A stretch of DNA of 39,640 bases from IMG/VR virus record IMGVR_UViG_3300008459_000126, positions 1 through 39,640 of that record, one strand, 5' to 3'. A program made the translations under genes and the position numbers. The notes under the pieces are model-generated. The model was given only the letters and a program-made list of their open reading frames with translations, made no database searches and was not told where the DNA came from. Numbering within the stretch: the stretch's first letter is position 1; each line of letters begins with the position of its first letter. The DNA is from a virus. Shown in pieces: positions 1 to 39,640 of this stretch.

Positions 1-1154
1 GTTCGGGTCGAGTGAGGAATATAGTTGCCCGTGTGTAGCTCGTATAGGTCATACTGACCTGTTATCCTACTTGGGAAGTCCATATTGGATAAGTCAGTAA
101 AGAGATCCCCACCTGGCTGTCCGTCATTAAGACCTACCCCTTGTCCTAGATTTATCGCTGCTACGACTCTATCCAATATGTCTTGAGTTGTAGTCGCAGG
201 TGTTAGGATAGACCCACTAACACCATCTTCTTCTGATGGAAATCTAATGAGAGCGAGCGTACCCCTATCTGCGGGGAACACTATGCCGGACACCACAAGC
301 CCTACATTATCCAAGCCGTTATCCGTAGCGGTCGCATCTAAAAGGTCATATGCCTTGAGGGGGTCATAAGACTGAGCCGATGGGACTACCACCATAGAGG
401 GTTCTAACGAGTTCTTAACACCCAACGATGCCGTGGCTATGTCTCCAGTGAAGCCTAAAGTTAACCCTGTGGCTGAGTTGAACAAATCCGATTGTGTCTC
501 TGATATACCTGATGAACCGTACAAGAATGGATAGATGGTGTTATCCATTAATCCGAGGTTAAAGGCTTGTCTTGGTACAGCGTGTCGGATGTCGGTGTTT
601 AACCCAGAGCTAAACTGAGGAAGCAAAGGTGTTGTGGGTGTGACTACCCCATAAAAGGAGTTAGCACCCTCGTCCCTGTAGGAAATGGAAAGTGTGTCAT
701 AAACGCCCCCTTCGTTGATGTATTTGTATTGCTCCTCTGCTGAGTCTCCATACAATCCATCACTCTGCTTCACACCCACACCCTTATGGGGCATTTCGCG
801 TTCTTCAGCCCACTTCTTTCCTAAGTACTTCCAAGTAGGCAGATCGTTTATCTTGGCACCACCCCAATCGGGTCTGCCGTCATGGGAAGCGGTCATACCC
901 AAGCGGTTGGTGTATGTTATGGGGGAGTATCCAATACGAGGAGGTTGGTTTTGTAAAGCAGAAGAGCTTAAGTCGTCTAGGTTGAACTGTACAGTTTCTC
1001 CTAGATAAGCCCCAAAAGGGTTAGTGCTAGAGACTTGATCAGCAGAAGAAGACCCAGACTGATTATTAAAGATATTAATCAACCAAGAGGACTCGTCTGT
1101 ACCCCTATTGGAAGAGATGACCACATCGTTGCGGTTTATGGATTTCTTAGGCAT
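1..1154 (-). CDS. Virion structural protein, partial (runs off the left edge)
   Basis: An open frame reads leftward from an ATG at 1154 (MPKKSINRNDVVISSNRG...) without a stop to base 1, giving 384 visible codons; the C-terminus lies outside the window. A GGGAG ribosome-binding site sits about 10 bases upstream, inside the end of the preceding gene, and only 3 bases separate that gene's stop from this start, so it is the next gene in the tail operon. The sequence is rich in Ser, Thr, Asn and Gly with no membrane segment or catalytic motif, as expected for a beta-rich virion protein. I do not recognise the family; a tail or baseplate role is inferred from position only. Confidence 0.75.
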   Translation of the reverse strand, partial: MPKKSINRNDVVISSNRGTDESSWLINIFNNQSGSSSADQVSSTNPFGAYLGETVQFNLDDLSSSALQNQPPRIGYSPITYTNRLGMTASHDGRPDWGGAKINDLPTWKYLGKKWAEEREMPHKGVGVKQSDGLYGDSAEEQYKYINEGGVYDTLSISYRDEGANSFYGVVTPTTPLLPQFSSGLNTDIRHAVPRQAFNLGLMDNTIYPFLYGSSGISETQSDLFNSATGLTLGFTGDIATASLGVKNSLEPSMVVVPSAQSYDPLKAYDLLDATATDNGLDNVGLVVSGIVFPADRGTLALIRFPSEEDGVSGSILTPATTTQDILDRVVAAINLGQGVGLNDGQPGGDLFTDLSNMDFPSRITGQYDLYELHTGNYIPHSTR

Positions 1155-1157
1155 GGC

Positions 1158-4100
1158 TCAGTCTCCCAACAACATGAGATGGCGTGTGCGATAGACACAA
1201 GCCACTACGAGGTTTGTTTCATCTTCTCTCATATCCACAGACACCCCTTGACCCCACGGATTAGTCTTAACAAACACCACAAGGACTACTTCACCCTTGC
1301 GATAAAGCGTGTGTTCGTCCGAAGTGATTTTCATCAAAGCAGGCAAACAGGTCTTGTAGTCCCGATAAAACGCACTCAAGTTCTTGGCAAAAGCTGATGG
1401 GAAATAGCTCGCGTTCTCTAGAGTTGGATAAACCACACGACCCTCGTTATCCTTTGTCGGAACTCCACCGCCTGTAATCTCACCTAGTGTGATGTTCACA
1501 GAACTCACAAAAGGCACAAAGCTCGGCAAATCCACCATGCCCGTGTTTATCCGTAAATCATCTAAGTACACCTCGGTCCCATTTAACACCCCCCACTCGG
1601 TGTACACATAAGTCGTCTCTGCCAAAGAACTCGTACCTAGTTGCTCATAAGGGGCATAAAATGGATAACCAGATGTGCTTGCCCCAGCACCTTGCAATAA
1701 GGTTGTGATGTTCCTCGATACACTCAAGGGCTGTAGCTCTAACTCGTCAGGACAATATCCACTTACCGAACCCACCTTTGTCCCACAAGTCTGAGGACAC
1801 ACCGCTCGGTAGTAGAGATAATAACTCACCTTTGTTGGCACACAGGGCAATAATGGATAAGCCGTAACGCTCACCAATCTAGGTGTTGTTATCGTATCCG
1901 CCACCCAAACGAGAAGCGTCTCCGCTTGTCCAAACTTACACTCCGATAAGATGAGCGTCTTAAGAGTCCCATCCTCAGCACCTCCAGATATGTCCTCTAC
2001 CGTGGGAGGCGTTATTCCGTCGTAGTACACCCTGTAAGGAAGTCTAACAGCCGTTCCGCTTATAGACACAAGCTCTGTCGTGATAGCTTGCCCTATGTAC
2101 TCAATGGATACCTCTCGCCTTTGATCAGCTAGATAAACCAAAGGCTTTTCGTTTTCAGCGTCATCATGAGGCATTGTCCCTACGGGTAGATTAAGCACTG
2201 CTCCTGTTGGATAAGCCGTCACACTTGGCTCTAGAGAACCTATGGGTGTCTCGGTCAAGCCCTTATCCGTAGCTGGATATTCCAAAATCACCTCTATGTA
2301 CAACCCATATGCACTGCCCGTGTTGCCTGTAGAGTCGCCCACCAAGCACTCAGTCGGTGCAGGTGGTGTGACCCCATTTCCTCTGTTGGCAAGTTGTGCG
2401 TTCCTACCAAGTGTCAGTTTCACTTGAGTTTCGGACAAGATTTCTATTTTGGAAAACTTAGCCCTATTGTTCGTGGTGGAGGTAGGGCTACCATCAGTGT
2501 CGTCATGCCAGCATAACCCCACATCCAACACCTTAGTCCCACTTATCCAATAATCACTTGGATTATCAGTCTGTGGGTCTCCAGGTTCAAAGTTGACCCA
2601 TAGGGCATTAGAGCGAGCATTTAACTGCTGAAAGTCTATGATGATCTCGTCACCCTCAAACCACTTCGTTGGATCACCCCCCGCTGAAGTTACGCTTACT
2701 CCGTTGGGAGAGACAAAAAAAGGTGCCACCGTAAAGGAGTCTTGAGGGTACGCGACTATTGTCGTTCTCTCGATTAAAGGAGCGGTCGAGAACCTACGAG
2801 CTATGCGGTCAAAGTCTCTCTTGTAGTTTCCACTAGACAAATCCTCCAACCCAAACACATCACACACCATCGGTGTCGTTGATATACCACCTGTGCTGTC
2901 GCCATAGGTGTTGAACACGGACTCGTCTAAGAACCATGTTCTGTTGGTGTTATCCAATAATGAGTGGAACTGATACTCTAAGGCAGAAGAGTAGTCCACA
3001 CCCTGTGGAAAGACCCTCCTCCTCAAGTCCAATACATCAGCCTCAGAAATCTCATCGGCAAATAACCCATCGGGTCTATCCGATTCACCTACAGGTATGG
3101 GGTCGGCACAGATAACAGCGTTCGTAAATGTTCCGTCATGTGTAGATAACAGACCCGTGTTTACATCGTCATAAGGGTTGAATCCGTATCCATTACCCAC
3201 ATCAGCTTGGTTGCGTCTAAACACAAAGCAAAGGGGTATGGCATAAACGAATCCGTCTACGGTATTTAAGTCCGTAGCCGAGGTTAAGTCTCCACTCCCA
3301 GCTATCCATAATCCATAGTCGGTGTCGTGACGAGAGAATATGTAAGGGGAGACTACTGAACCTGCTCCACCTTGTGCATAGATAGACCCATCGTCCAAAC
3401 CAAAGGGGGTGGTGACTGGGTTAAAAAAGGTGCTTGAGTAGACCCTTATGCGATACTGCACCTGCACTCGTCTTGTGCTAGATGTGGCTATGTTGGGGTC
3501 TTGTATGTCGTCATCAAGCCATAGTGAACTATCGGATAGTACATTTCCCGCATAGTACACATGGTTGGCATCGGGTTTACCCGTACCTGTAGTACCACCT
3601 GAAGAAGTATTGGTCACCTCTATGGAGGACAAGGAGCTAGGCGTAAAGGTTATATTGTTTCCGTCAGCCCCACCTGTCATCAGTATAAACAGAAAGTCAG
3701 AACCTCTGGTCTCAGCCGTAATCGTCACCGAACCTAGCGTTAAACCGAGGTTGAGTCCGTCATAGTTGTTTATGGCTTCAGAGATGTTTCTTGCCGTATG
3801 TGGATTGGAGGCACCCACAGAGAAATCGGTATCTGCCGTCAGCACTACATCGGGATTAACACCATCACCTATGGTGAGCGTATCTCCAGCTAACACGCCT
3901 ACGGCACGAAGTCTAGCTCGTGCGTTCATGGAGGGGGTGACTTCTTGAAGCCACATCTCTAAGAACACAAAGTCGGTTCTTTTGGTGTTGGTGCCAGGAC
4001 CACTTGTGGTCTCAGGGTCAGGTAAAATGACTTTATTTATCGTGGTCGTGGATGAGGTGCTTTTAACATCGAGGATTTTTCCAGCCACCAATGCTTTGAA

Positions 4101-4358
4101 ACGCTTGAGCCTCAGAACATTCGGCTCAAAGTCTCCATCTGTTGGCTTTAAGAACTCAAATCCAACCTCGTTATCGTTTATTGGATAACGAGTTAAGATA
4201 CCTGAGGGGAGATCTGGTCGTGTCTTTTCGGATAGTATGTCTTGTGATAAGTTTAGCTCGCTGTCCAAGAGGGGGCGGGCAAACTGATGAACCACCGAGT
4301 CCCAAGCGTAATCAGTGGGGGACAAGCTCCTACTGACCGTAGATAGATACTTAGTCAT
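1158..4358 (-). CDS. Large tail/baseplate-associated virion protein (1,066 aa)
   Basis: Residues about 15-50 (DYAWDSVVHQFARPLLDSEL followed by NLSQDILSEK) resemble the N-terminal segment of phage tail proteins that begin with a 'vhFqpgrpLldaELN.lQdi' motif, often baseplate- or fibre-attached proteins. The remainder is beta-rich, with many Thr/Ser/Asp/Gly stretches, and lacks membrane segments and enzymatic motifs. The ATG at 4358 has a GAAAGGG sequence about 9 bases upstream, and 21 bases separate it from the previous gene's stop. Position in the minus-strand operon, two genes after the giant fibre and between paralogous tail proteins and another virion protein, supports a tail-tip role. The precise role is inferred. 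Confidence 0.7.
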   Translation of the reverse strand: MTKYLSTVSRSLSPTDYAWDSVVHQFARPLLDSELNLSQDILSEKTRPDLPSGILTRYPINDNEVGFEFLKPTDGDFEPNVLRLKRFKALVAGKILDVKSTSSTTTINKVILPDPETTSGPGTNTKRTDFVFLEMWLQEVTPSMNARARLRAVGVLAGDTLTIGDGVNPDVVLTADTDFSVGASNPHTARNISEAINNYDGLNLGLTLGSVTITAETRGSDFLFILMTGGADGNNITFTPSSLSSIEVTNTSSGGTTGTGKPDANHVYYAGNVLSDSSLWLDDDIQDPNIATSSTRRVQVQYRIRVYSSTFFNPVTTPFGLDDGSIYAQGGAGSVVSPYIFSRHDTDYGLWIAGSGDLTSATDLNTVDGFVYAIPLCFVFRRNQADVGNGYGFNPYDDVNTGLLSTHDGTFTNAVICADPIPVGESDRPDGLFADEISEADVLDLRRRVFPQGVDYSSALEYQFHSLLDNTNRTWFLDESVFNTYGDSTGGISTTPMVCDVFGLEDLSSGNYKRDFDRIARRFSTAPLIERTTIVAYPQDSFTVAPFFVSPNGVSVTSAGGDPTKWFEGDEIIIDFQQLNARSNALWVNFEPGDPQTDNPSDYWISGTKVLDVGLCWHDDTDGSPTSTTNNRAKFSKIEILSETQVKLTLGRNAQLANRGNGVTPPAPTECLVGDSTGNTGSAYGLYIEVILEYPATDKGLTETPIGSLEPSVTAYPTGAVLNLPVGTMPHDDAENEKPLVYLADQRREVSIEYIGQAITTELVSISGTAVRLPYRVYYDGITPPTVEDISGGAEDGTLKTLILSECKFGQAETLLVWVADTITTPRLVSVTAYPLLPCVPTKVSYYLYYRAVCPQTCGTKVGSVSGYCPDELELQPLSVSRNITTLLQGAGASTSGYPFYAPYEQLGTSSLAETTYVYTEWGVLNGTEVYLDDLRINTGMVDLPSFVPFVSSVNITLGEITGGGVPTKDNEGRVVYPTLENASYFPSAFAKNLSAFYRDYKTCLPALMKITSDEHTLYRKGEVVLVVFVKTNPWGQGVSVDMREDETNLVVACVYRTRHLMLLGD

Positions 4359-4379
4359 AATGGATAACCCTTTCCCTAT

Positions 4380-5036
4380 TTAAAAGGTGAGTCGCCAAGT
4401 GATGGCTAGGATTGATCCACTGGGTTTATTTATCACAGGGAAGGTCAAGTAGTTCACAAGTATGTCGTAATCGGATATATCTACGGTCGTATCTCTGCTT
4501 GGGAAAACGACATCGGAGCCATCTTCTTGAACAGGAGTAAAGACTGAACCCTCTACCCCATCAGCCGTAGATAAAAGACCCATCTCCGTCAAAGCACCTA
4601 CAGCTTCGCTCGCCTCAAAGGTCGTTGTGAAGTCCACAATGTTGGTGGGGATAGAGTTTCCATCTACATCCTCCGAGATTTCTCCGAGGGCGGTACGGAA
4701 AATAGGCGTAGAGAAAGCCTTGCGATAGAGGGGAGTTTGTAGCCTCCGTTGACGGTTATCCGCCACATCTGGTGACTGAGCGTTTCCGCTCGCTCCTGTA
4801 CCCACACCGAGCATATCTATGGGGCGAGAGCGGGAGTCACCAGAAAATAACAAGGCCGCCAACACACCACCGTCCAGTGTGTAGATGTTCGACTTATCCA
4901 ATACGACTTCTTCACGCCCATCGGCATGGAGCAGTACGCCAAAGACATCACCTTTGACTTTGACACCTAGCTCAGAAAAGCCCAAGCCAAATTGGATACT
5001 GGAAGTCTTGGGTGGTGGGATTACAGATTTGATCAT
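4380..5036 (-). CDS. Small tail protein, paralogue of the gene at 5129-5800
   Basis: 218 residues from MIKSVIPPPKTSS. An in-frame ATG four codons upstream (5048) is less likely: the only good Shine-Dalgarno, GGAGG, lies inside those four codons, 5 bases before the ATG at 5036. The C-terminal half (about 120-218) follows the plan of the neighbouring gene: a TTTFEA/TTTYST strand, an E(M/I)GL turn, a loop, then a closing strand ending ITWRLTF (neighbour: INYTLTFGA). This 'ends in WxLTF' design is common in small phage tail-tip or fibre-associated proteins. The exact structural position is unknown; duplication from the neighbour is inferred. Confidence 0.7.
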   Translation of the reverse strand: MIKSVIPPPKTSSIQFGLGFSELGVKVKGDVFGVLLHADGREEVVLDKSNIYTLDGGVLAALLFSGDSRSRPIDMLGVGTGASGNAQSPDVADNRQRRLQTPLYRKAFSTPIFRTALGEISEDVDGNSIPTNIVDFTTTFEASEAVGALTEMGLLSTADGVEGSVFTPVQEDGSDVVFPSRDTTVDISDYDILVNYLTFPVINKPSGSILAITWRLTF

Positions 5037-5128
5037 ATTGTCCTCCATGACCTATGGGGCTAGGTTATGGAGTATTAAATAACTACAACCCCACACACCT
5101 AGCGTGTTTAAACCCCACCCATTAACCT

Positions 5129-5800
5129 TTACGCCCCAAAGGTTAGAGTGTAGTTAATCTCAAGTGTACCATCGTCGGTCTTGGTGATCGCATTAGCGAG
5201 GATCTTACGGGCAAACAATCTCATGTTGGTTGAGGTTGTGGGGACTTCAGAGGTGATGAACCCATTTGCGTCCGCGTTATTGCCCGCTGTCCAAAGACCT
5301 ATTTCAGAGATACCACCTGCGAGGTTGCCTTGTGCGGTGGAGTAAGTTGTGGTGAACTTGACTTGGTTGTATGCAGGGAAAGTGACTGAGTCCACGCTCC
5401 TCGCATACACGGTCACAGCGTCCGTAGGATCGAAACTCGTGTCTACCATCGTGACCTTTTGGTTTTGATTCGCCACACCCGTATCGTTAGAGCCTTCGTT
5501 ATCGCCCACAGCAATATAGGCAATGTGATTACGAGCCGCTTCTTGGATAGTTTGGCTCGCTCCACCTGCACCGATGTAGTTGCCACCTGTAGGGAAGGTC
5601 GTGTTATCCGTCATGTTCGTACCCTCGGGTCTATTGGGAATAGCCGTGGGGGATGCGTTGGTCCCGAGCTTGGGGAAAATCGAGTCCATGAGGATATTAT
5701 TCGACATCTCCACAACAGCGTTAGGTCCAAAGACTTCTTGGATAACCTCGCCTGCTGTGTTGCGGACGATAGCGTGTACTTTACCTGTGATGATCATCAT
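5129..5800 (-). CDS. Small tail protein, paralogue of the gene at 4380-5036
   Basis: 223 residues starting MMIITGKVHAIVRN. The frame is open to a TTG at 5842, but that start has no ribosome-binding site and lies inside an inverted repeat. The ATG at 5800 has GGAG 8 bases upstream and gives an N-terminus comparable to its paralogue's. The C-terminal part contains TTTYSTAQGNLAGGISEIGLW and ends INYTLTFGA, matching the paralogue in order and spacing. It has no signal peptide or membrane segment. It probably forms part of the tail tip or fibre attachment, placed directly after the giant fibre gene. A 14-bp perfect hairpin (5836-5866) stands just upstream of its ribosome-binding site. Confidence 0.7.
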   Translation of the reverse strand: MMIITGKVHAIVRNTAGEVIQEVFGPNAVVEMSNNILMDSIFPKLGTNASPTAIPNRPEGTNMTDNTTFPTGGNYIGAGGASQTIQEAARNHIAYIAVGDNEGSNDTGVANQNQKVTMVDTSFDPTDAVTVYARSVDSVTFPAYNQVKFTTTYSTAQGNLAGGISEIGLWTAGNNADANGFITSEVPTTSTNMRLFARKILANAITKTDDGTLEINYTLTFGA

Positions 5801-5835
5801 ATCGGATACTCCATTTAGAGGGTTGCCTTTGTATG

Positions 5836-5866
5836 CACTCAATCATAAAGGGTTTATGATTGAGTG
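5836..5866 (-). promoter_or_regulatory. Perfect 14-bp hairpin between fibre gene and next tail gene
   Basis: Arms CACTCAATCATAAA (5836-5849) and TTTATGATTGAGTG (5853-5866) are exact complements around a GGG loop. The hairpin overlaps the TAA stop of the giant fibre gene (5854-5856) and ends about 36 bases before the next start. No U-tract follows on the minus strand, so it is not a standard intrinsic terminator. It may be an mRNA processing or stability element, or a translational spacer. Confidence 0.6.
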
Positions 5867-8800
5867 ATAAGAACTGAGCCATCTTCAAGCACTTGAAGAT
5901 AGAGGTTTTGCTGACACACAGCGTTAGAGAACGACTTGTAGTTGGGGGGGTTGTTCGCGTCATACAGCGTGTTGTAATCGGTCGCACCTGCTGTGTAGGT
6001 GTACGCTCTAAACGCAAGGATTAAATCTACTCCTGTGGCTTTGTCGAGGTACAACCTATACTTAGTACCTGTAACAACCTGCCAAGACATTTGAGACACA
6101 TTATTCGTGTTTGTAATCAAAGTCTTGGGTATTAAACCACCTGTAAAAGAGTACTCACTAGGAACAGAAGCCACTTGCCCTGTTAATGAACCTAACGAGG
6201 GGTCAGTCCTTAGTAACACGGTGGACTGTGGTGTGGCACTCGCCCCCAAGCCATTGTCCAAGTTCTTAAAATAAGCGTAGAGCCTCACGGTTGTCGAATA
6301 AGGATAAAGTGCCGTCTGTCCTGTGGTGTCTTGTGTAAATGTGGTCGTGCCATCGCTGTTTACTCTTAGCGTGTGTAGGTAGTTGCGTCTGATGTTAGTG
6401 GCACCTGTGGAGGGGAACAGATTGTAATAGCTACCCCATGTGTTATTTTTGTATCGGAAGGCGATGTTGAACTCTGGAGTAGGACTCGCATCGTTATTCA
6501 ACCGAGAGAAGATTTTGTACTCTGTGGGTTGAGAGGGAGAGTTGTATTCCTCGACCACATTGTTTCTAGTGCTAGTCGCTAATGCCTTAAATACCAAGTC
6601 GGGTTGGGTGGGTGTGGTATTGGAGTACCCAGCACTCAAAGCAGGCTCATATGCCCCTTTATAGTTGCCCTCGTAAGCCAAAGCGTTCGTGGGTAGCTCT
6701 TTATATCTAGGCAAGCTCGATACAAGAGTTGGGTACGAGTTATTTCCCCTCGCTTGTCTAGCGTAGTAATCGTTAGAGCTATAGACAAAGAACTGAGAAG
6801 CACCGTAAACAGAAGATCCCGTCTGCACCGCCACACTCAGAGACTTATCCGCGTAGGATTTTGAGAAACTCTCCCACTCTACATTGGATAAAGTCATAGT
6901 ATTAGATGAACCACTTGTATCTGTACCAAGATCGCTTAGGCTATCCGCAGTAAGCAAGAGCTTAGTGTAGACATCCGTGGTGAAAACACTCGTGGGGGGT
7001 GTAAATGGAGCGTCCGCTGTTGTATGCCTCGCTATACCCACGCTCAACCTAAAGTTGGATAGGTATCCATTAAAGAAGTAGTTTGATGTTAGAGCTTTGT
7101 CTGTGCCTATGTAGAAGCTACCGCTACTGCCAGTAGAGAAGTCTGCGAGAGAGAAGGCATCGTCTATCTTGGTGGCGGATAAAGAGTATCCATTTTGGTA
7201 AAGGTACAAAGTACCATTGTGTCTGCTTAGGGCAAAGTGAGACCATCTGTCCCTTATGTTGTTAACTTGATAGCCAATCGTGTAAGAGGTAGATCCGTTC
7301 ACACGATAGAACAAAACAATCTTTTCCAATGCGGAGTCGTAATACACAGAAATCTGTTTTATAGCAGCGGTGTAGTCTAGGTCGAAGATATAAGCCCTAT
7401 GAGAGTAGCTGGTGGCTAGTTCTGTGGTCGTTAAATACTGATGCCACTCTATGGTAAAGTCCCCAGAGCCCAAGTTAAAGTCGCTGTCGCTCAGTCTGCT
7501 CAAGTATCCATTAGCATAGGGAAAAGATATAACCCCATTTAACGACAGAGAACTCATGGGGTCAGTGATTGTAGGTACGGAGCTAGACCAAGACACAGAA
7601 GAGGTATTAGTTAGTGTAGTTCCTGTTCCTGTAAACGCGGTTGACGAATCTGTAGCTACAAGCCTAAACACATTAAGAGAAACAGATGGTAAAGGTGCTG
7701 TGGGGATGCTGAATGTTCCTGTTCGTGTGGTGAGGTCGGATGCACCTGAGATTTGGTAAAGATACCTTAGGTTGGTGATGTAGCCCTTGAAAGCAGTATC
7801 TGCTATGGGGGTTGTCTCGTTTCCTATGTAGAAAGCGGCAGTGCTTGCGTTGGTGATGTTGTAGGTCGTTGACCAGCTCGAACCAAGCTGTACTCCGTTC
7901 ACATAAGCCCTTACAACCGAGCTACGACCAACGATAGCGATGTGTACCCACTCGTCATTCGCAACGGAACCAAAGCTGTTGGTTACAAGGGCAGAACCTG
8001 TAGAAAGGGACAGTTGAAGACCTGTCTTATTGAGGAGCTTCACCCTAAATCTATCCGATGTCCCCCTAAGATTTCTTGAGAACACAACAGGGTTATTTCC
8101 AGCTCCTGTGCTGTCCAAATACATCCACCACTCTATGCGGAAGGCATTAGTACCCGTATCGAACGCAGATATGTCCGCACCCACAAGATAACTCGTGTCT
8201 GTACCCGCAAACGCTATGCTCCCATCTACAAGTCTCAAGGACTCCTCATAAGTGGTCGAAACATCGTCCGTCATATCTAGGGTATCGGACAAGAACTTAG
8301 AGGAGATGCGAGCAAGTCCCGTGTCTAAAACGCTCACTGCCCCCTCATTCAAAGTCGAGGTTAAGCTCAAAGACAAATCCGTAGAGTCTTCTACATCAGG
8401 TACGCTCTCAGATACTGAGCTGGGTAATAAGACATAGCTTGTTAAAACACCGTCTGAGAACACTACGCTATCAGATTTTTCCAAAGGTTCGAATAACTGA
8501 ACTGTATCTGTTTCGTCTGTGGGGGCAGAAACACTATCCGAAACATAAACAATGGGTGTGATCTCTACATCAGAGTCGCTAAAACCTACGGTATCCACCA
8601 AATCCAAACCATTAAGTGCGTAAGTTGTTAGAACCGTGTCGTTCAATACAACCAAGTCCTCAACCAATAAAGAAGTTAAACTCAAACTCGTTTCTATTGT
8701 GTCCCCCCAAGACAAAGTATCCAATGTCTTTATTGAGGATATATGTGCTTGCCCAACATCGGATAGGCTAGTGCTGTCAGAAACAGAAATGACAGGTACT

Positions 8801-11800
8801 GTGATGCCCACCACATCAGTAATGGATAAGTCGTCAGTCACCCCAAAAGACGAGATGCGGGCAGAGCCTTCATCCGTCACGCCCACTTGGTCGCTTATGT
8901 GAAGGCTCTTTATGTACGCTTGTACAGCGTCCACTTGAGCCGACACGCTATCCGAGAGCGTCAAAGCCGAGAACAAGTAAGAGGTCGAGACAGAGTCTAA
9001 AATAGAGGCAACGCTCTCAGTTATGTTGATGTTCCCATACACATAAGAGGTACTCACGCTGTCGGTTAAGCTCAAGCTATCCAATAGGCTGATAGAGCGT
9101 GTTTCTAGTACGCCCACTTCATCTAGGATATTCGTCAAGCTATCCGTTAGGTTGAAGGAACTCACCCTATGTGTCACTTCGTCTTGTAGGGCTAAAACCG
9201 CATCAAGAAGAGCTTGGCTTGTGTAGGCGTAGTTGAGGGTTACATCATCACTAATGGTCACGCTGTCGAGCAGTAAATACTCCGAAACTTGCGTTAATAC
9301 ACTATCCAATATGGGGCTAACAGAGTCTCCCTCAAGTACGCTGTACTTGAACAGCACATCATCTAAGATACCACCGAGCGTGTCTTGAACAGCGGTGGGG
9401 GCGTAAGCATAAAGTACAGCCACTTGGTCATCTGCGGGCTGTACTACATCCGAGAAGTCATATCCTGATAGGTTCAAAACCACACTATCCAATATCTCAG
9501 ATAGAGAGTCTTGTACCCCTCTGCTGAGTGTTAGGTTCGTGGTGAGCGTATCAGAGGGCAAGGGAACGCTCTCTACAGAGATAGAGGGAGAGAACCCATA
9601 TGTAGTAGAGACAGTGTTTGTCGCGACAAACACAGAGTCCTCAAGCGTCAAACTGATATCTAAGCTCGCTTGGATAGTATCTACGACCACAGATGTGTCA
9701 GAAAAGTTAAGACCGAGTTTGTGGTCTATCTCGTCTAACAACAATAAGCTGTCTTCTAGGATAAGTTGGGTGGCTTGTGTAGACCCATCATTTACAGATA
9801 AGCTATCGGCTAAAGCCACCCTATAAGTGTAGGTGAATGAGTCGTTTATAGCTTGGGTCGTCTCAGTGATCGAACAAGGCGATAAAAGGTAACTCAAAGA
9901 GAGAGTGTCTGCTGTGGTGGGTAAGAACTCTTGAATGTTCCTCGTTTCAGCTATCGAAACGCTATCCAATATGGCTGGTACTGGGTCTAAAGAATATGGC
10001 AACCCCAATGGAGTAAACAAGCCACCATTAGGGATGAAAGATACTCTCTCTCCGTAGAGAGGCTCACTAGGTGAGAGTACATCCGCTATGATCTCTATGG
10101 TAGCTCCGACCTCCTCAGAACTCTTTGTAGCCGATGGAGCAGGGTCTGCTATCTGCAACCAAGAAGTGACCTCACCTGGGTTGGTGGCGAAGGTCACTTG
10201 AAAGGTGTAGGTTTTACCGAAGCCCATATCCATTGGGTCGTCTAGGGCGTATGTTTCGGATGAAGTCGTCCATGAAGAACCGAGCGTGTATGGGGCGTTA
10301 GTGCCACTAGAGAAGAAGTAAAGCTCGTCTATGCCCCCATTCTGCTCCATGTACACTTCTACATAATAGGTCTGATTGGGAATATGATTAAAGTACCCAT
10401 TAGGGTCGGCTTCATAAGTAGGGAAGCTCCCATTGGGATAGTTAAGAGAGAAACCGCTTCCAGACCCATCGTCTTTCCAACGATAAGCGAGCGGAGCCCC
10501 ATTGGGTGGTGCTGGATGCTCTTCAAAACACTCAAACGCTCCGCTATCGGCTAATGGATAAAGGGTCTGATAGTACTTAATGCCGTCTGAGCTTATACGG
10601 TAAATGGAAAAGTAGTATCCATTTCCACCGAAGGTACTGAGGAAGCTATAATGGAAAAACAGATATGTAGGGATAGTTGTAAGGGTAGTTAGCTCTGTGG
10701 TGCTGATGGGTCCTAAAAGGTAGAGGGAATAATCCCCATACAAGACCTCGTCCAAGTACTGAGTCTCAGTATGAACTTCAGAGAGGTATCCACCAACAGC
10801 AAAAGAGGTGGGTCGGTCTTCATAGAAGGCTGGTTCACCCCTAGTGCCAATAGAAGTCGAACTAGAGCGGGCTATAACGCTCCTTACCGCGTCTTTAAAT
10901 CCTCCGCCCACTTGAGGTTCTGCCAACCCTAAGGGGTTAGCCATAATCTCATCGGCAGAACTCTCAGTCAGACCGCTCACCGAGTGTTCTGTTTTTTTAA
11001 GGGGAGCTTGTCCCTCTAAGTATTTACTGCCCTCATACCAAGTCCCACTATCCGTTAAGGGGCTAGTACTCAAGGCTGATATTGTTAATGTTGTGGGGGT
11101 GGTTATCCCAGCTACTCTGAGATATCCTTTGCTCAATGCTCCTATGTACTCAGTACCACCACCATCAAAAATGGATAATATGTAATCTGGTTTGAACCCA
11201 AGCTGTACAAACGAGATAACCCCATCTTTTGTAGTAATGACTTTCGTGGCGGGAGCGGAAACACTTGCCACCTTAGACGAAGGGGAAACTCTGTTTAACA
11301 CAAAGGAGCTGTTAATCTTTTGTGTGATCGTATTTGTGGTGGAGGTAGACCCTATCCCATAGGTTGCATCACGATACTCTGTAGTGTAAGGGGATATAGG
11401 CACTACTTTGTTCAGTACATAGTTTTTGCGACGAATGTAGTAAGGGGGAGCGGATGGAGCTAAGTAAGAACTCTTGCGTCCGTTGGTGGTGGTGACTTGT
11501 CCTACTTTGCGTGTGGCGTTTAAGACTAAGCGGGGGTCATTGAGTGATGTAAACCGATAAACTTCATCTTCGTCATAGGGGTAGGTGATCGTCACACGAT
11601 CAAGGGGATTGAGTACAGCCGAGTAGTCGCCCGCATTAAGCAGATAGAAGTTGTTGTCGTAGTGGCTATAAAACTTCAGTACGCTCGATGGGACAGCCAC
11701 ACCATTAATGGATATCGAGAAAGAGTTGGTGGGGTTGAGGGCAATGCCCTTGTAGAAAAACCGTACATTCAGAGGAGGTAGGCTGAACCAAAGGTTAGCC

Positions 11801-13209
11801 GAGCCTGCTGGAGGATAGTAAGTGAAGGTGTATGTCTCATAGCGTATGTCTTGGCGAACCTTCCACGGACTAGATAGATTGGTGATTTCTACAACGCTGT
11901 TTGTTGCGTTTAAGCGTGTGTCGGTGGTTATGACTTGTGCTGAGACTTTGTACTTGGGTGGTTCGGTCAGAAACAGTTCTATGTAGTAAGCCACGCCATT
12001 TAAGAGAACGAGGCTACCATCGGTGAAATAAGCTGGTATTTGTTCTGAGCTAGGGTCTGACGAGTCTTTACCTGTGATGAAGCCATTATCTACAGAGAGG
12101 GTGTCTACACCTGTAGATCTAAAAAGTGCTTCAGAGGCGGAGTCTAATGGAAAGCTCCAAGAGGTGTACTCTCCGTTAGCAGGGACGCTTGAGGAAATGG
12201 ATAAGACTCGTGTGCGTTGACCAGTAGATGAGTTTTCGTTGGGTTTGACCAAGAGGGAGTTGGGTTTTGTGATATTCGTGCGATAGACCCTCAAGGTCTT
12301 ATTCGAGGCGTATCCAAATAAGACATCTTCCCAAGTGCCGAGCCTCACTCGTCTCATGTCGTCTTGATAAAGACCACCGAGGCTTAGGATCATCTCGTCC
12401 TCGGAGACACCGAGGTTTCCATTTTCCTCCAACACCGATGAAATAGTACCTGTCTTGATATGGGCAGGTTTAATGACCGAGAGGACTTTCCTTAGGTTTT
12501 CTTGTAGGCGTACTACATTCGGAATAAGTCCTAAAGAGACCTCGTGTGTATGTGTGTTACCCTCTGCGTCTGTGTAAGGTTGCACCACACCATCTACGAT
12601 CAGGTGCGAGTGTAAATCATCACCCCATTTCAGCCCTATTGGATAAGTGGTCGAGCCAAGACCTTTAGATTGGGTGAATACGAAGTGTTGGTGGTTGTCC
12701 TCAATCGTTGTGATGCTTAATATACTCGATGTGAGGCGGACTATGTACCCCTCAAGCTCTAAACCTACCTTCTCTGAGTACACACTATCCAATGCTTGCT
12801 TTATGGACTCTAGGGTGCTACCTCTAAAAAGAGATTCTAAGGCTAAAATAAGTATCTTATGCAGTTCCTCGATAGTATCCGTCTCAGGTACAGAGTTGTT
12901 CGTAGGTGGAAAAATCGAGTAAAGCAAACGGGTGGACAAGAACTCTGCTCTAAGTTGGCTCAGTTCAGAGTCGTCTATGTTGTCCACCGAGTCCACGAGG
13001 ATCTCTGAGAGCAAGCTCGCTACACCCTCATAAAATATGCGGTGGTTAGATCCGTAGGACTCCGTGATATAGTTAGAAGCAGTGCTACGAGCTAGAGAGG
13101 ACACTATCCTTTCGGATAGGATATCCTCTAATAGTCGCCTAGAACTCGACTTGGTAGTCGCCCCAAGTGGGTCTTTTTGGAATCTTGGGTCATACGGATA
13201 AACGCTCAT
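5854..13209 (-). CDS. Giant tail-fibre/receptor-binding protein with repeats and two lectin-like domains (2,451 aa)
   Basis: Domain order: residues 1-160, a helical segment (RRLLEDILSERIV..., LLSEILVDSVDNIDDSEL) that may dock to the baseplate; about 160-1080, mixed beta regions; about 1086-1656, a tandem array of degenerate roughly 30-residue repeats of type L.DS(V/L/I)S..D.V...Y; about 1670-1820 and 1893-2066, two concanavalin/LamG-like folds, both with an (R/T)IEWW/H(M/Q)YL strand, a W(V/S)H(I/F)A strand and an FYIG...(K/N)GY(I/L)(T/S)N(L/F)R closing segment; then a C-terminal beta region. LamG-like domains commonly bind glycans, so adsorption to a host polysaccharide is the likely job. The start overlaps the previous gene's stop (ATGA at 13206-13209), showing translational coupling. 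It is by far the largest gene in the window. Confidence 0.8.
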   Translation of the reverse strand: MSVYPYDPRFQKDPLGATTKSSSRRLLEDILSERIVSSLARSTASNYITESYGSNHRIFYEGVASLLSEILVDSVDNIDDSELSQLRAEFLSTRLLYSIFPPTNNSVPETDTIEELHKILILALESLFRGSTLESIKQALDSVYSEKVGLELEGYIVRLTSSILSITTIEDNHQHFVFTQSKGLGSTTYPIGLKWGDDLHSHLIVDGVVQPYTDAEGNTHTHEVSLGLIPNVVRLQENLRKVLSVIKPAHIKTGTISSVLEENGNLGVSEDEMILSLGGLYQDDMRRVRLGTWEDVLFGYASNKTLRVYRTNITKPNSLLVKPNENSSTGQRTRVLSISSSVPANGEYTSWSFPLDSASEALFRSTGVDTLSVDNGFITGKDSSDPSSEQIPAYFTDGSLVLLNGVAYYIELFLTEPPKYKVSAQVITTDTRLNATNSVVEITNLSSPWKVRQDIRYETYTFTYYPPAGSANLWFSLPPLNVRFFYKGIALNPTNSFSISINGVAVPSSVLKFYSHYDNNFYLLNAGDYSAVLNPLDRVTITYPYDEDEVYRFTSLNDPRLVLNATRKVGQVTTTNGRKSSYLAPSAPPYYIRRKNYVLNKVVPISPYTTEYRDATYGIGSTSTTNTITQKINSSFVLNRVSPSSKVASVSAPATKVITTKDGVISFVQLGFKPDYILSIFDGGGTEYIGALSKGYLRVAGITTPTTLTISALSTSPLTDSGTWYEGSKYLEGQAPLKKTEHSVSGLTESSADEIMANPLGLAEPQVGGGFKDAVRSVIARSSSTSIGTRGEPAFYEDRPTSFAVGGYLSEVHTETQYLDEVLYGDYSLYLLGPISTTELTTLTTIPTYLFFHYSFLSTFGGNGYYFSIYRISSDGIKYYQTLYPLADSGAFECFEEHPAPPNGAPLAYRWKDDGSGSGFSLNYPNGSFPTYEADPNGYFNHIPNQTYYVEVYMEQNGGIDELYFFSSGTNAPYTLGSSWTTSSETYALDDPMDMGFGKTYTFQVTFATNPGEVTSWLQIADPAPSATKSSEEVGATIEIIADVLSPSEPLYGERVSFIPNGGLFTPLGLPYSLDPVPAILDSVSIAETRNIQEFLPTTADTLSLSYLLSPCSITETTQAINDSFTYTYRVALADSLSVNDGSTQATQLILEDSLLLLDEIDHKLGLNFSDTSVVVDTIQASLDISLTLEDSVFVATNTVSTTYGFSPSISVESVPLPSDTLTTNLTLSRGVQDSLSEILDSVVLNLSGYDFSDVVQPADDQVAVLYAYAPTAVQDTLGGILDDVLFKYSVLEGDSVSPILDSVLTQVSEYLLLDSVTISDDVTLNYAYTSQALLDAVLALQDEVTHRVSSFNLTDSLTNILDEVGVLETRSISLLDSLSLTDSVSTSYVYGNINITESVASILDSVSTSYLFSALTLSDSVSAQVDAVQAYIKSLHISDQVGVTDEGSARISSFGVTDDLSITDVVGITVPVISVSDSTSLSDVGQAHISSIKTLDTLSWGDTIETSLSLTSLLVEDLVVLNDTVLTTYALNGLDLVDTVGFSDSDVEITPIVYVSDSVSAPTDETDTVQLFEPLEKSDSVVFSDGVLTSYVLLPSSVSESVPDVEDSTDLSLSLTSTLNEGAVSVLDTGLARISSKFLSDTLDMTDDVSTTYEESLRLVDGSIAFAGTDTSYLVGADISAFDTGTNAFRIEWWMYLDSTGAGNNPVVFSRNLRGTSDRFRVKLLNKTGLQLSLSTGSALVTNSFGSVANDEWVHIAIVGRSSVVRAYVNGVQLGSSWSTTYNITNASTAAFYIGNETTPIADTAFKGYITNLRYLYQISGASDLTTRTGTFSIPTAPLPSVSLNVFRLVATDSSTAFTGTGTTLTNTSSVSWSSSVPTITDPMSSLSLNGVISFPYANGYLSRLSDSDFNLGSGDFTIEWHQYLTTTELATSYSHRAYIFDLDYTAAIKQISVYYDSALEKIVLFYRVNGSTSYTIGYQVNNIRDRWSHFALSRHNGTLYLYQNGYSLSATKIDDAFSLADFSTGSSGSFYIGTDKALTSNYFFNGYLSNFRLSVGIARHTTADAPFTPPTSVFTTDVYTKLLLTADSLSDLGTDTSGSSNTMTLSNVEWESFSKSYADKSLSVAVQTGSSVYGASQFFVYSSNDYYARQARGNNSYPTLVSSLPRYKELPTNALAYEGNYKGAYEPALSAGYSNTTPTQPDLVFKALATSTRNNVVEEYNSPSQPTEYKIFSRLNNDASPTPEFNIAFRYKNNTWGSYYNLFPSTGATNIRRNYLHTLRVNSDGTTTFTQDTTGQTALYPYSTTVRLYAYFKNLDNGLGASATPQSTVLLRTDPSLGSLTGQVASVPSEYSFTGGLIPKTLITNTNNVSQMSWQVVTGTKYRLYLDKATGVDLILAFRAYTYTAGATDYNTLYDANNPPNYKSFSNAVCQQNLYLQVLEDGSVLITQS
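8240..9950 (-). repeat. Degenerate L.DSV(S)..D repeat array inside the giant fibre gene
   Basis: Fibre residues about 1086-1656 are built from some 18-20 diverged units of roughly 28-32 residues, each with a core such as SILDSVSTSY, SLTDSVSTSYVYG, TLSDSVSAQVDAV or SVSDSTSLSD. Asp-Ser pairs recur at about 15-residue half-periods. The nucleotide repeats are diverged, so this is an old protein-level repeat, probably a fibrous beta shaft. ILDSV units often carry the ATTGGATA octamer (ATA-TTG-GAT-AGT). Confidence 0.7.
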
Positions 13210-16200
13210 CGTTCCTCCTCGTAAGTAAAGCTCAAGTCGCCCACTTGTAAATAAGAAAACTCGTTCACCACTATGTCCGACACCACACCTGTGGAGTCTC
13301 CAGTTGTGTAGTTGGCACTCAGAAGATGATTGCTAGGGTGATCGCCTATAGGCAAACACAACAAAACCTTATTTTGGCTCGCTGTTATGTTCACATACGC
13401 AGAGATAGTTGAGTCGTAAACACTCAACCCCTCCAAACCTATGAGCGATGCACTCGTGGTTATCCAATTTGATTTGAGTCCCCTCTGTGAGACGCTCAAG
13501 AGGGGTATCTCCGCTCCATCTAAAAACACACGAGCGGTCGCACCCCCTCCGACCCCCACCACATTGGATAAAGGGCTATCCAATAACCATAAGTTATGTG
13601 TTGGGTTGTTAAGTTGGGTGATGTTTCGGAGAGAACCCACTAAGATTTCTTCTCTTAGTACACTAGACCCTTGCTGTAGAGCGAGTTGTGTGAGAGGCAT
13701 GATGACATAGCTAACGCCTGTACTGCTATCTATCTCCCTAATGACATCTGAGACTCTCAGCGTCCCACCGAGTACTTGCCCTAAGATAAGATTGGATAAG
13801 TTGTTGCGTATGAGGGAGTCCGCTGTGGAGATGGGTGTACCCCGCTCTAAGACCACCACAGCTTTGATGTCCACAAATACTGGAGAAACCTCTTTAGCCA
13901 ATACATCCGCCCCTAAGTGCTTATTCGCATCTAGGTTTGATTGTAGATTGGATAAAACGAGGTTCGTCTTGTAGGTGATGGTGATATTCTCTATGTAACG
14001 ATAAGAGACTAGCACTATCTGCCCATCTGCTATACCGCCACTGACGCTCGTTCTGCGTATAGAAACCTGATCGACTTCTGAGATGATCTCATAATGGGGT
14101 TGGGAAACACTTGGGTCGAGAGGGCTATCGAACACAACACCCGATGTGTTCGTCACCACTATGCTGTTCACATCGACACCCAAATAGGCTAAACGGTCTC
14201 CGTAAAATCCTATGAGCGTATGAGACTCTTGGGAGACTTCTTTAAACTTATCCAAACCATCATTCGTCACCACCACATAATCGGAAGCTCTAGTTGACTG
14301 CCCAAGCCTCAAGGGGTCTTCAGCTTTAACAAACTCAAAACCCAAGAGTGTCCCATCTTCTTTCGCCACGGATAAGACTTCTCTTACAGGCTGTCTATCT
14401 AAGACGATATTTGCCGAGGTGCTAGACCTATAGTCACCTAGTATCACATCCCCAAACACATAAGAGGGCTGTACTATCGAACTATCCAATGTGATTGTAT
14501 TCCCATTAGATATGACCACATTGGATAAGTCGAAGAACTCATTTGTGGTGGCGTTACGGAGTCCAAGACCCAAGTCCTCTCTGTCGATCATTTCAAAGAT
14601 AGAGGGGGACGAGATGTCTGCCACTTTGAAGATGTAAGCCCCCTCGCTAATGAGGGGCAAGAACCTAGCACCGCGTTTGGTTTTGTAGGTGGGGGCGTAC
14701 ACATCGGTGACACTCGCTATGCTCTCACCCCTTACCCACACATCCACTTTGCCACCGATCCCATCATCTCTGACCATGTAGGGGCTGTCTGCGTCAATAA
14801 TGAGGACGGAGGATACACCTGCTGTCTCTCGTGCTACGCGATAGTATCCATTACGAGTGCCGACATCCACAGAAGATAAATAACCCAAAGCTCTTGCGGA
14901 CAGATCACTATTGCTCTCTGTGTCTTGTCCCCCAAAAGTTGGTGCGGTATTGGAAACCCTCAACCCTGCTGGAGCACCTTGTGTGATCTGACCGCTCGTT
15001 ACATTTCCGCTTGAACCCTCATTTATCGCCTCTATTTGTAAAGTAAGCTCATATCGTTTACGGATAGGGTTGTAGAGGCTCGATGCGTTCTCTGGACTAA
15101 AGCTATCCGTTTCAGTCGTCTTAAAGGAAACTCCACCGCCTGTCAGAACTGTCCCTAGAGGAACTGATATAGTGTAGGTGGGTTTAGCGGAAACATAAAA
15201 CACCACCTCTCCCCTCGCCTTTACGCCTATTCTGCGGGACAAGCCAAAGTTAGAGGCAAGTCGGTCAAAGGAAGAGTCTATGAGGTTCTGTGTCTGAGCA
15301 TCCGTTTGTAAAAACAAAGCGTCTTTCAGAGCGAGCTTGTAAGAACTCGCAGACACAGAAATGGAAGCACCTGTGTTTAAGGGGTCGTCTATCCGTAATA
15401 GGCTCAAAAAGCTCGTGGCTCGATAGGTGTAGTCCAACACAAAACGCACCCTAGATAGCTCAGACACCATAGGGTCTATCATCAAGTCTCGGATGGCAGA
15501 CCCAGCTTGAACGCTCGCATCCTCGTCCGCCGCGTAGATTGATTGGATAAGACTCGTTGTGATGTCGTTATCCGATACATTGGGGAGGCTCAGATTGGTG
15601 GATTGAACCTCTATGGGCTGTCCTGCCACTTCTATGCTGTAAGAGGACTCTATCTCAACATCGTCAGCCACTTTAACTGCTGTGACCACATAATAAATGG
15701 GAGTAGTCGCGGGTAAGGTCGAGAACTCACCTATCTGATAGGTCGGTGGTTGTGAGTTGGGGGTGGCTGTCCTAGAGTGCTTAAACTTAACTGTCTCATT
15801 AAGAGTTAGAGAAGAAACCACAGAGGTAACCCTCACCCTTATAGCACCCTCTGGAATCTCAATATCCCCCAAGCTAGTAGTAGATAAGGTTTGAGAACTA
15901 GAACTCTGCAACGCCTGCACCCCCACAAATAAAGGGTCGGCATCTTGTGGACTCAAATCCACACTCAAGTCACCAAGTGTTGTAGACTGCTCAACACGCA
16001 CACCGTAAGTCACTGGATCTAAAGGAACCGCGTTTACCAAAAAGTATCCATTAAGACCCCCACCACTTGCTGATGAGCCATACACATTGTAATAGCTCAC
16101 GGATGTGTCCGAGTGGTTAAAAGAAATCTCTACAGCGTTTTGGAGACGAGAAACTCTGATGTTCGTGGGTGGAGCAGGTGGAGATATCTGCTCGTTCTCT

Positions 16201-16508
16201 GGAGATACTATGTCTAGCCGTATGGACTTATTGGATAAACCCACACCTGAGGCTACTATCTCAAAAGAGTTCGTACCTTGAGTGATGTCTATACCACCAA
16301 CAGATGGGAATAACCAAGAGTTATCCAATATGCTTATATCTGAGTCTATACCGGTGGAAGTGTAGGTGGTTCCATTAAAAGTTATGACGATACTCGTGTA
16401 TCCCTCGATGTTACCCCTAATGGTCACTTCGTCTTTGAGAGTAGAGTAAACGACAGAGGGATTGGAAGTCTTAACCCCATCAGGTTTGATTATTTCAAAA
16501 AGGCTCAT
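13206..16508 (-). CDS. Baseplate wedge protein, gp6/J-like, with N-terminal Ig/FN3 domains (1,100 aa)
   Basis: Residues about 10-103 look Ig-like and about 112-180 are fibronectin-III-like (PPAPPTNIRVSRLQNAVEIS). The body carries the signature of Baseplate_J proteins around residues 500-545: EGSSGNVTSGQITQGAPAGL then VSNTAPTFGGQDTESNSDLS, the 'GN...G.I....P.G...V.N...f.gG.D.Es...lr.R' pattern. In myophages this protein links baseplate wedges and controls sheath contraction, so the tail is contractile. It is longer than P2 J (about 300 aa) and T4 gp6 (660 aa) because of added domains. ATGA overlaps at both ends show coupling with the gp25-like and fibre genes. Confidence 0.85.
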   Translation of the reverse strand: MSLFEIIKPDGVKTSNPSVVYSTLKDEVTIRGNIEGYTSIVITFNGTTYTSTGIDSDISILDNSWLFPSVGGIDITQGTNSFEIVASGVGLSNKSIRLDIVSPENEQISPPAPPTNIRVSRLQNAVEISFNHSDTSVSYYNVYGSSASGGGLNGYFLVNAVPLDPVTYGVRVEQSTTLGDLSVDLSPQDADPLFVGVQALQSSSSQTLSTTSLGDIEIPEGAIRVRVTSVVSSLTLNETVKFKHSRTATPNSQPPTYQIGEFSTLPATTPIYYVVTAVKVADDVEIESSYSIEVAGQPIEVQSTNLSLPNVSDNDITTSLIQSIYAADEDASVQAGSAIRDLMIDPMVSELSRVRFVLDYTYRATSFLSLLRIDDPLNTGASISVSASSYKLALKDALFLQTDAQTQNLIDSSFDRLASNFGLSRRIGVKARGEVVFYVSAKPTYTISVPLGTVLTGGGVSFKTTETDSFSPENASSLYNPIRKRYELTLQIEAINEGSSGNVTSGQITQGAPAGLRVSNTAPTFGGQDTESNSDLSARALGYLSSVDVGTRNGYYRVARETAGVSSVLIIDADSPYMVRDDGIGGKVDVWVRGESIASVTDVYAPTYKTKRGARFLPLISEGAYIFKVADISSPSIFEMIDREDLGLGLRNATTNEFFDLSNVVISNGNTITLDSSIVQPSYVFGDVILGDYRSSTSANIVLDRQPVREVLSVAKEDGTLLGFEFVKAEDPLRLGQSTRASDYVVVTNDGLDKFKEVSQESHTLIGFYGDRLAYLGVDVNSIVVTNTSGVVFDSPLDPSVSQPHYEIISEVDQVSIRRTSVSGGIADGQIVLVSYRYIENITITYKTNLVLSNLQSNLDANKHLGADVLAKEVSPVFVDIKAVVVLERGTPISTADSLIRNNLSNLILGQVLGGTLRVSDVIREIDSSTGVSYVIMPLTQLALQQGSSVLREEILVGSLRNITQLNNPTHNLWLLDSPLSNVVGVGGGATARVFLDGAEIPLLSVSQRGLKSNWITTSASLIGLEGLSVYDSTISAYVNITASQNKVLLCLPIGDHPSNHLLSANYTTGDSTGVVSDIVVNEFSYLQVGDLSFTYEEER

Positions 16509-17545
16509 CTTAGATCTCCATCAAGTGGAATACTGCCAGGTACAGCAAACACAATGTTTATGTTAACGGGCGAACCACTTGCCGCCCGAACGACGACCGT
16601 ACACAAGACAGATGTCTCATCTGACCCTATGCGTTCCACCGTCACGCTGTCTACGCTCAATAAGCGTTCCTCATTAGATACCCTCTGTAACTTCGCCTGC
16701 TCTCGCTGAAGACCCTGAAATCTATCCAATGCCTCTTTAACGCTCTGTCGGATCAGAGAAGGTAAAGCAGTGGTGGACTTCTTACCCACCAAACCTACAG
16801 CGTTCGACCCATACCACTCGTGATAAGGATTGCTCCCTTGTATGGTCAAAAGCGTCTTTGCTATGTTCTGATACAATAAGTCATAACCCTCTATTGTGGA
16901 TAAATCACCATCCATAGAGAACCTTATGTCGTTCTCCACCCCAGTGGCGTTGCACCTACGACATTCGCTCTTTGTGGTCGTATAGGTGACATCTAATAAG
17001 CCCTCCGGATCGAGAGGCTTATCGAAAGCTACTAAATAACCCCCAGTTGTGCTTTTCCGCAGTTTCCAAGAGGGCGTTAGGCGTAAAGGCTTTGCTCTGA
17101 CTTTGGATACCACAAAACCCAAGCTCTCCATCGCTGTCCCATAAAGACTAAAACCAACACCCCTTTGCTCATCCGTAAAACGAACCGATAAGTTATCCTC
17201 CAAAACAGAAATCTCACCGAACTTTCCATTAAGTAAAGTCACGAGTGCCGTAGTGCTGTAAATCTTAGGTGGGATAGACACCTGATATGTAGCACCACCC
17301 TCCAAGACAAGCGTAAGAGAGTTCTTATCCGTCTTTATCCGATAAGGACCTTTGAGAGGGCATTGGATAAATGCTTCCCTAAAGAGTCCCTCAGCGGGCA
17401 GTTCGACACCATCTCGTCTAAGAACAAGTAGGTTATCCCCCTCTATGGGACTAGAGGCAGATACAAACCGACCGCTGTCCAAAGAAACTCTTTCATATCG
17501 TATCAAATGCGGACACGCATATGCGATCTGTAAGTCTTTACTCAT
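16505..17545 (-). CDS. Baseplate wedge protein with gp25/W-like C-terminal domain (346 aa)
   Basis: The C-terminal ~125 residues (from about 222, GYDLLYQNIAKTLLTIQGSN, with later LIRQSVKEALDRFQ and an SVDSVTVERI strand) follow the layout of gp25/GpW baseplate proteins: a 'dl.qnI..lL.T..Ger' helix, a helix pair, then paired beta strands. The N-terminal ~200 residues are beta-rich and include a CRRC pair (residues near 195) that could hold zinc if other ligands exist. gp25-like subunits sit at the sheath-baseplate junction next to gp6/J, which fits the adjacent gene (ATGA overlap at 16505-16508). The gp25 assignment is by pattern, not search. Confidence 0.65.
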   Translation of the reverse strand: MSKDLQIAYACPHLIRYERVSLDSGRFVSASSPIEGDNLLVLRRDGVELPAEGLFREAFIQCPLKGPYRIKTDKNSLTLVLEGGATYQVSIPPKIYSTTALVTLLNGKFGEISVLEDNLSVRFTDEQRGVGFSLYGTAMESLGFVVSKVRAKPLRLTPSWKLRKSTTGGYLVAFDKPLDPEGLLDVTYTTTKSECRRCNATGVENDIRFSMDGDLSTIEGYDLLYQNIAKTLLTIQGSNPYHEWYGSNAVGLVGKKSTTALPSLIRQSVKEALDRFQGLQREQAKLQRVSNEERLLSVDSVTVERIGSDETSVLCTVVVRAASGSPVNINIVFAVPGSIPLDGDLR

Positions 17546-17555
17546 AATATGATGT

Positions 17556-17571
17556 CACTCCACGAAGAGTG
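17556..17571 (-). promoter_or_regulatory. Small hairpin over the ribosome-binding site of the gp25-like gene
   Basis: On the minus strand CACTC pairs with GAGTG around TTCGTG, and the GGAG at 17559-17562 that would serve the ATG at 17545 lies within the 3' side. It is only 5 bp, so weak alone, but it matches the recurrent pattern of start-proximal hairpins in this genome. Confidence 0.35.
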
Positions 17572-17613
17572 TGTTTTCTCTACATGGGTGTCATCATAAA
17601 TAGATAAGGGATT

Positions 17614-19221
17614 TTACCTTCTCTTCTCGATACTACTAATGAGGGCTAATCTCGCTTCCTCTACAATCTGTGTGGGAGCAATCGTGATAGCCCTAAGAGC
17701 CTTAATACACAAATCCCCATCCATCTCTGGCTCGAACTCCTCTAAAACATCCTCGTCCGAGATTTCAAGAATCATCCTCAAACGAATGAACTCTTTAAGA
17801 CAAGAAACCAAGAACCAACGGCTGTCCTTTAGGGTGATCTCAGGGAAAGCAACACCAGGGTGAACACCACCGAACACAAGTTTCTGCATCTGTGTGCTAA
17901 AGGTCTCTAAGTCCGCCTTAAAGAGCTTTTTGGGTATGTACTTCTCAATGAGCCCCCACAAGCGTGAGACCACCCTCTCAAAGTCATCCGCTAACCTTAG
18001 CGGTACTGCCACATCCCTTTGGAAAGATCTGTAGTTAACCAAGAAGGGGTTTCCAGATAACTTAATGGTGACGCTCTCCCCTTCACGAGTGCTAAAAGTG
18101 AAACCTGCCATCACAAGATACGCATAGAGAATCGCGTATGTGCCTGCCTTGATGCTTGAAAGAGCAGACCTCTTTATCCTATCCCTAGATTCTGCCGATA
18201 AGCAGTCGTCTATGAGCGTAGCAAGGATCTCCATCTGTGCTAGAGTAGTAATCTTTGTGGATAAAACCGCCTCAGGAGACAACCTCTTGATCTCTACAGT
18301 TTCGGATACAATATCCATTAAGTCCTTGTAGAAATCTGGATCGTTCTTTTGCATATCACGAACAAGCTCGGCCCAATCCTCTTGCTTCTCCGCCTCCTCC
18401 AAAATCTGTTGGTTGGTTTGTAGTTGAGCATCAGTAAGTGGAGTGTTGCCACTGTCCCTTGTGTAACCGTAAGGAATAAAGGCATCCTCAGCACTGAAGT
18501 TGTAAGCCTCACCACCCTCTGGAGCCTCAAAGTCCGTGGGCTTTGTAGAGACTGACTTTGAAGAGTGGTTCCCATTAGCGATATTAGAAACCACCAATGC
18601 CGAGGCTTGCTCAAAAACAGACTCGGGATTACTAAGGTTCAGACTCTGCACAAATGTGTAAAGTTTATTGCCCTTAAAGTACCTATCGAACACCGCAGAG
18701 GCTTGCTCCATCTCAAGCTGTGTTCGTGTTTCAGAGTCAGGTATCCTTTTATCCCCTCTGATGTAGTTCGTGGCGTTATAAGCTCTCTCGAAAATCCTGT
18801 TCCAAGAGGTTTCGAAATCCGTGCTGTGCTTGTTCCAAGCCTCCCTTAATGAAGCCCAAAGGACTTTACGAGGGTCTGAATCTGGAAGCGGATTCTTAAT
18901 GAGCTTACCGAACAAAGAGGACGCACCCAAAGCACGACTGAGTACCTTTATGTCCGATGTAGGTGGACACTCAAGAGTTGTCAAACCTAGCTTCTTTAAA
19001 GCACCCCACCACATCTGAACGAAATAACCCTGTAAAGAGTCTAAGGGTATCGTGCCATGATAACTCTTTTTTGAGTCTTTCCACTTCGTCGGCATCATGG
19101 CGAACTTGTCTACTCCAGCTTGCTTGCGTAACAGCCCTAAGATTTCTGAGGCTTGCTTGTTGGTCTCAGCTAGACCACTAAGCTCCAACATCATGCCCAC
19201 TCGTTGTAGTTGCTTATCCAT
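17614..19221 (-). CDS. Unknown 535-residue protein, first gene of the tail operon
   Basis: Start chosen at MDKQLQRVGMMLELSG (19221); the frame is open 31 codons further up, but that extension translates a poly-C/poly-A region (FFCLYPCSCKRN) and looks non-coding. The protein is mostly helical, with an acidic low-complexity linker near residues 220-270 (FEAPEGGEAYNFSAEDAF) and no membrane segment or signal peptide. I see no catalytic motif and do not recognise the family. As the promoter-proximal gene before the wedge genes it may be a virion, chaperone or tail-assembly protein. The ribosome-binding site is poor (only GGA about 10 bases upstream), so the exact start is uncertain. Confidence 0.65.
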   Translation of the reverse strand: MDKQLQRVGMMLELSGLAETNKQASEILGLLRKQAGVDKFAMMPTKWKDSKKSYHGTIPLDSLQGYFVQMWWGALKKLGLTTLECPPTSDIKVLSRALGASSLFGKLIKNPLPDSDPRKVLWASLREAWNKHSTDFETSWNRIFERAYNATNYIRGDKRIPDSETRTQLEMEQASAVFDRYFKGNKLYTFVQSLNLSNPESVFEQASALVVSNIANGNHSSKSVSTKPTDFEAPEGGEAYNFSAEDAFIPYGYTRDSGNTPLTDAQLQTNQQILEEAEKQEDWAELVRDMQKNDPDFYKDLMDIVSETVEIKRLSPEAVLSTKITTLAQMEILATLIDDCLSAESRDRIKRSALSSIKAGTYAILYAYLVMAGFTFSTREGESVTIKLSGNPFLVNYRSFQRDVAVPLRLADDFERVVSRLWGLIEKYIPKKLFKADLETFSTQMQKLVFGGVHPGVAFPEITLKDSRWFLVSCLKEFIRLRMILEISDEDVLEEFEPEMDGDLCIKALRAITIAPTQIVEEARLALISSIEKRR

Positions 19222-19446
19222 TATAAGTATCCATTTCTCAGATCGGTTTCGTTTGCAAGAGCAGGGGTATAAACAAAAAAAAATCTTTTTCGAGTCTCCC
19301 CCCCACACCCACACCTCTACGATCTTTTTTCTGGGGGGGTTGATTTTGAACTTGATTTTTATGTTCGATGTACCTACTATGTGTACTCCCGTGCCTGGTG
19401 ACTAACCCTTAAGGCACACCTAACCCTCTGTACGAGGAGACCCATA
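19222..19446. promoter_or_regulatory. Divergent intergenic region with homopolymer tracts
   Basis: This 225-bp gap separates the leftward tail operon from the rightward gene at 19447 and so should hold promoters for both. It contains an A9 run (about 19275), a C8 run (about 19301) and a G7 run (about 19334), which could pair with each other, and a TTGATTTTTATG-type AT stretch near 19350. No convincing -35/-10 pair can be fixed by eye. The GAGGAG at 19434-19439 is the ribosome-binding site of the plus-strand gene. Confidence 0.5.
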
Positions 19447-20319
19447 GTGTTGAAAAATTTAAAGGATACTCTTACCCGCCTCTACGCCCAAGCGGACGCT
19501 CTGAAAGAGCAGATCGCTCAAGTGGAGGCTCAAATCTCAAGGGCGACTCTCAAGGAAGAGCATTGGTCGGATGTGCTCTTACAGGTGGCATCTTATGAGG
19601 TCACATCTCAAGTTAAGAGACCAAAGGCTTTCGGTCAAAAGCGTAAGACGAACGCGACTGAAAATTGGCTCTTTGGGGGCAAGTCTGTAAACTACGAGAA
19701 GCTCAAGGACTTTTGCCTCCGTCATGGGGCAAGGGACAGCACTACCGCATTTGCAATGCAAGACCTTGAGGACTACTACCACGACTTTGTTGTCTTTCTG
19801 TGTGAGAAAGACAACCTCTCTCCAATGTTGGTTAAGGGCAAAGACCCCACCTTTAACAGCATCTTCTACCACTTTAAGCAGTTCATCTGGCGGGCGAGCA
19901 TGGTGGAGGGGCAAGACGCTCTTCAACGCCAACGCGGTCGTAAGACCCAACAAGAGTGTAAGCGAGGCTCACGCTACGCCTACATATCGGAAAACTCAGC
20001 CAAGCAGGTTATCCGAACCAACGAGGACAACCCTGAAAAAACGGAAACCGACTACTTCTATGCCGACTACTCCACCGAGGCTGAAAAGATAGCCGAAGCT
20101 GAATCGGTCTCTAACCATGTCCAACGCCTTCTCAACCAAAAGTTCGGTGAAGAGCAGGGGGGTATCCGCTACCAAATCTATCGTGACAAGGTAGACGAGA
20201 CTTTCCAAAACCAGAACGATTGGGCAGAGGCTCGTGGTGTTTCAGTAGTGGTGCTTAAAAAGCACATCGACCAAATCGAGAAAGTCATCTCCCAAAACTC
20301 AGAGGACTTTGGATACTAA
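19447..20319 (+). CDS. Coiled-coil protein with sigma-factor-like segments (290 aa), function uncertain
   Basis: Starts at GTG (19447) with GAGGAG 7 bases upstream. Residues 1-35 form a coiled coil (LKDTLTRLYAQADALKEQIA). Residues 106-124 (DLEDYYHDFVVFLCEKDNL) followed by FNSIFYHFKQFIWRA and a basic stretch (QRQRGRKTQQECKRG) resemble sigma-70 region 2. Residues 222-282 (a helix, then NDWAEARGVSVVVLKKHIDQ) could be a region-4-type helix-turn-helix. If so it may be a phage late or middle transcription factor, consistent with its place opposite the tail operon promoter. The match is by eye, and a plain DNA-binding or structural protein is equally possible. Codons are rich in C/G third positions, suggesting good expression. 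Confidence 0.6.
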   Translation: MLKNLKDTLTRLYAQADALKEQIAQVEAQISRATLKEEHWSDVLLQVASYEVTSQVKRPKAFGQKRKTNATENWLFGGKSVNYEKLKDFCLRHGARDSTTAFAMQDLEDYYHDFVVFLCEKDNLSPMLVKGKDPTFNSIFYHFKQFIWRASMVEGQDALQRQRGRKTQQECKRGSRYAYISENSAKQVIRTNEDNPEKTETDYFYADYSTEAEKIAEAESVSNHVQRLLNQKFGEEQGGIRYQIYRDKVDETFQNQNDWAEARGVSVVVLKKHIDQIEKVISQNSEDFGY

Positions 20320-20334
20320 TACGGCTCTTGAGGG

Positions 20335-20360
20335 GATGAGGACTGAGGCTAGTCCTCGTC
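20335..20360. terminator. Hairpin between convergent genes
   Basis: GATGAGGACT (20335-20344) pairs with AGTCCTCGTC (20351-20360) around GAGGCT, with one G-U pair. It lies between the plus-strand stop (20319) and the minus-strand stop (20349-20351), overlapping the latter. No clear U-run follows on either strand, so it may be a weak bidirectional terminator or mRNA end-protecting structure. Confidence 0.45.
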
Positions 20361-21014
20361 TATGTTTAAGAGCAGTTCCTTCTTGAACTTATGGAACTCC
20401 TCATACAAGGCTTTTAACCTCTCGTCTGTAGCTCTAAGGGATTGCCTCGAAGCGAACCCCTTAAGCTCTAAGTCCCTCGCTTGCAGTTGCTCAGTAAGCT
20501 CCTTTATGCGAGCTTCCATCTCAGCCTTATAGCTCTCTGAGTCTGAGTGCCTCCCCTTGCACTTTTTATCCATTTCCTCTTGAGCCTTGCTCGCTTGTTG
20601 ACCTTGTTGAGTCATTAACTTCTTTAACAGCGTAAAACCTATGGCTAAACCTACTGCCCACATATTCTCTCCTAACTTGTCCCCTAACTTATCCAATAAG
20701 GTGTCTTGTACGACTTCTACAATCTCCTCACTTAACAAGGGGTACTCCGTTAAGTGAGGAGGGGGTGGGGGTACTTCAGCCACACCCACAGAGCTAGGTG
20801 GTAAAGGGGGTAGAGGAGGGATAACTTTATTGGGCTTAGAGGGCATGGGCTTCTTTTCCAATACGGACAAGACTATCCTTCTGTCGTGTGGTGAGGGCAT
20901 GATTATGCAATCGGATATATCCGATACATACACAGCCCCATCGAGAATCCAACCCTCAGGGGTTTTCTCGATGAGCTTTACATCCGCACCTATCACACAA
21001 CGAGGATCGCTCAT
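20349..21014 (-). CDS. Membrane-anchored coiled-coil protein, paralogous to 24562-25230 (221 aa)
   Basis: Start set at MSDPRCVIGADVKLIE (21014), whose ATG overlaps the stop of the SpeD-like gene (ATGA at 21011-21014); a longer frame from 21071 lies inside that gene. Order of parts: residues 5-38, a small beta domain (VKLIEKTPEGWILDGAVYVS, then DISDCIIM); about 55-95, a proline-rich linker; about 118-137, a membrane-type helix (NMWAVGLAIGFTLLKKLM); about 140-215, a charged coiled coil. The gene at 24562 has the same four parts and nearly the same length (222 aa), with WVIDGKTKVADLSECKFL as its beta domain. That paralogue sits next to an endolysin, so a lysis or envelope role is possible, but unproven. 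Confidence 0.7.
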   Translation of the reverse strand: MSDPRCVIGADVKLIEKTPEGWILDGAVYVSDISDCIIMPSPHDRRIVLSVLEKKPMPSKPNKVIPPLPPLPPSSVGVAEVPPPPPHLTEYPLLSEEIVEVVQDTLLDKLGDKLGENMWAVGLAIGFTLLKKLMTQQGQQASKAQEEMDKKCKGRHSDSESYKAEMEARIKELTEQLQARDLELKGFASRQSLRATDERLKALYEEFHKFKKELLLNIDED

Positions 21015-21394
21015 TTCTTCTGTATGTCGTCCGTAATGGATAACTTGTCGGTGCGGTCGAGCATGAACCACTCGGTCGAGACAGGCTCAAAGCACTCAAA
21101 GTGCTTGAACACCACCTCTTTGTCGAAGTCCTTACACGAGTACACATCAAGCTGAATAAGACCTGGAGACTCCTCATCCCACACATGGATTGCAATGTGA
21201 GAAGTCTCGATAATGCAGACGCCCGTCACACCCCTATTACCCTCTTTATCTAAATAAGTCGCATGAGGACCGTTTAGGATCTTCATGTCGATTTTAGAAA
21301 TAAGCTCTTTGAGCCAGTTCTTCGTCTCCTCCTCGCTCATGGGAGGCTTCATGACATGGGAGCGGACAACGATGTGCTGATGGACTAGGGGCAT
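21011..21394 (-). CDS. speD: S-adenosylmethionine decarboxylase-like pyruvoyl enzyme (SpeD family)
   Basis: 127 residues, the size of class 1B SpeD proenzymes. The core GVTGVCIIETSHIAIHVWDE aligns with the family's [20 protein letters not shown]: the self-cleavage serine (S65), the processing histidine (H70) and the catalytic cysteine (C87, in LDVYSCKDFD) are all present. Two differences stand out: the residue before the cleavage serine is Thr64 rather than Glu, and two extra residues (EESPG) sit between H70 and the cysteine. Canonical SpeD makes decarboxylated AdoMet for spermidine synthesis; some phage SpeD homologues decarboxylate arginine or ornithine instead, so the substrate is open. 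Coupled by ATGA to the membrane coiled-coil gene. Confidence 0.8.
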   Translation of the reverse strand: MPLVHQHIVVRSHVMKPPMSEEETKNWLKELISKIDMKILNGPHATYLDKEGNRGVTGVCIIETSHIAIHVWDEESPGLIQLDVYSCKDFDKEVVFKHFECFEPVSTEWFMLDRTDKLSITDDIQKK

Positions 21395-21505
21395 ACTCTA
21401 TATACTCTCTTGTTGGGGTTATTTGGACAATGTTTTGTGGGTATATAAACAAATTATTAAGCACCTAAATCCCATAATAACTACGAGAAACCAAAGGAGG
21501 TCAGC
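21395..21505. promoter_or_regulatory. Divergent control region, SpeD-like gene / nuclease gene
   Basis: A 111-bp AT-rich gap between diverging genes. On the plus strand TGGGTATATAAAC (near 21439-21451) resembles an extended -10 like that of the tRNA promoters. A strong AAGGAGG (21494-21500) lies 5 bases before the GTG start at 21506. Confidence 0.45.
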
Positions 21506-22162
21506 GTGAGCTTAGATAAGATTCTAGAGAGCTTGGGGGATGAGGACAAGAATGGCGATTGGGCGGAGAGGCTAAACAAATCAAGGTGGTCACAAAACAA
21601 CCCACATACTATTTGGAAATATGTGTCGGATAAACCAAAAATCACCCTAACAGAAGATATTGAACAGTATGTATCCGAGATGGTCTCACCCATCATAGAG
21701 AAAAAGAGGGGTGAGGGTGGGTACAAAAACGATGGTGGGTCTATAAGGAAGAGGCATACTACAGGAAAGCTAGGTGAGATAGCAGTCTGTGTGTATCTTG
21801 GGTTAGACCACAGAGAGGTGGTAGATTTCTCTGTGGGTGAGTCTGCTGACTTCGACAGTCCAGATCTAGAGCGTGGTGGTTTATCCATAGGCGTTAAGAC
21901 TGGGTCTAAAGAGGGGGATCAGTACGACTATCCTTTGCTGAAGAAACCTTCTATCACGGCTAAAAAGCACGAGTACCCTCAAGTGATCGTAATGAAGGAG
22001 GGACTAGATTTTTACATCTGTGGTATTGCAGATGTTAGCGTCTTAAACGACTCTGATAACTATAGCGACACACTGATTAAAAGTAATGATGTAACCCACA
22101 AGTCTGCTTTTAAGGGCTTTGATAAGCTAATACCCTTAGTACCCTCCCCTAAAGCTCTATAG
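21506..22162 (+). CDS. Putative PD-(D/E)XK-type nuclease (218 aa)
   Basis: GTG start with a strong AAGGAGG site 5 bases upstream. The middle of the protein has the arrangement of restriction-type nucleases: a helix with glutamate (HTTGKLGEIAVCVYLGL, residues about 85-101), an acidic strand (SADFDSPDLERGGL), then a strand SIGVKTGS in which V-K replaces the usual E-x-K; a later strand QVIVMKEGLDFYICGIADV fits the fold's core. The missing acidic residue before the lysine could mean another residue supplies it, or that the protein is inactive. Such enzymes in phages degrade or nick DNA. Family assignment is by motif spacing only. Confidence 0.55.
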   Translation: MSLDKILESLGDEDKNGDWAERLNKSRWSQNNPHTIWKYVSDKPKITLTEDIEQYVSEMVSPIIEKKRGEGGYKNDGGSIRKRHTTGKLGEIAVCVYLGLDHREVVDFSVGESADFDSPDLERGGLSIGVKTGSKEGDQYDYPLLKKPSITAKKHEYPQVIVMKEGLDFYICGIADVSVLNDSDNYSDTLIKSNDVTHKSAFKGFDKLIPLVPSPKAL

Positions 22163-22168
22163 AGCAGT

Positions 22169-22537
22169 TTATTCTTTCTTACCACCATCGTAGGGCTTGG
22201 CATGACCGAGACGAATCATCTCGTCGTTGATGGACTCCCCTAGTTCATCTTGTCCCTCGTCTGCCCAAATGTATCCAAGCCACCTTCCGTATTTCTCTCG
22301 CTCTCTAGTGTTGACGATGACCTTCTTGCCGAGGATACGACTTCTGAGGTGGTCTCTAGCTTGTAGAGCTGCCTCTTTCTTTAAGGGGTCTTTGGACTTC
22401 ATCTCAGCGGTGTCTATGCCTGTGAGTCTAAAAGTCACCCTTGTGTACATATCGAACCCACAGCAAATCTGTAGGGTACAGGTGTCCCCATCGTAAACGG
22501 ATAACACCTCAGCTTCGTAGTGATATAAGTACTTCAT
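22169..22537 (-). CDS. Staphylococcal-nuclease-like (thermonuclease) protein
   Basis: 122 residues matching the SNase OB-fold: VYDGDT (D16, D18), RLTGIDTAE (R37, D42, E45) and GRWLGYIWAD (R85) correspond to the calcium-binding aspartates, Arg35, Asp40, Glu43 and Arg87 of staphylococcal nuclease, so the active site looks complete. There is no signal peptide, so it acts in the cytoplasm, probably on nucleic acid during infection. GGAGAG lies 7 bases before the ATG at 22537. It converges with the putative nuclease gene; only 6 bases separate the stops, with the short palindrome GCTCTATAGAGC at 22154-22165. Confidence 0.85.
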   Translation of the reverse strand: MKYLYHYEAEVLSVYDGDTCTLQICCGFDMYTRVTFRLTGIDTAEMKSKDPLKKEAALQARDHLRSRILGKKVIVNTREREKYGRWLGYIWADEGQDELGESINDEMIRLGHAKPYDGGKKE

Positions 22538-22551
22538 CTTTTTCTCTCCGA

Positions 22552-22610
22552 TTGTTTAGGCTGAAAAAACATAAAAGGTTTATTATGGTAATAAAACCTA
22601 CAACCTAAAC
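22552..22610 (+). promoter_or_regulatory. Structured leader of the Nudix gene
   Basis: Nested inverted repeats: outer GTTTAGG (from 22554) with CCTAAAC (22604-22610), inner AGGTTTATTA (22576-22585) with TAATAAAACCT. The sequence ACATAAAAGG also occurs twice, the second copy forming part of the ribosome-binding site AAAAGGAG before the ATG at 22626. The site itself stays outside the stems in this fold. Confidence 0.45.
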
Positions 22611-22625
22611 ATAAAAGGAGTCGCT

Positions 22626-23018
22626 ATGGGTGCAGGTGTTATGTTCATAAGCGGTGGGGACACGCTGATTCTAAGAAGGGTATCCAAAACAGAGGACAGA
22701 TGGAGCGGATATTGGAACTTCCCTGGAGGTAAAACCGAGGGCGGGGAGACGCACTACGAAACAGCTATGCGTGAACTCTACGAAGAGGTAGGGGGAGATC
22801 CTTCAGAGAACTTGATTGGAGTGGAGAAGGTTCCTTTTCAGATTTACGACGAGTTGTATGGCTCGGGGTACACGCTCTATTTGGCAGAAGTATCGACTAA
22901 GTTTACTCCCATATTGGATAACGAAAATGACGAGTGGAAATGGGTTCCGTTCTCGTATCTTTCTAACTGCAAGCTCCACCCAAAGGACAGAAAGCCGATA
23001 CTAGATAAATTTATTTGA
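22626..23018 (+). CDS. Nudix hydrolase
   Basis: 130 residues with an intact Nudix box: G35-KTEGG-E41, then R49-E50-L51-Y-E53-E54-V-G56, fitting G-x5-E-x7-R-E-U-x-E-E-x-G. The family hydrolyses nucleoside diphosphates linked to another group, using Mg bound by the box glutamates. The substrate cannot be told from sequence; damaged dNTPs, NAD-type cofactors or capped RNA are options known for phage Nudix enzymes. Ribosome-binding site AAAAGGAG lies 6 bases before the ATG. The next features are the tRNA genes. Confidence 0.9.
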   Translation: MGAGVMFISGGDTLILRRVSKTEDRWSGYWNFPGGKTEGGETHYETAMRELYEEVGGDPSENLIGVEKVPFQIYDELYGSGYTLYLAEVSTKFTPILDNENDEWKWVPFSYLSNCKLHPKDRKPILDKFI

Positions 23019-23036
23019 GTTTGAGGGGGAGGGGTT

Positions 23037-23047
23037 TGGTATAAGGG
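23037..23047 (+). promoter_or_regulatory. Extended -10 promoter of tRNA-Thr / ncRNA unit
   Basis: TGGTATAAGGG, with TATAAG at 23040-23045, ends 11 bases before the tRNA-Thr 5' end. The same TGGTATAAGGG stands at exactly the same distance before tRNA-Lys (23473-23483), strong internal evidence for a shared promoter. A -35 is unclear (TTGAGT at 23015 with a long 19-bp spacer). Confidence 0.65.
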
Positions 23048-23056
23048 TAAGCACAC

Positions 23057-23129
23057 GCCCCCTTAGCTCAGTTGGTAGAGCACCTGTCTTGTAAACAGGA
23101 TGTCACAGGTTCAAATCCTGTAGGTGGCA
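23057..23129 (+). tRNA. trnT(ugu): tRNA-Thr (anticodon TGT)
   Basis: 73-nt cloverleaf. The acceptor pairs GCCCCCT with AGGTGGC (one C-U mismatch at the fourth pair). The D arm has AGCTCAGTTGGTAGAGC, the anticodon stem CCTGT/ACAGG encloses CTTGTAA (anticodon TGT, reads ACA), and the T arm is CACAGG-TTCAAAT-CCTGT. CCA is not encoded. The acceptor mismatch is unusual but tolerable. Confidence 0.95.
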
Positions 23130-23130
23130 C

Positions 23131-23455
23131 TTTAAGGGGTCTAGAAGCCACCTTAAACGCAGTAAGCGGTGATGGTATGCGTCATTTAGGGGCTTACACC
23201 TAAATGTATATCTTTATCGATCTGTCTAGCCCCAAGCACCTAGATCCTGACTCTAGGTGTTTAATGTGTCTAAGCAAGCTAGATAAGCCCTATAGGTTGG
23301 GAGGTTCTGAACCCAACCTATAGGGGGAGACGATAAGGGAAGCAGTATGGCGACACAGGGGCGTTATGTGGACTCAGATAGACAGGGAAGTCGCTCCACC
23401 CCACAACCCCTCAGTCAACCTTCGGGAGTTGGCGAGGGGTTGGACTATTTTTTTT
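23131..23455 (+). ncRNA. Unrecognised structured RNA between the two tRNA genes
   Basis: This 360-bp gap has no credible ORF but many stems and ends in an intrinsic terminator, so it is probably an RNA gene cotranscribed with tRNA-Thr. Stems seen: TTTAAGG/CCTTAAA (23131-23157); CATTTAGG/CCTAAATG (23183-23206); AAGCACCTAGA/TCTAGGTGTTT (23234-23262, one G-U); a perfect 14-bp stem CCCTATAGGTTGGG/CCCAACCTATAGGG (23288-23325); and the terminator stem. The loop of the second stem holds GCTTAC (23192-23197), complementary to GTAAGC at 23162-23167, a possible pseudoknot. GGGG(T)CTAGA (23136-23145) can pair with TCTAGCCCC (23225-23233). It does not match tmRNA, RNase P RNA or a group I intron core that I know. 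Large structured RNAs near phage tRNAs (GOLLD, ROOL) exist but are longer. Confidence 0.65.
23404..23455 (+). terminator. Strong intrinsic terminator of the ncRNA
   Basis: CAACCCCTC (23404-23412) pairs with GAGGGGTTG (23434-23442), with an inner CAAC/GTTG stem around a CTTCGGGA-type loop, followed by a T8 run within 23448-23455. Confidence 0.9.
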
Positions 23456-23472
23456 GCTAGGTTTGATTTATG

Positions 23473-23483
23473 TGGTATAAGGG
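23473..23483 (+). promoter_or_regulatory. Extended -10 promoter of tRNA-Lys
   Basis: TGGTATAAGGG with TATAAG at 23476-23481, 11 bases before the tRNA 5' end, identical in sequence and spacing to the promoter of tRNA-Thr. TTGCTA at 23454-23459 could be a -35 (16-bp spacer). Confidence 0.65.
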
Positions 23484-23492
23484 CTACAACAA

Positions 23493-23565
23493 GGGTTCTT
23501 AACTCAATCGGTAGAGTAGCGGACTTTTAATCCGTTAGTTCTGGGTTCGAGCCCCAGAGGACCCA
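23493..23565 (+). tRNA. trnK(uuu): tRNA-Lys (anticodon TTT)
   Basis: 73-nt cloverleaf with acceptor GGGTTCT/AGGACCC (one T-G pair), D arm AACTCAATCGGTAGAGT, anticodon loop CTTTTAA (anticodon TTT, reads AAA and AAG) in a GCGGA/TCCGT stem, and T arm CTGGG-TTCGAGC-CCCAG. CCA is not encoded. It has its own promoter and terminator. Confidence 0.97.
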
Positions 23566-23566
23566 T

Positions 23567-23600
23567 AAAAGGGCTGAGAAATCAGCCCTTTTTCTTTTTC
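23567..23600 (+). terminator. Intrinsic terminator after tRNA-Lys
   Basis: AAAAGGGCTGA (23567-23577) pairs with TCAGCCCTTTT around a GAAA tetraloop, followed by a T-rich tract (TTTTTCTTTTTC). It ends the tRNA unit before the next protein gene. Confidence 0.92.
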
Positions 23601-23672
23601 TCGGGTTTATCCTCGTTAGATAGCTATAATGGGTAATATTGCTGTCGTTGCTCTTAATAGAAAGTTGGTTAT

Positions 23673-24074
23673 ATGCTCCCATCAAATGCGGAAATCTTAA
23701 AAGCAGTTCGAGGGATACTCGTCAGCCCAGAATCACCAAAACTATCCGATATGCCTCCGTATATGTTCAAACTCGGTGGTTCTCAAGGTCTAGTACGGCT
23801 CGAAGCTCCAGAGGAAGTCCATGCCGATATCTGCTGTTGGGGGGACTACACTAGACACCTTCTGTTAGAGAAGGGAGGCTTCGTGATGGTGGCTATCTTA
23901 ATCAAAGAGGACAACACTGAGGTTGTCCTCGTTACTATTTACAAAAACGAGGGGTCAGACAATGTCTCGTCTTATCAGTTCGACCTCATCGACTTCGAAA
24001 AGAACGAAAACCCCAAAGCTGAGTTCTTCGACATCCGTGGTGACTGCCCAGACTTCGGACATATTTATCATTAA
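23673..24074 (+). CDS. Unknown 133-residue protein
   Basis: ATG at 23673 (MLPSNAEILKAVRGIL); no good ribosome-binding site (only GAAAG about 10 bases upstream), so the start is the least certain part. A TATAAT at 23625-23630 could be its promoter. The protein looks alpha/beta and globular: a helix, then strands FVMVAILIKEDN and EVVLVTIYKNEG, an acidic segment DLIDFEKNENPKAEFFDIRG, and a cysteine pair in ADICCWGDY. No membrane segment or known catalytic motif is visible. It lies between the tRNA unit and the lysis-type genes and has no recognisable family. Confidence 0.65.
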   Translation: MLPSNAEILKAVRGILVSPESPKLSDMPPYMFKLGGSQGLVRLEAPEEVHADICCWGDYTRHLLLEKGGFVMVAILIKEDNTEVVLVTIYKNEGSDNVSSYQFDLIDFEKNENPKAEFFDIRGDCPDFGHIYH

Positions 24075-24091
24075 CCTTTTATGATAGGGGG

Positions 24092-24121
24092 GACTTACAC
24101 AACCCAATAGGAGTGTAAGTC
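24092..24121 (+). promoter_or_regulatory. Leader hairpin with the endolysin ribosome-binding site in its loop
   Basis: GACTTACAC (24092-24100) and GTGTAAGTC (24113-24121) are perfect 9-bp arms. The AGGAG ribosome-binding site (24109-24113) sits at the 3' edge of the loop, and the ATG (24122) immediately follows the stem. Confidence 0.65.
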
Positions 24122-24565
24122 ATGTCGTCACCCCTCTCTCAAGATCAAAAGACAAATATTTCCTGCACTAAGAACTTCAAGTACTCAGAGCTTGAGTTCT
24201 ACGATGTAATCCCGCCTGAGTTTATGGCTAACGCGACCCTTCTATTGGAAAACCTACAGGTTATCCGAGAAGCGGCTAACGCACCTATAACCATCATAAG
24301 TGGTTATCGTTCTGCCGCCCGCAACGCGGCAGTGGGTGGGAAAGACAAGTCCCTCCACCTACAAGCCGCCGCCGCTGATATCAAAATCAAGGGTATGACC
24401 TCCACACAAGTACACACCCTCATCACCAAGCTCATCAAAGAGGGCAAGGTGTACAATGGGGGCTTGGGTGTCTATGACGATTTCTGTCACTACGATGTCA
24501 GAAGTGAGGCTACAGGACACAAGCAGGGTGCAAGGTGGGACGAGAGATCGGGGGCGGCTAAATGA
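24122..24565 (+). CDS. Endolysin-type peptidase, M15 family (D-Ala/L-Ala carboxy- or endopeptidase)
   Basis: 147 residues with the M15 zinc signature: SGYRS (60-64), SLHLQAAAADI (H79 and D86, the S-x-H-x-x-G-x-A-x-D motif with Ala for Gly) and CHYDVR (H123). These residues hold the catalytic zinc. The family cleaves peptide bonds of peptidoglycan; a stand-alone domain of this size in a phage is typically the endolysin, although virion-bound versions exist. There is no signal peptide, so export would need a holin, and the next gene (ATGA overlap at 24562) encodes a membrane-helix protein. The leader hairpin places tight control at its start, reasonable for a lysis gene. Confidence 0.85.
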   Translation: MSSPLSQDQKTNISCTKNFKYSELEFYDVIPPEFMANATLLLENLQVIREAANAPITIISGYRSAARNAAVGGKDKSLHLQAAAADIKIKGMTSTQVHTLITKLIKEGKVYNGGLGVYDDFCHYDVRSEATGHKQGARWDERSGAAK

Positions 24566-25230
24566 CTTGCGTAATCAAAACCAAAAACCCCGTCATCACT
24601 CGTGAGGGCAACCTTTGGGTCATAGACGGAAAGACAAAGGTGGCGGACTTGTCCGAGTGCAAGTTCCTCCATGCCTCTAAGGAGGAAGCACCTTCTGTTG
24701 GCGATACAGAGCCCGTAGAAGTACCTGTGGTGGCTGTCACCCCACAGACTTATCAGCCTGTAAGTGTCCCTCAACAACAGCCAATGGTTCAACAGCCAAT
24801 GGTTCAACAGAACACACAAGGCGGAGATCTAGACCTTGTACAAGTAGTTCGCCTAGCTGGAGACAATGTGTGGCTTGCCATTGTCCTTGTGGTCGGCTTC
24901 TTGGGCAAAAAGTATCTAGAGAAAATGGATATCGCTCAAGCGACCTACGGAACTCTTAAAGGCGAGATCGAGACACTATCCAATAATGCGTCAAAACAGC
25001 TCGACACCCTCTCCACACAGCAAGATGGCTTATCCAAAAAGCTAGACGCTGTGCAGAGCAAAACAGACGCTCTTCAAAGCAAGGTAGACACCGATCTGTC
25101 GAACTTAGAGAAGAAGCTCTACGCTGTGGAGATGGAGCTAAAGTACTCAACCAAGTCTAGCCCTTCATCTAGTGCTTCGACTTCTGCAAAAGGGGGTAAG
25201 AAGACCGCTACCACTACAGAAGAAGAGTAA
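24562..25230 (+). CDS. Membrane-anchored coiled-coil protein downstream of the endolysin (222 aa)
   Basis: Overlaps the endolysin stop by ATGA. Parts: an N-terminal beta domain (VITREGNLWVIDGKTKVADL, about 11-37); a Pro/Gln linker with a repeated QQPMVQQPMVQQ (about 70-85); one membrane helix (NVWLAIVLVVGFLGKKYLEK, about 98-117); a heptad coiled coil with LDTLSTQQDGLSKKLDAVQS-type units (about 125-190); and a Ser/Thr-rich tail ending EEE. It is paralogous in layout and length to the minus-strand gene at 20349-21014. Location suggests a holin or spanin-like lysis partner, but one central membrane helix with a long coiled coil is not a classic holin. Function inferred from context only. Confidence 0.7.
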   Translation: MTCVIKTKNPVITREGNLWVIDGKTKVADLSECKFLHASKEEAPSVGDTEPVEVPVVAVTPQTYQPVSVPQQQPMVQQPMVQQNTQGGDLDLVQVVRLAGDNVWLAIVLVVGFLGKKYLEKMDIAQATYGTLKGEIETLSNNASKQLDTLSTQQDGLSKKLDAVQSKTDALQSKVDTDLSNLEKKLYAVEMELKYSTKSSPSSSASTSAKGGKKTATTTEEE

Positions 25231-25659
25231 ATGATCACCTACTCCATATCCACAACACCAACTAATGTGTTTGTAGAGGTGAAAGACGATGGTGAGTCTA
25301 TAGGTCTTGCTAGGGCTTATGGAAACTCCATATCCATGTTGGAGGTAGTCCACACCTACGCCTGCTCCGATGACCTCATCGACATTAGCTACGAGTATCC
25401 AAAAGTCATGGACGGAGAAGACATACGGATACTCGAAGTAAATGTGGTGAGCCTAAATAAAGAATATCACGGAAAAGGCATTGGATCAGAAATCTACAAT
25501 CAACTCATAAAAGGATGGCTGAAAGAGATTGGAAAGCCGTTCGTTATTATACCAGAAAAATGTAGCGTTAGAGGCTCCACCTCCGAGCAAGCGGATAGGG
25601 TCTGGAAATCCTTAAAGAAGCAGTACCCAAGCTCTGGATACTGCGTAGTGATTGGATAA
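25231..25659 (+). CDS. GNAT-family N-acetyltransferase
   Basis: 142 residues. The acetyl-CoA binding motif A is clear: EVNVVSLNKEYHGKGIGSEI (about 69-88), where HGKGIG fits the family's Q/R-x-x-G-x-G/A pyrophosphate loop after a beta-4 strand; a following helix (YNQLIKGWLKEIG) and strand PFVIIPEKC complete the fold. It transfers an acetyl group from acetyl-CoA to an amine; the substrate is unknown and could be a host protein or small molecule. Starts directly after the stop of the membrane gene, so it belongs to the endolysin operon. Confidence 0.75.
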   Translation: MITYSISTTPTNVFVEVKDDGESIGLARAYGNSISMLEVVHTYACSDDLIDISYEYPKVMDGEDIRILEVNVVSLNKEYHGKGIGSEIYNQLIKGWLKEIGKPFVIIPEKCSVRGSTSEQADRVWKSLKKQYPSSGYCVVIG

Positions 25660-25664
25660 ATCTA

Positions 25665-25722
25665 CTAGAGTCTCTATACATCACCTATTGGATAAGCATA
25701 AGTCCAAGTAGGAGACTACTAG
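25665..25722 (+). promoter_or_regulatory. Leader stem sequestering the ribosome-binding site of the C39-like gene
   Basis: CTAG-AGTCTC (25665-25674) pairs with GAGACT-A-CTAG (25712-25722, one bulged A). The GGAG (25711-25714) of the gene starting at 25724 is inside the 3' arm. The left arm merges into AGTCTCTATA, a sequence repeated before the next gene (near 26328-26337), a possible promoter -10 region. Confidence 0.6.
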
Positions 25723-25723
25723 C

Positions 25724-26329
25724 ATGAGAAGATTAGCCAAAGCAGATGTAAGTCCTATCCGCCAAAGAACTCAGTTCTCTTGTGTCGCCACCTCCACCTG
25801 TATGGCACTAAATGCAGTAGGAGTGAAATGCACCGAAGACGAAGTAAACTCGGTCATCGGTGCAAAACCCATGCAAGGGGCTCGATGGGAAGAAGTCCTA
25901 GCGTGTGCTCAGTACTTCGGTTGTAGAGCAACGCTCACAACTCCCGCTACGCTCACTCAAGTCAAAGAGTGGACAGACGCTGGACACCCAGTCCTCATCG
26001 CTTGGAACCCTGAGGGGCGAGAGTGGAGCCATGCAAGCCTCATCTTCGATGTGACGGGAGAGAAGGGCAACTACATAGTCCATGTGGCAGACCCCAATAT
26101 CCCAAACCCCGATAAGACAACTCGTGAGGTGGCGGAAGACGAGTTCTACGCCAAGTGGTTTGAGAAGTGGCCCAACTACTTAGTCAGAAGACCTGCTCTC
26201 AAGATTGAGCGTGAGGTAGACGCAGACGGCAGACAAATCATGGCGAGTCTAAGAAGGGTTGGATCCACACAGCCCATGAGTCCATCACAAAAAATAGCCG
26301 ACCTATATCTCAGACAGCTTCACAGATAG
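25724..26329 (+). CDS. C39-like cysteine peptidase
   Basis: 201 residues. The papain-like C39 fold is indicated by RQRTQFSCVATSTCMAL (oxyanion Gln14 or Gln17, catalytic Cys20), WSHASLIFDV (His103) and VADPN (Asp123), in the right order and spacing for a Cys-His-Asp triad. C39-type proteins cleave after Gly-Gly leaders, but stand-alone phage and bacterial members also act in other maturation or peptidoglycan settings. A C-terminal extension (about 155-201, IMASLRRVGSTQPMSPSQKI) follows the domain. There is no signal peptide. The substrate is unknown; virion protein processing or lysis are possibilities. Confidence 0.75.
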   Translation: MRRLAKADVSPIRQRTQFSCVATSTCMALNAVGVKCTEDEVNSVIGAKPMQGARWEEVLACAQYFGCRATLTTPATLTQVKEWTDAGHPVLIAWNPEGREWSHASLIFDVTGEKGNYIVHVADPNIPNPDKTTREVAEDEFYAKWFEKWPNYLVRRPALKIEREVDADGRQIMASLRRVGSTQPMSPSQKIADLYLRQLHR

Positions 26330-26333
26330 TCTC

Positions 26334-26370
26334 TATAATGGATAGGTGTCCTATCTACTTATCCATTATA
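26334..26370 (+). promoter_or_regulatory. Leader hairpin made of an inverted AATGGATA pair
   Basis: TATAATGGATA (26334-26344) and TATCCATTATA (26360-26370) are perfect 11-bp arms, each containing the genome-wide octamer. Inside, GATAGG (26341-26346) and CCTATC (26350-26355) form an alternative hairpin that excludes the outer stem. The ribosome-binding site GGAGG (26371-26375) begins right after the outer stem. TATAAT in the left arm could also be a -10 box. Confidence 0.7.
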
Positions 26371-26381
26371 GGAGGAATGCT

Positions 26382-26666
26382 ATGTGGTATGTCTATGTGA
26401 TCCAAAGTCAGATGCCGAGAACCACAGCGAAGGGTAAGCCAGCAGAGGGTTTTTATTATGTGGGTTGCACGACGAATGTGGAGAGGCGACTGAGGCAACA
26501 CAACGGAGAAATCGCTGGTGGGGCTAAGTACACAGCTAAGTATCGTCCGTGGGTGCTTATGTGTGTCTATTGCACCTATGCAAACAGATCTGAAGCCATG
26601 AGAGCGGAGAGGGCTGTTAAGAAGCTCCGAGGTAAGGCTAGGCTATCTTGGGATCACACTTACTGA
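26382..26666 (+). CDS. GIY-YIG endonuclease-domain protein (94 aa)
   Basis: Start at MWYVYVIQSQ (26382), 6 bases after GGAGG; a longer frame from 26346 would start inside the hairpin. The domain has WYVYVIQS (GIY position), FYYVGCT (YIG position), the arginine helix NVERRLRQHN and the metal-binding glutamate in AMRAERAVKKL, all in order. Size and lack of extra DNA-binding parts match the small stand-alone YhbQ/UPF0213-like group rather than intron homing enzymes, so a DNA-nicking or repair role, or simple selfish mobility, are both possible. Confidence 0.85.
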   Translation: MWYVYVIQSQMPRTTAKGKPAEGFYYVGCTTNVERRLRQHNGEIAGGAKYTAKYRPWVLMCVYCTYANRSEAMRAERAVKKLRGKARLSWDHTY

Positions 26667-26677
26667 TAATCTTTTTA

Positions 26678-26710
26678 TACTCCAGTTAGGATATGCCCTA
26701 ACTTGGAGTA
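26678..26710 (+). promoter_or_regulatory. SD-sequestering leader of MRTAS-tag gene 1
   Basis: TACTCCAGTTAGG (26678-26690) pairs with CCTAACTTGGAGTA (26697-26710) with one bulged base and a 6-base loop. GGAG is the ribosome-binding site of the ATG at 26717. Equivalent stems precede the two other tag genes, with differing but still pairing sequences. Confidence 0.75.
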
Positions 26711-26716
26711 ATGAAT

Positions 26717-27832
26717 ATGAGAACAGCATCCGAAGTTTTAAGAAATCTTGAGTATCGTTTAGCTCGTTTAGAGCGTAAGGCTAGTGATAGCCTATCCCCA
26801 TCTGCACAGGGTATGATACAAGCATTGGCAAACCACTCAAGGACGAGTAAGATGCCAAGTGTTGGTAATCTAAACCACTTTCAAGAGGCTCTCACCGTTT
26901 TGGGATACGGGGTTAAAACCGAAGATTCTACACAAGTCGCACAAAGACAAGAAGTGTCGGATTTGATAAACAGATTGTATCAGCAACTCCCAAGTTTGTA
27001 CCCCAACATAGATTTCAATAGATTGTCGTTACAACATGATCAACATACAATCCCTTTTAGGAACAGGGTGGACAATGCGAGTGCCAACTCCGCTGTAAGC
27101 CACATAATAAGGACACACGAACAAGACCCAAACATTTCAGTAAGCAGATCAAAGCCCAAGAGCATCCCTTTTGGAAAAATAGCCTTTGTGTTCGACCCCT
27201 CGAAGGTTGATATTTTTGAAGTATCTGGGAGTACTTATGTACGGTATGATGTCTCTTATTTAGAGGGCGTTAAAAATCTGATTGTATCTAGCGGATCTTC
27301 TAAGGTTAAGTTAACCTTATCTATTACGGATAGTTTGCAATCCTTCGACTTGAGTAAGCTCATCGCCTTTGTGGTGAAGGAAGGCGGAGTGGAAAAGGCA
27401 AAGAGTTATTTGGGTAGCTCATTTGTAGGCACAACCGAGAAACCTACATTGAGAGCAGACGAAGGGACTTGTCCTGGTTGTTTTCAAGTATGGTCCGTCA
27501 ACACAGCTAATAAGATGATTCGAAAGCACGGATATAAAATAATAAGGCATTGGACAACCTCTACGGGTTGTTTCGGTACAGGGTTCCCTCCCGTAGAGGA
27601 CTCCGTTGAAGGACTACAGGGCGTAAAGAGGCTTCTGGAGGATACGATCAAAGAAAAAAGATCTTTGAAGCTGAGGTTAGAACTAGAGGCGGCTAGGGAA
27701 GAAGTCATAACAGTTAAGAGTGAGAAACTCAGAAAAGCAGGGGTTATTGAGAACCATATACACTCATTAGAACTAGAGATTAAGCACTACGATGCCCGTA
27801 TTGGAAACTGGAACCCTTCCACTAGGGGTTGA
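26717..27832 (+). CDS. MRTAS-tag protein 1 (371 aa), unknown body
   Basis: Start at MRTASEVLRNLEYRLARLE (26717), which aligns with the two other tag genes and has GGAG 8 bases upstream; an ATG two codons earlier is too close to that site. Residues 1-20 are a basic amphipathic helix, followed by a Ser-rich linker (KASDSLSPSAQG). The body (about 25-290) is alpha/beta with no family I recognise. It includes two cysteines in GTCPGCFQVW, then MIRKHGYKIIRHWTTSTGCF (near residues 245-290), perhaps a zinc site. The last ~70 residues are a charged coiled coil (LEAAREEVITVKSEKLRKAG). The shared N-terminus suggests a localisation or assembly signal fused to different cargoes. Confidence 0.7.
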   Translation: MRTASEVLRNLEYRLARLERKASDSLSPSAQGMIQALANHSRTSKMPSVGNLNHFQEALTVLGYGVKTEDSTQVAQRQEVSDLINRLYQQLPSLYPNIDFNRLSLQHDQHTIPFRNRVDNASANSAVSHIIRTHEQDPNISVSRSKPKSIPFGKIAFVFDPSKVDIFEVSGSTYVRYDVSYLEGVKNLIVSSGSSKVKLTLSITDSLQSFDLSKLIAFVVKEGGVEKAKSYLGSSFVGTTEKPTLRADEGTCPGCFQVWSVNTANKMIRKHGYKIIRHWTTSTGCFGTGFPPVEDSVEGLQGVKRLLEDTIKEKRSLKLRLELEAAREEVITVKSEKLRKAGVIENHIHSLELEIKHYDARIGNWNPSTRG

Positions 27833-27835
27833 AAC

Positions 27836-28237
27836 TTACTGAGGGGCGAACTCTAAGAGGTGGTCTACAAAATCAAAACATCCCTCGGGGAATAAATAAG
27901 AAGACGGCAAGAACTTCAAGGGCTCGCTAAAACCGAGGGTGGAGTAAAAACAAATAACAGGCTTACCCCTCTCGTAAATAGCTAAAAAGGCATGGGGATT
28001 GGGTGTCTCTGTGGGGAAGTTTAAATGTACCACCCCCCAAAATAAACAACCGTGGGAGAGGGGGTTGTTTTGGAGAGACATATTCGCCCAATCCCCCCAA
28101 CTAATAGGGTCGAGATTGGATAAACAAGTGGGCTTCTCAAGTTCGATGTTAAAACAATCCTTTTTCTGCTCGCCCATCGTGTACATACAGAAATGAGGTT
28201 GTGTCTTATCCACTGGAGCAATCGAACTGCTTGTCAT
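27836..28237 (-). CDS. Unknown 133-residue protein on the minus strand
   Basis: Start at MTSSSIAPVDKTQPHFCMYT (28237) with GGGAG 9 bases upstream; the frame stays open upstream but runs over the opposite-strand gene at 28302. Rich in aromatic residues and cysteines (CLFWGVVHLNF, PHAFLAIYERGKPVICFYS), globular, without a membrane helix. HFCMY, CFNIELEKPTC and HGCLFWG could include metal ligands. No family recognised. It converges on MRTAS-tag gene 1 (3 bases between stops) and diverges from the small gene at 28302. Confidence 0.55.
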   Translation of the reverse strand: MTSSSIAPVDKTQPHFCMYTMGEQKKDCFNIELEKPTCLSNLDPISWGDWANMSLQNNPLSHGCLFWGVVHLNFPTETPNPHAFLAIYERGKPVICFYSTLGFSEPLKFLPSSYLFPEGCFDFVDHLLEFAPQ

Positions 28238-28238
28238 A

Positions 28239-28268
28239 TTGAAGTACTCCCTTACAAACAAGTATAAT
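28239..28268 (+). promoter_or_regulatory. Sigma-70-type promoter candidate
   Basis: TTGAAG (28239-28244), an 18-bp spacer and TATAAT (28263-28268), placed in the divergent gap 33 bases before the ATG at 28302. This is the best conventional promoter match in the window. Confidence 0.5.
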
Positions 28269-28301
28269 GCGGTGATGATATTCTTATCTGGAGTTTTAAC
28301 C

Positions 28302-28544
28302 ATGTCAGACGATCCCTTAAAAGAGGTGAAAAAGGACACTGAAGACTTGAGCATCGCTCTTATGCGAATAACCTCAGTCCTAAGTAGGTCTAAGTATAAG
28401 AACGCGAACTTGGATACTGCCCTATTAAGAAGGGTAAGAAGAGATTTGGAAAACCTTATCTCACACCAAGACAGAATATTGAGAAATATCCGCTCCTCTG
28501 AGATCACAAAAACCCAACCCAAGAACGATAAGGAAAAGAAATAA
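28302..28544 (+). CDS. Small charged helical protein (80 aa)
   Basis: Start at MSDDPLKEVKKDTEDLSIAL (28302), with GGAG 8 bases upstream; in-frame ATGs further up lie in the promoter region. The whole chain reads as amphipathic helices with high Lys/Arg/Asp/Glu and a heptad pattern (LIRRVRRDLENLISHQDRIL-like), ending in a basic tail (KTQPKNDKEKK). No family recognised; it may bind nucleic acid or a partner protein. The stop overlaps the next start (TAATG). Confidence 0.6.
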   Translation: MSDDPLKEVKKDTEDLSIALMRITSVLSRSKYKNANLDTALLRRVRRDLENLISHQDRILRNIRSSEITKTQPKNDKEKK

Positions 28545-28723
28545 TGCCCAGATACTCATTTAAGTGCAAAGACACAAACTGCCAACACACCCAAACCAAA
28601 CAACAGAAGTTTGAGGACGCACCACCCGTTTGTGAAAAATGCTCAGGTGAAACCGAAAGGATCATCAGCCAGAGTTCGTTTATCCTAAAAGGAAGCGGTT
28701 GGTTCAAGACGGGAGGATACTAG
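28544..28723 (+). CDS. FmdB-type zinc-ribbon protein (59 aa)
   Basis: Short frame starting MPRYSFKCKDTNC at an ATG overlapping the previous stop. CKDTNC and CEKC are the two halves of a zinc ribbon, and the end (SFILKGSGWFKTGGY) matches the conserved tail of FmdB-like regulatory zinc ribbons ('..f.lkGsGfy.tdy'). The first knuckle is CxxxxC rather than the usual CxxC. Such proteins are common in phage genomes and are thought to act in transcription or as small adaptors. AAGGAAAAG upstream is a weak ribosome-binding site, so translational coupling is likely. Confidence 0.8.
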   Translation: MPRYSFKCKDTNCQHTQTKQQKFEDAPPVCEKCSGETERIISQSSFILKGSGWFKTGGY

Positions 28724-28743
28724 CTTTAGTTATCCATTTATAA

Positions 28744-28780
28744 CCCTCCACCTTATGTACATAAGGGAGTATAAGGAGGG
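28744..28780 (+). promoter_or_regulatory. SD-sequestering leader of the cyclase gene
   Basis: CCCTCC (28744-28749) pairs with GGAGGG (28775-28780), the strong ribosome-binding site AAGGAGGG (28773-28780) of the TTG-started cyclase gene. Between them lies a perfect palindrome CCTTATGTACATAAGG (28751-28766). A TTATCCATTTATAAC element sits just upstream. Confidence 0.65.
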
Positions 28781-28787
28781 CTAAAGA

Positions 28788-29681
28788 TTGAAAAACCTTC
28801 CTGTAGGGACTGAAGGAGAAAAGCCTGTAGGTGCAGATGTACAAATGACCGAGCGTAAGCTCGCCATTCTGCTCCTAGACCTCATCGGTAGCACCGCTTT
28901 TGTCCAAAAACATGGGGCAAAAAATGCCGCTCTACACTTCCAAAACCACGACAGAGCCACACGATCCCTTCTGTTTAGATTTAGAGGTAGAGAAATAGAC
29001 AGATCCGATGGCTTTCTTTGCTCCTTTGAGAATGTAATAGACGCTGTAAACTTCGCCCTTATCTATCAAAAAACCATACCTGCTAAGACAGGTATAGGTG
29101 CAAGGATAGGTATCCATTGGGATGTAGTCGTAGAAGTACACCAAGACGATGTATGGGTTGCCGCCAACGCCAAACGCATAGAACTAGAAGGTCTAGCCAA
29201 AAACATAGCAGCTAGAACCATGAGCCTCTGCCAAGCAGGACAAGTTCTGCTTACTAGAGAAGCCATGACTGTTATCCGTTTCCGTACCAATAAAGACACT
29301 CCCCCAAGTACAAGATATGTGTGCGTAGGTAGATACAAGTTCAAAGGTGTTTGGCAACCACAAGAAATCTATGCAGTCGGTGAAACCCTCGAATGCTTGA
29401 AACCACCACCAGACTCCGAAAAAGCTAAAAGGGTCTCCCACTCCGGAATCAAAGTCCGTTGGGTCAACCTCACCCGCAAAGAACGGATGCTCATCGTCTA
29501 CTATAAGCTCTCAAAGTTATCTGTACTCGTCTGGATTTTTATCATTTATTATTATGTACTGCGATATCCATTTTTAAGAGATGTTTTAGGAATCAAAGGC
29601 TTCGATTGGTTAGACGACTTAAAAGTCTACCTCGAAGCACTTATCCAATATCTCTCAAAAATACAGAGGAACACTAAATGA
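28788..29681 (+). CDS. Class III nucleotide cyclase with C-terminal membrane helix (297 aa)
   Basis: TTG start (28788), 7 bases after AAGGAGGG; no ATG fits the site. The catalytic domain (about 20-200) has the class III pattern: AILLLDLIGST (metal Asp31), IDRSDGFLCSF (metal Asp74), ARIGIHWD, and AKNIAARTMSLCQAGQVLL containing the transition-state Asn139 and Arg143. The domain thus looks active and should make a 3',5'-cyclic nucleotide; the base is not certain. A linker leads to one hydrophobic helix (LSVLVWIFIIYYYVL, about 243-258) and a short helical tail, an order opposite to receptor cyclases. Its stop overlaps the next gene (ATGA), which also encodes a membrane protein. Pairing of a cyclase with a membrane effector recalls Pycsar, but the companion here lacks an obvious nucleotide-binding domain. 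Confidence 0.85.
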   Translation: MKNLPVGTEGEKPVGADVQMTERKLAILLLDLIGSTAFVQKHGAKNAALHFQNHDRATRSLLFRFRGREIDRSDGFLCSFENVIDAVNFALIYQKTIPAKTGIGARIGIHWDVVVEVHQDDVWVAANAKRIELEGLAKNIAARTMSLCQAGQVLLTREAMTVIRFRTNKDTPPSTRYVCVGRYKFKGVWQPQEIYAVGETLECLKPPPDSEKAKRVSHSGIKVRWVNLTRKERMLIVYYKLSKLSVLVWIFIIYYYVLRYPFLRDVLGIKGFDWLDDLKVYLEALIQYLSKIQRNTK

Positions 29682-30217
29682 ATAAGCTCATGTCAGGTAA
29701 TGGGTCATCAGGTAACGACCAAAAATCAGACAACCAAAAATCGTACTCCGTATCCGCAAACCACAAGCAGTTCACTCAGTCCGAAAAAGCAAAAAGGGGC
29801 TGGTGGGCAAGCGTGGTCTTCATGCTCCTTATCGTCCTACTCATCATCTTCTTATCCTATGTGCAGATCGTAGAACAAAACAGGGATATCCTCATCGGCA
29901 TCATAGGGATGCTCACAGGGAGCATATCCTCTATGCTCGCCATCGCAAGCGGTCGTGACCCCTCCGAAGTCGAAGAGCTAAAGGATAAACTCGCCACCGC
30001 TAACGCAGACAGAGCCGCACTTATTGCCCGACTGAGAGATGCACAGATACAAATGCAACTCCTACGCGAACAAGTCTTCGAACTCCAAAATGCCGTCATT
30101 AACCGACTATCCATTTTCGTCAACGGTGAACCCCCCATCAAGACCAAAAGCGAAAAGGATGTCACCCTACCCCAAGTCATAAACGAATGGATACCCAAAA
30201 CAGATGACGACAAATAA
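29678..30217 (+). CDS. Two-helix membrane protein with coiled coil, coupled to the cyclase (179 aa)
   Basis: Starts in ATGA overlap with the cyclase; AGAGG lies 8 bases upstream. A polar N-terminus (1-40, Ser/Asn/Gln-rich) precedes a membrane helix (WWASVVFMLLIVLLIIFLSY, 42-61), a second hydrophobic helix (ILIGIIGMLTGSISSMLAIA, 71-90), a long coiled coil (97-145, EELKDKLATANADRAALIAR and on) and a charged tail. Tight coupling and shared membrane location suggest it works with the cyclase, as effector, anchor or scaffold. It has no recognisable cyclic-nucleotide-binding or enzymatic domain, so an effector role is inference. It could also be an independent membrane protein such as an exclusion factor. 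Confidence 0.7.
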   Translation: MNKLMSGNGSSGNDQKSDNQKSYSVSANHKQFTQSEKAKRGWWASVVFMLLIVLLIIFLSYVQIVEQNRDILIGIIGMLTGSISSMLAIASGRDPSEVEELKDKLATANADRAALIARLRDAQIQMQLLREQVFELQNAVINRLSIFVNGEPPIKTKSEKDVTLPQVINEWIPKTDDDK

Positions 30218-30273
30218 TAGAACCGTCAAGGTCTTAGACATTTGGCAGAAAGGTTCCACTTTAGTCGTTAAGG

Positions 30274-30328
30274 AAGCTCCCTAATAGGTCTTTAACCCTT
30301 TATAGCGTATAGTACTCTAGGGGAGCTT
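30274..30328 (+). promoter_or_regulatory. Inverted repeat upstream of the glutamine synthetase gene
   Basis: AAGCTCCCTA (30274-30283) pairs with TAGGGGAGCTT (30318-30328, one bulge). Between them are CTTTATAGCG and CTATAgcgTATAG-like AT-rich sequence that could carry a -10. An ATTGGATA octamer follows. The stem ends about 38 bases before the ATG and does not cover it. Confidence 0.45.
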
Positions 30329-30365
30329 ATATTGGATAAGAACCCTAGAACAAGGCTATACGAAC

Positions 30366-31412
30366 ATGATTGTCGAATACATTTGGATAGATGGTGGATA
30401 CCCCACAGCCCGCGTAAGGTCTAAGACTAAAGTCATACCCGAACGCAAAGATGTTATAGACCTCAGCGGTTTTCAAACACCCTCACCCGATGACCTACCC
30501 CTTTGGTCTTTCGATGGGTCGTCCACAAACCAAGCCGAGGGCAAATCATCTGATTGCCTACTAAAGCCCGTTAAAGTCATTAAAGACCCCCTCCGTGGCG
30601 AAGGTAGCTACCTCGCCTTGTGCGAAGTCTTTATGGCTGATGGCACATCACACCCCACCAACACACGCCAACAACTCAAAAGAGTACTCTATGTGTTTGA
30701 AGGGCAAGACGAATGGGTCGCCTTTGAACAAGAGTACACCCTTTACGATGGCTCTCGTCCTCTCGGCTTCCCCTCAGAGCGTAGATTCCCTCCCGCTCAA
30801 GGTCCATACTACTGCGGTGTTGGTGCAGATGAGGTTTCAGGTAGAGACCTCGTTGAAAAACACCTAGAGCTATGCCTCCAAGCAGGACTACCCATAACAG
30901 GCATCAACGCTGAAGTTATGCCAGGGCAATGGGAGTTTCAAATCGGTGGTCCAAATGTCAACGCCTTAGACGCTTCAGATTTCTTATGGCTCGCCCGTTG
31001 GCTTCTTTACCGCGTAGGTGAGGAATATGGCATCTCCGCTACCCTAGACCCTAAGCCCATCACAGGCGATTGGAACGGAGCTGGTATGCACACCAACTTC
31101 TCTACTCTCGAAATGAGAAGTCCAAATGGATACTCTAAAATCATCGAGGCGGTTGAGAACATTGGAAAGTTCGTCCCACAACACCTAGCCCGCTACGGAG
31201 CAGGCTATGAAATAAGACTCACAGGTCATCACGAAACCTGCCGCTATGATCAGTTCAAATGGGGTGTATCTGACCGCACTTGCTCCATACGCATCCCCCT
31301 AGAAACCCAAAGAGTCGGTTATGGGTACTTTGAGGATCGCAGACCCAACGCCAATGCTGACCCCTATCTTGTATGCGAAGCCATTATCCGCTCCATAACC
31401 AACACTTGGTGA
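30366..31412 (+). CDS. glnII: Glutamine synthetase, type II (eukaryotic-like)
   Basis: 348 residues, the usual GSII length (about 350) and much shorter than bacterial GlnA (about 470). Signatures in order: YIWIDGG...RVRSKTKVI; LPLWSFDGSSTNQAEGKSSD; the metal/glutamate segment EVMPGQWEFQIGG; AGMHTNFST; HHETCRYDQFKWGVSDRTCS then IRIP; and GYFEDRRPNANADPYLVCEA. Active-site glutamates and arginines expected for GSII are at these places, so it should make glutamine from glutamate, ammonia and ATP. A GSII in a phage is unusual; it could keep nitrogen flowing to nucleotide synthesis during infection. Ribosome-binding site is weak (AAGG about 12 bases upstream). It follows the cyclase pair after a 148-bp gap. 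Confidence 0.93.
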   Translation: MIVEYIWIDGGYPTARVRSKTKVIPERKDVIDLSGFQTPSPDDLPLWSFDGSSTNQAEGKSSDCLLKPVKVIKDPLRGEGSYLALCEVFMADGTSHPTNTRQQLKRVLYVFEGQDEWVAFEQEYTLYDGSRPLGFPSERRFPPAQGPYYCGVGADEVSGRDLVEKHLELCLQAGLPITGINAEVMPGQWEFQIGGPNVNALDASDFLWLARWLLYRVGEEYGISATLDPKPITGDWNGAGMHTNFSTLEMRSPNGYSKIIEAVENIGKFVPQHLARYGAGYEIRLTGHHETCRYDQFKWGVSDRTCSIRIPLETQRVGYGYFEDRRPNANADPYLVCEAIIRSITNTW

Positions 31413-31436
31413 GCTTTCATTTTAATAGTTTATTTA

Positions 31437-31493
31437 TACTCCAAGATAGGGGATAGGTTGAGAAACCCTTAACCCAACCCCTATTGTGGAGTA
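31437..31493 (+). promoter_or_regulatory. SD-sequestering leader of MRTAS-tag gene 2
   Basis: TACTCCAAGATAGGGG (31437-31452) pairs with CCCCTATTGTGGAGTA (31478-31493) apart from a two-base internal mismatch; an inner GGTTG/CAACC pair competes with part of the stem. GGAG is the ribosome-binding site of the ATG at 31500. TTTATACTCC at its 5' side is shared with gene 1. Confidence 0.7.
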
Positions 31494-31499
31494 AGTAAG

Positions 31500-31820
31500 A
31501 TGAGAACAGCATCAGAAGTGTTAAGAAGCCTAGAAGCTCGTATCGCTCGCCTTGAGCAAAGTAAGGTCGCATCAGGCGGTCTAAAGTCAGCCCCAGGATA
31601 CGATAATTTATCCAAAGATATGATGGCGATGGTTGAAGCCACAATCACACATATTATGTGGGAAAATAATTTAGGCGAGCCAGATTCTTGGGAGATAAGA
31701 CTTGGGAATATAAACAAGATTGTTGTTCGACCGGTGGGGGGCGGCAATGCTTTAATTTTCCGTATTGTCTGGAACATAGAGTCCTCTACGGGAGGGAGTT
31801 TCAAAATTATGCTTGACTGA
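31500..31820 (+). CDS. MRTAS-tag protein 2 (106 aa), unknown body
   Basis: Begins MRTASEVLRSLEARIARLE, nearly identical to the other two tag proteins, then a linker QSKVASGGLKSAPG and a small alpha/beta body of about 70 residues (MMAMVEATITHIMWENN, WEIRLGNINKIVVRPVGGGN, ALIFRIVWNIES, GGSFKIMLD). The body resembles a compact beta-sheet domain without recognisable catalytic residues. It differs from the bodies of genes 1 and 3, so only the N-terminal helix and the leader are shared. The short size makes it the minimal example of the family. Confidence 0.7.
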   Translation: MRTASEVLRSLEARIARLEQSKVASGGLKSAPGYDNLSKDMMAMVEATITHIMWENNLGEPDSWEIRLGNINKIVVRPVGGGNALIFRIVWNIESSTGGSFKIMLD

Positions 31821-32041
31821 AAACGGGTGAGCGTCTACGCTAAAACTTTTATCCCAAACCCCTCTGTGTCTTATGTTGAGGGGTGGCGGTTGGGGGCGGG
31901 CAAAAAATAAATCTGAAAAAAAGTTCTAGAGCAGAAAAGAAAAAGCTCTCTAGGTGTGTTTAGTAGGTGAAAGAGAGACGGATACGCTTCAACCACTCAC
32001 AACGAGTGGGCGTTTGATCCGCTAGAGAACACCTAAAGCCT
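31821..32041 (+). ncRNA. Structured leader region of a highly expressed gene
   Basis: 221 bp without an ORF. First part: AACCCCTC...GAGGGGT hairpin (about 31857-31886), perhaps ending the previous transcript. Second part (31951-32035): outer TAGGTGT (31951-31957) with ACACCTA (32029-32035), middle GGAT (31980-31983) with ATCC (32017-32020), inner CCACTC-ACAAC-GAGTGG (31993-32009). CTCTAG/CTAGAG near the base offers an alternative pairing. The gene starts 7 bases after the outer stem, with no Shine-Dalgarno. This could be a cis-acting RNA element; no known riboswitch matched. Confidence 0.45.
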
Positions 32042-32617
32042 ATGAAGAACCTCGGCTTCGCCAGCAACCCAGTCAGCACCTTCAAGTTCCTCGCCATCGA
32101 GAACGGCAACACCATCTCCATCAAGAAGACCGCCAAGAAGATGGAGTTCCCCCCCATGCTCACTGGAGCTAAGTTCGCCTCCGTCAAGAACGGCACCCTC
32201 AAGTTCAAGATGGTCGAAGCTCAAGGTAGCATCGAGTGGGACAACGACTCTATCCATTGGGTCAAGAACGGCAATAACCTCTACCTGACAGATGCTTATG
32301 GACAGACAGCTACCTATGAGAACGGAACGCTCACCAATGTCCACTATGGACTCGACCTCGACCAAATCGAGAGCTTGAACAACAAATGGATTAGTCTCCA
32401 TCAGTCTCTCGACCTCGCTGTGGCTCAAGCTCATGCCCTCTCCCTCTCCGACCTATACGATCAATACTACTTCATCAAGGACACCGACCTCTTTAACGCT
32501 TGTTGTGACGATGTAGAGGGCTTTGTAGAGATAGCTCATAACATACAAGACTTGACAACCCTGCTCGGTGAGGTGTTCAGCCAATACCTCGACCTCACCA
32601 AAGAGGTAGCCAACTAA
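32042..32617 (+). CDS. Unknown protein with strongly biased codons (191 aa)
   Basis: ATG at 32042 (MKNLGFASNPVSTFKFLAIE) without a visible ribosome-binding site. Codon use differs from neighbours: AAG, AAC, TTC, CTC and ATC dominate the first 80 codons, the signature of very high expression rather than foreign origin. The N-terminal half is beta-rich (NGNTISIKKTAKKMEF, NGTLKFKMVEAQGSIEW, NGNNLYLTDAYGQTATYENG), the C-terminal half helical (DQIESLNNKWISLHQSLDLA, YFIKDTDLFNACCDDVEGFV). No family recognised. A highly expressed virion protein or early takeover protein are both possible. It sits behind the structured leader at 31951-32035. Confidence 0.7.
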   Translation: MKNLGFASNPVSTFKFLAIENGNTISIKKTAKKMEFPPMLTGAKFASVKNGTLKFKMVEAQGSIEWDNDSIHWVKNGNNLYLTDAYGQTATYENGTLTNVHYGLDLDQIESLNNKWISLHQSLDLAVAQAHALSLSDLYDQYYFIKDTDLFNACCDDVEGFVEIAHNIQDLTTLLGEVFSQYLDLTKEVAN

Positions 32618-32653
32618 GGGGAATGGAGAGGGGGGCGGATAGGTTCTAGATGT

Positions 32654-32702
32654 TATAATCCCTTTATGAGTCCCATAATGGATAGCCTTTATCCATTATG
32701 GG
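32654..32702 (+). promoter_or_regulatory. TATAAT box and 13-bp AATGGATA hairpin over the SD of the split-intein host gene
   Basis: TATAAT at 32654-32659, then perfect arms CCCATAATGGATA (32672-32684) and TATCCATTATGGG (32690-32702) around GCCTT. The GGGAG ribosome-binding site (32700-32704) overlaps the end of the 3' arm; the ATG is at 32712. Both arms contain AATGGATA, as in the hairpin at 26334-26370. Confidence 0.7.
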
Positions 32703-32711
32703 AGTACGCTC

Positions 32712-33488
32712 ATGGCAGTCGTCTTTAAGAGGAATCAAATACTTGGGCGGGGCGACTTGGATATATTCCTCACCAACTCGGCAGGAAATGTATCCAATGC
32801 GGCTGAGATAACTTACGCCCTCTATTTCGTAGATGTAGGTCCACCTGAAACCGATGTGCTTATAGGTGACCCTGCCCGCCTACCTGAGAACCCTTCCGTG
32901 GGCGAGTACTATGCCTCAGTACGCATACCCACCACAGCTACTTTTGGTAGATATAGGATAAGGTGGACACTCAAGGAGCTAGTCAACTCTCCCGCTCAAA
33001 CGGTCGTGCAAGAGTTCGAGGTGGTATCCGACAGCACCGTCTTAGGAACCTCTATGACTGAGGGTCAAAAGTCAATGGTTTGGAAGCTCCGTATGCTGGT
33101 CCGTGACACTAACCCAGATAAATTTTATCACTTCCGCCCACCTGAGAACGAGTCCCACATTAACAACTACAATCGCGTCTTCGGACAAGTGTGGGAAGAC
33201 GAGGAAATGTTGGAGTACCTTGAGCGGTCTTTAGACTGGTGGAATATGCAACCTCCTGAGACCGAAGATATATCTAGCCTAGATCAGCTCATCGCTCAAA
33301 AGCCCGCTTGGAGAACCCCTATACTGCAAGGTGCCATTCAGTTCGCTGCTATGGCTCTACAAGCAAATTGGATAGTGGACGAGTTCTCGGTTAGGGGGGA
33401 TACAGAGCTAGAAGTGTTGCTCCCCAACGGTCAGAAGGTTAAGCTCACCATTGAGGAACTCCATGAAATAATAAAAGGAGGGTCATAA
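32712..33488 (+). CDS. Virion (neck/connector-type) protein, N-terminal half, fused to an N-intein
   Basis: 258 residues. Residues 1-105 form a beta-sandwich-like domain (NQILGRGDLDIFLTNSAGNV; SVGEYYASVRIPTTATFGRY; VVQEFEVV) as found in neck or adaptor proteins of large myophages; residues 115-225 are helical (KSMVWKLRMLVRDTNPDKFY, LEYLERSLDWWNMQPPE, GAIQFAAMALQANWIVDEF). At S226 the sequence changes to SVRGDTELEVLLPNGQKVKL followed by TIEELHEIIKGGS and a stop: intein block A with Ser as residue 1. Joining residues 1-225 to the C-extein at 34837 gives a continuous ALQANWIVDEF-TYSIGGISLDLERSSKYE, a natural structural protein sequence. The protein must therefore be restored by trans-splicing. 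Confidence 0.85.
   Translation: MAVVFKRNQILGRGDLDIFLTNSAGNVSNAAEITYALYFVDVGPPETDVLIGDPARLPENPSVGEYYASVRIPTTATFGRYRIRWTLKELVNSPAQTVVQEFEVVSDSTVLGTSMTEGQKSMVWKLRMLVRDTNPDKFYHFRPPENESHINNYNRVFGQVWEDEEMLEYLERSLDWWNMQPPETEDISSLDQLIAQKPAWRTPILQGAIQFAAMALQANWIVDEFSVRGDTELEVLLPNGQKVKLTIEELHEIIKGGS
33387..33485 (+). other. N-terminal part of a split intein (33 residues)
   Basis: Block A is SVRGDTELEVLLPNG (Ser1, G4-D5-T6), then KLTIEELHEII, a short helix common after block A. The break comes far earlier than in DnaE-type split inteins (about 100 residues), resembling atypically split inteins such as AceL-TerL. Pairs with the C-intein at 34432-34836. Confidence 0.88.
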
Positions 33489-34432
33489 TGCTAATAAAGC
33501 AAAAAGATATAATCCAAGAGTATGGATTCAATCAAAAGCACATAAGGAGCCTGATTACTGAAGGTATTCTCAAGACCTCACCTTCAGTCGGTAATTTACC
33601 ACTAATTGAATCCAGCTCTTTTAATCTACTAAAAGAGAACGAGCATTATGTTCTCTGTAAAGAATGTGGTTCAAGGCTCGCCCAAATAACCACAAAACAC
33701 TTAAGGGCTTGCTCGGGTTTGGATCTTAAATCTTACTTCGAAAAGTACACGGACGCTCCAGTTATGTGTGCTTTTACGAAGGGAAACAAAAAGAAGTCAG
33801 AAGAGCAAAAGATTAAACAATCTAACACTTTAAAAGAAAGGTTTAAAACACCTCAAGGAGAGGAGACAAGGAAAAAGATCAGTCAAGCAAGTGCAAAGAT
33901 GCAACAAAGTGAGATAGGTGATCGGATTAAGGAATCCCTAAGGAAATCCAATAAAAACCCAGTATCTATCTGCAAGAAGAGCAATAAGTCCAAAGCTATG
34001 TGGGCTACTAAAACCCACCATGAAAAAATACAAAAATGGCAAGAGGAAAATAGAGAGCAAGTTCTAGACAGCATTAAGAATGCTAGACAATACATCAAAC
34101 ACACCTTCACAAAACCACATCAGGCTCTCAAACAGATCCTCGTTTCAGAGCGTATAGAGACTCAAACCGAGCACAATGTTTCTTACTATCAAATAGACGA
34201 GGCCATACCCCACCTCAAAATCGCCATAGAGGTTGACGGTTGTTATTGGCATGGATGTGAAATATGTGGGTTTGCTCCAACCGACAGAATATCTGGAAAC
34301 GATAAGTCCAAAAACACAAACCTCTCTAAACTAGGATGGGCTGTTCTTAGAATAAAAGAACACGAGATCTACAACGCACCCCATATCTGTCTCGAAAAAA
34401 TAAAAACTCTAATAAAGCAAAGGAGCGTGTGA
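33488..34432 (+). CDS. Free-standing homing endonuclease, Vsr-like (EDxHD) nuclease domain
   Basis: 314 residues, starting in TAATG overlap with the N-intein stop, with AGGAGGG upstream. Residues 57-90 hold a Ros/MucR-like zinc motif (CKECGSRLAQITTKHLRACS, then GLDLKSYFEKY); residues 98-205 are a basic, Lys/Ser-rich helical linker that probably reads DNA; residues 241-305 are the nuclease: KIAIEVDGCYWHG (E248, D250, H255), a following NDKSKNTNLSKLGWAVLRIK and EHEI (E291). This is the very-short-patch-repair-like fold of the I-Bth0305I homing family, known from genes fractured by split inteins. It lies precisely between the two intein halves and probably targets the uninterrupted gene. Lower GC and A-rich codons than the flanking exteins mark it as an insert. 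Confidence 0.88.
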   Translation: MLIKQKDIIQEYGFNQKHIRSLITEGILKTSPSVGNLPLIESSSFNLLKENEHYVLCKECGSRLAQITTKHLRACSGLDLKSYFEKYTDAPVMCAFTKGNKKKSEEQKIKQSNTLKERFKTPQGEETRKKISQASAKMQQSEIGDRIKESLRKSNKNPVSICKKSNKSKAMWATKTHHEKIQKWQEENREQVLDSIKNARQYIKHTFTKPHQALKQILVSERIETQTEHNVSYYQIDEAIPHLKIAIEVDGCYWHGCEICGFAPTDRISGNDKSKNTNLSKLGWAVLRIKEHEIYNAPHICLEKIKTLIKQRSV

Positions 34433-34836
34433 TGGACAATCAAATCAAACAAACAATAAAACAAGCCTTCTTAAATGGGGAGCTTAAAGTACTGTCTGTA
34501 GACAATGACACCAGCGAAGTAAAATACCAAGTTATCTCTGATGTGATGAAGCACCACACACCGCATAAGAAGATACTTAGAATAGAACTCGATAATGGTC
34601 AATTTGTTATAGCCACCGAAGACCACTCCCTCTTCACACTAGAAAGCGGAAAAATTAAGCCCATTGAGACAGACCAATTTTCGGTGGGGGATACCCTCGT
34701 TATCGTGGAGGGAGAGCAAGTTAAAGAGTGTGCCATTACAAACATTACCCTAGAAGAAAATTGTGAACACACTTATGACCTATGTGTACCCAAAAACGAG
34801 AACTTTGTACTCGCTAATGGAATACTCGCCCACAAC
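34432..34836 (+). other. C-terminal part of a split intein (about 135 residues)
   Basis: Blocks B (ATEDHSLF), F (YDLCVPKNENFVLANG) and G (ILAHN followed by T) are all intact, with the penultimate His and terminal Asn needed for branch resolution. No endonuclease domain is inside it. N- and C-parts together give about 168 residues, mini-intein size. Confidence 0.88.
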
Positions 34837-35115
34837 ACATATTCCATCGGCGGCATATCCTTAGATTTGGAGCGTAGCTCCAAGTACGAAGGCTTAAAAT
34901 CTAGTGCCGAAGCCATGTGGCAGTCCAGCGTAGAAGCCAAAACACGAACCACCAAGTTCATGCGTGGACTACAACAACCCAAATATGGCATCGGTATCCG
35001 TTCAGCCTTCGGACCCCATGTGGGTCGAGGGGTTCTTGGTCCCAGAAACTTTTTGGTTTTCCCTTTGTTTATAGTTACTTACGATATGTTATCCGCATTT
35101 TTGAGTGTGGTCTAA
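34432..35115 (+). CDS. C-intein fused to the C-terminal half of the virion protein
   Basis: Start at ATG 34432 (one-base overlap with the endonuclease stop, AAGGAG 6 bases upstream); a GTG one codon earlier is too close to that site. The first 135 residues are the intein: LRIELDNGQFVIATEDHSLF (block B, T-x-x-H), then HTYDLCVPKNENFVLANGIL (block F) and AHN before Thr (block G, with Thr as +1). The C-extein follows from T at 34837: TYSIGGISLDLERSSKYEGL and GPHVGRGVLGPRN. Its last ~20 residues (FLVFPLFIVTYDMLSAFLSV) are hydrophobic and unlike the rest, so the true 3' end may have been altered, possibly by arrival of the next endonuclease gene. Confidence 0.85.
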   Translation: MDNQIKQTIKQAFLNGELKVLSVDNDTSEVKYQVISDVMKHHTPHKKILRIELDNGQFVIATEDHSLFTLESGKIKPIETDQFSVGDTLVIVEGEQVKECAITNITLEENCEHTYDLCVPKNENFVLANGILAHNTYSIGGISLDLERSSKYEGLKSSAEAMWQSSVEAKTRTTKFMRGLQQPKYGIGIRSAFGPHVGRGVLGPRNFLVFPLFIVTYDMLSAFLSVV

Positions 35116-35173
35116 AGGCACTTCAAGAGGTTATTTTAGTAACTCATTTGGGCTTCATGTGGGGGGACTTTCT

Positions 35174-35216
35174 ATAAGTTAGATTAACCTTTACCTTTAA
35201 GAAGGGGCTAACTTAT
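35174..35216 (+). promoter_or_regulatory. Leader stem covering the start codon of the repeat-type endonuclease gene
   Basis: ATAAGTTAG (35174-35182) and CTAACTTAT (35208-35216) are perfect arms. The 3' arm includes the first two bases of the ATG (35215), and the GAAGGGG ribosome-binding site (35201-35207) is in the loop. Confidence 0.65.
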
Positions 35217-36555
35217 GGCTGTTTGTCCATATTGTAAAAAAGAGTTCAGTACTCCAACTATTAGTGGGAGACACCGCAAGGTGTGTTGGACAGATTGGAA
35301 ACCTGAACCTATCGCACCCTGTGTATGTGGTCACAACTCTACATCCAATACACAAATGAAAAGGCACAAGAGTGGGTGTGATGTGTGGAAAGGTAGGGAT
35401 CAAAAGGCGATTGCTAATGCGAGAAGGAGAAATACTTACCTTGATCGTTATGGTGTATCTAACCCTGCCCACAACAAAGAGTCTGTAGAGAAGCGTAAGC
35501 AAACGAACCTAGAACGATATGGTGCAGAAAACCCTTTTTCAAAGGAGAGTCTCGTATTTGAAAAAGTACAAGATGCTCTTGAGGGTAAGAGACCTGTCTT
35601 AAAGGGTAAGGAAAATCCGTTTGCGTGGGAGAGTGTACAGGATAAGATTAAGCAGACAAATCTTGAGAGATATGGTGCGGTCAACCCTCAGCAAAACAAT
35701 GAGGTTAAGGCTAAAACTCAAGCGACTAACCTTGATCGTTATGGTGGAACGCTATTGGGTTCAGATGAACTTAGGGCTAAGATCGAGGCTACGAATATGG
35801 ATAAATATGGTGTGCCTAATCCTAGTATGAGTGATGAGGTAAAGGCTAAGATCGTAGCCACGAATATGGAGCGGTATGGAGTACCCTACACAAGTGCTGT
35901 GGAGGAGTTTAGGCAGAAGCAAATCAAAACGATGATTGAGAACTATGGTAGCCACTATTTCGCCTCACAAAAGGGCAAAGACGATATTAGGGCTGTGATG
36001 ATGGATAGATATGGGGTTGAGTTTCCTGGTAGTATCGAGGGGCATTGGGATAGGGTTAAAGAAACCTTCCTAGAACGCTATGGTGTAGAACACCCACTAC
36101 AGCTTCAAGAGTTTAGGGACAAACAGTACGAGACAAACATAAAGAGGTATGGTACACCTTTTTTGGGCTTAGTCGCAAATAGAATGAATGGCTTCGAGTC
36201 GAGGGTTGCCTCGTACAGCGACAAGCTCACATTTACAGGTAATGGGGCGTATTGGAGATTTCTCCCTAGCAAGAAGAACTTCGATGGATCTATTGGTGGC
36301 TACAAGAACCCAGACTTTGTGGTTTGTGTGAGTGAAGACTCAGATCATCCTTATCGTGGTGCTACAAAGGTTGTAGAGTGTTTTGGAGATTATTGGCATG
36401 GGGAGTCTAAGACGGGTATGAGTAAAGAGGATCATGAGCGAAACACGATAGAGGCTTACGCTGAGGTAGGGCTTGATTGCCTTGTGATTTGGGAATCTGA
36501 TATTCTCTCAGACGAGCAGTCGGTTGTAGATAAGGTGAGGGTATTTCTGTCATAG
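35215..36555 (+). CDS. Homing-endonuclease-like protein: zinc fingers, about ten RYG repeats, Vsr-like nuclease (446 aa)
   Basis: N-terminus has two zinc-finger-like motifs (CPYCKKEFSTPTISGRHRKV-C and CVCGHNSTSNTQMKRHKSGC). Residues about 70-320 are some ten tandem units of about 23 residues with core T-N-(L/M)-(E/D)-R-Y-G-(V/A)-x-(N/H)-P. Similar repeats occur in phage endonuclease-type proteins, where they probably lie along DNA. Residues about 340-446 form the nuclease: GYKNPDFVV, KVVECFGDYWHG (Glu, Asp, His), ERNTIEAYAEVGLDCLVIWE, matching the Vsr/EDxHD layout of the endonuclease at 33488. No intron or intein is visible in this gene, so it looks like a free-standing selfish element placed right after the split-intein locus. 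Confidence 0.85.
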   Translation: MAVCPYCKKEFSTPTISGRHRKVCWTDWKPEPIAPCVCGHNSTSNTQMKRHKSGCDVWKGRDQKAIANARRRNTYLDRYGVSNPAHNKESVEKRKQTNLERYGAENPFSKESLVFEKVQDALEGKRPVLKGKENPFAWESVQDKIKQTNLERYGAVNPQQNNEVKAKTQATNLDRYGGTLLGSDELRAKIEATNMDKYGVPNPSMSDEVKAKIVATNMERYGVPYTSAVEEFRQKQIKTMIENYGSHYFASQKGKDDIRAVMMDRYGVEFPGSIEGHWDRVKETFLERYGVEHPLQLQEFRDKQYETNIKRYGTPFLGLVANRMNGFESRVASYSDKLTFTGNGAYWRFLPSKKNFDGSIGGYKNPDFVVCVSEDSDHPYRGATKVVECFGDYWHGESKTGMSKEDHERNTIEAYAEVGLDCLVIWESDILSDEQSVVDKVRVFLS

Positions 36556-36600
36556 AAATGCGGAGGTTAGCTATCCGCTAAATGTGTTTGTAGTCTATTT

Positions 36601-36650
36601 ATTATCCGAGATAGGTGATGGGTTTTAACCCAACCCCCTAGCTTGGAGTA
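36601..36650 (+). promoter_or_regulatory. SD-sequestering leader of MRTAS-tag gene 3
   Basis: ATTATCCGAGATAGG (36601-36615) pairs with CCTAGCTTGGAGTA (36637-36650), using a G-U pair and one gap, with an inner GGGTT/AACCC hairpin. GGAG serves the ATG at 36656. The pairing partners differ from genes 1 and 2 yet keep the stem. Confidence 0.7.
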
Positions 36651-36655
36651 ATGAC

Positions 36656-37426
36656 ATGAGAACAGCAAGTGATGTATTAAGAAGTTTAGAAGCTCGTATC
36701 GCCCGTTTAGAAGGTGGTCGTACTGCTTCTACTAATCAAAGTCGTAGGCGTATTGCGAGCAATGGCGTTGTGAAGTTGATGGGTAATGGTTGTCAGCTTG
36801 AGGTGAAGGATGCGGGGATTACGCTCACCGAAATGCCTATAGGTTTAAGGGGTGTTACCGTAAAGAAAGCGAGTTGGGAGAGACTCGGTTGGACGGACTA
36901 TCAGTTGTCGAGGGTGTATAGGGTGTCTTTATTTGATGCAAGTAGCATAGAGGATGCCATTAAGAAACTCGGTGGCATTTCTCGTCTCGACTTCGATGCT
37001 TGTGTTGGCTTTATTCGTGCGGTACTCACTTTCCTTGTAAAGAAGGCGGAGAAGTACCTCACCAATAAAGGGCATATCACACCAGACTTCTATTCGTTAA
37101 CTGCGGAAGTGTACAAGCCCTCTATGGATACCCTCAAGGCTGTAGAGGTGAAGCCCTTTAACTACAGACCCATTGAAATGACAGGTAAGGATTTCCATGT
37201 ATCTGTGAAATGGGAGTCAGCACAGTTCTCAAAGTTAAAGGATGACTATGACTACTCTGAGGGGACGAGTGCGTTCTATCAGCCTAAAACCCCTGCGGCG
37301 AGGCGTAAGCTGTGGTTCTTACTCGACTCTATTGGAAATATCTCCAACCTAGACTTTGAGTCGTTTAAGGCGTTGCTCACAAGGAACAAGATCCCCTTCG
37401 AGTATGTCCCCTCCGTGTGGCGTTGA
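36656..37426 (+). CDS. MRTAS-tag protein 3 (256 aa), unknown body
   Basis: Begins MRTASDVLRSLEARIARLE, then a Ser/Arg linker (GGRTASTNQSRRRIAS). The body (about 38-256) is alpha/beta: NGCQLEVKDAGITLTEMPIG, a helix around ISRLDFDACVGFIRAVLTFL, KDFHVSVKWESAQFSKLKDD and a C-terminal FLLDSIGNISNLDFESFKAL helix. Two regions share a 'G.IS.LDF.....FI/FK..L' pattern (about 103-125 and 223-243), perhaps an internal duplication. No catalytic motif recognised. It converges with the methyltransferase gene, one base between the stops. Confidence 0.7.
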   Translation: MRTASDVLRSLEARIARLEGGRTASTNQSRRRIASNGVVKLMGNGCQLEVKDAGITLTEMPIGLRGVTVKKASWERLGWTDYQLSRVYRVSLFDASSIEDAIKKLGGISRLDFDACVGFIRAVLTFLVKKAEKYLTNKGHITPDFYSLTAEVYKPSMDTLKAVEVKPFNYRPIEMTGKDFHVSVKWESAQFSKLKDDYDYSEGTSAFYQPKTPAARRKLWFLLDSIGNISNLDFESFKALLTRNKIPFEYVPSVWR

Positions 37427-37427
37427 A

Positions 37428-38648
37428 CTAAAAGAACGACTTTCCATTCCACAAGGGCGGTGGAGCATATCCTTTAGACCACACAAACACAGGCTCACAA
37501 AAGACATCTACTTGCTGAGTTTGTGTTGTACCAGGTCGCTTGTGCATTTTGTACCCTATGACTCCCTCATAGGTTGCCCCGATAGACTTCATGTAGTCTA
37601 ACATGGGTTGACATATCTCACCACCGCCTTTTTTATCCGATATGTTCACGGCTATACGACCGCCTTCTTTTAATCCAGCATAAAGCCCCCCTAGCGTCTT
37701 TAATAAAAATCCATCGAGCCACTTATCCAATGTTGGGTGTTTTATCCAACTCTGTGTGGGCTCGTTGCTGTATCGCTCTATGTCGAAGTATGGGGGAGAA
37801 GTGAAAACAAAGTCGTAATCAAGCTCGGTGTAGCTCACATCTTCAGCGGGTGAACAAATAAAACAAGCCCTCTTATCCATTTCAAACCGATGTGTTATCC
37901 AATCGTAGATGTTTTGATAGGGGGTGTGGAGTTTGGTGTTAGGGTCTATGCCTATGTAGCTCTCAGCAGTAGATGACGCTAAGAACCCAACGAGCCTATC
38001 CCCCCAACCTGCTGAGAAATCTAAGACCTTCTTAGCGTCAAAGAAATCGTAGATGTTCTTGGCGACTGAGGGTTTGAACTGACTTGCCATATAGGTGTGC
38101 ATCTTCAAGGCTCTATGAAGCACATCGGTTTGTACACCTCCGCGTGGGACTATCTCTTCGGCTATGATGCCGAAGAGACAGCGTAGGAAGTTAGACTTGC
38201 CCTTTTGGGGGTGTTTCCATTCGTGCATGGGGGAGTTATCTGTTTTCCCTAGATAACCACACTCCATGCGGAACTCTTGGGTATAGTTATTGGAGACCCA
38301 CATCCCATTGTTTGTGCCTCTAAGATAGATGGGCTTTCCCATGTAGAGAAGCTCTACGCTGGAGTTTAAGCGTGGAGAACTCCACTCTCCCAGCTCATAG
38401 GATAAGTCTTCATCACGAAGTGCTTTGTAGTTTTGGATAAGCACATCTTCGGTGTACTTGCGGTGGGGGAAGGGAAGATCCTTGATGATGTCTATGAGGT
38501 GGTCGGTTATCTCTTGCTGACTGAACGACTCGGTGATTTCTATCCAAGTGTTAGCGGAGATAAACAGGGTGTTATCCTTAACGAAGTCGTACTCAGATAG
38601 GGAGGATTTAGAGGGGGGTTTATCATACTCGAACCACATTTTTCTCAC
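37428..38648 (-). CDS. DNA methyltransferase, TSPPY type (406 aa)
   Basis: AdoMet-binding motif I is KVLDFSAGWGDRLVGF (207-222), followed by YIGIDPN (231-237, the acidic ribose-binding strand), and catalytic motif IV is FVFTSPPYFDIERYS (280-294). The order I then IV with a TSPPY core fits N4-cytosine or N6-adenine DNA methyltransferases. The N-terminal 200 residues have no recognised domain and may give target specificity. No restriction partner is next to it, so it is likely an orphan phage enzyme used for protection from restriction or for marking its own DNA. Specificity is unknown; the over-represented TGGATA octamers are one possible target to test, without direct evidence. Confidence 0.8.
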   Translation of the reverse strand: MRKMWFEYDKPPSKSSLSEYDFVKDNTLFISANTWIEITESFSQQEITDHLIDIIKDLPFPHRKYTEDVLIQNYKALRDEDLSYELGEWSSPRLNSSVELLYMGKPIYLRGTNNGMWVSNNYTQEFRMECGYLGKTDNSPMHEWKHPQKGKSNFLRCLFGIIAEEIVPRGGVQTDVLHRALKMHTYMASQFKPSVAKNIYDFFDAKKVLDFSAGWGDRLVGFLASSTAESYIGIDPNTKLHTPYQNIYDWITHRFEMDKRACFICSPAEDVSYTELDYDFVFTSPPYFDIERYSNEPTQSWIKHPTLDKWLDGFLLKTLGGLYAGLKEGGRIAVNISDKKGGGEICQPMLDYMKSIGATYEGVIGYKMHKRPGTTQTQQVDVFCEPVFVWSKGYAPPPLWNGKSFF

Positions 38649-38708
38649 TCCTTAGAAGGGTGTAAGTCTATATAGGGACAAGGCGAGTAGCTGAACAGAG
38701 AGGTTGAA

Positions 38709-39119
38709 ATGGAAATAGAGAACATAAAGACAGGTGACTACTTACTTGTAGGGACGAATGATATAGTGGTTTGTCTTGTGACGAATGTACTAACCGAACA
38801 CAAACTCCTAACCTATAGAAAACCCGCTACTGCTACTTCGAGCAGTAAGCTGAAGACCATAAAGTTTGAAGATGTGTACGCTTGGTATCCGAGAATGTAC
38901 ACCCCCATCCAAAGCTATAGGGAAGGTTGCACTCGGTCAGTAGTACAGGAAGCTGTGCTACTATCCCAAAACATACAATGGGGGGAGTCGATTTACTTTT
39001 ATGTTGAGGAGGGTAATAACCACTTAGTTCAGGGGATTGTACTTAATATAACGAACCGCTCATACATCGTAGAGGAATACGGATCGCATAGGGTATTCGA
39101 GGTTCGTAAAAGGACTTAA
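38709..39119 (+). CDS. Unknown protein, paralogue of the next gene (136 aa)
   Basis: ATG at 38709 with AGAGAGG about 7 bases upstream. All-beta pattern: a start IKTGDYLLVGTNDIVVCLVT, a middle YTPIQSYREG, and an end YFYVEEGNNHLVQGIVLNIT then RSYIVEEYGSHRVFEVRKRT. The next gene repeats these blocks in the same order (MGDYILLGT; YKPLQYRTD; YFFIEEGHPHMVESSLVKVT; KSYIVQEYVSGRFLELRRT), so the two are tandem duplicates. The small-barrel look (repeated strands, conserved G-D-Y) could bind a ligand or protein; no family recognised. It is the first gene after the minus-strand methyltransferase, diverging from it. Confidence 0.7.
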   Translation: MEIENIKTGDYLLVGTNDIVVCLVTNVLTEHKLLTYRKPATATSSSKLKTIKFEDVYAWYPRMYTPIQSYREGCTRSVVQEAVLLSQNIQWGESIYFYVEEGNNHLVQGIVLNITNRSYIVEEYGSHRVFEVRKRT

Positions 39120-39121
39120 AA

Positions 39122-39499
39122 ATGGATAACCTAGTAATGGGAGACTATATCCTATTAGGAACAACCAATCTAACTTGGTTCACCGTGGTGAGGAACCATA
39201 CAGACTGCAAAAAGGTATCGTATTATGTTCCTGGCATACGGGCTATATGCTCGGCACAATACTGTGAGGTGGTTTGTGTGGAAAAAAGACCCTACAAACC
39301 CCTTCAATATCGTACAGATACCCACAGGGTGGTGGTTAAAAACCCAGTCATATTAGCTTCAGTACAGGAGGACTTTTACTTCTTTATCGAAGAGGGACAC
39401 CCACACATGGTGGAGTCGAGCTTAGTGAAGGTGACCAAAAAGTCTTATATTGTACAAGAGTATGTCTCGGGCAGATTTTTGGAGCTTAGACGAACTTAA
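39122..39499 (+). CDS. Unknown protein, paralogue of the previous gene (125 aa)
   Basis: ATG at 39122, two bases after the previous stop, with AAAAGGAC upstream, so cotranslated with its paralogue. It conserves MGDYILLGT, YKPLQYR, DFYFFIEEGHPHMVESSL and KKSYIVQEYVSGRFLELRRT, but its central region differs (CKKVSYYVPGIRAICSAQYC) and gains cysteines. The AATGGATA octamer overlaps its start codon. Confidence 0.7.
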   Translation: MDNLVMGDYILLGTTNLTWFTVVRNHTDCKKVSYYVPGIRAICSAQYCEVVCVEKRPYKPLQYRTDTHRVVVKNPVILASVQEDFYFFIEEGHPHMVESSLVKVTKKSYIVQEYVSGRFLELRRT

Positions 39500-39526
39500 A
39501 ACTATCCCAAACGGAGCCTAAGGGTA

Positions 39527-39558
39527 TTAGGTGGGGTGTTAGAGACCACCCCACCTAA
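39527..39558 (+). promoter_or_regulatory. 12-bp hairpin abutting the ribosome-binding site of the last gene
   Basis: TTAGGTGGGGTG (39527-39538) and CACCCCACCTAA (39547-39558) are perfect arms around TTAGAGAC. The ribosome-binding site AAGGAG (39557-39562) overlaps the end of the 3' arm. No U-run follows, so it is not a plain terminator. Confidence 0.65.
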
Positions 39559-39568
39559 GGAGACAGAG

Positions 39569-39640
39569 ATGCAGTACCACCGCCCTCAGCTCGCCAAGTC
39601 CCAGACGAAAAGTTCCTCGCAAGCTGTAATGGATCACCAT
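39569..39640 (+). CDS. Start of a gene cut by the right edge
   Basis: ATG at 39569, 6 bases after AAGGAG, open to the window end: MQYHRPQLAKSQTKSSSQAV and four further codons (24 in all). Too little to assign. The polar Gln/Ser/Lys start and C/G-rich third positions suggest an expressed gene. Confidence 0.6.
   Translation, partial: MQYHRPQLAKSQTKSSSQAVMDHH

Follow-up and report, generated by a model that had tools for sequence, protein, structure and literature searches.

Background

Genes fractured by split inteins, together with EDxHD/Vsr-like homing endonucleases, were reportedly described by Dassa et al. in 2009 (NAR 37:2560) from phage-like DNA. Those fractured genes reportedly carry a free-standing gene for a Vsr-related nuclease between complementary intein halves, an arrangement that is shared by the locus described below, likewise in phage-like DNA. 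The present locus appears to differ from them in its probable neck or virion host gene and in its atypical split after 33 intein residues, as well as in the use of two insertion sites, in the different nuclease families associated with these sites, and in the presence of apparently healed and of nuclease-less forms.

Atypically split inteins include VidaL and members of the terminase large subunit (TerL) group, in which Cat-TerL is an engineered consensus. The VidaL intein (PDB 6vgv), which comes from another context, shares its fold with the model of a contiguous relative of the present intein (contig L040, see below); 135 residues superpose at an rmsd of 1.7 (Z 18.0), with 17% identity. The TerL inteins have N- and C-pieces of 25 and 104 residues (AceL-TerL), 37 and 115 residues (GOS-TerL) and 30 and 104 residues (Cat-TerL) (PMC11766414). 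By these published lengths and residues, the present intein resembles them in having a short N-piece and a long C-piece, and it shares Ser1 with GOS-TerL; compared by description, it differs in its host gene, in a +1 residue that is Thr or Ser and not Cys, and in a C-piece of 135 residues. The PolB gene of phage MIJ3 is reported to contain a split intein with an HNH nuclease gene between the gene halves (PMC6892783). A jumbo phage, a split intein with Ser1 and a nuclease gene between the halves are common to both cases, whereas in MIJ3 the host is a DNA polymerase, the nuclease is of the HNH type, and blocks A to N4 lie on the N-side, which is the usual split position.

In the phage collection, the nearest intein relatives outside this gene were those of the DNA polymerases of Salicola phage SCTP-2 and Campylobacter phage CC_R7, which are distant (31% identity at E 2e-3 for the former, 29% at E 3e-4 for the latter). 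The split PolB1 intein of Aes123 (9hth), from another host gene, was superposed on the L040 model with Z 18.4 and 28% identity.

Genes broken by a split intein with a nuclease gene in between, as well as natural splits after 25 to 37 residues, are thus already known, and because both are on record the element described here is not a new category. What is unusual is that the host is probably a virion gene, that two sites of this gene are used with a different nuclease family at each, that one allele is in three pieces, and that a split form apparently returned to the contiguous state. Among the literature matches listed, in which subscription papers are thinly covered, no split intein in a neck gene and no split-to-contiguous reversal was recognised. 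To our knowledge, such a return is not usually considered.

The three-gene locus

The window, i.e. the whole stretch of 39,640 nucleotides that was analysed (IMG/VR record IMGVR_UViG_3300008459_000126), contains three genes on the + strand at positions 32712-35115, each junction being a one-base overlap (TAATG at 33486-33490 and TGATG at 34430-34434). The first ORF (32712-33488) encodes 258 residues and the second (33488-34432) 314 residues; the third runs from an ATG at 34432 to 35115, an alternative GTG start at 34429 being possible. The first-pass annotation had considered this locus as a virion gene fractured by a split intein, and intein parts, matching exteins and uninterrupted relatives were all found.

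Residues 1-225 of the first product form the N-extein (32712-33386, + strand), which ends in WIVDEF and consists of an N-terminal Ig-like domain followed by helices, as judged from identity and alignment to the uninterrupted relative L012 and from an AlphaFold model of the latter. It is followed by the 33-residue N-piece of the intein (33387-33485, + strand), which begins with Ser1 in block A (SVRGDTELEV) and was delimited using the alignment to L040, joined profiles and selection. The nuclease gene between the halves (33488-34432, + strand), Vsr/EDxHD-like by its profile matches, has its start codon overlapping the stop of the N-piece (TAATG), and the start of the C-piece (34432, + strand) overlaps in turn the nuclease stop (TGATG). 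The third product contains 135 residues with TEDH and ...YDLCVPKNENFVLANGILAHN, then Thr and the remaining part of the phage protein. These 135 residues are the intein C-piece (34432-34836, + strand), with blocks B (TEDH), F and G (GILAHN), supported by Pfam, TIGR01443 and TIGR01445 matches; the C-extein (34837-35115, + strand) comprises 92 residues beginning with Thr+1, was assigned using its identity to residues 226-298 of L012, alignments and the count of +1 residues, and ends in an extension of about 20 residues that is present in some relatives.

All of the 4,601 bases compared at the locus (4,601/4,601) recur letter for letter in a contig of 290,179 bases, and since the three genes sit unchanged in a contig of this size, the virus probably belongs to the jumbo phages. 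The neighbouring gene (35215-36555, + strand) is a free-standing homing-endonuclease-like gene with DUF7487 repeats (Pfam DUF7487, 3.7e-43; PHROG homing endonuclease, 3.9e-36). By inspection, genes resembling this neighbour also adjoin intein-less alleles.

Intein identity and split position

The joined intein of 168 residues matched Pfam Intein_splicing (1.7e-15), TIGR01445 (7.4e-11) and TIGR01443 (2.5e-7). When the halves were searched separately against intein profiles, as the first-pass annotation had proposed, the C-half matched Pfam Intein_splicing at 5.6e-15 and its 135-residue intein part TIGR01443 (1.8e-7) and TIGR01445 (3e-8), which, together with the sequence, bears out the blocks B, F and G ending in AHN before Thr that had been read there. 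The 33-residue N-piece (residues 226-258) alone matched no NCBIfam family and gave one irrelevant match in Pfam (E 0.076), so that block A, also proposed earlier, is not callable from this piece by itself; its joining to the C-piece, however, raised the TIGR01445 score from 34.5 to 42.9 bits. The best PDB match, the archaeal CDC21 intein 6rpq, improved from 1.4e-9 (C-half with extein) to 9.9e-13 (joined intein), with an alignment reaching further N-terminally when the N-piece was included. The class 1 splicing residues S1, TEDH, AHN and T+1 are present in the window, and on the basis of splicing blocks A, B, F and G the element is classified as a predicted split class 1 intein.

The N-piece is 88% identical to residues 1-30 of the contiguous intein of L040, and the C-piece is 81% identical to the same intein (intein b of L040). 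The AlphaFold model of this contiguous relative (mean pLDDT 94.6) retrieved Hint domains, mostly inteins, among the 50 PDB matches listed (Z 21.6 to 14.9), and from this relative's model a Hint fold is predicted for the intein of the window. The split point of the window maps to the loop 31-37 between the first two helices of the model. With pieces of 33 and 135 residues and a break well before the position where an endonuclease is usually inserted, the intein is atypically split, as had been claimed. Its comparison with AceL-TerL as equally extreme holds for the atypical position and the short N-piece, but 33 residues fall within the natural range of 25 to 37 and are not a record, since AceL-TerL has 25 and GOS-TerL 37.

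Uninterrupted relatives and the splice junction

The gene family was defined as 85 IMG/VR contigs obtained from protein searches with the N-half and with the full extein (39 loci in one search, the best 80 of 117 in the other, 5 contigs being found only in the first). Some contigs are not independent: window and L009, L040 and L041, L042 and L043, and L011 and L039 are identical over the stretches compared. Among the 85 contigs (best 80 of 117, plus 5), 75 are uninterrupted at every site they cover, one of these being a fragment that covers only the site occupied in the window (site b, between residues 225 and 226). Their proteins read through the junction into a counterpart of the C-extein, typically ...WIVDEF then DYSIGGISL..., and the nearest of them, L012, shares with the window 211 of the 225 residues of the N-extein and, in the C-extein (L012 226-298), 64 of 73. 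The joined exteins hence align with the uninterrupted family (75/85 contigs; best 80 of 117, plus 5), in agreement with the matching C-extein of the first-pass annotation. That annotation would have been contradicted by N-half homologues naturally ending at residue 258 or by a C-extein from another family; near residue 258, only intein carriers end among the 85 contigs, and in the 75 uninterrupted contigs the protein extends beyond residue 225 into the C-part of the same family.

Ser and Thr at the +1 position are residues usable by the splicing chemistry. In a motif-based scan of 80 loci, of which 75 were readable (the others being three intein-b carriers, L083 and L084), the +1 residue of these 75 loci without intein b was D in 70, N in 3 and E in 2. 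It is T in the window and S in L011, L046 and L040, the four intein-b alleles that were read. At +9, which is the tenth residue of the C-extein, Asp occurs in all four intein-b alleles and in 3 of the 75 loci without intein b.

The nuclease between the halves

The 314-residue product matched TIGR00632 (Vsr) at 5e-7, with 30 bits for a curated cut-off of 97.85; in Pfam, it matched MTES_1575 (1.5e-7), Vsr (3.2e-5; 24.1 bits, cut-off 27) and DUF559 (1.2e-5; 25.6 bits, above the cut-off of 20.6). A weak profile match (E 0.02) was obtained with PDB 3r3p, an entry titled as a mobile intron protein (I-Bth0305I). The predicted nuclease is related to Vsr by profile, under the NCBI and Pfam cut-offs of the Vsr families themselves, and with this qualification the EDxHD/Vsr-type assignment made from the sequence is retained. 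As in known fractured genes, a free-standing gene for a predicted homing nuclease (33488-34432) lies between the two halves. In a pattern-based, non-exhaustive scan, the Vsr-like nuclease was found at site b only (5/5 loci).

A second insertion site and the allele states

An intein occupies site b in 7 of the 85 contigs (best 80 of 117, plus 5), one of which ends inside the nuclease gene. A second site (site a, after residue 133) is occupied in 6 of the 84 contigs that cover it (best 80 of 117, plus 5), and also in LR745208.1 (485 kb), which lies beyond the 85 contigs. The site-a inteins have Cys1 and Cys+1, intein-less alleles carrying Asn at that +1; they share 29-36% identity with intein b of L040 over the pieces compared, and the break falls at a similar position in the inteins of both sites. 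The nuclease between the site-a halves is TnsA-like (PF08722, 6.6e-9 in L042 and 1.2e-9 in L003) and not Vsr-like. By sequence, and beyond the initial finding, site a holds a related, atypically split, putative Cys1 intein with a nuclease of a different family.

Most of the 85 contigs (best 80 of 117, plus 5) are in the empty state. The state split with nuclease is found at site b in the window, L011, L046 and L010 (truncated by the contig end), and at site a in L042, L040 and L003. At site a of L046, the intein is split and the nuclease is reduced to an in-frame remnant of 33 codons, a loss that, judged against L042, is consistent with a deletion between GAAAAG repeats. The contiguous state is found at site b in L040 (frame ...IIKEERMMDN...) and at site a in L045, there with no start-codon trace. 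Both sites are occupied in L040 (split at a, contiguous at b; two contigs, identical over 3,501 bases) and in L046 (one contig), and because the gene of L046 is split at both sites its protein is encoded in three pieces: N-extein with N-intein a; C-intein a with the middle extein and N-intein b; and C-intein b with the C-extein.

Intein b of L040 apparently was re-fused from a split form. Its DNA reads AAAAGAGGAG-CGT-ATG-ATG in frame, i.e. with a ribosome-site-like sequence (GGAG) and the start codons of a split C-piece. An unlikely alternative is that the contiguous site-b intein is ancestral and was interrupted by nucleases on several occasions, in which case L040 would show the original and not a healed state. 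The distant site-a inteins give the intein-b tree no firm root, with open forks and long branches, and L045 is contiguous at site a without a start-codon trace, both of which leave room for this history; against it, the GGAG-CGT-ATG-ATG of the split C-piece is kept in place and in frame in L040. Moreover, the C-intein b of L040 is nearer to the split forms of L011 and L046 (86-87% nucleotide identity) than to the window form, which is 78% identical to any of these, so that a single fusion in L040 is simpler than two splits at the same spot with homologous nucleases.

Mobility and selection

On an N-extein tree of 29 rows (L003 was excluded because it is too distant), intein-b presence required 5 changes, and a grouping of all carriers in one clade was rejected (p-AU 2.85e-5). 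Such counts do not separate gain from loss, for which a comparison of divergence can help; third-position identity was compared, limited to codons for the same residue in both alleles. Between L011 and L046, it was 113/127 for C-intein b and 229/276 for the nuclease, as against 128/236 for the extein (p 2.8e-12 and 1.9e-12, respectively); between L042 and L040, it was 114/121 for C-intein a and 242/258 for the site-a nuclease, as against 101/257 for the extein (p 5.1e-27 and 3.8e-43). The patchy distribution of the element on the extein tree and, in some pairs of phages, a similarity that greatly exceeds that of the host gene indicate that it moves laterally. The window compared with L011 gave no clear contrast in divergence between intein cassette and extein, either with the C-intein (p 0.30) or with the nuclease (p 0.22), and for this reason the window's own cassette may be an old arrival, an older resident of its gene. 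In a pattern-based, non-exhaustive viral scan, intein-b relatives were located at site b in 6/6 loci; one archaeal contig matches intein b at 27%.

The 54 bases after site b of L011 are identical to those of its near relative L042 at 32 of 54 positions, compared with 756/837 elsewhere (p 1e-8), which is a hint of co-conversion beside the site in L011. It is taken as a hint because the stretch was picked after viewing the aligned flanks, a second dip in identity occurs 300-360 bases upstream of site b in a variable linker, the resemblance of L011 and the window in this tract (43/54) does not significantly exceed that outside it (p 0.42), and the tract is not clearly shared by L046 and L040.

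Between the window and L011, the N-piece had a dN/dS of 0.04, and both the C-piece and the nuclease had one of 0.07, dS being close to saturation; by this estimate both intein pieces and the nuclease appear to be under purifying selection. This bears on a very improbable reading in which the gene was merely broken by a nuclease gene, its halves forming a non-covalent two-chain protein with decayed intein-like ends. A phage ribonucleotide reductase in pieces that retains its function provides a precedent, on record as cited in PMC10448857. Decay is at odds with the intact catalytic motifs and with the selection acting on both pieces, and the Ser or Thr at +1 in four intein-b alleles and in 0/75 loci without intein b is needed by splicing only. 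Trans-splicing of the two halves is thus the reading followed here. An assembly or frameshift artefact, conceivable given that only metagenomic contigs are concerned, has a negligible probability: the locus is common to the window and the 290 kb contig, each of the arrangements of L040, L042 and L011 has an identical copy in another contig, the overlapping starts and stops are conserved, and purifying selection is strong.

Host protein and virus

The AlphaFold model of the uninterrupted protein (L012) is of moderate confidence only (mean pLDDT 72.8). Its N-terminal 110 residues are predicted to be Ig-like (Z up to 9.4) and the remainder mostly helical, and each intein site coincides with or adjoins a loop modelled with low confidence (134-159 and 221-236). 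Neither the N-half nor the full extein matched a Pfam family, and profile comparison of the extein with the PDB gave chance-level matches only (best E 0.47). With Foldseek, the best E-value of the extein model was 2.3e-3, an unrelated enzyme ranking first and a chain of a phage portal-adaptor complex third; the VIA fold matches cover the N-terminal Ig-like domain only, with no clear match for the helical part. PHROG 17327 (phrog_17327, head-tail connector) was weakly matched by 27 of 46 members (best 4.8e-4), and the homologue in Tunturiibacter phage Tunturi_5 is annotated as head-tail connector. A distant homologue, gp165 of Bacillus phage G (24% identity), is encoded about 8 kb before the tail sheath gene. 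One of ten window proteins scanned is baseplate wedge-like; ten proteins neighbouring the gene in relatives matched no virion family.

The host protein is likely a virion protein, because of the baseplate wedge-like gene in the window and the location of phage G gp165 near the tail sheath gene; its assignment as a head-tail neck protein is a best guess. Of the structural, neck-type protein proposed earlier, the virion part is favoured by the connector annotation, the PHROG match and the baseplate wedge-like gene, while the neck part is weakly supported. The terminase large subunit was rejected as host, no terminase match being found in the extein family; one weak terminase PHROG match (E 0.048) falls on the intein part and not on the extein. 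The apparent TerL of a related phage, named by inspection, carries a separate contiguous intein.

Proposed mechanism and significance

It is highly probable that a mobile, atypically split class 1 intein breaks this jumbo-phage gene, the product being restored by trans-splicing and the element being spread by Vsr-like homing, followed by decay. The steps of association, splicing, cutting and repair are taken from established knowledge of inteins and homing. The intein (Ser1, terminal Asn, Thr+1), inserted between residues 225 and 226, would divide the gene in two, and the two polypeptides would associate via the intein pieces (33 and 135 residues) to form one Hint domain. An acyl shift at Ser1, transesterification to Thr+1, Asn cyclisation and ligation would then excise the intein and join the exteins into a protein of 317 residues, as suggested by motifs, fold and selection. 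The Vsr-like nuclease would act as the homing enzyme, presumably cutting intein-less copies in co-infections, and repair from the carrier genome would copy the whole cassette, a mobility to which tree incongruence and unequal divergence point. After spread, decay would proceed by deletion of the nuclease with the intein still split, or by a deletion that apparently re-fuses the halves.

A wider reading, which we hold to be probable, is that one virion gene hosts two related atypically split inteins, with Vsr-like and TnsA-like nucleases, a three-piece protein and a full homing cycle; as part of the same reading, the L046-type protein would be assembled by two trans-splicing reactions (Cys1/Cys+1 and Ser1/Ser+1). 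Splitting would then be reversible in nature, since the alleles would represent the full cycle, including an intein that is contiguous again.

The short N-pieces (33-35 residues) could help protein labelling. The inteins of sites a and b would be two related split inteins from nature that have to avoid reacting with each other within one protein. Since one gene family shows empty alleles, split alleles with or without nuclease, contiguous alleles and doubly split alleles, it allows a direct comparison of how a fractured gene arises, spreads, decays and heals.

Gene neighbourhood of the extein gene and additional inteins

The extein protein encoded in the window and several of its relatives (loci L016-L018 and L020 from IMG/VR) carry an additional C-terminal segment of about 20-23 residues, which in the window belongs to the gene part at 34837-35115 and which in the relatives terminates in FLSVAQGV. 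Other extein proteins end in PRNFL. Of the 85 loci scanned, 27 (L045 and loci within L079-L122) encode the N-terminal Ig-like domain a second time upstream of the extein gene, at 24-34% identity; in 25 of these, the additional copy lies at most 2 kb from that gene.

On its downstream side, the C-extein is adjoined by a free-standing homing-endonuclease-like gene (35215-36555), whose product displays DUF7487 repeats and a C-terminal DYWHG motif. By inspection, genes of similar appearance also lie after intein-less alleles.

Additional inteins were observed in two large contigs. In the region 128500-134000 of L141, the 290 kb contig that holds the window's genes, a gene that looks like a ribonucleotide reductase carries a contiguous intein, which itself bears a LAGLIDADG-looking insert. 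The phage with an apparently healed intein b (L143, a 312 kb contig) has a large contiguous intein in another gene, resembling that of a terminase large subunit. Both host genes were named by inspection.

The window also includes a glutamine-synthetase-like gene (30366-31412; Pfam Gln-synt_C, 6.3e-20); PMC12619734 reports such an auxiliary gene in aquatic moraphages as well.
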